Below, piece after piece: positions 1 through 56,128 of a DNA stretch of 56,128 nt. The notes below the pieces were generated by a model. The model did no database searches. It had not been told where the DNA came from and saw nothing but the letters and a program-made list of their open reading frames with translations. Within the stretch, counting starts at the first letter, position 1, and every line of letters begins with the position of its first letter. The DNA comes from Tissierellia bacterium (lineage in GTDB: Bacteria > Bacillota > Clostridia > Tissierellales > Tissierellaceae): assembly GCA_012728125.1 (NCBI GenBank), contig JAAYFT010000027.1, forward strand, positions 1 through 56,128. Direction: 5' to 3'. Made by a program: the position numbers and the translations under genes.

Positions 1-438
1 ACTTTAGGTTTAGGAGATAGGATAGTGATCCAACCAGAAGAAAGAGGTATAGTTATTAGATTTATGGACAATGTGTTTTTTGATTCTGGAAGTGCTGAAA
101 TAAAAGAAGAAGCCTATGAGATTTTACATTCAGTTGCCGAAATATTGAATAGAGAAGAGTTCGTTAATAGACATATTAAGGTAGAGGGGCACACTGATAC
201 TGATCCAATAGTAAGGGCTTCAAAGTATGCTACTAACTGGGAGTTATCTGCTGCCAGAGCAACTAATGTTTTAAGATACCTGGTGGAGGTTGAATCCATA
301 GATGGTGGGAGAATATCCTCTTCTGGATATAGCTATTACCGTAATATTGCTCCAAATGACACGCCAGAAAACAAGGCTAAGAACAGAAGAGTAGATATAG
401 TAATTTTAAGAGGCGAATTTGAAAAATTAGAACCTTAA
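1..438 (+). CDS. motB: Flagellar motor protein MotB, C-terminal OmpA-like domain (5' truncated by window)
   Basis: Open frame from base 1; OmpA/MotB peptidoglycan-binding motifs (FDSGSAEI, VEGHTDTDP, LSAARATNVLRYL, NRRVDIVI); upstream of fliL. Confidence 0.85.
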   Translation, partial: TLGLGDRIVIQPEERGIVIRFMDNVFFDSGSAEIKEEAYEILHSVAEILNREEFVNRHIKVEGHTDTDPIVRASKYATNWELSAARATNVLRYLVEVESIDGGRISSSGYSYYRNIAPNDTPENKAKNRRVDIVILRGEFEKLEP

Positions 439-454
439 AAAAAGAGGTGATAGT

Positions 455-868
455 ATGTCTAAAAAAAATGTCATAATTTTAATATTGATACTTTTATTAG
501 CACTGACTTTAGGAATTATAGCTGGCATATTTATTTTTTCAAATGACTCTAATCCAAAGGAAAAACAAGTTAAAATCTATCCTTTGACCTTAGAGGAGAT
601 GTATTGCAATATAAAAGATAGTAGAAGAATTTTGAAAATAAAAGTTACTATAGAAACTACAAACAAAGAAACCTATGAAGAAATGAGTCAAAAACAATTT
701 CTTATAAGAGATGAAATCAATAAAATAGTGAGAAATTCTACAGAAGAGGAACTAGAAGGAAAAGAAGGACAAGTTAATTTACAGAACTCTATTAAGAAAA
801 ATCTCATCAATCTTTTTAATGACGAAAATATAACTAATATATATTTTGATGATTTTATAATTCAGTAG
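455..868 (+). CDS. fliL: Flagellar basal body-associated protein FliL
   Basis: N-terminal TM helix, FliL-like domain, between motB and fliM. Confidence 0.8.
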   Translation: MSKKNVIILILILLLALTLGIIAGIFIFSNDSNPKEKQVKIYPLTLEEMYCNIKDSRRILKIKVTIETTNKETYEEMSQKQFLIRDEINKIVRNSTEEELEGKEGQVNLQNSIKKNLINLFNDENITNIYFDDFIIQ

Positions 869-881
869 GGGAGGGATTTTA

Positions 882-1874
882 TTGTCTGAAGTATTATCAC
901 AATCTGAAATCGATGCCCTTCTCAATGCTCTTAGCTCTGGAAAATTAGCTGTAGAAGATATTCAAGAAGAAGATAGTTCTAAAAAGGTAAGGAAATATGA
1001 TTTTAGGAATCCCCAAAAAATCTCGAAAGACCAGCTAAGAACTTTAGAAGTAATACATGATAATCTTGGTAGATTTTTTCAAACTTTTTTAACTGGTTAT
1101 TTAAGGTACCCAGTTAAAATAGAAGTTCTTACTGTAGACCAATTTGCCTATAGTGAGTTTAGCAATGCCCTTTCAAACCCAGCATTTCTATGTCTGATCG
1201 ATTTTAATCCTTTAGACGGGCAAATTTTAATGGATATGTCTACAAATGTAATATATACAATAATTGACAGGCTGTTAGGTGGGGAAGGAACGGAAAAACA
1301 GGAAATAAGAACATTTACTGAAATTGAATTATCACTGCTTACAAAAATGATTCAAAGGATGATAAGAGATATCAAAGAGGCCTGGAGTAATGTCATTGAT
1401 TTGAAACCCAGGCTAGAAAAGATTGAAACCAATCCCCAATTTGCTCAAATTGTTCCACCTAACGAGACTATTGCTTTAATAACAATGAATATTGAAATTG
1501 GGCAAATTGAAGGTATGATGAATTTTTGTATACCCTATATTCTTTTAGAACCAATATTGGATAAATTGAGTACTAGACTCTGGTTTAGCACTTTAAAGAA
1601 AGAACGTTCACAGGAAGAGTTAATGGCTATTAAAGAAAGGATTCTAAAGACAATAGTTCCTTTAGTTGCTGAATTGGGTACAGCTACGATAAAAGTCAAA
1701 GATATATTAAACTTACACCCTGGAGATGTTATTAAACTTAATGGTAGCCAAAATATTCGAGTTCGAGTAGGAAGTAATATAAAATTTAGAGGAGAAGTAG
1801 GTGTATCTAATAATAGAATGGCTGTAAAAATCACAGAAGTCGTAAAGGAGGGTGAAATTAACGATGGCCAATGA
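882..1874 (+). CDS. fliM: Flagellar motor switch protein FliM (TTG start)
   Basis: LSQSEIDALLNAL N-terminus, FliM central and SpoA C-terminal domains. Confidence 0.95.
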   Translation: MSEVLSQSEIDALLNALSSGKLAVEDIQEEDSSKKVRKYDFRNPQKISKDQLRTLEVIHDNLGRFFQTFLTGYLRYPVKIEVLTVDQFAYSEFSNALSNPAFLCLIDFNPLDGQILMDMSTNVIYTIIDRLLGGEGTEKQEIRTFTEIELSLLTKMIQRMIRDIKEAWSNVIDLKPRLEKIETNPQFAQIVPPNETIALITMNIEIGQIEGMMNFCIPYILLEPILDKLSTRLWFSTLKKERSQEELMAIKERILKTIVPLVAELGTATIKVKDILNLHPGDVIKLNGSQNIRVRVGSNIKFRGEVGVSNNRMAVKITEVVKEGEINDGQ

Positions 1875-3009
1875 TATGTTATCTCAAGAAGAAATAGATG
1901 CTCTATTAAAAGGCGATATTAATGATGAACCTATAGTTGAATATTATGAAGATGATCAAGTGTTGACAGATATTGAGAAAGATGCATTAGGTGAAATTGG
2001 AAACATTAGTATGGGAACTGCTGCTACCACCTTGTCTACTTTATTAAATAGAAAAGTAAGTATCACTACCCCTAATGTAAGCATTACTACTACAGACAAA
2101 TTAGCAGAAGAATATACCATACCATTTGTAGCAATAGATGTTAGTTATAAAGAAGGCTTAGAAGGATCAAATGTTTTAATCCTTAATACAAATGATGTAA
2201 AAATAATAACCGACATAATGATGGGAAAGGATACTTTCGATACTGAAAGGGAGATATCTGAACTTGATTTAAGTGCTGTAAGTGAAGCTATGAATCAAAT
2301 GATGGGCTCTGTTTGTACTTCTTTGTCAGAAATGTTTTTGAAAAAAATAGATATTGAACCTCCAAAATCAATGCAAATAACCTTTCAAGAAGGTAAAGAG
2401 ATAATTGAACTGCTAAAAACAGATCTTCCAATTATTAAAGTTTCATTTAAGATGGTAGTAGAAGATATCATCAACAGTAAAATTATGCAATTGATACCAA
2501 TTGAATTTGGAAAATCTATGGTAGAAGCACTAATGAGCAGTACTATAAGTGAAGACGAAAAAAATGTCGAAACTATAGACTATTCGGTTCTAGATTCAGT
2601 GAAAACCCAACCTGATTTTGAAAAACCTATAACTAGAGATGTATCACCTGTTGATAAAGGAATGGATATAAATTATAATATAAGTAAAAATGAAGAAAAA
2701 GTTGTTGTTAAAAAGCCAGTATTTCAAACTTTTCAAGAAGCATCCAATGAACCATTTAATGCTTCCATAGATTTGATTGGGGATATTCCAATTGAAATAA
2801 CTGTCGAATTAGGAAGAGCACATAAAAAAATTGCCGACATATTGTCACTTGGCCAAGGTAGTGTTATTGAGTTAGATAAACTAGTTGGAGAACCCTTAAA
2901 TATATACGCTAATGGAAGATTTATCGCAAAAGGAGAAGTTGTAGTAATCGACGATAATTTTGGAATTAGGGTAACAGAAATTGATAGTTCAAGTAAAAAG
3001 ATTATTTAA
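1864..3009 (+). CDS. fliY: Flagellar motor switch phosphatase FliY/FliN
   Basis: CheC-like DALGEIGNISMGTAATTLS motifs plus C-terminal SpoA/FliN domain; ATG at 1864 preferred over upstream GTG at 1852. Confidence 0.9.
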   Translation: MANDMLSQEEIDALLKGDINDEPIVEYYEDDQVLTDIEKDALGEIGNISMGTAATTLSTLLNRKVSITTPNVSITTTDKLAEEYTIPFVAIDVSYKEGLEGSNVLILNTNDVKIITDIMMGKDTFDTEREISELDLSAVSEAMNQMMGSVCTSLSEMFLKKIDIEPPKSMQITFQEGKEIIELLKTDLPIIKVSFKMVVEDIINSKIMQLIPIEFGKSMVEALMSSTISEDEKNVETIDYSVLDSVKTQPDFEKPITRDVSPVDKGMDINYNISKNEEKVVVKKPVFQTFQEASNEPFNASIDLIGDIPIEITVELGRAHKKIADILSLGQGSVIELDKLVGEPLNIYANGRFIAKGEVVVIDDNFGIRVTEIDSSSKKII

Positions 3010-3032
3010 TAATCTGAATAGGAGGTTATAAA

Positions 3033-3395
3033 ATGTCAAATGGAATTTTAATAGTGGATGATGCATCTTTTATGAGAATGATGATCAAAGATATTTTAAC
3101 TAAAAATGGATTTAATGTTGCTGGAGAAGCAGAAAATGGAGTAAAAGCTGTTGAAAAATATAAAGAATTAAATCCGGATTTAGTAATAATGGATATTACT
3201 ATGCCAGAAATGGATGGTATACAAGCAGTAAGAGAAATAAAAAAGATCAATAATGATGCCAAAATAATTATGTGTTCTGCAATGGGACAACAGGCTATGG
3301 TCATCGAAGCAATACAAGCAGGTGCAAAAGATTTTATTGTCAAACCATTTCAATCAGATAGAGTAGTTGAGGCTGTAAAAAAGGTATTGAGCTAA
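3033..3395 (+). CDS. cheY: Chemotaxis response regulator CheY
   Basis: Single receiver domain, DD...DLVIMDITMPEMDG...KPF; good RBS. Confidence 0.93.
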   Translation: MSNGILIVDDASFMRMMIKDILTKNGFNVAGEAENGVKAVEKYKELNPDLVIMDITMPEMDGIQAVREIKKINNDAKIIMCSAMGQQAMVIEAIQAGAKDFIVKPFQSDRVVEAVKKVLS

Positions 3396-3398
3396 GCC

Positions 3399-3887
3399 AT
3401 GAAGGGTTGGATTAAATTAATTTACAGTTTTATCTTTCTGTATTTTAATGGTACACCTGTTTATTGTACCGGATTGGAAGAAGTAAGTATAATTAAAGCA
3501 ATTTTACAATTAATTTTTTATTTAGGTGTATTTGTTGCTGTTATACTACTTAGCATCTATGGAACAAGATTTATAGCAAAAAACTATAAAAGAGCAGCGT
3601 CTAGCAAATATGCTGAATTATTGGATATACTAAATATTCCAGGTGGTTCTAAAATAGCCATAATAAAAATCAATGAGAGGATATATATACTATCTATTAA
3701 CAATAGCTGTACAACAGTTATAGACAAGCTTAGCAAGGAAGAGTTTAATATACTTGATGAAAACTTTGATAATTATTTAGATAAGTATATTGACAAATGG
3801 CATGATAATTTGAAAATTAATAGGATTTTGAATAAATTTTATTCAAAAAAAGATAAGGAAGACTTTAGCGATGAAGAGAAAGACTAA
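3399..3887 (+). CDS. fliO: Flagellar biosynthetic protein FliO/FliZ
   Basis: TM segment followed by FliO-like domain; position directly before fliP. Confidence 0.75.
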   Translation: MKGWIKLIYSFIFLYFNGTPVYCTGLEEVSIIKAILQLIFYLGVFVAVILLSIYGTRFIAKNYKRAASSKYAELLDILNIPGGSKIAIIKINERIYILSINNSCTTVIDKLSKEEFNILDENFDNYLDKYIDKWHDNLKINRILNKFYSKKDKEDFSDEEKD

Positions 3888-4629
3888 ATTAGCTATACTG
3901 GTTATTTTGTATTTGATTATTTTTTCTACATCTGCATATGGAGAATCTAGCATATCTATATTCGATAATACTATTACCGTTGGAAACAATGATGATCCAG
4001 AAAATTATGTATTTTCACTACAGCTTTTATTCTTGCTAACCATATTGACTTTAGCACCATCTATTTTAATTATGATGACGGGTTTTACCCGTATACTTAT
4101 TGTATTAGCCTTTGTAAGAAATGCACTAGGGCTACAACAAACACCACCTAATCAAGTGATTATTGGTATTGCCCTATTCCTTACCTTTTTTATTATGGCT
4201 CCCATAGCTGCGGAAATAAATAATGAAGCAATTCAACCATACATTAATTCGGAAATCTCACAAGAAGTTGCTATGGAAAGGGCCATGACTCCCATAAGGG
4301 ATTTTATGTTTAAACAGACGAGGGATAAGGATTTGGGCTTATTTTTAAACATGAAAGGTATCGATAGGGTTTCAAACTTAGATGAGATTCCGACTCATGT
4401 TTTAATTCCTGCATTTATTATTAGTGAATTAAAAACTGCTTTTCAAATTGGATTTATAATTTTTATTCCTTTTTTAGTCATAGATATGGTTGTTGCAAGT
4501 ACATTGATGGCAATGGGAATGATGATGTTGCCACCAGTTATTATATCTTTACCATTTAAGCTATTATTGTTTGTAATGGTCGATGGATGGAACTTAATTG
4601 CTAAATCTTTAGTCTTAGGCTTTAATTAG
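3871..4629 (+). CDS. fliP: Flagellar export protein FliP
   Basis: Signal peptide plus conserved FTRILIVLAFVRNALGLQQTPPNQV and MGMMMLPPVIISLPFKLLLFV. Confidence 0.96.
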   Translation: MKRKTKLAILVILYLIIFSTSAYGESSISIFDNTITVGNNDDPENYVFSLQLLFLLTILTLAPSILIMMTGFTRILIVLAFVRNALGLQQTPPNQVIIGIALFLTFFIMAPIAAEINNEAIQPYINSEISQEVAMERAMTPIRDFMFKQTRDKDLGLFLNMKGIDRVSNLDEIPTHVLIPAFIISELKTAFQIGFIIFIPFLVIDMVVASTLMAMGMMMLPPVIISLPFKLLLFVMVDGWNLIAKSLVLGFN

Positions 4630-4639
4630 GGGTGTTATT

Positions 4640-4909
4640 ATGGGTAATGTTGATATGATAAAATTAGCACAGGATGCAATTCGTACAGTTTTATTTTCTG
4701 CTGCTCCTATGCTAATTATAAGTTTAATGGTAGGTTTAATTGTTAGCGTAATTCAAGCTGTTACTCAGATTCAAGAAGCAACTTTATCCTTTGTCCCTAA
4801 AATTATAGCCGTTTTTATTTCCATCTTAATTTTTGGACCATGGATTTTAAGATTATTGACTCAGTTGGCAACAGACTTGTTTACAAATATCAACCTGTAC
4901 ATATATTAA
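4640..4909 (+). CDS. fliQ: Flagellar export protein FliQ
   Basis: 89 aa, two TMs, QAVTQIQEATLSFVPKI motif. Confidence 0.95.
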   Translation: MGNVDMIKLAQDAIRTVLFSAAPMLIISLMVGLIVSVIQAVTQIQEATLSFVPKIIAVFISILIFGPWILRLLTQLATDLFTNINLYIY

Positions 4910-4921
4910 GGATGAATTCAC

Positions 4922-5692
4922 ATGGAAGAAATCATAGACCTTATATTTAATCAGTTTCAATTATTTTTATTAGTTGTCGTTAGGACATCGGGGATTTTCG
5001 TTTTTTCTCCTTTTTTTAGTTCACAAAACGTTCCTAATGTTGCAAAAATAGGCCTTACATTATCAATATCAATTATAATATCCATGACTTTAACTAGTCC
5101 TGTAGACTATAGTATTTTGCCTTTAACAATAGTGATTTTTAAAGAATTGCTTGTAGGTATAATAATTGGATTTATATCCTATGCTTTTTTATCCGCCTTT
5201 TATGTGATGGGGCAAATCATAGATATGAAAATTGGCTTTGGTATGGCAAATGTGATCGATCCACAAAATAGAATACAGATTCCTTTAATGGGGAATTTTT
5301 ATTATATATTTTCTTTTATCATTTTGTTAGGAATTAATGGACATCACAGAATAATATTGGCATTGAAAGAAAGCTACAATTATATACCGATTAATGGCTT
5401 CAAATATACAGAAGGTTCTATGGCCATTATTATTGACACCTTGGCCAAGGCCTTCGAATTAGGATTAAAATTAAGTATGCCAATTGTGGTAATAATTTTT
5501 CTTACAGATATTGTTTTAGGCATATTATCTAAGACCATACCACAATTAAATGTGTTCGTAGTTGGGATGCCTTTTAAAATCCTAATAGGATTATTGTTGA
5601 TTTTAGTTGGTATGCCAATTTTTTTCAATAGTATGGATAGTATTTTCGACCTAATAATCAATAATATGTATAAATTTATAAAAACTAAATAA
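4922..5692 (+). CDS. fliR: Flagellar export protein FliR
   Basis: Polytopic protein with GMANVIDPQNR motif; fliPQR order. Confidence 0.94.
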   Translation: MEEIIDLIFNQFQLFLLVVVRTSGIFVFSPFFSSQNVPNVAKIGLTLSISIIISMTLTSPVDYSILPLTIVIFKELLVGIIIGFISYAFLSAFYVMGQIIDMKIGFGMANVIDPQNRIQIPLMGNFYYIFSFIILLGINGHHRIILALKESYNYIPINGFKYTEGSMAIIIDTLAKAFELGLKLSMPIVVIIFLTDIVLGILSKTIPQLNVFVVGMPFKILIGLLLILVGMPIFFNSMDSIFDLIINNMYKFIKTK

Positions 5693-5705
5693 GGCTGATT
5701 TTAAT

Positions 5706-6800
5706 ATGATTAAGTTTAATTTACAATTATTTGCTGAGTCAGAAAAAACTGAAAAACCTACCCCTAAAAAGAGAAGAGAAGCCCGACAAGAGGGACAAGT
5801 AGTACAAAGTAGAGAAGTAACTGCTGTAGTTATTCTATTTACTAGTTTTATAGGACTGAAAATATTAAGTGAAATATTAGGAAGACAATTAAGCGTGTTA
5901 ACAATTAACTTATTTAATGAAGCAAAAAATCCAGAAGTTTTTTTACATACAAATAATTTAATGCCTAATGCATTAAAAATATTTTCGGATTTTGCTTTAG
6001 TTGTTTTCCCGATTTTGGGGATTGCCTTCTTTTCATCCTTAATAATCAACTATCTGCAGGTAGGAGTTTTGTTTACTACAAAAACCTTGAAAATAAAATT
6101 AAATAGGTTGAATCCAGTAGAGGGTTTTAAAAGAATCTTCTCAAAAAGAGCTTTGATGGAATTATTTAAATCGGTTTTTAAAATATTTTTAGCCGCCTAT
6201 GTGGCACTATCGTATATCAGAAAAAATTTACTTACCATACTTCAGTATCCTCAGTTGGAACTCAAAGATTCGATGTTCAAGTTTTCTAATCTCACCTATA
6301 ATGTCATCATAAGGGTTTTAGGCATATTATTCGTTTTAGCCATATTAGATTATTTTTTCCAATGGAGGCAGCATGAAAAAAATCTTATGATGACAAAGCA
6401 GGAAATAAAAGAGGAATACAAGCAAACAGAAGGGGATCCTCTAATAAAAAGCAAAATAAAAGAAAGACAAAGAAGATTGGCAATGAGCCGAATGATGCAA
6501 GATATTCCCAAGGCGGATGTAATTATTACTAACCCTACCCATTATGCAGTAGCTTTAAAGTATGATAGGGAAAAATTTGATGCACCCTTCGTCCTGGGAA
6601 AAGGTGTAGACTTAATAGCAGAAAATATTAAGAAAGTAGCAAAAGAAAATGACATACCTATTGTGGAAAACAAACCTTTGGCTCAGGCCATATATAATAA
6701 TATAGAAATTGGTGAGATGATAACAGAGGATCTATACGAAGCAGTAGCAGAAGTTTTAGCATATGTTTACAGTTTAAAAGATGAGTTTAGGGGGACATAA
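5706..6800 (+). CDS. flhB: Flagellar export protein FlhB
   Basis: AESEKTEKPTPKKRREARQEGQV N-terminus and autocleavage motif NPTH. Confidence 0.97.
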   Translation: MIKFNLQLFAESEKTEKPTPKKRREARQEGQVVQSREVTAVVILFTSFIGLKILSEILGRQLSVLTINLFNEAKNPEVFLHTNNLMPNALKIFSDFALVVFPILGIAFFSSLIINYLQVGVLFTTKTLKIKLNRLNPVEGFKRIFSKRALMELFKSVFKIFLAAYVALSYIRKNLLTILQYPQLELKDSMFKFSNLTYNVIIRVLGILFVLAILDYFFQWRQHEKNLMMTKQEIKEEYKQTEGDPLIKSKIKERQRRLAMSRMMQDIPKADVIITNPTHYAVALKYDREKFDAPFVLGKGVDLIAENIKKVAKENDIPIVENKPLAQAIYNNIEIGEMITEDLYEAVAEVLAYVYSLKDEFRGT

Positions 6801-6801
6801 G

Positions 6802-8829
6802 ATGAAATTAGGAAATGTTTTGGTTGCTCTAGCTGTAATAGCCCTTGTACTTATAATAATTATTCCTATAAATACAAATTTATTAGATTTCCTGCTCATT
6901 GTAAATATCTCATTTTCATTATTGATACTACTGTTATCCATGTATGCAGAAGATGCACTAAAGATAACTGTTTTTCCATCTTTATTACTTTTAGCTACCT
7001 TGTTTAGACTTTCCTTAAACATTTCAACTACCAGGGAAATTCTAACTAATGCCGATGCAGGTAAAGTTATAGAAACATTTGGTGAATTTGTTATTCAAAA
7101 CAATGCAGTAGTTGGATTTATTATATTTTTGATAATTATTATAATCAATTTTCTTGTAATAACTAAGGGTTCAGAGCGTGTATCTGAAGTGGCAGCTAGA
7201 TTTACTCTAGATGCTATGCCTGGAAAGCAAATGGCTATTGATGCAGATTTAAATGCTGGATTGATTACGGAGGAAGAAGCTAAGCAGAGGCGAAAAGACG
7301 TACAAAAATATGCTGATTTTTATGGAGCCATGGATGGTGCTAGTAAATTTGTAAAAGGAGACGCCATTGCTGGAATCCTTATAATCATTATTGAGATTGG
7401 TGCAGGTTTTTTAATAGGAGTTATAGATAAAGGTATGTCCTTTGGTGAAGCACTGCAAAGATACACCTTGTTAACAGTAGGAGACGGACTAGTGACTCAA
7501 ATTCCTGCTTTGCTGATTTCAACGGGAACAGGATTAGTTGTTACTAGGGCAGCTTCTGAGGCAAATCTAGGCCAGGATATTATAAACCAGCTTTTCAAAA
7601 ATAATCCTATGCTGTTATACATAATTGCAGGTGTTATTATACTATTAGGCCTTACTACTCCCTTGCCAACTTTTGTTAGCTTAGTGCTAGGAATTATATT
7701 CATAGCAGCAGCTACTAGAATAAGAAGAATTACTGGTGTAGAACCTGAGGAAATAGTAGAGGACACTTCAGAGGCTGAAGAACTAAGAAAACCAGAAAAT
7801 GTTCTTAGCTTGTTAAAAGTTGATGATATTGAATTGGAAGTAGGCTATGGATTAATTCCCTTGGCAGATGTTGAACAGGGTGGAGATTTACTAGATAGAA
7901 TAGTTATGATAAGAAGACAAATAGCCATGGAACTAGGTTTAGTAGTTCCCATAGTAAGACTGAGAGACAATATCCAGCTAAATCCCAACGAATATATAAT
8001 AAAGATTAAAGGTGTAAAGGTGGCTAAAGGAGAAGTTTATTTCGATCATTATTTGGCAATGGACCCTGGTATGGGAGGAGGAGACATTGAAGGTATCGAT
8101 ACTGTAGAGCCAGCCTTTGGTTTACCAGCTAAATGGATTACAGAAAAGGAAAGGGAAAAAGCTGAAATTTTTGGATATACTGTTGTCGATCCCCCTTCTG
8201 TAATTGCAACCCATTTAACAGAAGTTATTAAAGAACGGGCTTATGAATTAATAGGTAGACAAGAAGTAAAAACGTTAATAGAAAATGTTAGAGAGGAATA
8301 TCCTGCTGTTGTTGAAGAAGTAGTTCCTAAAGTCCTTAGCTTAGGTGAAATACAGAAAGTATTGTCTAATTTGCTTAGAGAGCAAATTAGTATTAGGGAT
8401 ATGGTTACCATACTGGAGACCTTAGCTGACTACGGTAACATAACAAATGATACAGACCTATTAACTGAATATGTAAGGCAAAGGTTATCAGGCTATATAA
8501 CTAACAAGTATGCTGAAGGTAGAAAGCTCAATGTAGTAACCTTGGATAATGAAGTTGAAGAACTAATTATGAATTCGATAAATAAAACAGAGACAGGGGC
8601 TTATCTATCGATTGATCCAGGCAAAGTACAAACCATATTAAATAATACTTTTAAGGCTATTCAAAAGCTTACAAATATTGGGGATCAACCAATAATATTA
8701 ACAGCTCCTATAGTTAGATTATATTTTAAAAGATTAACTGAGCAAATGACTAGGGATATTATTGTCCTATCCTATAATGAATTAGAGCCTTCCATTGAAA
8801 TACAATCTATTGGGGTGGTAGGAATATAA
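6802..8829 (+). CDS. flhA: Flagellar export protein FlhA
   Basis: FHIPEP family; ATG at 6802 follows SD-like AGGGGG; GDGLVTQIPALLISTGTGL motif. Confidence 0.96.
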   Translation: MKLGNVLVALAVIALVLIIIIPINTNLLDFLLIVNISFSLLILLLSMYAEDALKITVFPSLLLLATLFRLSLNISTTREILTNADAGKVIETFGEFVIQNNAVVGFIIFLIIIIINFLVITKGSERVSEVAARFTLDAMPGKQMAIDADLNAGLITEEEAKQRRKDVQKYADFYGAMDGASKFVKGDAIAGILIIIIEIGAGFLIGVIDKGMSFGEALQRYTLLTVGDGLVTQIPALLISTGTGLVVTRAASEANLGQDIINQLFKNNPMLLYIIAGVIILLGLTTPLPTFVSLVLGIIFIAAATRIRRITGVEPEEIVEDTSEAEELRKPENVLSLLKVDDIELEVGYGLIPLADVEQGGDLLDRIVMIRRQIAMELGLVVPIVRLRDNIQLNPNEYIIKIKGVKVAKGEVYFDHYLAMDPGMGGGDIEGIDTVEPAFGLPAKWITEKEREKAEIFGYTVVDPPSVIATHLTEVIKERAYELIGRQEVKTLIENVREEYPAVVEEVVPKVLSLGEIQKVLSNLLREQISIRDMVTILETLADYGNITNDTDLLTEYVRQRLSGYITNKYAEGRKLNVVTLDNEVEELIMNSINKTETGAYLSIDPGKVQTILNNTFKAIQKLTNIGDQPIILTAPIVRLYFKRLTEQMTRDIIVLSYNELEPSIEIQSIGVVGI

Positions 8830-9917
8830 TGAAAGTTAAAAAATATGTTGGTCAAACTGCCCATGAGGCTATGTTAAAACTAAAGACTGAACTAGGCCCA
8901 GATGCCGTTATATTAAATACTAAAACTATTAGAGATAAGGGTTTTTTTGGTTTTTTCAAAAAACCCTTAGTTGAAATTACAGCAGCTTATGAAGAAAAGG
9001 ATCTTATAGCTAAGTTTATAAAACCAAATGGATATGAGAACAAATTAATAGATATTAATCATGAATTAAAGGAATTGAAAAACTTAGTATTGACTTTATC
9101 ACATAACAAAAACATTAGTGAAGACTTTTCTCCTAAATTCAACAATTTTCATAATATTATGGTTAAAAATGGGGTTAACCCCCATATAGCCTCTAGTATC
9201 TTAAAAGAAATTGAAAATGATATAAACTTAGATAATAAGGACAATAAAACTATAAGAAAAATTGTTAAGTATACTTTAACTGAGAAACTTGGCAATCCCA
9301 AAACTATCAATATTGATATAAGACCTAAAAATATTTTCTTTGTTGGTTCAACAGGTGTAGGTAAAACTACAACCTTAGCAAAGATAGCTGCAAACTTCGT
9401 GTTGGAAAATAAATACGATATTGGATTAATAACTTTAGATACATATCGAATAGCTGCAGTAGACCAATTAAAAGTTTATGCAGAAATTTTAAAACTTCCC
9501 TTGGAAGTTGCCTATAATAAAGATGACTTGGTTAAGGCCTTAAATAAGTTTAGCCACAAGGACATTATCCTCATTGATACTGCAGGCAGAAGCCATAATA
9601 ACCAGAAGCAAGTCGAAGAGTTGAAAGAAGTATTAAATGTAGTTGGCAATAAGGAAGTTTTTCTACTTTTAGATGCAACTGTAGATTACAGTGTTCTAAA
9701 TTCAATCATTGATACCTATAGTTTTTTAAATGATTATAAGTTAATTGTTACGAAAGTAGATGAAGCAAAAAAATATGGTAGTTTTTTAAATATAAAACAT
9801 ATTACAGATAAAGAACTATCCTATTATACAATAGGTCAAAATGTCCCAGAAGATATTAAAATAGTTAACAATCAAGAAATAGTTGAAAAACTACTTGAGG
9901 AGAATTCGAATGATTGA
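8829..9917 (+). CDS. flhF: SRP-like GTPase FlhF
   Basis: GSTGVGKTTTLAKIAA, DTYRIAAVDQLK, DTAGRS motifs. Confidence 0.95.
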   Translation: MKVKKYVGQTAHEAMLKLKTELGPDAVILNTKTIRDKGFFGFFKKPLVEITAAYEEKDLIAKFIKPNGYENKLIDINHELKELKNLVLTLSHNKNISEDFSPKFNNFHNIMVKNGVNPHIASSILKEIENDINLDNKDNKTIRKIVKYTLTEKLGNPKTINIDIRPKNIFFVGSTGVGKTTTLAKIAANFVLENKYDIGLITLDTYRIAAVDQLKVYAEILKLPLEVAYNKDDLVKALNKFSHKDIILIDTAGRSHNNQKQVEELKEVLNVVGNKEVFLLLDATVDYSVLNSIIDTYSFLNDYKLIVTKVDEAKKYGSFLNIKHITDKELSYYTIGQNVPEDIKIVNNQEIVEKLLEENSND

Positions 9918-10800
9918 TCAAGCTGCAAAGTTAAGAGAGATGATGAGAGCGAAACATAAAGATGAAGTTGAAAAGAATCATAATAAGAAGGCAAGAGTAT
10001 TAGCTATTTCAAGTGGGAAAGGTGGTGTTGGAAAAACTAATTTTGCAATAAACTTCTCTATATCCCTTAGGAGACTTGGTTATGATGTTGTAATCTTAGA
10101 TGCAGATATTGGATTAAGTAACATAGAAATCATATCAGGTGTTAGTCTAAATAGCTCATTGTCGGATATTGTTTTTGCCAATAAGGATATATTTGAAATC
10201 ATGGGAAATGGGCCAGAAGGAGTCAAAATCATTTCAGGTGGTTCTGGATTAAAAGAATTGAAACTATTGGATGGCGATAACTTTAATAAATTAATAGGAG
10301 AAATTGAAAAATTACAAGCAGCTACTGATTTTATAGTAATTGATACTGGTGCAGGTATTTCAAAATCTGTAATAAATTTTGTCATGACAGCAGATGAAGT
10401 GATTATTATTTGTACCCCTGATCCAACTTCTTTGATGGACTCATATACTTTAATTAAATCTTTAGTTTATACTGGCTTTACAGGTAAAATTAACATTGTC
10501 AGCAATTTGGTAAGTAATCGAAACGAAGGAAGAGATATTTTTAATAAACTACACAATACAGTAGAGAATTTTCTAAGAGTTCAAATTGAGTATTTTGGGT
10601 ATATAGAAAGAAACAGGCTTATTAGAAATGCAGTAATAAATCAAGTGCCTTTTATCATTTCCCATCCAAAGGATCCTAACGCAAAGAGAATAAATATAAT
10701 GGCAATGAATTATTTAGATGCCAAATTTTCACCCCTTGAGAAAGGTAGAACTAGCTTTGCAAAAAGGATACTAGATATTTTTGTAAAAAGAGGTGATTAA
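9910..10800 (+). CDS. flhG: MinD-like ATPase FlhG/FleN/YlxH
   Basis: GKGGVGKTNFAINF and DADIGLSN; follows flhF; ATG 9910 preferred. Confidence 0.9.
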   Translation: MIDQAAKLREMMRAKHKDEVEKNHNKKARVLAISSGKGGVGKTNFAINFSISLRRLGYDVVILDADIGLSNIEIISGVSLNSSLSDIVFANKDIFEIMGNGPEGVKIISGGSGLKELKLLDGDNFNKLIGEIEKLQAATDFIVIDTGAGISKSVINFVMTADEVIIICTPDPTSLMDSYTLIKSLVYTGFTGKINIVSNLVSNRNEGRDIFNKLHNTVENFLRVQIEYFGYIERNRLIRNAVINQVPFIISHPKDPNAKRINIMAMNYLDAKFSPLEKGRTSFAKRILDIFVKRGD

Positions 10801-11466
10801 GTGGAGTCTAAATTTGAATTTTTAGAAATCGGTATGAAATTAGATATAGAATTAAATGGCGAAAATGAAAAAGGAAAATTCTATCCTTCTAAAGTATTAG
10901 AGATTATTGAGCCCGATGAATTAATAATTGGTGGACCAATGAAAAAAAGCCAACTAGTATTATTACATAAGGGTGAAGCGATAAAAGTTTATTATAACGT
11001 TGAAAATAGGGGAAAATATTCATTCGATGCAGAAATTATATCTAGAGAATATAAAAGAATTTACATATTAAGAATTAAAAGAACTTCTAACGTTAGAAGA
11101 ATACAATTAAGAAATTATTTTAGGTTACCAGTCACCTTAGATGTAGAAAAAAGATTTACTTTGAAGGGCCAAAACAAGGAAACTATAACTGAATTGTGTG
11201 AGGCAAAAGATTTGTCAGGGGGTGGAATGAAATTATACTGTAAATATGAACATGTGGTGGGAGATGAAATACAGTGGAAATTTAAATTAAATGATAATGT
11301 CTTGGAAGGAAAAGCCACTGTAATCAGAGTTGAAGAAATTGATTCCTTTAATTATAAATATAGCTTAGGCGTTTCATTTACTGAGATTAGTGACAAGGAT
11401 AGGGAAGCAATAATAAAATACATATTTGAACAGCAAATAATTTTGAGAATAAAAGGGTTGATATAG
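10801..11466 (+). CDS. PilZ-domain flagellar brake protein (YcgR/YpfA-like)
   Basis: RRIQLRNYFRLP and DLSGGGMKL c-di-GMP-binding motifs. Confidence 0.85.
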   Translation: MESKFEFLEIGMKLDIELNGENEKGKFYPSKVLEIIEPDELIIGGPMKKSQLVLLHKGEAIKVYYNVENRGKYSFDAEIISREYKRIYILRIKRTSNVRRIQLRNYFRLPVTLDVEKRFTLKGQNKETITELCEAKDLSGGGMKLYCKYEHVVGDEIQWKFKLNDNVLEGKATVIRVEEIDSFNYKYSLGVSFTEISDKDREAIIKYIFEQQIILRIKGLI

Positions 11467-12513
11467 ATGATCAGGGTTTTAGTAGTAGATGATTCCATCT
11501 TAATTAGGAAGATATTAACAGATATTTTAGAATCAGATCAAGAGATAAAAGTAATAGATACAGCAAAAAATGGTAAAGAAGCCTTAGAAAAAATAGACTC
11601 TTTAAAACCTGACCTAGTGACTTTAGATATAGAAATGCCTATAATGGACGGTCTTACAACTTTAAACCATATTGTATCAAAACACAAGATACCAGTAATT
11701 ATGATCAGCTCACTAACATCAGAAGGTGCTGAACTGACCTTAAAAGCTTTAGATTCAGGAGCAGTAGATTTTTTGCCTAAGCCAACCAATGTTTTCAGCT
11801 TGAAGCAAGAAGATATAAGAAATCAAATAGTAGAAAAAGTTAAAGTAGCTGTAAAAGCAAAATTTGATACTATTGAACCAATTAATAAAGTTAAAAAACA
11901 TAGGACTTCAATTCAAAAAAAGATAGATATTGAAGAGAATTTCAGCAACATAATCACCATAGGTACCTCAACTGGAGGACCTAGGGCTCTACAAGCTTTA
12001 ATACCTCAATTACCTGCTGATATAGATGCTTCAATTGTTATAGTCCAGCATATGCCACCAAAGTTTACTAAATCTTTGGCAGATAGGTTAAATTCCATAT
12101 CAAACATAAAAGTTAAAGAAGCAGAGGAAGGAGATATTCTTTTAAGGGGACATGCCTATATTGCACCTGGAGACTACCATTTAAGGGTAGTTAAAGAAGG
12201 GAATAAACTAGTTGTTAGATTAGATCAAGAACCGAAAGTACTAGGTTTAAGGCCGACAGTAGACAAGATGATGGATTCTGTGGCAAAAATAGAAGGATTT
12301 AATAAAATTGGAGTTATATTAACAGGTATGGGGTCTGACGGAAAAAAGGGCATAAAACGTATTAAAGAATCAGGGGGTTTTACTATTGCTCAAGACGAAA
12401 TGACTTCTGTAGTATTTGGAATGCCTAAAGCTGCCATCAGTACTAACTGTATAGATATAGTCTTACCTATCGAAAAGATAGGAGATAAAATATTAAGTAA
12501 AGCGGGGATGTAA
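11467..12513 (+). CDS. cheB: Protein-glutamate methylesterase CheB
   Basis: Receiver domain plus methylesterase GTSTGGPRAL and LTGMGSDG motifs. Confidence 0.96.
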   Translation: MIRVLVVDDSILIRKILTDILESDQEIKVIDTAKNGKEALEKIDSLKPDLVTLDIEMPIMDGLTTLNHIVSKHKIPVIMISSLTSEGAELTLKALDSGAVDFLPKPTNVFSLKQEDIRNQIVEKVKVAVKAKFDTIEPINKVKKHRTSIQKKIDIEENFSNIITIGTSTGGPRALQALIPQLPADIDASIVIVQHMPPKFTKSLADRLNSISNIKVKEAEEGDILLRGHAYIAPGDYHLRVVKEGNKLVVRLDQEPKVLGLRPTVDKMMDSVAKIEGFNKIGVILTGMGSDGKKGIKRIKESGGFTIAQDEMTSVVFGMPKAAISTNCIDIVLPIEKIGDKILSKAGM

Positions 12514-12514
12514 T

Positions 12515-14509
12515 ATGGATTTGGATATTAATCAATACATTAATATTTTTGTGGAAGAGTCAAAAGAACATTTACAAAGTTTAAATGATGTATTGCTAGA
12601 ACTAGAGAAAAACCCTTCTAATCTTGAGTATATAAATGAAATCTTTAGAGTAGCCCATACATTAAAGGGCATGTCAGGTACCATGGGTTTTACTAATATG
12701 GCAAACTTAACCCATGATATGGAAAATGTTTTACAGGCCATTAGAAACAACGAAGTAGAAGTTTCTGATGAAATTATTGACCTTCTATTTGAGTGTTTCG
12801 ATGCTTTAGATACTTCTGTAAACCATATTATAGATCATGGTTCAGAAGGTAGTACAAGCAATAAGGATTTAATCCAAAAACTCAATAAACTCCTTAGCAA
12901 AGAAAAAAATAATAAAAATAATTATTCACAAAGGCATACGATGGAGTTAGAGCACCATTTGGTTGAAGTTTTGAATAAGGCAGCACAAGAGGGGTTAAGC
13001 GCTTATAAAATTGATATTTTGTTAAAGGAAACTTGCATGCTAAAAGCAGCTAGGGCATTTATTGTTTTTAATACATTAGAAACCTTTGGAGAGATAGTTT
13101 ATTCAAATCCACCTGTAGAGGATATTGAAGATGAAAAGTTCGATTTAACTTTTTCAATAATGCTAATTACAAGTAGCATAGAAGCTGAACTACTTGATAG
13201 TTTAAATCAAATTTCAGAAATAGAAAAGATTGAAATAACTCTATTAGATGATTCCATTGATATTATAGAAATAAATGATGTTGAGCCTAATACGGATAAA
13301 GACTTTTCAGAGTTTCACAAAGAAGATACTAAAAATGAGAAAGAAACCCATAGCAATGTAGGTAAGATTGGAAAAACGGTGCGGGTAGACATTGATAGGC
13401 TAGATAACCTTATGAATCTAGTAAGTGAATTGATAATTATCAAGACTAGAATGGATGATTTAAGTGGTAAAGCTACAGGGGAAAATATGACTGAAGCAAT
13501 TGAATATTTGGAAAGGATAACTACTAGTTTACATGATGCTGTTATGAAGGTTAGAATGGTTCCAATAGAGAGGGTATTTAATAGGTTCCCAAGACTTGTT
13601 AGAGACCTTTCTAAGGAGTTAGGAAAGGAAATTGACCTTCAAATGAGTGGAGAGGAGACTGAAGTAGATAGGACTGTTATTGACGAAATAGGGGATCCTT
13701 TAATCCATTTAATAAGAAATTCTATTGATCATGGGATTGAATTACCAAAGGATAGGATAAAAATTGGTAAACCTGAAAGAGGAAATTTAATCCTTAAATC
13801 CTATCCAGATGGAAACAATGTTGTAATAGAAGTAGAAGACGATGGTAAAGGAATTGACTATAAAAAGATAGTAAGGAAGGCCTTAGAAAAAGGCTTATTA
13901 ACTGAAAAAGAAGCTGAAAATCTATCCATAGAAGAGAGTATTAATTTATTGTTTTTACCAGGATTCAGTACTGCAGAAAAAGTATCAGATTTATCTGGCA
14001 GAGGAGTTGGCCTTGACGTTGTTAAAAGTAAGATTGAGTCCATCAACGGAAGTGTTGAGGTGGAAAGTGTTGAAGATAAGGGTACTAAATTTATCATAAG
14101 AATTCCATTGACTTTAGCTATTATTCAAGCATTGCTGATTAAATTAAGCGATGAGATCTATGCCATACCTCTAAGTTCTGTTACTGAAATAGTAAATATT
14201 TCTAGTAGCGACATTAGGGATGTTCAAGGTCAAGAAATAGCATTGTACAGGGGTAAAACTATACCAGTACTTAGACTTAAAGCCCTATTAGAAATTCCAG
14301 AAGATGATGTTGATGAAGACCTTGTTGTAGTTGTTGTCAACAAAGGAGAAAAACAGGCAGGATTAATCGTTGATAGTCTAATTGGCCAACAGGAAATTGT
14401 AATTAAGAGTTTAGGCAAGTATCTAGCAGGAATTAAGTATATTTCTGGTGCCACTATTCTTGGCAATGGAAATATTTCTCTTATCCTAGACGTTAATTCT
14501 CTAATATAA
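12515..14509 (+). CDS. cheA: Chemotaxis histidine kinase CheA
   Basis: HPt AHTLKGMSGTMGF, DRTVIDEIGDPLIHLIRNSIDHGIE N-box, GRGVGLDVVKS, CheW-like C-terminus. Confidence 0.97.
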   Translation: MDLDINQYINIFVEESKEHLQSLNDVLLELEKNPSNLEYINEIFRVAHTLKGMSGTMGFTNMANLTHDMENVLQAIRNNEVEVSDEIIDLLFECFDALDTSVNHIIDHGSEGSTSNKDLIQKLNKLLSKEKNNKNNYSQRHTMELEHHLVEVLNKAAQEGLSAYKIDILLKETCMLKAARAFIVFNTLETFGEIVYSNPPVEDIEDEKFDLTFSIMLITSSIEAELLDSLNQISEIEKIEITLLDDSIDIIEINDVEPNTDKDFSEFHKEDTKNEKETHSNVGKIGKTVRVDIDRLDNLMNLVSELIIIKTRMDDLSGKATGENMTEAIEYLERITTSLHDAVMKVRMVPIERVFNRFPRLVRDLSKELGKEIDLQMSGEETEVDRTVIDEIGDPLIHLIRNSIDHGIELPKDRIKIGKPERGNLILKSYPDGNNVVIEVEDDGKGIDYKKIVRKALEKGLLTEKEAENLSIEESINLLFLPGFSTAEKVSDLSGRGVGLDVVKSKIESINGSVEVESVEDKGTKFIIRIPLTLAIIQALLIKLSDEIYAIPLSSVTEIVNISSSDIRDVQGQEIALYRGKTIPVLRLKALLEIPEDDVDEDLVVVVVNKGEKQAGLIVDSLIGQQEIVIKSLGKYLAGIKYISGATILGNGNISLILDVNSLI

Positions 14510-14522
14510 AGGAGGCATTTAT

Positions 14523-14951
14523 ATGTCATCTGCAATAGATAATAAGTATGTGATTTTCATGTTAAATAAGGAATATTACGGCATTCCAATAGACAATGTT
14601 ATTTCTATAGAAAAAATGTTAAAAGCTACTAGAATACCTAACGGCCCCAATTATCTTAAGGGGGTAATAAATCTAAGGGGAGAAGTAATACCTTTAATTG
14701 ACTTAAGGCAGAAATTAAATATGAGCATAAAAGAAATTGACAAGAATACAAGAATTATTGTTGTAAATAATGAAGATATTGTAGCTGGACTAATAGTTGA
14801 TTCTTCTTCCGAAGTAATTGAAATAGATGAAGAAAGTATTGATGAAGTGCCTTCTAGTGAAAACATTAATCTTTCATATATAAACGGAATTGGCAAAACA
14901 AAAGATAGACTGATAATTTTACTTGAATTATCAAAGGTTCTAGAAAATTAG
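14523..14951 (+). CDS. cheW: Chemotaxis coupling protein CheW
   Basis: CheW domain (IPNGPNYLKGVINLRGEVIPLIDLRQKL). Confidence 0.95.
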   Translation: MSSAIDNKYVIFMLNKEYYGIPIDNVISIEKMLKATRIPNGPNYLKGVINLRGEVIPLIDLRQKLNMSIKEIDKNTRIIVVNNEDIVAGLIVDSSSEVIEIDEESIDEVPSSENINLSYINGIGKTKDRLIILLELSKVLEN

Positions 14952-14962
14952 GAGTGAAATAC

Positions 14963-15574
14963 ATGTTAGATGTTGGCAATTTAAACCATTTTATGATTGA
15001 TATACTTAAAGAATTAGGAAATATTGGTGCAGGTAATGCAGCAACAGCTTTGGCCAGTATGATATCAAAAAAAGTCAATATGGATGTTCCAAATGTTCGA
15101 ATTCTTGAATTTAAGGAAGTGGCTGAAGTCTTAGGTGGAGAGGAAAATTTAATAGTAGGAATATATTTTGAGTTAACTGAAGACGTAGTTGGAAATATGA
15201 TGTTTGCTTTAGACATGGATTCAGCAATTAATCTTACAAATATGTTATTCAATAGAGAAAGGAATGATAGACAATTGGATGAAATGGATATTTCTGCTAT
15301 TTCAGAAGTAGGAAATATCTTAGCCTCTTCCTATGCCAATTCCCTATCATCTCTTACGGGGCTTAAGATTTTTATATCTGTACCTTCGATTTCAATAGAT
15401 ATGGCTGGAGCTATCTTAAGTGTTCCTGCCATACAGTATGGACATGTTGCAGATCATGCTTTAATGATCGAGACAACCTTTGAAGAAAATCAAAATTTAG
15501 TTACAGGAAATATATTTTTCCTTCCTAACTTATCTTCTTTTGATAAAATATTAACTGCATTAGGGGTAAATTAG
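14963..15574 (+). CDS. cheC: Chemotaxis phosphatase CheC
   Basis: KELGNIGAGNAATALA and ISEVGNILASSYANSLS motifs. Confidence 0.93.
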   Translation: MLDVGNLNHFMIDILKELGNIGAGNAATALASMISKKVNMDVPNVRILEFKEVAEVLGGEENLIVGIYFELTEDVVGNMMFALDMDSAINLTNMLFNRERNDRQLDEMDISAISEVGNILASSYANSLSSLTGLKIFISVPSISIDMAGAILSVPAIQYGHVADHALMIETTFEENQNLVTGNIFFLPNLSSFDKILTALGVN

Positions 15575-15575
15575 T

Positions 15576-16064
15576 ATGGAAAAAAATACTATTAAAGTTG
15601 GAATGGCAGATCTAAATGTGACAAAGGCTCCTCATCTATTAACAACTTTAGGATTAGGGTCTTGTGTGGGCATTACTTTGTATGATGAAGTAAACAAAAT
15701 AGCCGGACTAGCTCATATTATGTTGCCTTCCAGCAAAGAAATAAAGAATAATGAAAACAAAGCTAAATTTGCAGATACAGGTATAGATGAACTAATTAAA
15801 TCTATGGTTAAAATTGGAGCTAATAAAAATTATTTAGTGGCAAAAATAGCAGGTGGAGCTCAAATGTTTAACTTTAATTCAAATAATCAAATGTTAAAGA
15901 TAGGCGAGAGAAATATTATGGCAACAAAAGAAAAATTAAAGGAATTGAATATAAGAATAGTTTCAGAAGACACAGGTGGGAATTTTGGTAGGACAATAGT
16001 ATTAGATTCTGCAGATGGCTCCTTATATGTTAGAACCATTGGCCATGGAGAAAAAATAATATAA
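15576..16064 (+). CDS. cheD: Chemoreceptor glutamine deamidase CheD
   Basis: LGSCVGITLYDE, GLAHIMLP, KIAGGAQMF, DTGGNFGRTI. Confidence 0.95.
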   Translation: MEKNTIKVGMADLNVTKAPHLLTTLGLGSCVGITLYDEVNKIAGLAHIMLPSSKEIKNNENKAKFADTGIDELIKSMVKIGANKNYLVAKIAGGAQMFNFNSNNQMLKIGERNIMATKEKLKELNIRIVSEDTGGNFGRTIVLDSADGSLYVRTIGHGEKII

Positions 16065-16077
16065 CTTCCATGGAGGG

Positions 16078-16833
16078 ATGAAGATGGAAATTGACAGCTT
16101 ATGGACTAAATATACTAAGACCAAGGATAGTGAAGTTAAAAAGGCATTGATTGAATATTATATAGATTTGGTGAAAATAGTTTCTGGAAGAATGTATAAT
16201 TTTTATGGCAGTAAAATTGAATATGAAGACCTTTTAGGCTATGGAATACTAGGTCTTATAGATAGCATCGATAAATTTGATATTACAAAAAATATTAGAT
16301 TTGAAACATATGCACAAATCAGAATAAAGGGTGCAATAATTGATCAAATTAGAAAACTTGATTGGATACCTAGATCCTTGAGAAAAAAATCTAAAGATGT
16401 TCAAAATATTATTTATCAGCTAGAAAACCAACTTGGAAGAACTCCAACTAATGAAGAAATAGCTAAAGCCATGAATATTTCATTAAAGGAGTTAGAAGCT
16501 TTATTATCAGATATCTCTACATTTAATATCGCATCTTTAGAAGAGGTTATACTGGCAAATGGAGATTTTTCTATAGATTTTCAACAGGATAATTATAGAC
16601 CTGAGGAGATATATGAGAATAAGGAAATTAAGGAGATCCTAACTGAATCCTTTAATATACTAACAGAAAATGAAAGACTGGTCATTTCTTTATATTATTA
16701 TGAAGAATTAACCTATAAAGAAATTGGGCACATAATGGAGCTGTCTGAATCTAGAATTTCTCAAATACATAGTAAAGCCATCTTAAAAATAAAGAACTAC
16801 TTAATAAAAAAAGGCATCGATGAAAATTTTTAG
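16078..16833 (+). CDS. sigD: RNA polymerase sigma factor SigD/FliA
   Basis: Sigma-70 regions (DLLGYGILGLIDSIDKFD, FETYAQIRIKGAIIDQIRKLDWIPRS, ISQIHSKAI). Confidence 0.94.
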   Translation: MKMEIDSLWTKYTKTKDSEVKKALIEYYIDLVKIVSGRMYNFYGSKIEYEDLLGYGILGLIDSIDKFDITKNIRFETYAQIRIKGAIIDQIRKLDWIPRSLRKKSKDVQNIIYQLENQLGRTPTNEEIAKAMNISLKELEALLSDISTFNIASLEEVILANGDFSIDFQQDNYRPEEIYENKEIKEILTESFNILTENERLVISLYYYEELTYKEIGHIMELSESRISQIHSKAILKIKNYLIKKGIDENF

Positions 16834-16843
16834 GAGGTGAAAC

Positions 16844-18223
16844 ATGTATCATCTAAGCAACAATTTAAGTTTAGATATTAGCAAAGATGGCCTTAAAGGT
16901 TATATCGTAATATCTAAAGATGATGATAGTGAACTAGGAGAATTTAATATTGATGGCATAGTAAAAGAAGTAAAGGAAATCATTAAATATGGTTTAAAAG
17001 AAGAAGTATTGTTAAATTTATTAAAAAACAAAATAGTAAACGAAAAAGTACTTATAGCAGAAGGTAAGGAACCAATACATGGAAAGGATGGGAAAATTAA
17101 GTATTATTTTGATTTTGAGAAACCACTCCTACCAAAAATAAAACCTGATGGCACTGTAGATTACAAGGAGTTAGATTCTATAAATGTAGTGAAAAGTGGC
17201 GATATTATTGCAGAAATAATTCCTCCAGAAGAAGGGGAAGATGGAATAAAGGTTAATGGAGAATCTATTTCTCATAAAAAAGGAAAAATTCCAAGGTTTT
17301 CCCGTGGAAAAAATACTTCGGTTTCTGAGGATGGTAAATTTTTAAAAGCTTCTTCCAATGGGATTGTAGAATTTCGAAATGGAAAGATAAGCGTATCTGA
17401 AATTTTGACTTTAAACAATATAGACAACAGCACTGGAAATATAAATTTTAATGGCAATGTAATAATAAAAGAGGATATATTAAATGGATTTGCTTTAAAG
17501 ACTACTGGTTCAGTTGAAATAAAAGGTGCTGTAGAAGGTGGATTTATTCAATGTGACGGCGACGTATTAGTACGTCAAGGCATACAGGGATACAATAGGC
17601 TGGTAATTGATATTGGTGGAAATTTATCTACGAAATTTATTGAAAATTCTATCATAAGGGTAAGGGGAAATATAACCTCAGAAGCCATTATGCATAGCGA
17701 TGTTTCCTCAAAATCTAACATTCTGGTAATAGGGAGAAAAGGGCTCATTGTAGGTGGTATTTGTAGAGCAAAATACGAAATACGTGCAAAAGTAGTTGGA
17801 TCATCAATGGCTACTAATACAGTTTTAGAAGTAGGGGTAGATCCAGAAATAAAACATAAATTTGAAAAATTGGAACAAAATATTAAAACATGTAAGGATA
17901 ATTTAGAAAAAATTGAGCGATCACTAAAATTGTTGGATATGTTAAAGAGTTCTAATAGGCTAGACCAAAAGAAATTGGAACTCTACAATAGTTTAATAAA
18001 AGCAAGGATTTCACTAAACTCGGAAATAATCACTTTAGAAAGGGAACTAAACCTCATTGAAAGCCAAAAAGATTCTCTTTTAAAAGGACAGATAAAAGTA
18101 TCAGACACAGTGTATCCAGGTGTAAAGATAATCATAGGCAATAGCCAAATGATCGTAAGAGACGAAATGAAAAGGTGTACCTTTTATGAAGAAAATGGTA
18201 GAATAAAAATAGGACCATATTAA
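16844..18223 (+). CDS. fapA: FapA/DUF342-family protein
   Basis: DUF342-type beta-helix (DGIKVNGESISHKKGK, GSVEIKGAVEGGFIQCDGDVLV) and C-terminal coiled coil; after sigD. Confidence 0.8.
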   Translation: MYHLSNNLSLDISKDGLKGYIVISKDDDSELGEFNIDGIVKEVKEIIKYGLKEEVLLNLLKNKIVNEKVLIAEGKEPIHGKDGKIKYYFDFEKPLLPKIKPDGTVDYKELDSINVVKSGDIIAEIIPPEEGEDGIKVNGESISHKKGKIPRFSRGKNTSVSEDGKFLKASSNGIVEFRNGKISVSEILTLNNIDNSTGNINFNGNVIIKEDILNGFALKTTGSVEIKGAVEGGFIQCDGDVLVRQGIQGYNRLVIDIGGNLSTKFIENSIIRVRGNITSEAIMHSDVSSKSNILVIGRKGLIVGGICRAKYEIRAKVVGSSMATNTVLEVGVDPEIKHKFEKLEQNIKTCKDNLEKIERSLKLLDMLKSSNRLDQKKLELYNSLIKARISLNSEIITLERELNLIESQKDSLLKGQIKVSDTVYPGVKIIIGNSQMIVRDEMKRCTFYEENGRIKIGPY

Positions 18224-18234
18224 GGAGTGGTACT

Positions 18235-18546
18235 ATGTCCATTAAGCCCATTGACTTTAATGTTATACTTCCTAAGACACAAGAGTTGAATAGCCATAGA
18301 ATTGTTGAAAATGTAAAACACAGAAATATAGTAGATAGCAATTATATTCAAAGGGAAAAGATTGTTAATCAAAATCAGAAGAAAGTTCTTGATACTGAAA
18401 AAACTGAACATAGTAAAATAACAAAAGATGAAAAAAGAAAAAATAAATATGAACACCAAGAGAAAAAAAGGAAAAGGTCTAGAGAAAATCCAAGTAGCAA
18501 AAAGAAAACATCCTTTTCAGGTCATAAAATAGATATTCAGATATAA
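18235..18546 (+). CDS. Small basic protein of unknown function in fla/che operon
   Basis: RBS, tight packing between fapA and next ORF, Lys/Arg-rich centre. Confidence 0.65.
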   Translation: MSIKPIDFNVILPKTQELNSHRIVENVKHRNIVDSNYIQREKIVNQNQKKVLDTEKTEHSKITKDEKRKNKYEHQEKKRKRSRENPSSKKKTSFSGHKIDIQI

Positions 18547-19001
18547 TGAGGTGTTGTATGCTAAACTATATTTTATTTATTATCGGATTCGCACTAATAG
18601 GATTTTCTATTATTGTTATAAGTAATGACTTAAAAAAATCTGCTTTAAAAATAGACGAGATTAGCAAAATAGAGGAAAATGTTAAGGAGTATTATAAACT
18701 TACAGAAGAAATAATAGGGACATTTGACCATGTAATAGGTAGTAAAATAGAGGAAATAAATGCTATAAATATAAATCTAGATAATAATACTAATAAGGAT
18801 AGTGTTGAAAATACAATTATAAATAGTAAATATGAGAATATAAAAACTAGTTTTGAAGATAATACGGTTGAAAAAATCCTAGAGTTACATTCTATTGGGC
18901 TTAATATTGAAGAAATAGCTAAAAAACTGAATAAAGGTGTAAGAGAAATAGAAATTATTATGAAAATGAATAGTTCAAAAAATATGGACAAAAATATTTA
19001 A
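18546..19001 (+). CDS. Single-pass membrane protein with C-terminal HTH-like helix, at the SwrB/YlxL position
   Basis: N-terminal TM, long polar linker, C-term ILELHSIGLNIEEIAKKLNKGVREIEIIMKM; lies between sigD region and rpsB as swrB does in B. subtilis. Start could be 18546 or 18558. Confidence 0.6.
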   Translation: MRCCMLNYILFIIGFALIGFSIIVISNDLKKSALKIDEISKIEENVKEYYKLTEEIIGTFDHVIGSKIEEINAININLDNNTNKDSVENTIINSKYENIKTSFEDNTVEKILELHSIGLNIEEIAKKLNKGVREIEIIMKMNSSKNMDKNI

Positions 19002-19007
19002 AAATCA

Positions 19008-19036
19008 TTGATTTGGGAAATGTCTTATGTTATACT
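19008..19036 (+). promoter_or_regulatory. Sigma-A-type promoter of the rpsB operon
   Basis: TTGATT (19008-19013), 17-nt spacer, TATACT (19031-19036). Confidence 0.75.
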
Positions 19037-19062
19037 ACTATAGTGATTACACACATTTTCTG

Positions 19063-19097
19063 ACATTAAAGGGAGTGCCTTAGGGTTCCTTTAATGT
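19063..19097 (+). promoter_or_regulatory. rpsB 5' leader stem-loop
   Basis: ACATTAAAGG (19063-19072) pairs perfectly with CCTTTAATGT (19088-19097); no following U-tract, 40 nt before rpsB ATG. Confidence 0.6.
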
Positions 19098-19136
19098 ATG
19101 AAGAAAATGGAGGAAAAAAACTTGGAGGTGAAAATT

Positions 19137-19844
19137 ATGTCAGTAATTACTATGAAGGCTTTGTTAGAAGCGGGAGTCCACTTCGGACATCAAACTAGAA
19201 GATGGAATCCTAAAATGGCAGAGTATATCTTTACAGAAAGAAATGGAATTTACATCATTGACTTACAAAAGACTGTAAAAAAAGTAGAAGAAGCTTATGA
19301 CTTCGTTAAGGAGTTAGTTTTCAATGGTGGTGAGATCTTATTTGTTGGTACAAAAAAACAAGCTCAAGAAGCCATTGAAACCGAAGCTAAAAGATGTAAC
19401 ATGCACTATGTTAACCAAAGATGGTTAGGAGGCATGCTTACTAACTACAAAACTATTAGAAAGAGAATTGACAGGCTTCATGAACTAGAGAAAATGGAAG
19501 AAGAAGGTTTATTTGATGTTCTTCCAAAGAAAGAAGTTATTAAATTAAGACATGAAGCTGAAAGATTAGAAAAATTCCTTGGTGGAATTAAAAACATGGA
19601 TAGAATTCCAGATGCTCTTTTTGTAGTAGACCCAAGAAAAGAGAGAATAGCTGTAAAAGAAGCTCAAATTCTAAACATACCTGTTGTAGCCATTGTTGAT
19701 ACTAACTGCGATCCAGATGAAGTAGACTATGTTATTCCTGGAAACGACGATGCTATAAGAGCAGTTAAGTTATTAACTGAAACTATAGCTAATGCAGTTT
19801 TAGAAGGTAAACAAGGCGAGCAAATTGAAGATGTAGAAGAGTAA
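19137..19844 (+). CDS. rpsB: 30S ribosomal protein S2
   Basis: [41 protein letters not shown] before ATG 19137. Confidence 0.98.
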
Positions 19845-19852
19845 TAAAAAAG

Positions 19853-19895
19853 GGTAAGGGTTTTAAAGGATAATTCCTTGTGCCCTTACCATTTT
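19853..19895 (+). terminator. Terminator/attenuator between rpsB and tsf
   Basis: GGTAAGGG (19853-19860)/CCCTTACC (19883-19890) with an inner AAGGA/TCCTT hairpin, then ATTTTT. Confidence 0.7.
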
Positions 19896-19916
19896 TAACA
19901 ATATAGGAGGGATAAA

Positions 19917-20564
19917 ATGAGCATTAGTGCATCACAAGTTAAAGAACTTAGAGAATTAACTGGAGCTGGAATGATGGATTGTAAGAAAGCTTTAGTTGAA
20001 ACAAATGGTGATATAGAAAAAGCTATTGACTTATTAAGGGAAAAGGGATTATCAAAGGCTGCTAAAAAAGCAGGAAGAATAGCTGCAGAAGGATTAGTTG
20101 ATGCTTATATTCACAATGGCAGAATAGGAGTATTAATTGAGGTTAACTCAGAAACTGACTTTGTAGCTAAGAATGATGAGTTTAAACAATTCGTAAGAGA
20201 CATGGCTATGCAAGTTGCAGCAGCTAGTCCAAAATATGTAGCAAGAGAAGATGTTAGTGAAGAAGAATTAAGTAAGGAAAGAGAAATACTTAAACAACAA
20301 GCTATTAATGAAGGAAAACCTGAACATATAGCTGCTAAGATAGTAGAAGGTAGAATTGAAAAATATTATGAACAAGTATGCTTATTAGAGCAACCTTTTA
20401 TTAAAGACCCAGATGTAAAAGTAAAAGACCTTCTAAATGAAAAAATTTCAAAAATAGGTGAAAATATTAGAATTAGAAGATTTGTTAGATTCGAAGTTGG
20501 AGAAGGACTTGAAAAGAGAGAGGAAAATTTCGCTGAAGAAGTTGCTAAACAAATGGGTATGTAG
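19917..20564 (+). CDS. tsf: Elongation factor Ts
   Basis: [38 protein letters not shown]. Confidence 0.98.
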
Positions 20565-20566
20565 CT

Positions 20567-20600
20567 AAATGGAGAACATCCTTGTTCTCCATTTATATAA
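20567..20600 (+). terminator. Terminator-like hairpin after tsf
   Basis: AAATGGAGAACA TCCT TGTTCTCCATTT, 12-bp perfect stem. Confidence 0.7.
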
Positions 20601-20629
20601 TACTATTCTAAATACTAGGAGTGAGTTTA

Positions 20630-21343
20630 ATGAAACCCATATTTAATAGGGTAATTTTAAAGATAAGTGGAGAAGCTTTGGCTGGGCCTAAGGGTAGTGG
20701 AATAGATACAGAAACTATAAATAAAATATCTTACCAGATAAAAGAAATACATAAACTAGGCGTCCAAATTGCCATAGTAGTAGGTGGAGGCAACTTTTGG
20801 CGTGGTAAATCATCAAATGAAATAGACCGGACTACCTCAGATTATATTGGTATGCTTGGAACAGTGATGAATGCACTAGCTCTACAAGATGCTCTTGAAA
20901 AATTAGAAGTAAGTACAAGAGTTCAATCAGCAATCGATATGAGGCAAATAGCGGAACCTTACATAAGGCGAAGAGCCATAAGACACTTAGAAAAAGGAAG
21001 AGTAGTAATTTTTGCTGCTGGTACAGGTAACCCTTACTTCTCAACAGATACAACTGCTGCTTTAAGGGCTGCTGAAATAGAAGCAGAAGTTATACTATTA
21101 GCTAAAAAAGGTGTAGACGGAGTATATGATTCTGATCCAAAAATAAACAACGATGCAAAGAAATTCGAAAAACTAAGGCATATGGATATATTAAATATGG
21201 GTTTAGGAGTAATGGATTCAACTGCCACATCACTTTGTATGGATAACAATATTCCCCTAATAGTATTTGGTATAGATGAACCAAACAACATTATAAATGT
21301 TGTTTTAGGTAAAAAAATAGGTACTCAAGTAAAGGAGGATTAA
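20630..21343 (+). CDS. pyrH: UMP kinase
   Basis: [33 protein letters not shown] 20630 after AGGAG. Confidence 0.97.
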
Positions 21344-21345
21344 TT

Positions 21346-21903
21346 ATGTTTACTAGCCTTTATAAAGAAGCAGAAGAGAGAATGCAAAAGACTATTTCTG
21401 TTTATAAGGATGAGTTACAAAGCATAAGGGCGGGAAGGGCTAACCCTGCATTACTTGACAAAATAACCGTTGATTATTATGGACAGATCACTCCTTTGAA
21501 ACAGGTAGGAAGCATTTCTGCACCTGAACCAAGACTTTTAGTCATTCAACCTTGGGACCCAAATTTAATACCAGCAATAGAAAAAGAAATACTAAAATCG
21601 GACCTAGGTTTAAATCCTTCAAATGACGGAAAAGTTATTAGGCTTGTAATTCCAATGTTAACTGAGGAAAGAAGAAGAGAGTTAACGAAAATAGTTAAAA
21701 AGAATAGTGAAAATGCTAAAGTTGCTATTAGAAACATCAGAAGAGATATTATAGATAGAATTAAGAAGATGGAAAAAGATAAAGAGATTAGCGAAGATGA
21801 TAGAAGATTAGGCGAGGAAGAAGTACAAAAGATTACCGATAAATACATCGAAGAAATAGATGTAATTACAAAGAAAAAAGAAGAAGAACTATTGGAAATT
21901 TAA
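21346..21903 (+). CDS. frr: Ribosome recycling factor
   Basis: [38 protein letters not shown]. Confidence 0.98.
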
Positions 21904-21906
21904 ACT

Positions 21907-21934
21907 AAACCCCTTCTTAAAGAAGGGGTTTTTA
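21907..21934 (+). terminator. Intrinsic terminator after frr
   Basis: AAACCCCTTCT TAA AGAAGGGGTTT then TTT. Confidence 0.85.
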
Positions 21935-21951
21935 GTAGCGAGGTGTGAAAG

Positions 21952-22701
21952 TTGGATAAGAAGGAATATACCGTAGAAGAACTAAAAAATAAAATTGACA
22001 GGTCTAGACTTCCTAAACACGTGGCAATAATTATGGATGGCAATGGAAGATGGGCTAGTAAAAGATTTTTACCTAGAAATTTTGGCCATCAAGAGGGAAT
22101 GGAAAGGGTTATTGAAATAGTAGGTGCTGCTTCAAACCTTGGAATTAAGCATTTATCACTATATGCTTTTTCAACTGAAAATTGGAAAAGGCCATTAGAT
22201 GAAATCCAAGGATTGATGAAAATATTAGTTCAATATATAAGAAGAGAATTAGATAAACTACATAGGAATAATGTAAAAATTAATATTATGGGAGATATAA
22301 ATAAATTACCTGAGCTTGCAAAGAATGAAGTAGAAAGGGCAGTAAAAACTACATGTAAAAATACAGGTATGATATTAAATATTGGGTTAAACTATGGTGG
22401 AAGAGACGAAATAATCACGGGAATCAAAAATATTTTAAAAGATGTAGAAATGGGTAAAATCAGTATAGATGATATAGATGAGAATACTTTTAAAAGTTAT
22501 TTATATACTTGTGACCAACCAGACCCAGATCTACTAATTAGACCTAGTGGAGAGTTAAGATTAAGCAATTTTATGCTATATCAAGTTGCATATACAGAGT
22601 TTTGGTTTTCTGATATTTTATGGCCAGATTTTACAGAAAAACATTTATTATTATCTATTTTAGACTACCAAAAAAGAAATAGAAGATTTGGAGGAATCTA
22701 A
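21952..22701 (+). CDS. uppS: Undecaprenyl diphosphate synthase (TTG start)
   Basis: HVAIIMDGNGRWA, YAFSTENWKRP, DLLIRPSGELRLSNF. Confidence 0.97.
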   Translation: MDKKEYTVEELKNKIDRSRLPKHVAIIMDGNGRWASKRFLPRNFGHQEGMERVIEIVGAASNLGIKHLSLYAFSTENWKRPLDEIQGLMKILVQYIRRELDKLHRNNVKINIMGDINKLPELAKNEVERAVKTTCKNTGMILNIGLNYGGRDEIITGIKNILKDVEMGKISIDDIDENTFKSYLYTCDQPDPDLLIRPSGELRLSNFMLYQVAYTEFWFSDILWPDFTEKHLLLSILDYQKRNRRFGGI

Positions 22702-23478
22702 GTGAATGAATTAACTAAAAGACTCACTAGTGCTATCATTGGGCTGATGCTATTAATTTTTGTATTAATAAAAGGAGGCTATTTATTATATTTATCTATA
22801 TATATTCTCTCAATCATCGGTTTAAGAGAGTTTTATAAGGCAGTTGAAAATATAAAGGTAAACCCATGTTATATTCTGGGTTATTTGGGAACAACAGGAA
22901 TTTTCATCAGCTCGATCATGCCTAGTATCAAATTAGATTTAATTATTACTCTTATAATACTAACTTTGCTTATTATTATAGTTATACATAAAGGTTATTC
23001 TTTAAAAGATATTTCATTGACTCTATTTGGTATCATTTACATTCCTTTTTTATTATTTCATATTGGATATTTAGGTAATTCAAAATATTTATATTTAGTT
23101 TTCATCATAGCTTTCGGTACTGATACCTTTGCATACATAGCTGGAAATTTATTTGGAAAAAACAAACTCTGTCCAACAATAAGTCCCAATAAAACTGTAG
23201 AAGGTTTTATTGGTGGAATTATAGGCAGTGTAGTTTTAGTAATCCTATATTCATTGTACTTAAATATAAGGCCACTTTGGAGTATGGTTATTTTATCCAT
23301 ATTGACTTCCATTATATCTCAATTAGGAGATTTAGCTGCTTCAAAAATAAAGAGAATTACAAAGATTAAGGATTTTGGAAATATTATGCCTGGCCATGGC
23401 GGAGTTTTAGATAGATTTGATAGTATAATTTTCGCCGCTCCAGTAATATACTACTATACTAAGATTTTTATAAATTAA
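22702..23478 (+). CDS. cdsA: Phosphatidate cytidylyltransferase (GTG start)
   Basis: FGTDTFAYIAGNLFGKNKL and SQLGDLAASKIKR...KDFGNIMPGHGGVLDRFDS signature. Confidence 0.96.
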   Translation: MNELTKRLTSAIIGLMLLIFVLIKGGYLLYLSIYILSIIGLREFYKAVENIKVNPCYILGYLGTTGIFISSIMPSIKLDLIITLIILTLLIIIVIHKGYSLKDISLTLFGIIYIPFLLFHIGYLGNSKYLYLVFIIAFGTDTFAYIAGNLFGKNKLCPTISPNKTVEGFIGGIIGSVVLVILYSLYLNIRPLWSMVILSILTSIISQLGDLAASKIKRITKIKDFGNIMPGHGGVLDRFDSIIFAAPVIYYYTKIFIN

Positions 23479-23495
23479 TATTAGGTGGTGTTTAA

Positions 23496-24506
23496 ATGTT
23501 AACAGCAGTATCTGCAATATTAGTTTTTTTAATAGTAATACTGGTACATGAATTTGGCCATTTTGCCGTAGCTAAACTAGTTGGGATAAAAGTCAACGAG
23601 TTTTCCATTGGAATGGGTCCTAAGCTAATACAAAGGAAGAGTGGAGAAACTGAATATACATTAAGGTTATTACCTATTGGAGGGTATGTAAAAATGGAAG
23701 GGGAAGATGAAGATTCCAATGATCCTAGAAGTTTTAACAACTTTCCTCCTCTATCTAGGATTGCTGTAGTTGCAGCTGGAGCTATTATGAATTTTATATT
23801 AGCCATAGTTGTGTTGACAATAGTTTCCTTTGGAGTAGGAGCACCTGGAACTACTATTGAGGAAACTACTCCAAACTCACCTGCAGAAAGGGCAGGTTTA
23901 TTACCTGGCGATAGGATTGTAGAAATCAATAATATAAAAATAAATAACTGGGAATCTATAGTAGATACCATTAGTAATTCAGACCCTAATAGTGAGATAG
24001 ATATAGTTATAAATAGAAATGGGCAAAATATAAGCTATTCCCTAATACCAACTATCGATGAAGGAAGAACTGTAATCGGTATTATTCCAAAATATGAAAA
24101 ATCTTTTATAGCAGCAATAAAAGGCGGTATAGAAAAGACCTTGATAATAATTAGGTTGATGTTTGAGTTTTTTGGTATGTTATTTAGGGGTCAAGTTAAA
24201 CTAGACCACCTATCAGGTCCTGTTGGAATAATCCATGAAGTTGGAGTAGCAGCAAAATCCGGAATTTATGATTTGCTATTTTTATTAGGGTTTATTAACA
24301 TTAATCTAGGCTTTATTAATTTACTTCCTATACCAGCTTTAGACGGAAGTAGGATTATTTTTCTATTTATTGAGTTAATTAGAGGAAAACCAATTAATCC
24401 TGAAAAGGAAGGATTTATACATTTTATAGGTTTTGTCTTTCTAATATCTTTAATGTTGATAATTACCTATAGGGATATAATAAAGTTTAATATTTTCGGA
24501 AGGTGA
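23496..24506 (+). CDS. rseP: Site-2 protease RseP
   Basis: HEFGH zinc motif, PDZ domain, NLLPIPALDGSR. Confidence 0.95.
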   Translation: MLTAVSAILVFLIVILVHEFGHFAVAKLVGIKVNEFSIGMGPKLIQRKSGETEYTLRLLPIGGYVKMEGEDEDSNDPRSFNNFPPLSRIAVVAAGAIMNFILAIVVLTIVSFGVGAPGTTIEETTPNSPAERAGLLPGDRIVEINNIKINNWESIVDTISNSDPNSEIDIVINRNGQNISYSLIPTIDEGRTVIGIIPKYEKSFIAAIKGGIEKTLIIIRLMFEFFGMLFRGQVKLDHLSGPVGIIHEVGVAAKSGIYDLLFLLGFININLGFINLLPIPALDGSRIIFLFIELIRGKPINPEKEGFIHFIGFVFLISLMLIITYRDIIKFNIFGR

Positions 24507-24511
24507 GCTAA

Positions 24512-25561
24512 TTGAACAGAAGAAAAACTAGAGTAATCAAAGTAGGTAAGGTATTAATTGGCGGAGACAATCCAATATCCGTTCAATCTATGACTAATAC
24601 CATAACTAAGGATGTAAGTAATACTGTTAAGCAAATAAAGGAGCTAGAAAATGCAGGATGCCATATTGTTAGGTCTGCCATAACAGATCTAGATGATGCT
24701 AAAGCAATAGCTGAAATAAAAAAGGAAATAAATATACCTATAATCGCTGATATCCAGTATGATTATAGATTAGCATTGGAATCTATAAAATATGGTGTAG
24801 ATGGATTACGATTGAATCCAGGAAATATAGGCTCTCCTGATAGGGTTAGGGAAGTTGTAAAAGCTTGTAAGGAGAAAGGGATTTCAATCAGAGTGGGAGT
24901 TAATGCTGGATCCATAAAGAAGGAGTTTTTAGAAAAATATAATGGAGTCAACGAAAACTCCATGGTATATAGTGCTTTAGAGCAAATCCATATACTAGAA
25001 GATATGGATTTTCATGATATAAAAATTTCATTAAAGGCAAGTAATGTACCTCTTACAGTAAAAGCCTACGAAAAAATGTCTGAAATGGTAGACTATCCAC
25101 TACATTTAGGTATAACAGAAGCTGGACCAATATGGAGAGGGTCTATAAAGTCTTCAGTGGGTATAGGTATTCTCCTATCTAAGGGTATTGGGGATACTAT
25201 AAGAATTTCATTAACTGGAGAACCTGTTGAAGAGGTAAAAGTAGGTAGAGAAATTTTAAAATCATTAAATCTACTAAATGAAGGCATAGAACTAATATCT
25301 TGTCCAACCTGTGGAAGGACTAATATAGATTTAATTAAAATAGTAGAAGAGGCTGAAAAGAAACTTGCTGGTATTAACAAGCATATAAAAGTTGCAATAA
25401 TGGGTTGCCCAGTCAATGGTCCAGGAGAAGCAAGAGAAGCTGACATAGGCATAGCGGGAGGAAAAGGAGAAGGCTTGCTTTTTAAAAAAGGCCAAATTAT
25501 TAAAAAGGTAAAAGAAGAGGATTTATTAGATGAACTATTAAAAGAAATCAAGAAACTTTAG
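24512..25561 (+). CDS. ispG: (E)-4-hydroxy-3-methylbut-2-enyl-diphosphate synthase (TTG start)
   Basis: VGGDNPISVQSMTNT-like N-terminus, SCPTCGRT, MGCPVNGPGEAREADIG. Confidence 0.96.
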   Translation: MNRRKTRVIKVGKVLIGGDNPISVQSMTNTITKDVSNTVKQIKELENAGCHIVRSAITDLDDAKAIAEIKKEINIPIIADIQYDYRLALESIKYGVDGLRLNPGNIGSPDRVREVVKACKEKGISIRVGVNAGSIKKEFLEKYNGVNENSMVYSALEQIHILEDMDFHDIKISLKASNVPLTVKAYEKMSEMVDYPLHLGITEAGPIWRGSIKSSVGIGILLSKGIGDTIRISLTGEPVEEVKVGREILKSLNLLNEGIELISCPTCGRTNIDLIKIVEEAEKKLAGINKHIKVAIMGCPVNGPGEAREADIGIAGGKGEGLLFKKGQIIKKVKEEDLLDELLKEIKKL

Positions 25562-28500
25562 TGATTTTCTCCGAAGGAAGGGGGCAGGATACACTAATGA
25601 AAAAAACAGCATTAGATCTTTCCCAATTTTTATCAAAGGATATAGTAGCTGAAATTGAAGATATAAAAGCTTATATCTATAAAGTTGAAACTATTAAAGA
25701 AAAAATGGAATTATATATTTATATTTCTTCATCTAAACTTATCTTTTCATACTTAGAGGAAAAAATTCAGGAGGAGTTTCAAAGGAGATTTCCAAGTTTT
25801 CAAGTGCAGATAAAGGTTTTCTATGAAGTAGATGGAAATGTAGAAGAAAAGCTTAAGTTTTATGAAGACAAAATTATTGAAGTTATAAAATCTCAAATAC
25901 AGTCTAGCAATTCTTGGATTAAAGATTTAAAATGGGAGCTCAGTAATGACTCCCTTATAATATTTCCACCTAATAATGTGGCGTTTCATTTAATGGAAGA
26001 AAATGGACTTTTAGAAAAAATCAAAAATATGATTTTGGATGAATTAGGTATAGCTCTAAAAGTATTACTCTCTGATAAGGAACTTCAGCTGGAAGAAGAC
26101 TTTTTGCTGCAAAAGGAATTGGAAGAAAAGGAAATTGCAGCTAATACAATTATTAATACAGTAGAAACTAATAAAAACAATAAATCAGTAATTCAAGATA
26201 AATTTTATGGTTTTGGAAAGCAAATTAAAGATGATCCAATAAAAATTAGGGATATCAATATAGAAACTGGATTCTGTACAGTCCAAGGTGAAGTGTTTCA
26301 ACTTGAGACCATGGAATTAAGAAATAATAAGACCTTGGTTACTTTTCATATAACAGATTTAACAGATTCAATAACAGTAAAAGTCTTTTTACCACAAGAT
26401 AAGACAGATGAGTTCTTAGAGAATGTTAAAGACAATTCTTACGTTAAAGTTTCTGGTGATATAGTTTATGATAATTACTCAAAATCTTTGGTTTTAATGT
26501 TGAAATCTCTTAGCAAACTTGAAAAAGAATCAAGAAAAGACGACGAAGAAGAAAAAAGGATAGAATTACATTTACATACTCAGATGAGTAGTTTAGACGG
26601 CCTGAATTCCATTACAGAATTGGCAACTAGAGCCAAGGAGTGGGGACATAGAGCCATAGCAGTAACAGACCATGGAGTAGTCCAAAGTTTTCCTGAGGCC
26701 ATGGAAGTAAGCAAAAAACTAGGTATTAAAATTATTTATGGAATGGAAGGTTATTTAGTAAATGACAAGAAAGAAATAATAAGCAATTTCAATGAAAATA
26801 AGGATTACTCAACTTTTGTAGTATTTGATATTGAAACTACAGGTTTATCGGCTGTAAATGATATGATTACGGAAATAGGGGCAATTAAAATAGAGAATGG
26901 GAAAATAGTAGATACCTATAGTCAATTAATTAATCCAGAAAGACCAATACCTGAGAAGATAGTTGAATTAACAGGCATAACTGATGAAATGGTAAAGGAT
27001 AAGCCTACCATCGGTGAAATAATTTATGATTTTAAAGAATTTATTGGAGACCATATTTTAGTTGCTCACAATGCATCTTTTGATGCAGGATTTATTAGAG
27101 AAAAATTCAAACTATACAATTTAGAACTAAATAATCCTATATTAGATACTTTGGAACTTTCAAGGTCAGTATTTCCAACTCTAAGAAGTCACAAACTAAA
27201 TATAATTGCTAATCATTTAAACGTTGATTTATTAAACCACCATAGGGCAGTAGATGACGCCAAGGCTACTGCAGAAATATTATTAAAAATATTTGACCTT
27301 TTAAAAGAAAAAGGCATAACTAGCTTCAAGGATATCAATCAATTAAATGAAAACAGAGACTTTACAAAGCTTGAGACTTTTCATGTAGTATTATTAGCTA
27401 AAAATCTTACTGGACTTAAGAATTTATATAGATTAGTATCTGAATCCCATATTAACTATTTCCATAGAAGACCAAGAATACCAAAGACCTTACTGGAAAC
27501 CTATAGGGAAGGATTAATTGTTGGGAGTGCATGTGAAGCAGGAGAATTGTATAAGGCTATACTAAATAATAAAAGTGAAAGCGAAATTAGAAATATAGTA
27601 AACTTTTATGATTACCTAGAAATCCAGCCAATTGGAAACAATATGCATTTAATAAGGAATGGGAAAGTAAAGGACGAAGAGGAGCTAAGAAGCATTAACA
27701 AAAAAATCTATAATCTGGGAAGAAAACATAAGAAGCTAGTTGTAGCAACAGGAGACGTTCACTTTTTAGATCCTGAAGATGAGATCTATAGAAGAATACT
27801 GATGTCAGGACAAAAATATCAAGATGCCGATATACAGCCACCTTTATACTTTAAGACTACTAAAGAAATGTTAGATGAGTTTTCATATTTAGGAGAACAT
27901 GGTGCTAGAGAAGTTGTAATTACAAATCCCAATTTAATCAATGAAATGGTTGAGGATATACTCCCCATTCCAGAAGGTACTTTTCCTCCTATAATTGAAG
28001 GAGCAGATGAAGAACTAAAGAACATAACATATAATAAGGCTATTGAAATTTATGGCGACCCATTACCAGATATAGTTAAAGAGAGGCTAGAAAGAGAATT
28101 AACTTCAATTATAAAAAATGGTTATGCAGTTATGTATATTATTGCGCAAAAATTGGTTTGGAAATCCTTAGAAGATGGATATTTAGTTGGTTCTAGGGGT
28201 TCTGTAGGTTCCTCATTTGTTGCTACTATGAGTGGAATTACAGAGGTAAATCCATTGGTTCCTCACTATGTTTGTAGCCATTGTAAATATAGTGAGTTCT
28301 TTGATGACGGATCTATTTCCTCTGGTATAGACCTACCTGACAAAAACTGCCCAGTATGCAATACTAAGCTTCATAAAGATGGGCAAGATATTCCCTTTGA
28401 AGTATTTTTAGGATTCGAGGGAGATAAGGAACCTGATATAGATTTAAATTTTGCTGGAGAATATCAGCCAACTGCTCATAAATATACAGAGGAGCTTTTT

Positions 28501-29859
28501 GGAGAAGGCTATGTTTATAGGGCAGGAACTATTGGAACAATAGCAGAGAAAACAGCCTATGGATTTGTAAAAAAATATTTTGAAGAAAGAAATATATCTG
28601 TTAATCCAGCTGAAATAAACAGACTTGTTAAAGGGTGTACTGGAGTTAAAAGGACTTCTGGTCAACATCCTGGCGGAGTCATGATTGTCCCTAAGAATAA
28701 GGATATTTTAGACTTTACACCTATTCAGTATCCCGCAGATGATAAAAATTCTGGTGTTATAACAACCCACTTTGATTACAACGCCATTAGCGGTAGAATA
28801 TTAAAACTTGATATCTTAGGCCATGATGTGCCTACCATAATTAAAATGCTTGAGGACCTAACTGGAGTAGATCCAACTAAAATCCCATTAGATGAACCAA
28901 AGACTATGAAGTTATTTACAAGTACAGAATCCTTAGGCATTAGCAAAGAGGATATAAATTGTGAAGTTGGAACCCTTGGAATTCCAGAATTTGGTACTAA
29001 ATTTGTAAGACAAATGCTTATTGATACTCAACCTCAGACTTTTTCCGACCTAGTTAGAATCAGTGGCCTTTCTCATGGTACTGATGTATGGATAAACAAT
29101 GCCCAAAACTTAGTTAAAGAGGGAATAGCACCTTTAAATAAAGTAATTGCTACGAGAGAAGATATTATGCTCTATCTGATAAATAATGGCATGGATAAGA
29201 AGAAATCGTTTAAAATTATGGAAAAGGTCAGAAAGGGTAGGGGCCTGTCTCCGGAAGAGGAAGAGGAAATGAGACAATTAAATATTCCAGAATGGTATAT
29301 AGAATCCTGTAACAAAATAAAGTACATGTTTCCAAAAGCCCATGCAGCAGCTTATGTAATGATGTCCTTTAGGATTGCATATTTTAAAGTGTATTATCCT
29401 GAGGCATTTTACGCAACCTATTTCACTATTAAAGCAAATGATTTTGACGCAGATTTTGTTTTAAAAGGGAAAGAGGCTGTTCAAGAAAAAATTAATTATT
29501 TGGAGAAATTGGGTAATAATATGACTGCAAAGGAAAAAAATTTACTTACTGTTTTAGAAGTAGTATTAGAAATGTATGCTAGAGGATTTAAGTTTAAAAA
29601 AGTAGACCTTTATAGGTCCCATAGTGATAAGTTTTTATTGGAGGAAGAGGGCATACTACCACCACTTAAATGTCTAGAAGGATTGGGGGAAAGTGTCGCT
29701 AGGAAAATTGTTGAAGAAAGAAATATCTCTAAATTTATTTCTATAGAAGATTTGGTAAATCGTTGTAAAGTTAGCAAGCCAGTTTTAGAAGTATTGACAA
29801 ATCACGGATGTTTAAAAGATTTACCATTAAGCAATCAATTAAGCCTATTTAGTATTTGA
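25561..29859 (+). CDS. polC: DNA polymerase III PolC-type alpha subunit
   Basis: OB domain, PHP (ELHLHTQMSSLDG), DEDD exonuclease (FDIETTGLSAVNDMITEIGAI), C-family polymerase motifs. Start uncertain (GTG 25561 or ATG 25597). Confidence 0.97.
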   Translation: MIFSEGRGQDTLMKKTALDLSQFLSKDIVAEIEDIKAYIYKVETIKEKMELYIYISSSKLIFSYLEEKIQEEFQRRFPSFQVQIKVFYEVDGNVEEKLKFYEDKIIEVIKSQIQSSNSWIKDLKWELSNDSLIIFPPNNVAFHLMEENGLLEKIKNMILDELGIALKVLLSDKELQLEEDFLLQKELEEKEIAANTIINTVETNKNNKSVIQDKFYGFGKQIKDDPIKIRDINIETGFCTVQGEVFQLETMELRNNKTLVTFHITDLTDSITVKVFLPQDKTDEFLENVKDNSYVKVSGDIVYDNYSKSLVLMLKSLSKLEKESRKDDEEEKRIELHLHTQMSSLDGLNSITELATRAKEWGHRAIAVTDHGVVQSFPEAMEVSKKLGIKIIYGMEGYLVNDKKEIISNFNENKDYSTFVVFDIETTGLSAVNDMITEIGAIKIENGKIVDTYSQLINPERPIPEKIVELTGITDEMVKDKPTIGEIIYDFKEFIGDHILVAHNASFDAGFIREKFKLYNLELNNPILDTLELSRSVFPTLRSHKLNIIANHLNVDLLNHHRAVDDAKATAEILLKIFDLLKEKGITSFKDINQLNENRDFTKLETFHVVLLAKNLTGLKNLYRLVSESHINYFHRRPRIPKTLLETYREGLIVGSACEAGELYKAILNNKSESEIRNIVNFYDYLEIQPIGNNMHLIRNGKVKDEEELRSINKKIYNLGRKHKKLVVATGDVHFLDPEDEIYRRILMSGQKYQDADIQPPLYFKTTKEMLDEFSYLGEHGAREVVITNPNLINEMVEDILPIPEGTFPPIIEGADEELKNITYNKAIEIYGDPLPDIVKERLERELTSIIKNGYAVMYIIAQKLVWKSLEDGYLVGSRGSVGSSFVATMSGITEVNPLVPHYVCSHCKYSEFFDDGSISSGIDLPDKNCPVCNTKLHKDGQDIPFEVFLGFEGDKEPDIDLNFAGEYQPTAHKYTEELFGEGYVYRAGTIGTIAEKTAYGFVKKYFEERNISVNPAEINRLVKGCTGVKRTSGQHPGGVMIVPKNKDILDFTPIQYPADDKNSGVITTHFDYNAISGRILKLDILGHDVPTIIKMLEDLTGVDPTKIPLDEPKTMKLFTSTESLGISKEDINCEVGTLGIPEFGTKFVRQMLIDTQPQTFSDLVRISGLSHGTDVWINNAQNLVKEGIAPLNKVIATREDIMLYLINNGMDKKKSFKIMEKVRKGRGLSPEEEEEMRQLNIPEWYIESCNKIKYMFPKAHAAAYVMMSFRIAYFKVYYPEAFYATYFTIKANDFDADFVLKGKEAVQEKINYLEKLGNNMTAKEKNLLTVLEVVLEMYARGFKFKKVDLYRSHSDKFLLEEEGILPPLKCLEGLGESVARKIVEERNISKFISIEDLVNRCKVSKPVLEVLTNHGCLKDLPLSNQLSLFSI

Positions 29860-29883
29860 TTTTTTCCCCTTTTGTGGTATAAT
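29856..29883 (+). promoter_or_regulatory. Promoter of rimP-nusA operon
   Basis: TTGATT (29856-29861), 16-nt spacer, extended -10 TGGTATAAT (TATAAT 29878-29883); overlaps polC stop. Confidence 0.75.
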
Positions 29884-29913
29884 TATGTTGACAAAAAAGC
29901 TTTTATTCTAGAA

Positions 29914-29942
29914 AAGAGTGGGTTTGCCCACTCTTGATTTTT
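29914..29942 (+). terminator. Terminator/attenuator in rimP leader
   Basis: AAGAGTGGG TTTG CCCACTCTT followed by GATTTTTT; downstream of the promoter and before rimP. Confidence 0.85.
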
Positions 29943-29981
29943 TATAAACCATGGAGCTTATTATCAATGGAGGTGACCATT

Positions 29982-30446
29982 TTGAGTAGGAAAAATCTTC
30001 TAACTACCATTAGAAATATTGCTGAACCTATAGCTGAAGAATTAGGATATGACCTTGTTGACTTGGAATTTGTAAAAGAAGGAAAGAACCATTTTTTAAG
30101 GATATTCATTGACAAACCAGGGGGAGTAAATTTAGATGATTGTCAAAAAATGAGCCAATTAGTTGACAGTAAATTAGACGAAGAGGACCCTATTGACGTA
30201 TCTTATTACTTAGAAGTATCATCACCTGGACTTGATAGACCCCTTAAAACTGACAAGGATTTAAAAAGGAATTTAGGTAAAGAAGTTGAGGTAAAACTTT
30301 ATGAACCTTATGATGGTAAAAAGATTTTAGAAGGGATATTAGAAGATTACAAAAAAGATGAGATACTATTAAAAGTCCATGAGGACAAGGTGATAAATTT
30401 AAGTAGAAGTAAAATTGCTTTAATTAAATTGGCAATTAAATTTTAA
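29982..30446 (+). CDS. rimP: Ribosome maturation factor RimP (TTG start)
   Basis: GYDLVDLEFVKEGKNHFLRIFIDKPGGV; SD GGAGGTGA before TTG 29982. Confidence 0.95.
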   Translation: MSRKNLLTTIRNIAEPIAEELGYDLVDLEFVKEGKNHFLRIFIDKPGGVNLDDCQKMSQLVDSKLDEEDPIDVSYYLEVSSPGLDRPLKTDKDLKRNLGKEVEVKLYEPYDGKKILEGILEDYKKDEILLKVHEDKVINLSRSKIALIKLAIKF

Positions 30447-30458
30447 GGAGGATTTTGT

Positions 30459-31505
30459 ATGAATGTGGATTTTATCAATGCCCTTCTAGAAATAGAAAAG
30501 GAGAAGGGCATTTCTAAAGATATTATATTTGATGCACTTGAATCTGCATTAATATCTAGTTACAAAAAGAACTTTGGTACATCACAGAATGTTGAAGTTA
30601 ATATGGATAGAACAACAGGTGAAGTAAAAGTCTTTGCAATAAAAGAAGTTGTAGATGAAGTTGAGAATGAGAACTTACAAATAAATTTAGAAGAAGCAAA
30701 AAAAATAGATCCTAAGCATGAAATTGGAGACCTAATAAAAATTGAAATAACTCCCAGGGATTTTGGAAGAATTGCTGCTCAAACAGCAAAACAAGTAGTT
30801 ATTCAAAGAATTAGGGATGCAGAAAGAGATGTAATTTATGAAGAATTCATTAATAGAGAAAATGAAATAATAACTGGATTAGTCCAACGAATTAGTAGAA
30901 ACAACGTATTTATCGACTTAGGAAAAATAGAAGGGATACTACCTCCATCTGAACAAATGGAAAACGAGGAATACAAACAAGGAGATAGGCTAAAGTTATT
31001 GATTCTAGAGGTCAATAAAACTACAAAAGGTCCACAAATTATACTATCAAGATCTCATCCTAATCTCGTAAAAAGATTATTTGAACTGGAAGTCCCTGAA
31101 ATAAGTGATGGTATAGTTGAAATATTTTCAATTTCCAGGGAAGCAGGTTCAAGAACTAAAATCGCAGTATTTTCTAAAGACCCAAATGTAGATCCATTAG
31201 GTGCCTGTGTTGGGACAAAGGGCAGTAGGGTAAAGGTTATAGTTGATGAACTAAAAGGAGAAAAAATTGATATAGTGATTTGGAGTAATGATATAGAAGA
31301 GTTCATTGCCAATAGTTTAAGCCCATCAAAGGTACTCAAGGTTATAGCAAATAAAGAAGAAAAATCTGCCATAGTAGTAGTACCAGATTATCAATTATCT
31401 TTAGCAATTGGTAAAGAAGGTCAAAATGCTAGATTGGCAGCAAGGCTAACAAATTGGAAAATCGATATAAAATCAGAATCTCAATTCAATGAATTAAGTG
31501 AATAA
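30459..31505 (+). CDS. nusA: Transcription termination/antitermination factor NusA
   Basis: S1 and KH domains (DPLGACVGTKGSRV, AIGKEGQNARLAARL). Confidence 0.97.
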   Translation: MNVDFINALLEIEKEKGISKDIIFDALESALISSYKKNFGTSQNVEVNMDRTTGEVKVFAIKEVVDEVENENLQINLEEAKKIDPKHEIGDLIKIEITPRDFGRIAAQTAKQVVIQRIRDAERDVIYEEFINRENEIITGLVQRISRNNVFIDLGKIEGILPPSEQMENEEYKQGDRLKLLILEVNKTTKGPQIILSRSHPNLVKRLFELEVPEISDGIVEIFSISREAGSRTKIAVFSKDPNVDPLGACVGTKGSRVKVIVDELKGEKIDIVIWSNDIEEFIANSLSPSKVLKVIANKEEKSAIVVVPDYQLSLAIGKEGQNARLAARLTNWKIDIKSESQFNELSE

Positions 31506-31516
31506 GAGGTGATTAG

Positions 31517-31789
31517 ATGAGAGTTAGGAAGATTCCACTGAGAAAATGTATTGGTTGTGGTGAAAATAAGCCTAAAAAAGAATTAGTTAGGGTTGTTAAA
31601 AATAAGGACTTAGAAGTAAAAATAGATCCTACTGGGAAAATGAATGGTAGAGGTGCGTATATTTGCCCTAATATTAGCTGTTTAGAAAAAGCTCAAAAAA
31701 GCAAAAGACTATCTAATGCACTTGAAATTGAGATTCCCAATACTATATATGAGGAGTTGAGAAGGCTAATGGAATCGGACTTAAAATAG
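31517..31789 (+). CDS. ylxR: YlxR family RNA-binding protein (RnpM)
   Basis: RKCIGCGENKPKKELVRVV and GRGAYICP. Confidence 0.93.
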   Translation: MRVRKIPLRKCIGCGENKPKKELVRVVKNKDLEVKIDPTGKMNGRGAYICPNISCLEKAQKSKRLSNALEIEIPNTIYEELRRLMESDLK

Positions 31790-31822
31790 AATATCACCTT
31801 GAATGAAATAGGGGGTATGTAT

Positions 31823-33922
31823 ATGAAAAAAATAAGAGTTTACGAATTAGCAAGAGAATTGGATACCAGTAGTAAAGATTTAATAAACAAATTAATAGAA
31901 TTAGACATAAATGTTAATAGTCATATGAGTACTCTGGAGAAGGAAGAAGCAGAATTAGTAAAGTCAATTTTAACAGATAGTGTTGAAGAAAAAAAAGAAA
32001 AAAAAGACAGTATTACTAATGAAAAAGACGATAAAAATATAGATAAACAAAATTCTAAAAAAGAAAAAACTGTAATTCCAAAACAAGAAAAAAAGAAAAA
32101 AAATAAAAAAGGTAAGAAAAAAAGAAATAAAAGAGAATATCAAGAAGATAATAAAGAAAGGGATGAGTTAATTATAGAAATAGGAAGCACTATAATTGTA
32201 AGAGAATTAGCTGAAAAAATTGGGGTTACCCCATCACAATTAATATCCAAATTAATAGGCTTAGGTGTTATGGTAAATCAAAACCAACCTATCGATTCAG
32301 ATATAGCTGTTATCGTGGCTGAAGAGTTTGGAGTAGAACTTAAAGTGAAAGATGAATCAGTGGAAGAAGACACTGATACTTTATTCAACCTAGATTTTGA
32401 AGACGATCCGAAGGACCTAAAACCAAGAGCCCCAATAGTAACGGTAATGGGCCATGTAGACCACGGAAAAACTTCATTATTGGATGCTATTAAAAAGACT
32501 AATGTAACTAAATCTGAAGCAGGTGGTATTACACAACATATTGGAGCTTATTTAGTAAATATAAATAACAAGAAGATTTGCTTTTTAGACACCCCAGGCC
32601 ATGAAGCTTTTACTTCCATGCGTGCAAGGGGAGCACAAGTTACTGATATTGCAGTATTAGTAGTTGCAGCTGATGATGGTGTAATGCCTCAAACCATAGA
32701 GGCCATAAACCACGCTAAAGCAGCTAATGTTCCCATAATTGTAGCAATAAATAAAATAGATAAACCTACAGCCAATATAGATAGAATAAAGCAAGAACTA
32801 GTTGAAAACTCTTTAGTTCCAGAAGACTGGGGTGGAGATACTATTACAGTACCTGTGTCTGCAAAGAATAGGGTAGGAATTGAAGAACTTCTTGAAATGA
32901 TATTATTAGTTGCAGAAATACAAGAATTAAAATCCAATCCAAATAGGAAGGCAGTAGGTACCATAATAGAAGCCCAACTTGACAAAGGAAAAGGGCCTAT
33001 GGCTACTGTACTAGTTCAAAAAGGAACACTTGAAATAGGTAGCACAGTAGTTTCTGGGTCTTCCTATGGTAGAGTTAGAGCAATGTTTGATGATAAGGGT
33101 AGAAAAGTTAAAAAGGCCTTACCATCTACTCCAGTAGTAATACTTGGACTATCTGAAGTTCCAAATGCAGGAGATCCATTATATGAAGTAGATGATGAAA
33201 AGACCGCTAGAACTTTAGCTGAAAAACATCAAGAAAAGATTCGAGAACAACAAATAAAAACTGATCAAAAAGTATCTTTAGATGATTTGTTTGAAAGAAT
33301 AAAACAAGGAGAAATTAAAGACTTAAACATTATTATAAAAGCTGATGTTAGAGGCTCTATAGAGGCTTTAAGACAATCACTTGAAAAACTAACCACTGAA
33401 GAAGTAAGGACCAATGTTATTCATAGTGGTGTAGGTGGAATAGCTGAATCAGATATTATGCTGGCATCAGCATCAAATGCCATTGTTATAGGTTTCAATG
33501 TTAGACCTAATTTAAACGCTATAGAAGTTGCTAAAAGGGAAAAAGTTGATATTAGAACATATAGGGTAATCTATGATGCAATAGAAGATATTAAAGCTGC
33601 CATTAAGGGAATGCATGCACCTACTATAGTTGAAGAAGTATTAGGTAGGGCAGAAGTTAGAGCTACATTTAGATTGCCTAATGGTACTACTATTGCAGGA
33701 ATCTATGTTTTAGATGGAAAGATTGCTAGAAACGGGAAGGTAAGACTCTTAAGAAACGACGTAGTTATATATGAGGGTAATGTAGCATCACTTAAGAGAT
33801 TTAAAGATGATGCTAGGGAAGTATTATCAGGATTTGAAGCAGGACTAGGATTAGAAAATTATAATGACGTCAAGGAAGGAGACTTAATAGAAGCATATAT
33901 ATTAAAGGAAGTTCAAAAATAG
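31823..33922 (+). CDS. infB: Translation initiation factor IF-2
   Basis: Two IF2-N domains, Lys-rich linker, [21 protein letters not shown] 31823 (or 31817) preferred. Confidence 0.97.
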
Positions 33923-33976
33923 AATTTTCAATACTATTAAATAAAAATATTTATCGGTTAATATCAGAGGTGGCTT

Positions 33977-34345
33977 ATGAATAATAAGAGAGTAAATAGA
34001 ATATCAGAAGAGGTTCGAAAAGTTGTTTCTGAGTTATTATTCAATGGATTAAAGGATCCGAGAATCCATTCTATGACAACTATAACCAATGTAGAAGTAA
34101 CAAGAGACTTGAGATACGCAAAAATTTATGTTTCAGTTCTAGGAAATGATGAAGAAAAGAAAAATACAATTGAAGGCTTAGAAAGTGCCAAAGGATTTAT
34201 TAGGAATGAAATTGGTAAAAAAATCGATTTAAGATATGTTCCAGAACCAATATTTCACTTAGATGAATCTATAGAGCAAGGAATATATATGTCTAAGTTG
34301 ATAGAAGAAGTTAATAAAAATACTAGAGATTCAGGTGAAGAATAA
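33977..34345 (+). CDS. rbfA: Ribosome-binding factor A
   Basis: [35 protein letters not shown]. Confidence 0.95.
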
Positions 34346-34346
34346 T

Positions 34347-35321
34347 ATGGCATCTATATTAGAGGCAGAGTTTAAGAAGGCTTATAAACAGGTTTTAGAA
34401 AGTCAAAATATATATATTGCTTCCCACGTTCAACCAGATGGCGATAATATTGGTTCTATGTTATCCTTAGGGCTGGCACTAAAGAAATTAAATAAAAATG
34501 TTAGATTGCTAAAAAGCGATGAGATTCCATCAGATTATATGTTTCTTCCTAATATTGATTTGATAAAAGATTACGATAATATTGATGAGATTGATCTATT
34601 TATAGCACTTGATTCTAGTGACGAAGGTAGACTTGGCAAAAACAAAGATTTGCTGTCAAAGGCTAAAACCATATTGAATATTGATCATCATATAAGTAAT
34701 ACAGACTTTGGCCATATCAATATAGTAGACCATAATGCAAGCTCTACTGGTGAGTTAATGTATGACTTTATAAAATATATGAATATTTCAATTGATGAAG
34801 ACATGGCCACTTGTATTTATACTGCTATAAGCTCAGATACAGGAAGCTTTATGTATGATAATACAAGCGCAAAGACCCATGAAATAGCTGCAGATTTAAT
34901 TAAAATCGGTATAGATAAAAGAAATATAAATATTAATCTCTATCAAAACAAGAGTTTGGAAAGAACAAAATTGTTTATTAAAACCATGGATAATTTAGAA
35001 TTGTATTTCGAAAACAAGGTTGGACTTGCAAAAATTACACAAGATATGTTAGAAGATTGTAATGCCAAGATGGAAGATTCAGAGGGTATAATATCTTTTA
35101 TTAGGGATATATCACCTGTTGAAGTTGCAATCCTTTTAAAGGAATTTAGCAATAATGAGATCAAGGTAAGTATGAGGAGTAAAAGATATATTGATGTGGC
35201 CAAAATATGTTCAAATTTTGGTGGTGGAGGCCATATTAGGGCAGCAGGCTGTACCATTAATGAATCTATTGAAGAAGCAAAGGCTTTAATATTAAATGAA
35301 ATTGAAGGGCTATTTAGGTGA
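34347..35321 (+). CDS. nrnA: DHH/DHHA1 phosphoesterase NrnA
   Basis: HVQPDGDNIGSMLSLG, NIDHHISN, GGGGHIRAAGC. Confidence 0.92.
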   Translation: MASILEAEFKKAYKQVLESQNIYIASHVQPDGDNIGSMLSLGLALKKLNKNVRLLKSDEIPSDYMFLPNIDLIKDYDNIDEIDLFIALDSSDEGRLGKNKDLLSKAKTILNIDHHISNTDFGHINIVDHNASSTGELMYDFIKYMNISIDEDMATCIYTAISSDTGSFMYDNTSAKTHEIAADLIKIGIDKRNININLYQNKSLERTKLFIKTMDNLELYFENKVGLAKITQDMLEDCNAKMEDSEGIISFIRDISPVEVAILLKEFSNNEIKVSMRSKRYIDVAKICSNFGGGGHIRAAGCTINESIEEAKALILNEIEGLFR

Positions 35322-35325
35322 TTTA

Positions 35326-36216
35326 ATGAATGGAGTAATCAATATTTTTAAGCCAAAGGGCATGACATCCCATGACGCTGTAAGCGCACTAAGGAAAATA
35401 TTGAAAATAAAAAAAATAGGTCATATTGGAACTTTAGACCCCAATGCAGCCGGAGTACTACCCTTATGTATTGGAAAGGCCACAAGAATTGTTGAATATC
35501 TTGTTGACCTTGATAAGGAATATATTGGTGAGTTAACTTTAGGCATTAGGACAGATACTCAGGATATGGATGGAAAAGTAATCTATACTTCTGATAAAGA
35601 AGTAGATGAAAGACAAATTTACTCCATAATGGAAAAATATAAAGGTAATCTGTCCCAATTGCCACCTATGTACTCTGCACTAAAACATAAGGGTAAGAAA
35701 CTTTACGAGTTAGCCCGTGAAGGAAAAACAGTTGAAAGACAAGCTAGAAATATAAAGATCTATGATCAAAAAATAATAGAAATTAACGATTGTAAATCGA
35801 TTATTTTTTATGTAAAATGTTCAAGGGGCACCTATATAAGAACTTTATGTGATGATATAGGAATGGACCTTGGAACTTATGGTTATATGTCTTATCTAAT
35901 TAGAACTGGAGTAGGTGATTTTAAGATAAATGATTCCTATAGTCTAGAATATATTAAAAAAATTGGTAAGGAAAATCTTGAAAAAATCCTTATTCCAACA
36001 GATAAGGCAATAGGACATTTAGACGAATTAATTCTAGAGGATCGATTCTATAATAAATTAGTTAATGGCAATCTAATTAAAGTAGATCATCATAATGAGG
36101 AAAAGCTTAATAAAAGTTTGCGAATTTATTGTAACAGTAAGTTTATTGGAGTAGGAAAACTTATGATAAAGGACTCCAATCATTATGTAAAAATGGATAA
36201 AGTCTTACTAATATAG
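35326..36216 (+). CDS. truB: tRNA pseudouridine(55) synthase
   Basis: GVINIFKPKGMTSHDAV; GTLDPNAAGVLPLCIG. Confidence 0.97.
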   Translation: MNGVINIFKPKGMTSHDAVSALRKILKIKKIGHIGTLDPNAAGVLPLCIGKATRIVEYLVDLDKEYIGELTLGIRTDTQDMDGKVIYTSDKEVDERQIYSIMEKYKGNLSQLPPMYSALKHKGKKLYELAREGKTVERQARNIKIYDQKIIEINDCKSIIFYVKCSRGTYIRTLCDDIGMDLGTYGYMSYLIRTGVGDFKINDSYSLEYIKKIGKENLEKILIPTDKAIGHLDELILEDRFYNKLVNGNLIKVDHHNEEKLNKSLRIYCNSKFIGVGKLMIKDSNHYVKMDKVLLI

Positions 36217-36225
36217 GTGATATGA

Positions 36226-37140
36226 ATGGAAATATTTGATTTATTAGAATATAAAGAAGAGCGATTTAATACTGCCATAGCCTTGGGAAATTTTGATGGA
36301 CTTCATTTAGGACATCGAAAGTTAATAAATGCCATGGTAAGTAGATCTAGAGAAATTGGAGTTAAACCTTCTTTGCTATTATTTAAAAATCATACTAAAA
36401 CAACTATAAATAAAAATAAGCCAAAAATAATAACCAATAACGAACAAAAATTTAGAATTGCTGAAGAGTTAGGCATTGAGATTATTTATCTCATAGATTT
36501 CGATGAGAATATTATGAAATTATCTGGAGAAGAATTCGTTACAAATATTATCCTTGAAAAGATGAATAGTAAATTAGTGACTGTTGGCTTTGACTATAGA
36601 TTTGGATATAAAGCATCTGGTGACTCTAATTACCTAATAGAATTGGGTAAGAAATATGATTTTGATGTTATAGTTGTTGAGCCAGTTTATGTTGATAATA
36701 AGGTTGTTAGCAGTTCTAGTATTAGAGAATTAATATCTGTGGGAAAAATCGAAGAAACTACCAAAAAACTTGGCAGACCTTATTCTTTCCTTGGTAAGGT
36801 TATTCCAGGTAGTAATAGGGGAAATAAACTAGGTTTTCCAACTGCCAATATTGAACTTATAGATAATTATGTTGTTCCCAAAACCGGAGTTTATGTAACT
36901 AATACTATAATAGATAATAAAAGATATATATCTGCAACGAATATAGGATATAATCCTACATTTAATGAAAATGTTTTGAAAATAGAAACTCATATTCTTG
37001 ATTTTGAGGATAAAATTTATGGGAAAATTATTGAAATTGAGTTTTTAGAATTTATGCGGGATGATATAAAATTTGATGATCCAGAGGATTTAATTGATCA
37101 GATGAGACTTGATATAGAACTAATAAAAAATAGATATTAA
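36226..37140 (+). CDS. ribF: Bifunctional riboflavin kinase/FAD synthetase
   Basis: ALGNFDGLHLGHRKLI; GNKLGFPTANIEL. Confidence 0.97.
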   Translation: MEIFDLLEYKEERFNTAIALGNFDGLHLGHRKLINAMVSRSREIGVKPSLLLFKNHTKTTINKNKPKIITNNEQKFRIAEELGIEIIYLIDFDENIMKLSGEEFVTNIILEKMNSKLVTVGFDYRFGYKASGDSNYLIELGKKYDFDVIVVEPVYVDNKVVSSSSIRELISVGKIEETTKKLGRPYSFLGKVIPGSNRGNKLGFPTANIELIDNYVVPKTGVYVTNTIIDNKRYISATNIGYNPTFNENVLKIETHILDFEDKIYGKIIEIEFLEFMRDDIKFDDPEDLIDQMRLDIELIKNRY

Positions 37141-37183
37141 TGTTTACAATTATAAATTACTATGATAATATTATATTTGGAAA

Positions 37184-37252
37184 TTTCCTATGGCTTTGTT
37201 CGTCGATTCCTCAACGATGTACACAGCTTTAGGAGTATTATAAAAATGGAGG
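37184..37252 (+). promoter_or_regulatory. Candidate S15 (rpsO) autoregulatory leader RNA
   Basis: Nested pairings TCCTA/TAGGA, GCT-T-TGT/ACA-C-AGC, TCGT/ACGA; apical CCTC (37209-37212) complementary to GAGG of the rpsO SD (37249-37252). Confidence 0.6.
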
Positions 37253-37259
37253 TGTAAAA

Positions 37260-37526
37260 ATGTTAACAAAAGAAGTTAAAGAACAAATTATCAATGAGTA
37301 TAAGGTACATGAAAATGATACCGGCTCACCAGAAGTACAAATTGCATTATTAACTTACAGGATTAACTCTTTAAATGAGCATTTAAAAACTCACAAAAAG
37401 GACCACCATTCTAGAAGAGGATTATTAAAAATGGTTGGTCAAAGAAGAGGTCTTTTAAAATATCTTGAGAAAAAGGATATTGAAAGATATCGTTCTTTGA
37501 TAGAAAAATTAGGCATCAGAGGTTAA
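37260..37526 (+). CDS. rpsO: 30S ribosomal protein S15
   Basis: [40 protein letters not shown]. Confidence 0.98.
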
Positions 37527-37528
37527 TA

Positions 37529-37549
37529 AGAGCGGGAACATCCCGCTCT
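37529..37549 (+). terminator. Hairpin after rpsO (weak terminator)
   Basis: AGAGCGGGA ACA TCCCGCTCT; poor U-tract. Confidence 0.6.
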
Positions 37550-37618
37550 ATTGATTTACCTAGATATTTTCTATTTTTATAGGATATAATATAAGTACAA
37601 TAATAAAGGAGGAATTGC

Positions 37619-39718
37619 ATGGAGAAAACTTATGAATTAAATTTAGCAGGAAAAGCATTAAAAGTTACCATAGGAAAAGTAGCTGAACAAGCAAATGGTG
37701 CATGTTTAGTCCAATATGGTGATACAGTTGTTTTAGCAACTGCAACTGCTTCTAAAGAACCTAGAGAAGGAATTGATTTCTTCCCATTAAGTGTTGATTA
37801 TGAAGAAAAACTATATTCTGTAGGTAAAATACCAGGTGGTTTTATTAAAAGGGAAGGGAGGCCAAGTGAAAAAGCTATTCTTACTTCAAGATTAATAGAT
37901 AGGCCATTAAGACCCTTATTCCCAGATGGATACAGAAATGACGTTCAAATAATTACCACAGTTTTATCTGTAGACCAAGATCATTCGCCTGAAATTGTTG
38001 CAATGATTGGTTCTTCTATTGCCTTGTCTATTTCTGATATTCCTTTTAATGGTCCAACAGGATCAGTCTTAGTAGGATTAATAGATGGCAAATTCGTAAT
38101 TAATCCAAATAGTGAAGAGAGGGAGAAATCAGATATACACTTAGTAGTTGCAGGTACAAAAGATGCCATTATGATGGTTGAAGCAGGAGCCAATGAAATA
38201 CCTGAAGAAACCATTTTAGAAGGAATTCTAACAGCTCACACCGAAATCAAAAAAATATGTGACTTCATTGAAGGCATAGCCAAAGAAATAGGAAAACCTA
38301 AGGCCGAATTTCCAATTTTTGTACCTGATGAGGAAATAGCTAAAAAGGTAAGAGAGTATGGAAGAGAAAAACTAATAGCAGCCATAAATACTGTAGAAAA
38401 ACAGGAAAGACTTGAAAATATAGATAGGGTAAGTAAAGAGATTAAGGAAGTATTTTTAGAAGAGTATCCAGAATCAGAAAGCGACATAAATGAAATTATT
38501 GAAACTATGCTTAAGGAAGAAGTAAGAAGAATGATTTTAGAAGAAGGTATTAGGCCAGATAATAGAAAGGCAGAAGAAATAAGGCCTATTACTACAGAAG
38601 TTGGATTACTTCCTAGGGCCCATGGTTCAGGATTATTTACTAGGGGTCAGACTCAAGTATTAACCATAGCAACTTTAGGAGCCATAAGTGATGCACAAGT
38701 AATAGATGGAATTGGTGAAGAAGAGTCTAAAAGATATATGCATCATTATAATTTCCCACCATATTCAGTAGGTGACGTTAGACCATTAAGGGGTCCTGGC
38801 AGAAGGGAAATTGGTCATGGTGCATTGGCTGAAAGAGCTTTAGAGCCTGTAATACCTTCAGAAGATGACTTTCCTTATACAATTAGGTTAGTATCTGAAG
38901 TTTTAAGCTCCAATGGATCATCTTCTCAAGCCAGTGTATGCGGTAGTACTTTAGCATTACTAGATGCAGGGGTACCCATAAAGGCTCCAGTAGCAGGTAT
39001 TGCAATGGGGCTAATTAAAGAAAAGGATAAGGTAGCAATCCTATCTGACATACAAGGAATGGAAGACCACTTAGGAGATATGGACTTTAAAGTTGCTGGT
39101 ACTAGAAAAGGTGTTACAGCAATACAAATGGATATAAAAATAGCAGGTATAGACAAACCGATATTACAAGAAGCATTGGAAAAAGCTAGAAAGGGAAGGT
39201 TATTCATCTTAGAAAAGATGGAAGAGACCATATCAGCTCCAAGAGAAAGTTTATCACCATACGCACCTATAATGTATACTATGAATGTTAATCCAGACAA
39301 GATTAGGGACATTATTGGACCAGGTGGCAAAATGATAAACAAGATAATTGATGAAACTAATGTAAAAATTGACATAATGGATGATTCAGGAAAAATATTC
39401 ATAACAGCTCCTACTGCTGAAGGTGGCCAAAGAGCAATGGAGATGATTAACAGCATAGTTAAGGAAGTAGAAGTTGGGGATATCTATTTAGGTAAGGTTA
39501 CTAGAATCACTAATTATGGTGCCTTCTTAGAAATATTAAATGGTAAAGAAGGACTTCTTCATATCTCCAATATAGCTAAGGAGAGAATAAACAAGGTAGA
39601 AGACGTATTATCTGTAGGTGATGAGGTATTAGTTAAAGTAATGGAAATAGATAATCAGGGTAGGATCAACTTATCTAGAAAAGCTTTATTACCTGATGAA
39701 CCAAAAAGAGAAGATTAA
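37619..39718 (+). CDS. pnp: Polyribonucleotide nucleotidyltransferase
   Basis: Duplicate RNase PH, KH and S1 domains. Confidence 0.98.
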
Positions 39719-39727
39719 TGGTAGATG

Positions 39728-39760
39728 CATGAACCAGAAACTAGGTTCATGTTTTTATTT
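39728..39760 (+). terminator. Intrinsic terminator after pnp
   Basis: CATGAACC...GGTTCATG followed by TTTTTATTTT. Confidence 0.85.
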
Positions 39761-39821
39761 TATAGAATAATAATTAATCTCATGAATATATATTAATGTA
39801 AAATGTATTGGAGGGATTGCA

Positions 39822-40535
39822 ATGAGATTAATTATTATTAATAAAAAGGCTTTGTTATTATTTTTTATAGTATTAGTACTAATCATACTTACTATAATTG
39901 TCACTTTAGTTTATAATAGGGTGGAGGAGACCTTCAACCCAGATGTATATTATCAAGGTAATACAGATGAAAAAATTTTAGCCTTTGCATGTAATGTAGA
40001 TTGGGGTAACGAGTATATTCCTAAAATGCTTAAGATATTTGAGGATAATAATATTAAGATTACTTTTTTTGTAACAGGAAGATGGGCGGAAAAGCACGGG
40101 GAGATTTTAAAAAGTATTTATGAGGCAGGCCATGAAATCGGAAATCATGGCTATAATCATATTGATTATGATAAATTATCTTATGAGAAGAATAAAGAGG
40201 AAATAGAGAAAGCCCATAATATTATAAAAGATGTTATAAATGTTGATTCAAAATATTTCGCCCCACCTTCAGGAGCCTTTAATGACAACACCATTAGAGC
40301 TTCAAAAGATCTGGGTTATGAGCTCATAATGTGGAGCATAGATACCATAGACTGGCGTAAGGATAGTACGAAGGACATAATTATAAGAAGAGTTACAGAA
40401 AAAATTCATAAAGGAGCAATTGTACTAATGCATCCAACTGAAGAAACGGTGAAAGCTTTACCAGAAATAATTAATTATATACATAAAATTGGATACAAAA
40501 TTGGTAGAATTAGCGATATAATTAAAAATGATTAA
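39822..40535 (+). CDS. Polysaccharide deacetylase (CE4) family protein, YlxY/PdaB-like
   Basis: NodB fold motifs HEIGNHGYNH, FAPPSGAFND, MWSIDTIDW; gene order pnp-ylxY-mlpA. Confidence 0.85.
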   Translation: MRLIIINKKALLLFFIVLVLIILTIIVTLVYNRVEETFNPDVYYQGNTDEKILAFACNVDWGNEYIPKMLKIFEDNNIKITFFVTGRWAEKHGEILKSIYEAGHEIGNHGYNHIDYDKLSYEKNKEEIEKAHNIIKDVINVDSKYFAPPSGAFNDNTIRASKDLGYELIMWSIDTIDWRKDSTKDIIIRRVTEKIHKGAIVLMHPTEETVKALPEIINYIHKIGYKIGRISDIIKND

Positions 40536-40561
40536 AAACAGTAGTAACTAAGGAGGAAAAT

Positions 40562-41848
40562 ATGTATTTAATTGATAGACTAGACAATGGTATAAGAGTT
40601 GTCATGGAGAGAATCCCATATATCAACTCTGTTTCTATTGGAATAATAATAGACTGTGGCTCTAAAAATGAAAACAGGAATAATAACGGTATTACCCATT
40701 TTATTGAACACATGTTATTTAAAGGCACCAAGGAAAGAGATGCAAAAGCCATAGCTGAAACCATAGATAATATTGGTGGAGTCTTGAATGCATTTACCAG
40801 CAAGGAGGCTACCGTTTATTATGCAAAGGTCCTGAACAACCATATTGAAACTGCTATTGATGTATTAAGCGATATGGTAAATAATTCATTGTTTAATGAA
40901 GGAGATATTGAAAAAGAAAAATCTGTAATACTTGAAGAATTATTTATGTACTTAGACTCTCCAGAAGATTTAGCAATTGAACTTTTGAACGAAATGATGT
41001 TTGAAGGTACAAGACTTGAATACCCTGTCATAGGTACAGAAGAAAGTATTAAGGCCATTAATAGAGAAAAGATATTATACTATTTTTCAGAAAACTATAT
41101 ATCCGAAAATATGATAATTTCCATAGCAGGGAACATCGATGAAAAAGAATGTTTAAAACTATTAAAATATTATTTTGGGAACTTAAATAGGAAAAAATTA
41201 AAAACATCAGATTTAAAAGTTTCTAAAACCCAGCACAAGTTCACTAATAAATTAAACTACATTAATAAAGATACTGAACAAATAAACCTATGTATAGGTA
41301 TGGAAGGTCTTCCGATTACATCTTCAAAGCTAGAAGCTTTGATGATCTTAAATAATATTTTTGGTGGTAGTATGAGTTCCCGACTATTCCAAAAGATAAG
41401 GGAAGATTTGGGACTAGCCTATACCATAGAAACATTTCCTTCTTCTTTTAAGGAAGCAGGTATTTTAAACCTATTTTTAGGCCTACATCCAGGTCAGGTA
41501 TTAAAATCTATTAAGGCTATTAATGATGAAATTAATCAAATAAAGAAAAATTTAATTTCTAAAGAGGAATTGATGAAATCAAAGGAACAATTAAAGGGGA
41601 ATTATGTATTAAGTATGGAAAATACTTTTAATAGAATGTATGAAATGGGAAAATCATTGTTAGTCTTTGATAGGGTGTTTTCTCAGAAAGAGATCTTAAA
41701 TAGAATAGATAGGATAGATATGGAAGATATTGAGGAAGTTAGCAGGGTTATTTTCAACAGAGAAAAGTTTAATGTTGCTTATGTTGGGAAAGTTGACACT
41801 ATAAATGATAGTAAAATTAAAGAAATATTATTTAATGAGGTGATCTAA
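40562..41848 (+). CDS. M16 family zinc peptidase (MlpA/YmxG-like)
   Basis: [11 protein letters not shown] inverted zinc motif; [15 protein letters not shown]. Confidence 0.93.
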
Positions 41849-41850
41849 GG

Positions 41851-42282
41851 ATGAAAGTAAAAGTTATTAACAAAAGCAAATTTGAACTACCAAAGTATGA
41901 GACTGAAGGTTCTGCAGGAATAGACCTTCAGGCAAATATAGAGGAGCCAATTACATTAAATCCTTTAGAAAGGGCTTTAATACCCACAGGTTTATATATA
42001 TCAATGCCAATGGGTTACGAAGCACAAATCCGAGGTAGATCAGGCCTTGCCCTAAAGCATGGAATTTCATTAGCTAATGGAATTGGAACCATAGACAGTG
42101 ACTATAGGGGAGAGATCAAGGTTATCTTAATCAATTTGGGTAACGAAGCTTATACCATAAATGCAGGCGATAGAATTGCACAAATGGTTTTCATGAAATA
42201 TGAAAAGGCAGAATTAGAATTAGTAGAAGAGTTAGATGAAACAAAAAGAGGTAAGGGTGGTTTTGGACATTCAGGTTATTAA
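41851..42282 (+). CDS. dut: Deoxyuridine 5'-triphosphate nucleotidohydrolase
   Basis: Five dUTPase motifs incl. [36 protein letters not shown]. Confidence 0.96.
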
Positions 42283-42377
42283 AGCTCATATATGACCTTA
42301 TCATAAATGATAACTCATATTTTTAACAATCCTCCAATATAATTTAATATATATCTTATAAATTAGGAGGGATTATT

Positions 42378-42623
42378 TTGAGACTAATAGACCTGGGACA
42401 AAAAGAAATCGTTAACTTAAATAACGGTGGCAGACTTGGACTAGTTGCAGATAGCGATTTTTTAATAGATGAAGAAAGCGGTAGAATCATTTCTTTATTA
42501 GTTTCAGAAAGAAGATTTGGACTGAGGCTACTTGGTTTAGATAGTATGGATACTGAAATACCCTGGGAATCAATTAGAAAAATAGGTTATGACATGATTA
42601 TTATCGAAACAGACCCTGTTTAA
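42378..42623 (+). CDS. ymxH: YlmC/YmxH family PRC-barrel protein (TTG start)
   Basis: RLIDLGQKEIVNLNNGGRLG...PWESIRKIGYDMIII; after dut. Confidence 0.87.
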   Translation: MRLIDLGQKEIVNLNNGGRLGLVADSDFLIDEESGRIISLLVSERRFGLRLLGLDSMDTEIPWESIRKIGYDMIIIETDPV

Positions 42624-42637
42624 ATCATTACATTTTT

Positions 42638-42670
42638 AAAAACATATATCATTATTGATATATGTTTTTT
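42638..42670 (+). terminator. Intrinsic terminator after ymxH
   Basis: AAAAACATATATCA TTAT TGATATATGTTTTTT. Confidence 0.85.
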
Positions 42671-42732
42671 TATAACCCATAGGAAAGTCCTACTTTTTAT
42701 TCTTAAAATTTATAACTTTCCCCACAAATTTC

Positions 42733-42762
42733 AAAAAAGCTTCAATAGAAGCTATTTTTATT
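42733..42762 (+). terminator. Second, possibly bidirectional terminator-like hairpin
   Basis: AAAAAAGCTTC AATA GAAGCTATTTTTATTT. Confidence 0.55.
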
Positions 42763-42822
42763 TGCATATATTTAACTTAAAGGTAAATGATAATAATACT
42801 TTATTATATGGGAGGCAATAAT

Positions 42823-43506
42823 ATGAAGGATAATGATAAAGATAAGTTAGATAATGAAAAAGTAGAAAACATAAAAGAAGTAGGGGTACCTAATGTACCG
42901 GAAATGAAAAATAATATTCAATTTATCTCCATTATTGGAGAAGTAGAGGGACACAATATGGCACCCAGTGATAAAAAGGCCACAAAATATGAACACATTA
43001 TTCCCATACTTATCGCAGCACAGCAGGATCCTAAAATAGAAGGTATATTTATTATACTTAATACAGTTGGAGGTGATGTTGAGGCTGGCCTCGCCTTAGC
43101 TGAATTAATAAATTCAGTAGAAAAACCAAAGGTATCCTTAGTCTTGGGAGGTGGTCATAGTATTGGTGTCCCATTGGCTACTTCAACTGATTATTCTTTC
43201 ATAGTGCCTACTGCCACTATGACCATACACCCTATTAGGACTACTGGGTTAGTCATAGGAGTCCCTCAAACCTTTAGATATTTTGAAAAAATGCAAGATA
43301 GGATAATAAGTTTCATCCTTAGAACCTCAAAAATTGATAGGGATACATTAAAGTCCTTAATGTATGCTACAGATGAAATCGCTAATGATGTTGGTACTAT
43401 TTTAGTAGGTGAAGAAGCTGTGAAGTACAAATTAATAGATGAAGTAGGAGGGTTTGCAAAAGCTTTAAGAAAATTAAATGAAATGATAGAAGGTAAAAAC
43501 CAATAG
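42823..43506 (+). CDS. tepA: ClpP-family serine protease, TepA/YmfB-like
   Basis: NTVGGDVEAGLALAELI, GGGHSIGVPLA nucleophile motif, TIHPIRTTG; SD GGGAGG before ATG 42823. Confidence 0.88.
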   Translation: MKDNDKDKLDNEKVENIKEVGVPNVPEMKNNIQFISIIGEVEGHNMAPSDKKATKYEHIIPILIAAQQDPKIEGIFIILNTVGGDVEAGLALAELINSVEKPKVSLVLGGGHSIGVPLATSTDYSFIVPTATMTIHPIRTTGLVIGVPQTFRYFEKMQDRIISFILRTSKIDRDTLKSLMYATDEIANDVGTILVGEEAVKYKLIDEVGGFAKALRKLNEMIEGKNQ

Positions 43507-43524
43507 AATAGGTTATGAAACTAT

Positions 43525-43532
43525 GCTATAAT
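43525..43532 (+). promoter_or_regulatory. Extended -10 promoter element upstream of uppP
   Basis: GCTATAAT preceded by T (TGCTATAAT); weak -35. Confidence 0.45.
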
Positions 43533-43566
43533 AACATCAGTACGAACTATTAAAGGGGGAATTTTT

Positions 43567-44391
43567 TTGAACTTATTAGAAGCAATTGTATTAGGAATTA
43601 TTCAAGGAATTACAGAATTTTTGCCTATTAGCAGCTCAGGCCATTTAGTCTTATTACAAAACTTATTTGGTATTAAAGAAGGAAACTTGTTCTTTACAGA
43701 AATGCTCCATTTTGGTACTTTAATATCAATATTTGTAGTTTATTTCAATGATATAATAAAGATAATAGTAGAATTTTTCAAGCTTATTATTTCTATTATA
43801 AAAGGAAAAAAGGTTAAAGTTATAAATAAATATCAAAAGTTAGGACTTTTAATTATTCTAGGATCTATTCCAACTGCAATAATTGGATTACTATTTAAGG
43901 ATTTCTTTGAGTCCTTGTATGCATCAATTTTACCAATAGGCTTTGCTTTTTTAGTTACGGGCCTACTACTTTGGTTTTCTGAGAAGAAAGCTTTTCAAAA
44001 TAAGGATGTTAAGAATATGTCCGCTTTAGATGCTTTTTTAATTGGAACTGCCCAAGGTATTGCCATAATACCTGGTATTTCAAGATCAGGCTCTACAATA
44101 GTAGCTGGTTTATTAAGAGGTTTAAATAAACCTTTAGCTACTGAATATTCTTTCTTATTGGCTTTACCTGTTACTTTTGGCGCAAGTTTGTTAGGAATAG
44201 TTGATGTAATAAATTCTAAAACTGAAATATTAATAAATTTCCCACTTTTAGTGGGAGTACTTGCCTCTACTATTGTAGGTATAATAACTATTAAATTCTT
44301 AATCAACTTGATAAATAAAAACAAATTACATTACTTTTCCTACTATTTATGGATTCTAGGAATATTTGTAATTGTAAGTCATTTTATTTAG
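43567..44391 (+). CDS. uppP: Undecaprenyl-diphosphatase (TTG start)
   Basis: GIIQGITEFLPISSSGHLVL; PGISRSGSTI. Confidence 0.97.
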   Translation: MNLLEAIVLGIIQGITEFLPISSSGHLVLLQNLFGIKEGNLFFTEMLHFGTLISIFVVYFNDIIKIIVEFFKLIISIIKGKKVKVINKYQKLGLLIILGSIPTAIIGLLFKDFFESLYASILPIGFAFLVTGLLLWFSEKKAFQNKDVKNMSALDAFLIGTAQGIAIIPGISRSGSTIVAGLLRGLNKPLATEYSFLLALPVTFGASLLGIVDVINSKTEILINFPLLVGVLASTIVGIITIKFLINLINKNKLHYFSYYLWILGIFVIVSHFI

Positions 44392-44412
44392 TTTGAAATA
44401 GAGGTGACTCCT

Positions 44413-46584
44413 TTGAAAAAGACTAAAACCAATGGTAATAAAAGAAAGAAAAAAACAAATAAGGACAAGTATCTTAAGGATATTTACGGTATTGTAATTG
44501 TAGCCTTTGGACTCTTAACCCTATTAAGCTTATTTAGTTCAAAAATGGGGATAATAGGCTCTATAATGGCAGGAACAACTTTCTCTTTTATGGGCTTTGG
44601 AGCGTATTTCTTTCCCCTAGTTATAATATTTAGTGGAACGATTTTTATCTTAAATAAATTTGATTTTAAAGAAAAAAGAGTGATTCTGGCTGCCTTATTT
44701 ATTTTTCTCAGCTTTCTTATAATTTTAGATGGTATAATTCCTGCAAATTACACATTATTAGATAGGATAAAAAATGCAATTAACTTAAGTAAAACCAGTA
44801 AAGGTGGAGGAATTATCGGAAGCTTCTTTGGCTATTTTTTCTACAAATTATTTGGTTCAATTGGAACATATATTGTTTTGAGTTTTGTTATTATAGTTTG
44901 CATATTGTTGATTACTAATAAAAACCTGGCTTGGTTAATAAAAAAAATTACCGAACCAATGAAGAAAATAATAAGAAAAACAAGTAAACCAAATATCTCT
45001 ACACCAACACCAGTAGAAGATATAAAAGAGGATATAAATGTGGTGGAATATAGTAAAAATCTTGGAAGACCTGCTTTGAAAGAAGTGAACCATAAGGAGG
45101 AAACAGAAAACATACATAATGAGATTAAGTTAAACATCAATAAAAGGACCGATTCTTATGTTGCTCCTTCCTTATCCTTACTAAAATCACCAATAATTAA
45201 TCAGAACGCAAATGATAAAAAGGAAATATTAAATAATGCCAAAATAATAGAAGAGACAATGAGTAATTTTGGTATTGATGCTAAGGTAGTTGAAATAAAC
45301 GTTGGCCCAACTATTACTTGTTATGAATTGCAACCTTCTCCTGGAATTAAACTTAGTAGGATTGTTTCCTTATCTGACAATATTGCTTTAAGTTTAGCTT
45401 CCTCAGATATTAGGATCGAAGCTCCAATTCCAGGAAAATCTGCCGTTGGAATTGAGGTTCCCAATAAGATAAAGACTAGTGTTTTACTTAAAGAGATAAT
45501 TGCCTCAAAAGAGTATCAAGAAATCGCTTCAAACCTGCCCCTTGCACTGGGCAAGGATGTTGCAGGCAATGTAATTGTATCTACTATAGATAAAATGCCC
45601 CATCTTTTAATAGCTGGAGCTACTGGGTCAGGAAAATCAGTATGTATTAATACGATTATTACCAGTATATTATATAAATCCTCTCCTGAGGATGTAAAAT
45701 TATTATTAATAGACCCTAAAGTGGTAGAACTTAGTATTTATAATGGTATACCTCATTTGTTAATTCCAGTAGTTACTGATCCGAAAAAAGCTACTTCTGC
45801 ACTTAGTTGGGCAGTAGAAGAAATGGAAAAAAGATATAAGCTATTTGCTGAAAACAGCGTAAGAGATATTAATGCCTACAATAATAAGATGAAAACCAAA
45901 GAAGAGCAACTTCCCAAAATAGTAATCATCATTGACGAGTTAGCAGATTTAATGATGGTTGCAGCCCAAGAAATTGAGGATTACATTTGTAGATTAGCCC
46001 AAATGGCAAGGGCAGCTGGCATGCATTTAATTGTTGCTACCCAAAGACCTTCAGTGGATGTAATTACAGGAACTATTAAGGCCAATATACCTTCAAGAAT
46101 TTCTTTTGCTGTTTCCTCACAAGTAGACTCAAGGACTATACTTGACATGTCAGGTGCTGAAAAGCTTTTGGGATATGGGGATATGCTTTTCTATCCTTCA
46201 TACTATTCAAAACCTGTGAGAATCCAAGGTGCCTTTATATCTGATGAGGAAGTAGAAGCAGTAGTAAAGTCAATTTCAGTAAAGGATGAAAATCAATACA
46301 ATATGGATATTATTGAAAAAATAGAAAGTCCAAAAGATGTTCTCTTTGAAGATGGAGATGAGCTCTTACCAGAAGCTATATCATTAGTTGTTGATGAGGG
46401 ACAAGCATCTATTTCATTGTTACAAAGAAGACTGAAAATTGGTTATGCAAGGGCTGCTAGGATAGTGGATGAAATGGAAGAAAGAGGCATAGTAGGAGGT
46501 TATGAAGGTAGTAAACCAAGAAAAGTACTAATTACACCAGAAGAGTTAGAATCATTAACTAGGAGTGATAACAGTGAATATTAA
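44413..46584 (+). CDS. ftsK: DNA translocase FtsK/SpoIIIE
   Basis: N-terminal TMs, Walker A GATGSGKSV, LLIDPKVVELS, C-terminal gamma winged helix; TTG 44413 after GAGGTGA. Confidence 0.95.
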   Translation: MKKTKTNGNKRKKKTNKDKYLKDIYGIVIVAFGLLTLLSLFSSKMGIIGSIMAGTTFSFMGFGAYFFPLVIIFSGTIFILNKFDFKEKRVILAALFIFLSFLIILDGIIPANYTLLDRIKNAINLSKTSKGGGIIGSFFGYFFYKLFGSIGTYIVLSFVIIVCILLITNKNLAWLIKKITEPMKKIIRKTSKPNISTPTPVEDIKEDINVVEYSKNLGRPALKEVNHKEETENIHNEIKLNINKRTDSYVAPSLSLLKSPIINQNANDKKEILNNAKIIEETMSNFGIDAKVVEINVGPTITCYELQPSPGIKLSRIVSLSDNIALSLASSDIRIEAPIPGKSAVGIEVPNKIKTSVLLKEIIASKEYQEIASNLPLALGKDVAGNVIVSTIDKMPHLLIAGATGSGKSVCINTIITSILYKSSPEDVKLLLIDPKVVELSIYNGIPHLLIPVVTDPKKATSALSWAVEEMEKRYKLFAENSVRDINAYNNKMKTKEEQLPKIVIIIDELADLMMVAAQEIEDYICRLAQMARAAGMHLIVATQRPSVDVITGTIKANIPSRISFAVSSQVDSRTILDMSGAEKLLGYGDMLFYPSYYSKPVRIQGAFISDEEVEAVVKSISVKDENQYNMDIIEKIESPKDVLFEDGDELLPEAISLVVDEGQASISLLQRRLKIGYARAARIVDEMEERGIVGGYEGSKPRKVLITPEELESLTRSDNSEY

Positions 46585-47902
46585 TAAAATTTCTATAGTT
46601 ACATTGGGATGTTCAAAGAACGAAATAGATTCTGAACTAATGATGAGCATATTAAAGGACAATGATTATACTATTACTAATTACTTAAATGAAGCAGATG
46701 TCATCATTGTTAACACCTGTGGCTTCATAGATAAGGCAAAGGAAGAATCTATTGAGGCTATATGGGAAATGACTAAGTATAAAAAGGAAGGTAATTGTAA
46801 ATACCTAATATTATCGGGCTGTTTAGCTGAAAGATATTCAAAAGAATTACTTGATGAAATTTCTGAAGTAGATGGTATTATAGGAACTGGTAATATTAAA
46901 GATATTACTTCAATAATTGAAAATCTAGATAAAAACAAAGGAAAAGTCAAAAAAGTTGGTAATATTAACGAAAAATATTTAGAAGGTGTAAATAGAATTA
47001 GTTTTAACCCTACAGAATATGTAAGAATATCAGAAGGCTGTAATAATTTTTGCACTTACTGTATTATCCCTAAATTAAGAGGCAAACATAGAAGTAGGGC
47101 AATGGACGATATTGTCAATGAAGTAGAGTACTTAGCTAATAATGGGGTTAAAGAAATTATCTTAATTGGCCAAAACACATCTGATTATGGCATTGATCTA
47201 TACGGTGAATACTGTTTAGATAAACTGTTAGATAGATTGAATGCTATTGATGGTATTAACTGGATTAGAATCCTATACCTTTACCCTGACAACTTTACTG
47301 ATGACTTAATAAGATCAATTAGGGATAATAAAAAGGTCGTAAAATATGTAGATATCCCCTTACAGCATATAAATGACAATGTTCTAAAAAGGATGAATCG
47401 TAGAACTACAAAGGAAGACATAATCTCCTTGATAAGTAAGCTTAGAAAGGAGATTCCTGATATTATTATTAGAACAACCTTTATCGTAGGTTTTCCTGGA
47501 GAAACAGAAGAGGAGTTTAATGAGCTATTAAGCTTTGTAAAGGAGATTAAATTTGATAGATTAGGTGTATTTACATATTCTAGAGAAGAAGGTACACCTG
47601 CATATAACCTACCCAACCAGGTACCGGATAAGATCAAGGAGCTTAGAAGGAATCAAATAATGGAAGCTCAAAAGGAAATATCTGAAAGAATCATGGCAGA
47701 AAAAGTAGAAAAGGTTATTAGTGTATTAATAGAAGAAGAAAGTGAGAATAATACATACATCGGTAGGTCATATATGGATAGTCCTGATATAGATGGTGTA
47801 GTTTATGTAAATAGCCATACAGAGTTAAAATTAGGAAGTTTTGTTGATGTGAAGATTGTAGATAGCCTAGAGTATGACTTAATTGGGGAGGTAATCCAAT
47901 GA
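46574..47902 (+). CDS. rimO: Ribosomal protein S12 methylthiotransferase RimO (GTG start)
   Basis: LGCSKNEIDSE; radical SAM CNNFCTYCIIP. Confidence 0.95.
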   Translation: MNINKISIVTLGCSKNEIDSELMMSILKDNDYTITNYLNEADVIIVNTCGFIDKAKEESIEAIWEMTKYKKEGNCKYLILSGCLAERYSKELLDEISEVDGIIGTGNIKDITSIIENLDKNKGKVKKVGNINEKYLEGVNRISFNPTEYVRISEGCNNFCTYCIIPKLRGKHRSRAMDDIVNEVEYLANNGVKEIILIGQNTSDYGIDLYGEYCLDKLLDRLNAIDGINWIRILYLYPDNFTDDLIRSIRDNKKVVKYVDIPLQHINDNVLKRMNRRTTKEDIISLISKLRKEIPDIIIRTTFIVGFPGETEEEFNELLSFVKEIKFDRLGVFTYSREEGTPAYNLPNQVPDKIKELRRNQIMEAQKEISERIMAEKVEKVISVLIEEESENNTYIGRSYMDSPDIDGVVYVNSHTELKLGSFVDVKIVDSLEYDLIGEVIQ

Positions 47903-48444
47903 ATTTAGCAAATAAGATTACCATATTTAGAATATTTTTAGTTCCAGTATTTATGTTAGTACTATATTCTAATATTAATTATAGTACCTATATTGCAGCA
48001 CTAATATTTATTATTGCTTCCTTAACTGATACCTTAGATGGTTATATAGCTAGGAGCAAAAATATGATTACTAACTTTGGTAAATTTGTTGATCCTTTAG
48101 CAGATAAAATCTTAGTTTCTGCCGCCTTGATTTCCTTAGTAGAATTGGGAAAAGTTCCTGGTTGGGTAGTAGTAGTAATTATTGCTAGAGAATTTGCAAT
48201 CTCAGGTTTCCGAATTATTGCTGCCTCAGAAGGAATAACTATTGCTGCCAGCCCTTTAGGAAAAATTAAAACGATTACCCAGCTACTTGCCATAATATTA
48301 TTATTGCTTAATAATTTTCCATTCTATCTTCTAAATCTACCTATAGACACGATTTTGTTGTATATTTCCTTATTTTTCACTGTAGTTTCGGGAATTGACT
48401 ATATTTATAAAAACAGATCAACTCTTAAAGCAGGAACAAAATAA
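47899..48444 (+). CDS. pgsA: CDP-diacylglycerol-glycerol-3-phosphate 3-phosphatidyltransferase
   Basis: CDP-OH-P motif DTLDGYIARSKNMITNFGKFVDPLADK. Confidence 0.96.
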   Translation: MNLANKITIFRIFLVPVFMLVLYSNINYSTYIAALIFIIASLTDTLDGYIARSKNMITNFGKFVDPLADKILVSAALISLVELGKVPGWVVVVIIAREFAISGFRIIAASEGITIAASPLGKIKTITQLLAIILLLLNNFPFYLLNLPIDTILLYISLFFTVVSGIDYIYKNRSTLKAGTK

Positions 48445-48457
48445 TAGGAGATGAAAT

Positions 48458-49690
48458 ATGAAAGCTGAAATAATAACTATTGGGACAGAGGTTACTACTG
48501 GAAGTATATTAAATACAAATAGTAAATACTTAGCTGAAAAATTGTTGGAATTGGGAATAGAAGTTTACTACCACACTTCAGTTGATGATAATATAGAAAG
48601 AATAAAAGAAGTAGTAGATATTTCTCTTAATAGGGCAGACTTAATTATCACAACTGGAGGGTTGGGACCTACCCAAGATGATATAACTAAAGAAATTATC
48701 TCTGAATCTTTAGGCTTAAAATTAATTGATGACGAAGAAATGTTGGAAATCATAAAAGAAAGATTTGTTTCACTAAATAGAGAAATGCCTAGTAACAACT
48801 TAAAACAGGCTAAAAAGCCGGAGGGGAGTACTTTCCTATATAATAGGATTGGAACAGCTCCTGGGATTTTTATTCAGAGAGATAATAAAACTATTATAAT
48901 GCTGCCTGGTCCTCCAATTGAAATGAATAGGATGTTTGAGGATGAAGTCATTCCATTAATCAAACAGGACTTTTCTATAATTATTAGATCAATAAATCTT
49001 ATGGATATTGGTGAATCCCAGTTAGAAATGGAATTGAAGGATTTAATAAATGTTGACCCTGAAATCAATATTGCAACTTTTCCCAAAGAAAGTGAGGTTG
49101 AAATAAAAATCATTGGAAAGGGCAATAATAGGAAAGAACTGGAAATTAAGATAGGGCATTTTATTAAGATTATTGAAGATAGATTCAAAAATTATATCTA
49201 TGGATACGATAATATTCCTATAGAGGAAGTTGTTTTCAATATATTAAAAGAGAAAAATTATAAAATTGGTTTCGCCGAATCCTGCACCGGAGGACTAATA
49301 AGTGGTCGATTTTCTAGGATAGCAGGTGTATCTCAAGTATTTGATAGAAGCATAATTTCCTATAGTGAAAAATCTAAAATTGAAGAGTTAGGGGTAAATC
49401 CTTTAACTATTGAAAAATTTGGGGTCGTAAGTGAAGAAACTGCTATTGAAATGGCTAAAGGCCTTCTCAATAGAAATAATATAGATATAGCCCTATCTAT
49501 TACAGGCCTTGCAGGACCAGATGGAGGAACTGATGAAAAACCAGTAGGATTAGTATATATGTGTATAGCAGACAGGAAAAAGGCTCTTCCTATTAAATAC
49601 AATTTTATAGGTAACAGAAAAAACATACAGAATAAGGCCGTCATAAAAGCCTTCTCTGAATTAAGAAAATTTTTATTAAATATTGATTGA
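48458..49690 (+). CDS. cinA: CinA family competence/damage-inducible protein
   Basis: MoCF domain (TTGGLGPTQDDITKE) plus C-terminal amidase (FAESCTGGLISGR, GLAGPDGGT). Confidence 0.95.
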   Translation: MKAEIITIGTEVTTGSILNTNSKYLAEKLLELGIEVYYHTSVDDNIERIKEVVDISLNRADLIITTGGLGPTQDDITKEIISESLGLKLIDDEEMLEIIKERFVSLNREMPSNNLKQAKKPEGSTFLYNRIGTAPGIFIQRDNKTIIMLPGPPIEMNRMFEDEVIPLIKQDFSIIIRSINLMDIGESQLEMELKDLINVDPEINIATFPKESEVEIKIIGKGNNRKELEIKIGHFIKIIEDRFKNYIYGYDNIPIEEVVFNILKEKNYKIGFAESCTGGLISGRFSRIAGVSQVFDRSIISYSEKSKIEELGVNPLTIEKFGVVSEETAIEMAKGLLNRNNIDIALSITGLAGPDGGTDEKPVGLVYMCIADRKKALPIKYNFIGNRKNIQNKAVIKAFSELRKFLLNID

Positions 49691-49715
49691 CTAAATATTT
49701 GTTTTATTATATTAT
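49687..49715 (+). promoter_or_regulatory. recA promoter
   Basis: TTGACT (49687-49692), 17-nt spacer, TATTAT (49710-49715). Confidence 0.75.
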
Positions 49716-49720
49716 ATATT

Positions 49721-49734
49721 TGAACGAATGTTCG
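49721..49734 (+). promoter_or_regulatory. LexA (SOS) operator
   Basis: TGAACGAATGTTCG matches Gram-positive GAAC-N4-GTTC box, just downstream of recA -10. Confidence 0.85.
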
Positions 49735-49773
49735 TATATAGAAAGGGGTGAATCCAGTTAAACTGGAATTATT

Positions 49774-50817
49774 ATGACTGATAATTTAGAGAAGAAAAAA
49801 GCTTTAGACTTAGCCATAAGTCAGATAGAAAAACAATTTGGTATAGGCTCTATTATGCGCCTTGGAGAGAATGCCAAATTGAATATTGAAGTTGTACCCA
49901 CTGGTTCCTTAGATTTAGATATTGCATTGGGCATTGGTGGATTACCTCGAGGTAGAATAATAGAAATCTTTGGACCAGAATCATCAGGTAAAACAACTGT
50001 ATCCCTACATGCAATTGCAGAAACACAGAAATTAGGAGGTGTAGCTGCATTTATAGATGCAGAGCATGCTTTAGATCCGTCCTACGCAGAAAGACTAGGT
50101 GTAGATATCGAAAACTTAATAATATCACAGCCTGATACTGGAGAACAAGCTTTGGAAATAACTGAAGCACTAGTTAGAAGTGGTGCAGTAGATATAGTAG
50201 TAGTGGATTCAGTAGCTGCCTTAGTACCTAAAGCAGAAATAGAAGGTGAAATGGGTGACAGCCACATTGGTCTCCAAGCTAGACTAATGTCTCAAGCCCT
50301 AAGAAAACTAGCTGGGTCCATAAATAAGTCAAATACTATTGTAATTTTTATTAACCAGTTGAGAGAAAAAGTAGGAGTAATGTTCGGAAACCCCGAAACT
50401 ACTACTGGTGGTAGGGCATTAAAATTCTATGCTAGTGTAAGGTTAGATGTTCGAAGAATTGATTCCATAAAACAAGGCGATGAGATAATTGGAAACAGAA
50501 CTAGGGTTAAAGTTGTTAAAAACAAATTAGCTCCACCGTTTAAGCAGGCTGAGTTCGATATTATGTATGGTACTGGTATATCTAAAGAAGGAAGTTTACT
50601 TGATGCTGGAGTCACTACAAACATTATTAATAAGTCTGGTTCCTGGTATAGCTACGGTGAACATAGGCTAGGACAAGGAAGGGAAAATTCTAAAGAATTC
50701 TTAAGGGAAAACCCAACTATAGCTAAAGAAATTGAAGACAAAATACGTGCTAAATTAGGACTGATTGAAGATCCTAATCCTTCAGAAGAACAAGCTTCTG
50801 AAGATGAAAATAAATAG
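49774..50817 (+). CDS. recA: Recombinase A
   Basis: [46 protein letters not shown]. Confidence 0.99.
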
Positions 50818-50850
50818 AAATAAACCTCCTTTTTTAGGAGGTTTATTTGT
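50818..50850 (+). terminator. Intrinsic terminator after recA
   Basis: AAATAAACCTCCT TTTTT AGGAGGTTTATTT, 13-bp perfect stem. Confidence 0.8.
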
Positions 50851-50853
50851 GAG

Positions 50854-51846
50854 GTGTTGGATTTGAAAATATTGTATTTTACCGATACTCATATTAGAGG
50901 TACTAACCCTAAAAACAGAAAAGACAATTTTGTTGATACAGTTGAAAAAAAATTAATAGAGATAACTGATATTATTGAAAAATATGATATAGACTTTGTT
51001 TTACACGGTGGAGATTTATTTGATAGGCCAGATATATCTATATCCATTGCCAGTAGGTTCTCTCTAATTTTAGATAAAATTAAAGTTCCTTTTTATCTAG
51101 TAAGTGGTAATCACGATGTATTTGGGCATAATCCAGACACCATTAGTAGGACAATGCTAGGCTTGCTAGATATACTTGGAGTAATAAAAATCATTAAAGG
51201 CAATGATAAAATTATTCTCGAAAAAAATAATATAAAAGTTCAATTAACTGCCCAGCCCTATGTTTATGATATTGATTCACCTGAAAACTTAGATTATTAT
51301 ATAGTTAAAGATGTAGAATCAGGTGTTAACTATTCTATCCATGTGGTACACGGAATGCTACTTGATAAACCTTTTATTAAAGGTATACCATATACCCTTG
51401 TCGATGATATAAAAGAGACCTTAGCTGATATTACTTTATCTGGCCATTACCACGGTGGCTTTAAAACTGTAAAAATAGACAATAAATATTTCATCAATCC
51501 AGGCAGCATGGTAAGAATATCCAATAGTATAAAAGAAATTGAAAGAATACCAAAGGTAGTAATAATTGATTTGGCACAAGACATTCAAATTAAAGAAATT
51601 CCTCTAAAATCTGCTTTACCTGGAGAAGAAGTACTCGATAGAAGTGAAATTGAGAAAAGTCTATTTAAAAATGAAAGGATAATGGAGTTTAAGCAAAGCA
51701 TAGATGCTGCCTTAGACTTTGAAAAAATGGATATAAATGAAGTACTTATCAAGGTGTCAAATGCAGAAGGAGTTGAAGATGAAGTAATAAAGGAAGCCTT
51801 GAGGAGAATTGCTAATACTCAGATGAAAGGTATAAGTGGTGACTAG
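50854..51846 (+). CDS. Mre11/SbcD-like metallophosphoesterase (DNA repair exonuclease)
   Basis: FTDTHIRG, HGGDLFDRP, SGNHDVFG, VHGMLL, SGHYHGG: complete phosphoesterase motif set. Start TTG 50854 or 50863. Confidence 0.88.
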   Translation: MLDLKILYFTDTHIRGTNPKNRKDNFVDTVEKKLIEITDIIEKYDIDFVLHGGDLFDRPDISISIASRFSLILDKIKVPFYLVSGNHDVFGHNPDTISRTMLGLLDILGVIKIIKGNDKIILEKNNIKVQLTAQPYVYDIDSPENLDYYIVKDVESGVNYSIHVVHGMLLDKPFIKGIPYTLVDDIKETLADITLSGHYHGGFKTVKIDNKYFINPGSMVRISNSIKEIERIPKVVIIDLAQDIQIKEIPLKSALPGEEVLDRSEIEKSLFKNERIMEFKQSIDAALDFEKMDINEVLIKVSNAEGVEDEVIKEALRRIANTQMKGISGD

Positions 51847-51847
51847 T

Positions 51848-53290
51848 ATGAAATATATTAAGAAAGTAATATTGGAGAATTTTCAATCTCATAAATACAC
51901 TGTTTTAGAATTTAATGAGCAATTAAATGTAATAGTTGGACCATCTGATAGCGGTAAAACAGCAATTCTAAGAGGGATCAGATGGGTTCTTTATAATGAG
52001 CCTTCTGGAGATTACTTTATTAGGGAAGGAGAAAATCATTGTTCGGTTACTATTGAATTTAGTGATGGTATAAAAGTAAAGAGATTTAGAAGTAGGAGTA
52101 AAAATATATATTACCTATATAATTCAGATAATGATGAAATAGTATTTGAAGGATTTGGTACATCAGTACCTGATGAAATTATTAATGCAACAGGAATAAA
52201 GAAAATAATTTTAGACAAGGATCTTTCTAAGCCTATCAATTTAAGTGACCAACTGGAAGGAGCCTTTCTGTTGTCAGAAAAAGGATCAACCAGGGCTAGC
52301 TCAATAGGTAGGCTAGTTGGTGTAAATATTATTGATGATACTATTAGAGATACTTTAAGGGATATAAGAAGCTTATCTGTTAAAAAGAAAAGTATTGAAG
52401 AAAGAGTGTCAAAATTAGAAGAGGAACTATCCCAGTATGAGTATTTAGAAGAGCTGAAGAGAAGAATTGAAAAAATTAGTCATATTAGAAATGAGATCTT
52501 CACCAAAGAAAAGCTATTAACTATCTATAAGAATTCCCATGAAAAATTGCAACAATTACAGAAAGAGAAAGAAGAAGTTAATTATTATTTACAAAGGCTA
52601 GGTAATATTAATTTTTTGCTGGATATGCAAAATAATATAGCTGCCAATATTAATAAATATAACTACTTAAAGACTAAAAGGAATCAATTACATAAATTGT
52701 CCCAAGACAAAGAATATAGCATGAAAATAATTAGCTCTCTAAAAGAATTACCCATGGTTGAAAATAATACAAACAAAATTAGCAAATTATTAGATCTTAA
52801 TAATCAATTATTGAAGCTTGAATCTTCTCTGAAAAGGGTAAATAAGGAAGCAAGTGAACTATCATTAATTAGGGATAAATTAGCTGGAATAACCTATGTA
52901 GAAAAGAGTTTAGAAACCATGCAAAAAACAATGGAAAGGTTAAAGAAACTCAAAGATATTCAGATTAAGGGATTTTCATTAAGAAAAAGCTTAGCAATTG
53001 GGGAAAAGTACATTGAAAGATTTGAAAATGTTGATCAAGTAATCCATATAAAAGATGATTTAGAAAATAAGATACTTTTATTAAATAGATTAAATTCTTT
53101 ACAAAAAAGCTTGGCTTCAATTAAAAGTGAGATTAATAATGTTCAAAGCTTAGTTAAACAGTATAAAAATACAATGGATATTAAAATTGAAGAATACAAG
53201 GATTTATTGCTTAAACTAGAGGTCTGTCCTTTATGCTTTAGTAACATAGATGATAGTAAAATTGAGCATATAATAAACCACTATAATTAG
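51848..53290 (+). CDS. Rad50/SbcC-like ATPase, N-terminal half (Walker A, coiled coil, C-terminal zinc-hook-like CPLC)
   Basis: ILENFQSHKYTVLEFNEQLNVIVGPSDSGKTAILRGIRWVLY; long heptad-rich region; CPLC at 53225-53236; no Walker B/signature in this ORF. Confidence 0.85.
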   Translation: MKYIKKVILENFQSHKYTVLEFNEQLNVIVGPSDSGKTAILRGIRWVLYNEPSGDYFIREGENHCSVTIEFSDGIKVKRFRSRSKNIYYLYNSDNDEIVFEGFGTSVPDEIINATGIKKIILDKDLSKPINLSDQLEGAFLLSEKGSTRASSIGRLVGVNIIDDTIRDTLRDIRSLSVKKKSIEERVSKLEEELSQYEYLEELKRRIEKISHIRNEIFTKEKLLTIYKNSHEKLQQLQKEKEEVNYYLQRLGNINFLLDMQNNIAANINKYNYLKTKRNQLHKLSQDKEYSMKIISSLKELPMVENNTNKISKLLDLNNQLLKLESSLKRVNKEASELSLIRDKLAGITYVEKSLETMQKTMERLKKLKDIQIKGFSLRKSLAIGEKYIERFENVDQVIHIKDDLENKILLLNRLNSLQKSLASIKSEINNVQSLVKQYKNTMDIKIEEYKDLLLKLEVCPLCFSNIDDSKIEHIINHYN

Positions 53291-53301
53291 GAGGTATAAT
53301 T

Positions 53302-53553
53302 ATGGATTATGAAAAGGAATTAAACCTATTAAAAGAAAACTTGGAGAAGGCTAAAAACTTAAAATATAAAGCTGAAGCAAGATTAGAACAACTTAATCAA
53401 CAAGAAAATGAGATTATAAAAGAGCTAGAACAAATGGGCATTAAACCTGATGAGTTAGAAAGTGAAATTAACAAACTTACTACTGAAATACAGAAGTTAT
53501 TTAAGGAAGCAAATGAGCTATTACCTAAGGATTTATTAGAAAAGAAGGGATAA
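53302..53553 (+). CDS. 83-aa coiled-coil-like protein between split ATPase halves
   Basis: AGGAGG RBS; charged heptad-like MDYEKELNLLKENLEKAKNLKYKAEARLEQLNQQENEI. Confidence 0.7.
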   Translation: MDYEKELNLLKENLEKAKNLKYKAEARLEQLNQQENEIIKELEQMGIKPDELESEINKLTTEIQKLFKEANELLPKDLLEKKG

Positions 53554-53554
53554 A

Positions 53555-54208
53555 ATGATAGAAAACTTACATGACTTAGATAGTTTTATAAATTATTCTA
53601 AAGAGTATTTATCTAGGGAACTGGGAAAACAAGAAATTATTAAAGAACAAATAATTCAAAATAAGGAAGAATTATATAAAATCGAAGATGAAATCAATCT
53701 ATTAACTAAGGTAAATATATTGCTCCAAAAGACCTCCGAATTTGCAAGGGAACAAGCTAAAAAACAGGTTGAATCACTAGTTACTAAATGCTTACAGTAT
53801 ATATTCGAGTCAGATATTGAGTTTATAATTGAGATTGAGGAACTAAGAGGCAAATCCAACGCCGAGTTTTATGTGGTAAATACTATGGACGATATATTAA
53901 TTAAAACTAAACCGGAGCTTTCACGTGGTGGAGGGGTAGTAGATATAGTGTCATTAGCCCTTCGAATAGCTATTTTACAGACCCATAAACCTAAAATTCA
54001 AGGACCATTAATCTTAGACGAGCCTGCAAAACATGTAAGTGATGAATATATATTTAACGTAGCTGATTTCTTAAAGCAAACTTCAGAATTATTCAATAGA
54101 CAAATCATAATGGTAACTCATAATAATCATCTGGCTGCCATTGGAAATAATTCTTATAGGGTGGATATTAAAGACTCCCAAAGCACTGTAATTAAGATTA
54201 TATCTTGA
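53555..54208 (+). CDS. Rad50/SbcC-like ATPase, C-terminal half (signature, Walker B, H-loop)
   Basis: [20 protein letters not shown] (53918 on), PLILDEP (54005-54025), IIMVTHNN (54104 on); no Walker A in this ORF. Confidence 0.85.
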
Positions 54209-54233
54209 CATTATACAATAAAAGTAATAAAAT
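54205..54233 (+). promoter_or_regulatory. rny promoter
   Basis: Perfect TTGACA (54205-54210), 17-nt spacer, TAAAAT (54228-54233). Confidence 0.8.
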
Positions 54234-54360
54234 TAAAATATATGTATTATATACATTACATGTTTACTATTTTCATTTGTCACATATAAATGTATTTATT
54301 AAATGGAAATTAAATGCAGTATGGAACTTGAAAACTTTATACAATTGGAGGTGTTTAGTT

Positions 54361-55890
54361 ATTGAAATTTTGTATGCAATTCTTGGAGCAATTATTGGCA
54401 TTCCCGCTGGATATATTATAAGAAAAAATATAGGCGAAGGTAAAATAAATAATGCTGAAGAGTTGGCTAAAAAGATCATTGAAGATGCAGAAAGAGATAG
54501 TGAAGCTAGAAGAAAAGAATTATTACTCGAAGTAAAAGACGAGATTCATCGACTTAGAAACGAAGCAGAAAGAGAAATTCGTGAACGAAGAAGTGAGTTA
54601 CAAAGACTAGAAAGAAGATTAGTAAATAAAGAAGAAAACGTTGACAGAAAATCTGAAGCTATTGAAAGGAAAGAAGAATTCCTATCAAATAAGTTAAGAG
54701 AATTAGAAGAAAAAGAAGTTCAAATTGATGAAATTTATAAGGCCCAAGTAACAGAACTAGAAAGACTTTCAGGCCTTTCATCTGAAGAAGCTAAAGAAAT
54801 TCTATTAGACGAAATCAGAAAAGACATCATTCACGAATCAGCTCTTATGATTAAGGAAATGGAAAACAAGGCTAAAGAAGAAGCAGACAAAAAAGCAAGA
54901 GAAATTATTACTACAGCTATCCAAAAATGTGCGGCTGACCATGTTGCTGAAGCTACAGTAACTGTAGTGGCCTTACCTAATGATGAAATGAAGGGTAGAA
55001 TCATCGGTAGAGAAGGTAGAAATATTAGAACCTTAGAAACCTTAACTGGTATTGACTTAATTATTGATGACACCCCAGAAGCAGTTGTGCTTTCAGGATT
55101 TGATCCTGTTAGAAGGGAAATTGCAAGAATTGCTTTGGAAAAACTTATAGTAGACGGTAGAATACATCCTGCTAGAATTGAGGAAATGGTTGAAAAAGCA
55201 AAAAGAGAAGTAGATAATGTTATTCGTGATGAGGGAGAGCAGGCTGCATTCGATGTAGGCATTCATAATCTTCATCCTGAAATTATTAAACTTCTTGGAA
55301 GGCTTAAATATAGAACAAGCTACGGTCAAAATGTATTGAAACATTCAATTGAAGTAGCCCATCTTGCAGGAATTATGGCAGCTGAATTAGGTGCTGACAT
55401 AAAAATTGCAAAAAGAGCAGGATTATTACATGACATTGGTAAAGCTGTAGATCATGAGATTGAAGGTCCTCATGTTGAAATAGGGGTAGACCTTGCTAGA
55501 AGATATAAAGAATCAAAAGAAGTTATACATGCAATTGCTGCACACCATGGTGATGTAGAACCTCAAACTATTGAGGCGGTTTTAGTACAAGCAGCAGATG
55601 CTATTTCAGCAGCAAGACCAGGTGCTAGAAGAGAGACCCTTGAAGCATATATTAAGAGATTAGAAAAATTAGAAGAAATAGCAAATTCCTTCGATGGTAT
55701 TGAACGATCCTATGCTATCCAAGCTGGTAGGGAGATTAGAATCTTGGTTAAACCTGACGAAATAAGTGAAGATGAAATTGTTCATACAGCAAGAGACATC
55801 GTAAAGAGAATTGAAGCAGAATTAGATTATCCTGGACAAATTAAGGTTAATGTAATTCGTGAAACAAGGGCTATAGAATATGCTAAATAA
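54361..55890 (+). CDS. rny: Ribonuclease Y; proposed start ATT at 54361
   Basis: N-terminal TM plus coiled coil, KH ([19 protein letters not shown]), HD domain ([12 protein letters not shown]). SD GGAGGTG at 54347-54353 followed by in-frame ATT; no ATG/GTG/TTG at proper spacing. Confidence 0.9.
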
Positions 55891-55958
55891 TAATTTAAAT
55901 ATAATAATATTTATTATTTAGTAATATTTAAAATATTTAATAGAGGGGGCTATTTTTA

Positions 55959-56128
55959 ATGGAAGTATTAAAAGTATCAGCAAAATCAAGTCCAAATTCT
56001 GTTGCAGGTGCGTTAGCAATGGCAGTAAGAGAACATGGAGCTGCAGAAATGCAAGCTATAGGTGCAGGTGCCATTAACCAAGCTATTAAAGCTATAGCAA
56101 TAGCAAGAGGATTTGTTGCACCAAGTGG
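55959..56128 (+). CDS. spoVS: Stage V sporulation protein S (3' truncated by window)
   Basis: MEVLKVSAKSSPNSVAGALAMAVREHGAAEMQAIGAGAINQAIKAIAIARGF; AGAGGGGG RBS; not in ORF track because it runs off the end. Confidence 0.95.
   Translation, partial: MEVLKVSAKSSPNSVAGALAMAVREHGAAEMQAIGAGAINQAIKAIAIARGFVAPS

Follow-up and report, generated by a model that had tools for sequence, protein, structure and literature searches.

In Mre11-Rad50 and SbcCD, both lobes of the Rad50/SbcC ATPase lie on one polypeptide, whereas in the loci surveyed here they are encoded by separate genes, with the exception of two loci (L228 and L229). The locus described here resembles these systems in the Mre11 ligand set, the ABC head motifs (Walker A, Q-loop, Walker B and H-loop), the CPxC hook and the operon partners, but it differs in that its chains are broken at the hook, its arm is built of 47-residue repeats, an extra subunit (S) is present, the signature reads RGGG and the nuclease (MPE) stays under the sbcd cut-off. 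The Rad50 catalytic domain of Pyrococcus (1f2t/1f2u) likewise consists of N and C segments as separate chains A and B, but it is a crystallised construct without the arm or the hook, while the split reported here is natural. The Mre11/Rad50 fusions of Yoshida et al. (2011; PMC3175470) combine Mre11 with a single-chain Rad50 domain that has both Walker motifs (A and B). Nucleases joined to an ATPase on plasmids and phages were also found here (L073, L075, L156 and L163), but these plasmid and phage fusions consist of MPE and N only, with C separate. In PHROGs, N, S and C are matched as three separate phage proteins (phrog_16465, phrog_18563 and phrog_15167), which are annotated as exonuclease, unknown and ATPase, respectively, and never named as one split Rad50. 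Our literature searches for a split Rad50 or SbcC, which covered open-access papers, found nothing, and the split machine appears to be previously undescribed.

The window analyzed here is the whole stretch of 56,128 nucleotides of a contig (JAAYFT010000027.1) from a Tissierellia bacterium. Between recA (49774..50817, + strand) and rny, it carries four intact ORFs on the + strand: MPE for an Mre11/SbcD-like metallophosphoesterase (50854..51846, 330 aa as listed), N for the Walker-A half of Rad50 (51836..53290, 484 aa), S for a small helical subunit (53302..53553, 83 aa) and C for the C-terminal half of Rad50 (53555..54208, 217 aa). In our judgement, the four genes very likely specify a DNA-end-processing complex of the Mre11-Rad50 (SbcCD) type with a split Rad50, which is linked to the SOS response and stands in place of SbcCD. 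The preliminary description of this DNA took all the frames as intact, which they are, but the listed starts of MPE and N are probably located further 3', because comparison with relatives favors TTG at 50863 for MPE and ATG at 51848 for N.

MPE had been described as a complete Mre11/SbcD-type phosphoesterase, and indeed its ORF is intact and every Mre11 metal ligand is present (D11, H13, D54, N86, H87, H166, H198 and H200). It matched Metallophos in Pfam (5e-13) and, as a profile, Mre11 chains in PDB (best E 4e-10), and Mre11 structures were also matched by Foldseek with the four-gene model mentioned below. Its score against the NCBIfam model TIGR00619 (sbcd) was below the cut-off (28.5 vs 77.65 bits). 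Helices are predicted at the C-terminus (residues 276-299, 307-317 and 322-342 of P0005), the site of the Rad50-binding region in Mre11/SbcD.

N bears Walker A (GPSDSGKT) and lacks the signature and Walker B, as had been claimed, and it also has the Q-loop. It matched AAA_23 in Pfam and phrog_16465 (1e-64), and its profile matched Rad50 chain A (1f2t_A) and the zinc-hook structure 1l8d in PDB. Near its end lies a zinc-hook motif, CPLC, which was not mentioned in the preliminary description. The layout is an N-lobe (residues about 1-165), an arm (about 195-455) of about five 47-residue repeats and CPLC at 464-467, with the chain end 17 residues after it. CPxC is invariant in the N alignment, and since N stops 9-28 residues past CPxC at 134 loci, the chain is broken at the hook tip with no equal return strand. 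N has no long heptad coiled coil that leads back from the hook, as Rad50/SbcC does, and the arm lengths in the structure model are unequal, about 300 residues in N vs a helix of about 80 in C. Across the N arms of 66 chromosomal and 22 viral sequences, which are kin and do not amount to 88 independent tests, hydrophobicity autocorrelation had its peaks at 47 and 94, whereas the same analysis of ordinary SbcC coils gave heptads (7/14) and no peak at 47. The distance from lobe to hook clusters at about 402, 449 and 493 residues, with a few sequences at 281 and 351, and the main clusters are separated by about one 47-residue repeat. Separately, the N gene is interrupted or shortened in L148 (Caloramator australicus) and L078 (Tissierella sp. 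P1), which reflects either decay or assembly error.

C was assigned by its match to phrog_15167 (8e-62), the profile match to Rad50 chain B in PDB (1f2t_B) and alignments. With regard to its motifs, Walker B (LILDEP) and the H-loop (VTH) are present and Walker A is absent, as claimed earlier, but the signature is not as it was stated: only a signature-like RGGG is found. Throughout the family, phages included, LSGGE is changed to RGGGV with replacement of the signature Ser, and the D-loop Asp is changed to Ser (KHVS). In ABC ATPases, the signature and the D-loop both work in trans between the two heads. Given the replaced signature Ser and D-loop Asp, the ATP cycle may not be the same as in canonical Rad50.

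S is predicted to be a helical hairpin, matched phrog_18563 (1e-10) and is conserved across the family and its mobile elements, with dN/dS of 0.02-0.03. It gave no match in Pfam, only helical and composition-driven matches in PDB, and no convincing homology to N or C. S accompanies long arms and was undetected in five viral loci with shorter arms and in the armless fusions, and this tracking of the long arm suggests that S acts on the arm.

The four genes are widely kept. Of 40 related genomes, 30 have C as a stand-alone gene, and these 30 also have N; the order recA-MPE-N-S-C-rny is retained where the sequence suffices, nearly always preceded by cinA. When 84,980 species genomes were scanned, 304 relatives of C came up, and among the best 80 of these the exact order cinA-recA-MPE-N-S-C-rny occurs in 49, while most of the other loci are cut by contig ends, have no nearby rny or are of the C-rny type. 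Within the phylum, 51 of 299 genomes had a strong C match (49 short ORFs and two fusions). All four genes evolve under purifying selection, with dN/dS of 0.02-0.13, comparable to recA or cinA, and S and C are more conserved than N. In addition, G302, G338 and G458 each have two strong C matches, and the second copies (L230-L232) are each accompanied by a separate set of N, S and MPE, which in L231 is arranged in phage-like order.

The distribution of the canonical system is nearly complementary. When SbcD (TIGR00619) and SbcC (PF13558) were scored above cut-off in the 40 relatives, SbcD/SbcC was found in none of 30 split carriers, whereas both were present in seven of nine non-carriers (Fisher 2e-6), the tenth non-carrier (G006, 55% complete) being left out of the nine; the non-carriers G030 and G032 had no clear SbcCD. 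At the class level, SbcD occurred in 1 of 17 carriers vs 88 of 179 non-carriers (p=5e-4), a count that omits two RecN-like C matches (ORFs of 567 and 588 aa, E ~1e-13). G237 has both the split system and SbcCD. We read this pattern as replacement of SbcCD by the split system in these bacteria. SbcD-like matches resembling the YhaO type occur in carriers and non-carriers alike. As for other repair genes, AddA was above cut-off in 8 of 9 non-carriers vs 3 of 30 split carriers, and a diverged AddA-like ORF (about 1100 aa) is present in most split carriers. Elsewhere in the window genome (G000:C114, L071), a cysteine-desulfurase-like ORF lies beside a 670-aa AAA_23 ATPase, which might be a DNA phosphorothioation (Dnd-like) locus.

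Relatives are also carried by mobile elements, where N-S-C-MPE is the predominant order; these are Bacillus phage vB_BboS-125, plasmids and 40 IMG/VR loci. In an unrooted tree of C, the chromosomal proteins form one group (support 90), and the viral and plasmid proteins are more diverse. The Mre11-like gene of vB_BboS-125 is unannotated (NC_048735.1 22426-23394; L009:6893-7870) and fills a gap between gp36 and gp37. Microbacterium phage Magritte (OR553905.1) has a C-half-like gp2 and a weak N-half-like gp155, about 93 kb apart in record coordinates. The presence on phages and plasmids fits a Lamassu-related defence module with an LmuB-like ATPase, which would attack phage or plasmid DNA and have no housekeeping repair role, and the best PADLOC match of N is in fact LmuB (5e-19), to which C is also weakly similar (6e-7). 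However, LmuB is a single-chain model, no LmuA or LmuC match was found here, and MPE and S matched no PADLOC model. Moreover, the chromosomal copies form a single clade with a fixed place in the core genome next to recA, the whole set is carried by phages themselves, and the split system excludes SbcCD, so that we regard a pure defence role as unlikely.

The pairing of N with C into one head is suggested by several lines of evidence. The same SbcC profile, phrog_77, is matched by the phage homologues of N at positions 299-427 and of C at positions 874-952. The window N and C share a frame, and a read-through chain was modelled in silico with the stops read as Gly and an MSA built from in-frame read-through rows. 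AlphaFold2 gave this joined N-C chain a mean pLDDT of 73.6 and a pTM of 0.47 (0.47-0.52 over the models, all from single-chain co-folding and not multimers, with a low-confidence arm). Foldseek of the joined chain found SMC and Rad50 heads (best 7zr1_D, 2.8e-15; 4ncj_C, TM 0.71 on target) in alignments spanning both halves. The genetically split Rad50 of the preliminary description held in each check: the joined chain folds as a Rad50/SMC-type head, albeit as one chain, no full-length sbcC/sbcD was found elsewhere in the window genome, and no relative has the ORFs merged into one ordinary gene, C standing alone in nearly every genome or locus examined. The assembly of Rad50 from two or three subunits is a prediction.

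Natural fusions point in the same direction. MPE=N fusions with a separate C occur on Geobacillus and Paenibacillus plasmids and in the viral contigs L156, L163, L169 and L181. Two genomes from a single distant family combine MPE, N-lobe and C-lobe in one ORF of about 700 aa (L228, 4155-6260, - strand; L229, 5086-7182, - strand) without arm, hook or S, and this armless protein is the only N-C fusion found. Of all the observations, this armless fusion speaks most strongly for N-lobe, C-lobe and MPE forming one machine. Another candidate MPE=N fusion, an ORF of 811-814 aa in L058/L066 (L105 and L058 are the same contig), was a tblastn match crossing a stop, and the HMM scan resolved it into separate ORFs.

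The halves might instead work with other partners, for example C with a YhaN-like ATPase or each half as a homodimer (N-N and C-C). The window genome does have a YhaO/YhaN-like pair, and N and C do not lie together in every genome: nine loci have C with N missing from the flank, and rny is clearly adjacent in seven of these. The seven C-only genomes examined have MPE-N-S elsewhere, upstream of rimO-pgsA-like genes where these could be read. The unlinked arrangement belongs to an Acetivibrio-like lineage, in which C and MPE-N-S are on different contigs (Acetivibrio mesophilus) or about 20 kb apart (another MAG), and both parts are kept, as expected if the subunits meet as proteins. With N and C together in all 30 carriers among the relatives, complementary in their motifs and fused lobe to lobe in nature, separate partnerships seem quite improbable.

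Programmed frameshift or stop readthrough, which would join the ORFs into one ordinary Rad50, could be suspected from L136 (4747-8217), where all four genes are in one frame and parted by single TAA, TGA and TAG stops; their chain was modelled with a mean pLDDT of 76.5 and matched Rad50 and Mre11 structures. This arrangement is probably due to chance. The N-to-C frame relation among chromosomes is random (27/21/22), which excludes recoding of N and C into one chain, N and C are up to about 6 kb apart in viral contigs or at separate loci, and both S and C begin with a start codon of their own. We therefore see very little room for readthrough. Recent decay or assembly error in an ordinary sbcC is hardly credible and is contradicted by the survey, because the broken N genes of a few relatives (L078 and L148) stand against dN/dS far below 1, a fixed gene order in relatives and boundaries identical across Clostridia, plasmids and phages. 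As judged from sequence comparison, the Rad50 split is ancient and no decay.

As for regulation, a perfect LexA (SOS) box, GAACGAATGTTC, lies upstream of recA (49722..49733, + strand) and is the sole exact match in the window; 39 of 65 relatives also carry the motif ahead of recA. Between recA and MPE lies a terminator-like hairpin, AAATAAACCTCC...GGAGGTTTATTT (50818..50848), with a CCTCC/GGAGG stem, which was found in the window and in five of the seven relatives that were folded, the two without it being L122 and L135. Most SOS transcripts may stop at this hairpin. A search ahead of the unlinked MPE-N-S loci and the isolated C genes gave no LexA box. A promoter-like site after C (TTGACA-17-TAAAAT, 54205..54233, + strand), a consensus match only, probably serves rny. 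SOS co-regulation of MPE-N-S-C with recA is inferred.

We infer an assembly in which N would supply the Walker-A lobe and a helical arm of 47-residue repeats ending at the CPxC zinc hook, and C would supply the lobe with signature, Walker B and H-loop, so that N and C would pair into one ABC head. Two such heads would close on ATP beside a dimer of the putative nuclease MPE, the N arms could be joined tip to tip through Zn, and S, as a third subunit, would pack against the neck or the long arm. This assembly would process DNA ends and hairpins instead of SbcCD and may be co-regulated with recA in the SOS response of Tissierella-like bacteria. SbcCD itself acts as an ATP- and Mn-dependent exo- and endonuclease and cleaves hairpins. 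With somewhat less assurance, we favor the view that this is a distinct architecture: an obligate N-C Rad50 heterodimer broken at the zinc hook, with a one-chain arm of stackable 47-residue units (length steps of about one unit) clamped by a dedicated S and with a remodelled trans-acting signature and D-loop, which would have taken the place of SbcCD in a large lineage of Clostridia and be shared with their phages and plasmids. New here are the end of N after the hook, the 47-residue repeat arm, the family-wide replacement in signature and D-loop, and the tracking of the long arm by S.

Finally, a central question for Mre11-Rad50 and SMC machines is whether the arm of Rad50 has to run as one unbroken antiparallel coiled coil from lobe to hook and back. 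Because the return strand is apparently absent in this family and the whole arm is absent in two genomes, its members are natural experiments on what the arm, the hook and a continuous chain are needed for. The analysis also ties a conserved 83-aa protein without an assigned role to a Mre11-Rad50-like machine. The system is spread over many anaerobic Firmicutes, beside recA, and some of their phages and plasmids, and our results suggest it as a candidate for the job of SbcCD in Tissierella, Peptoniphilus and relatives.
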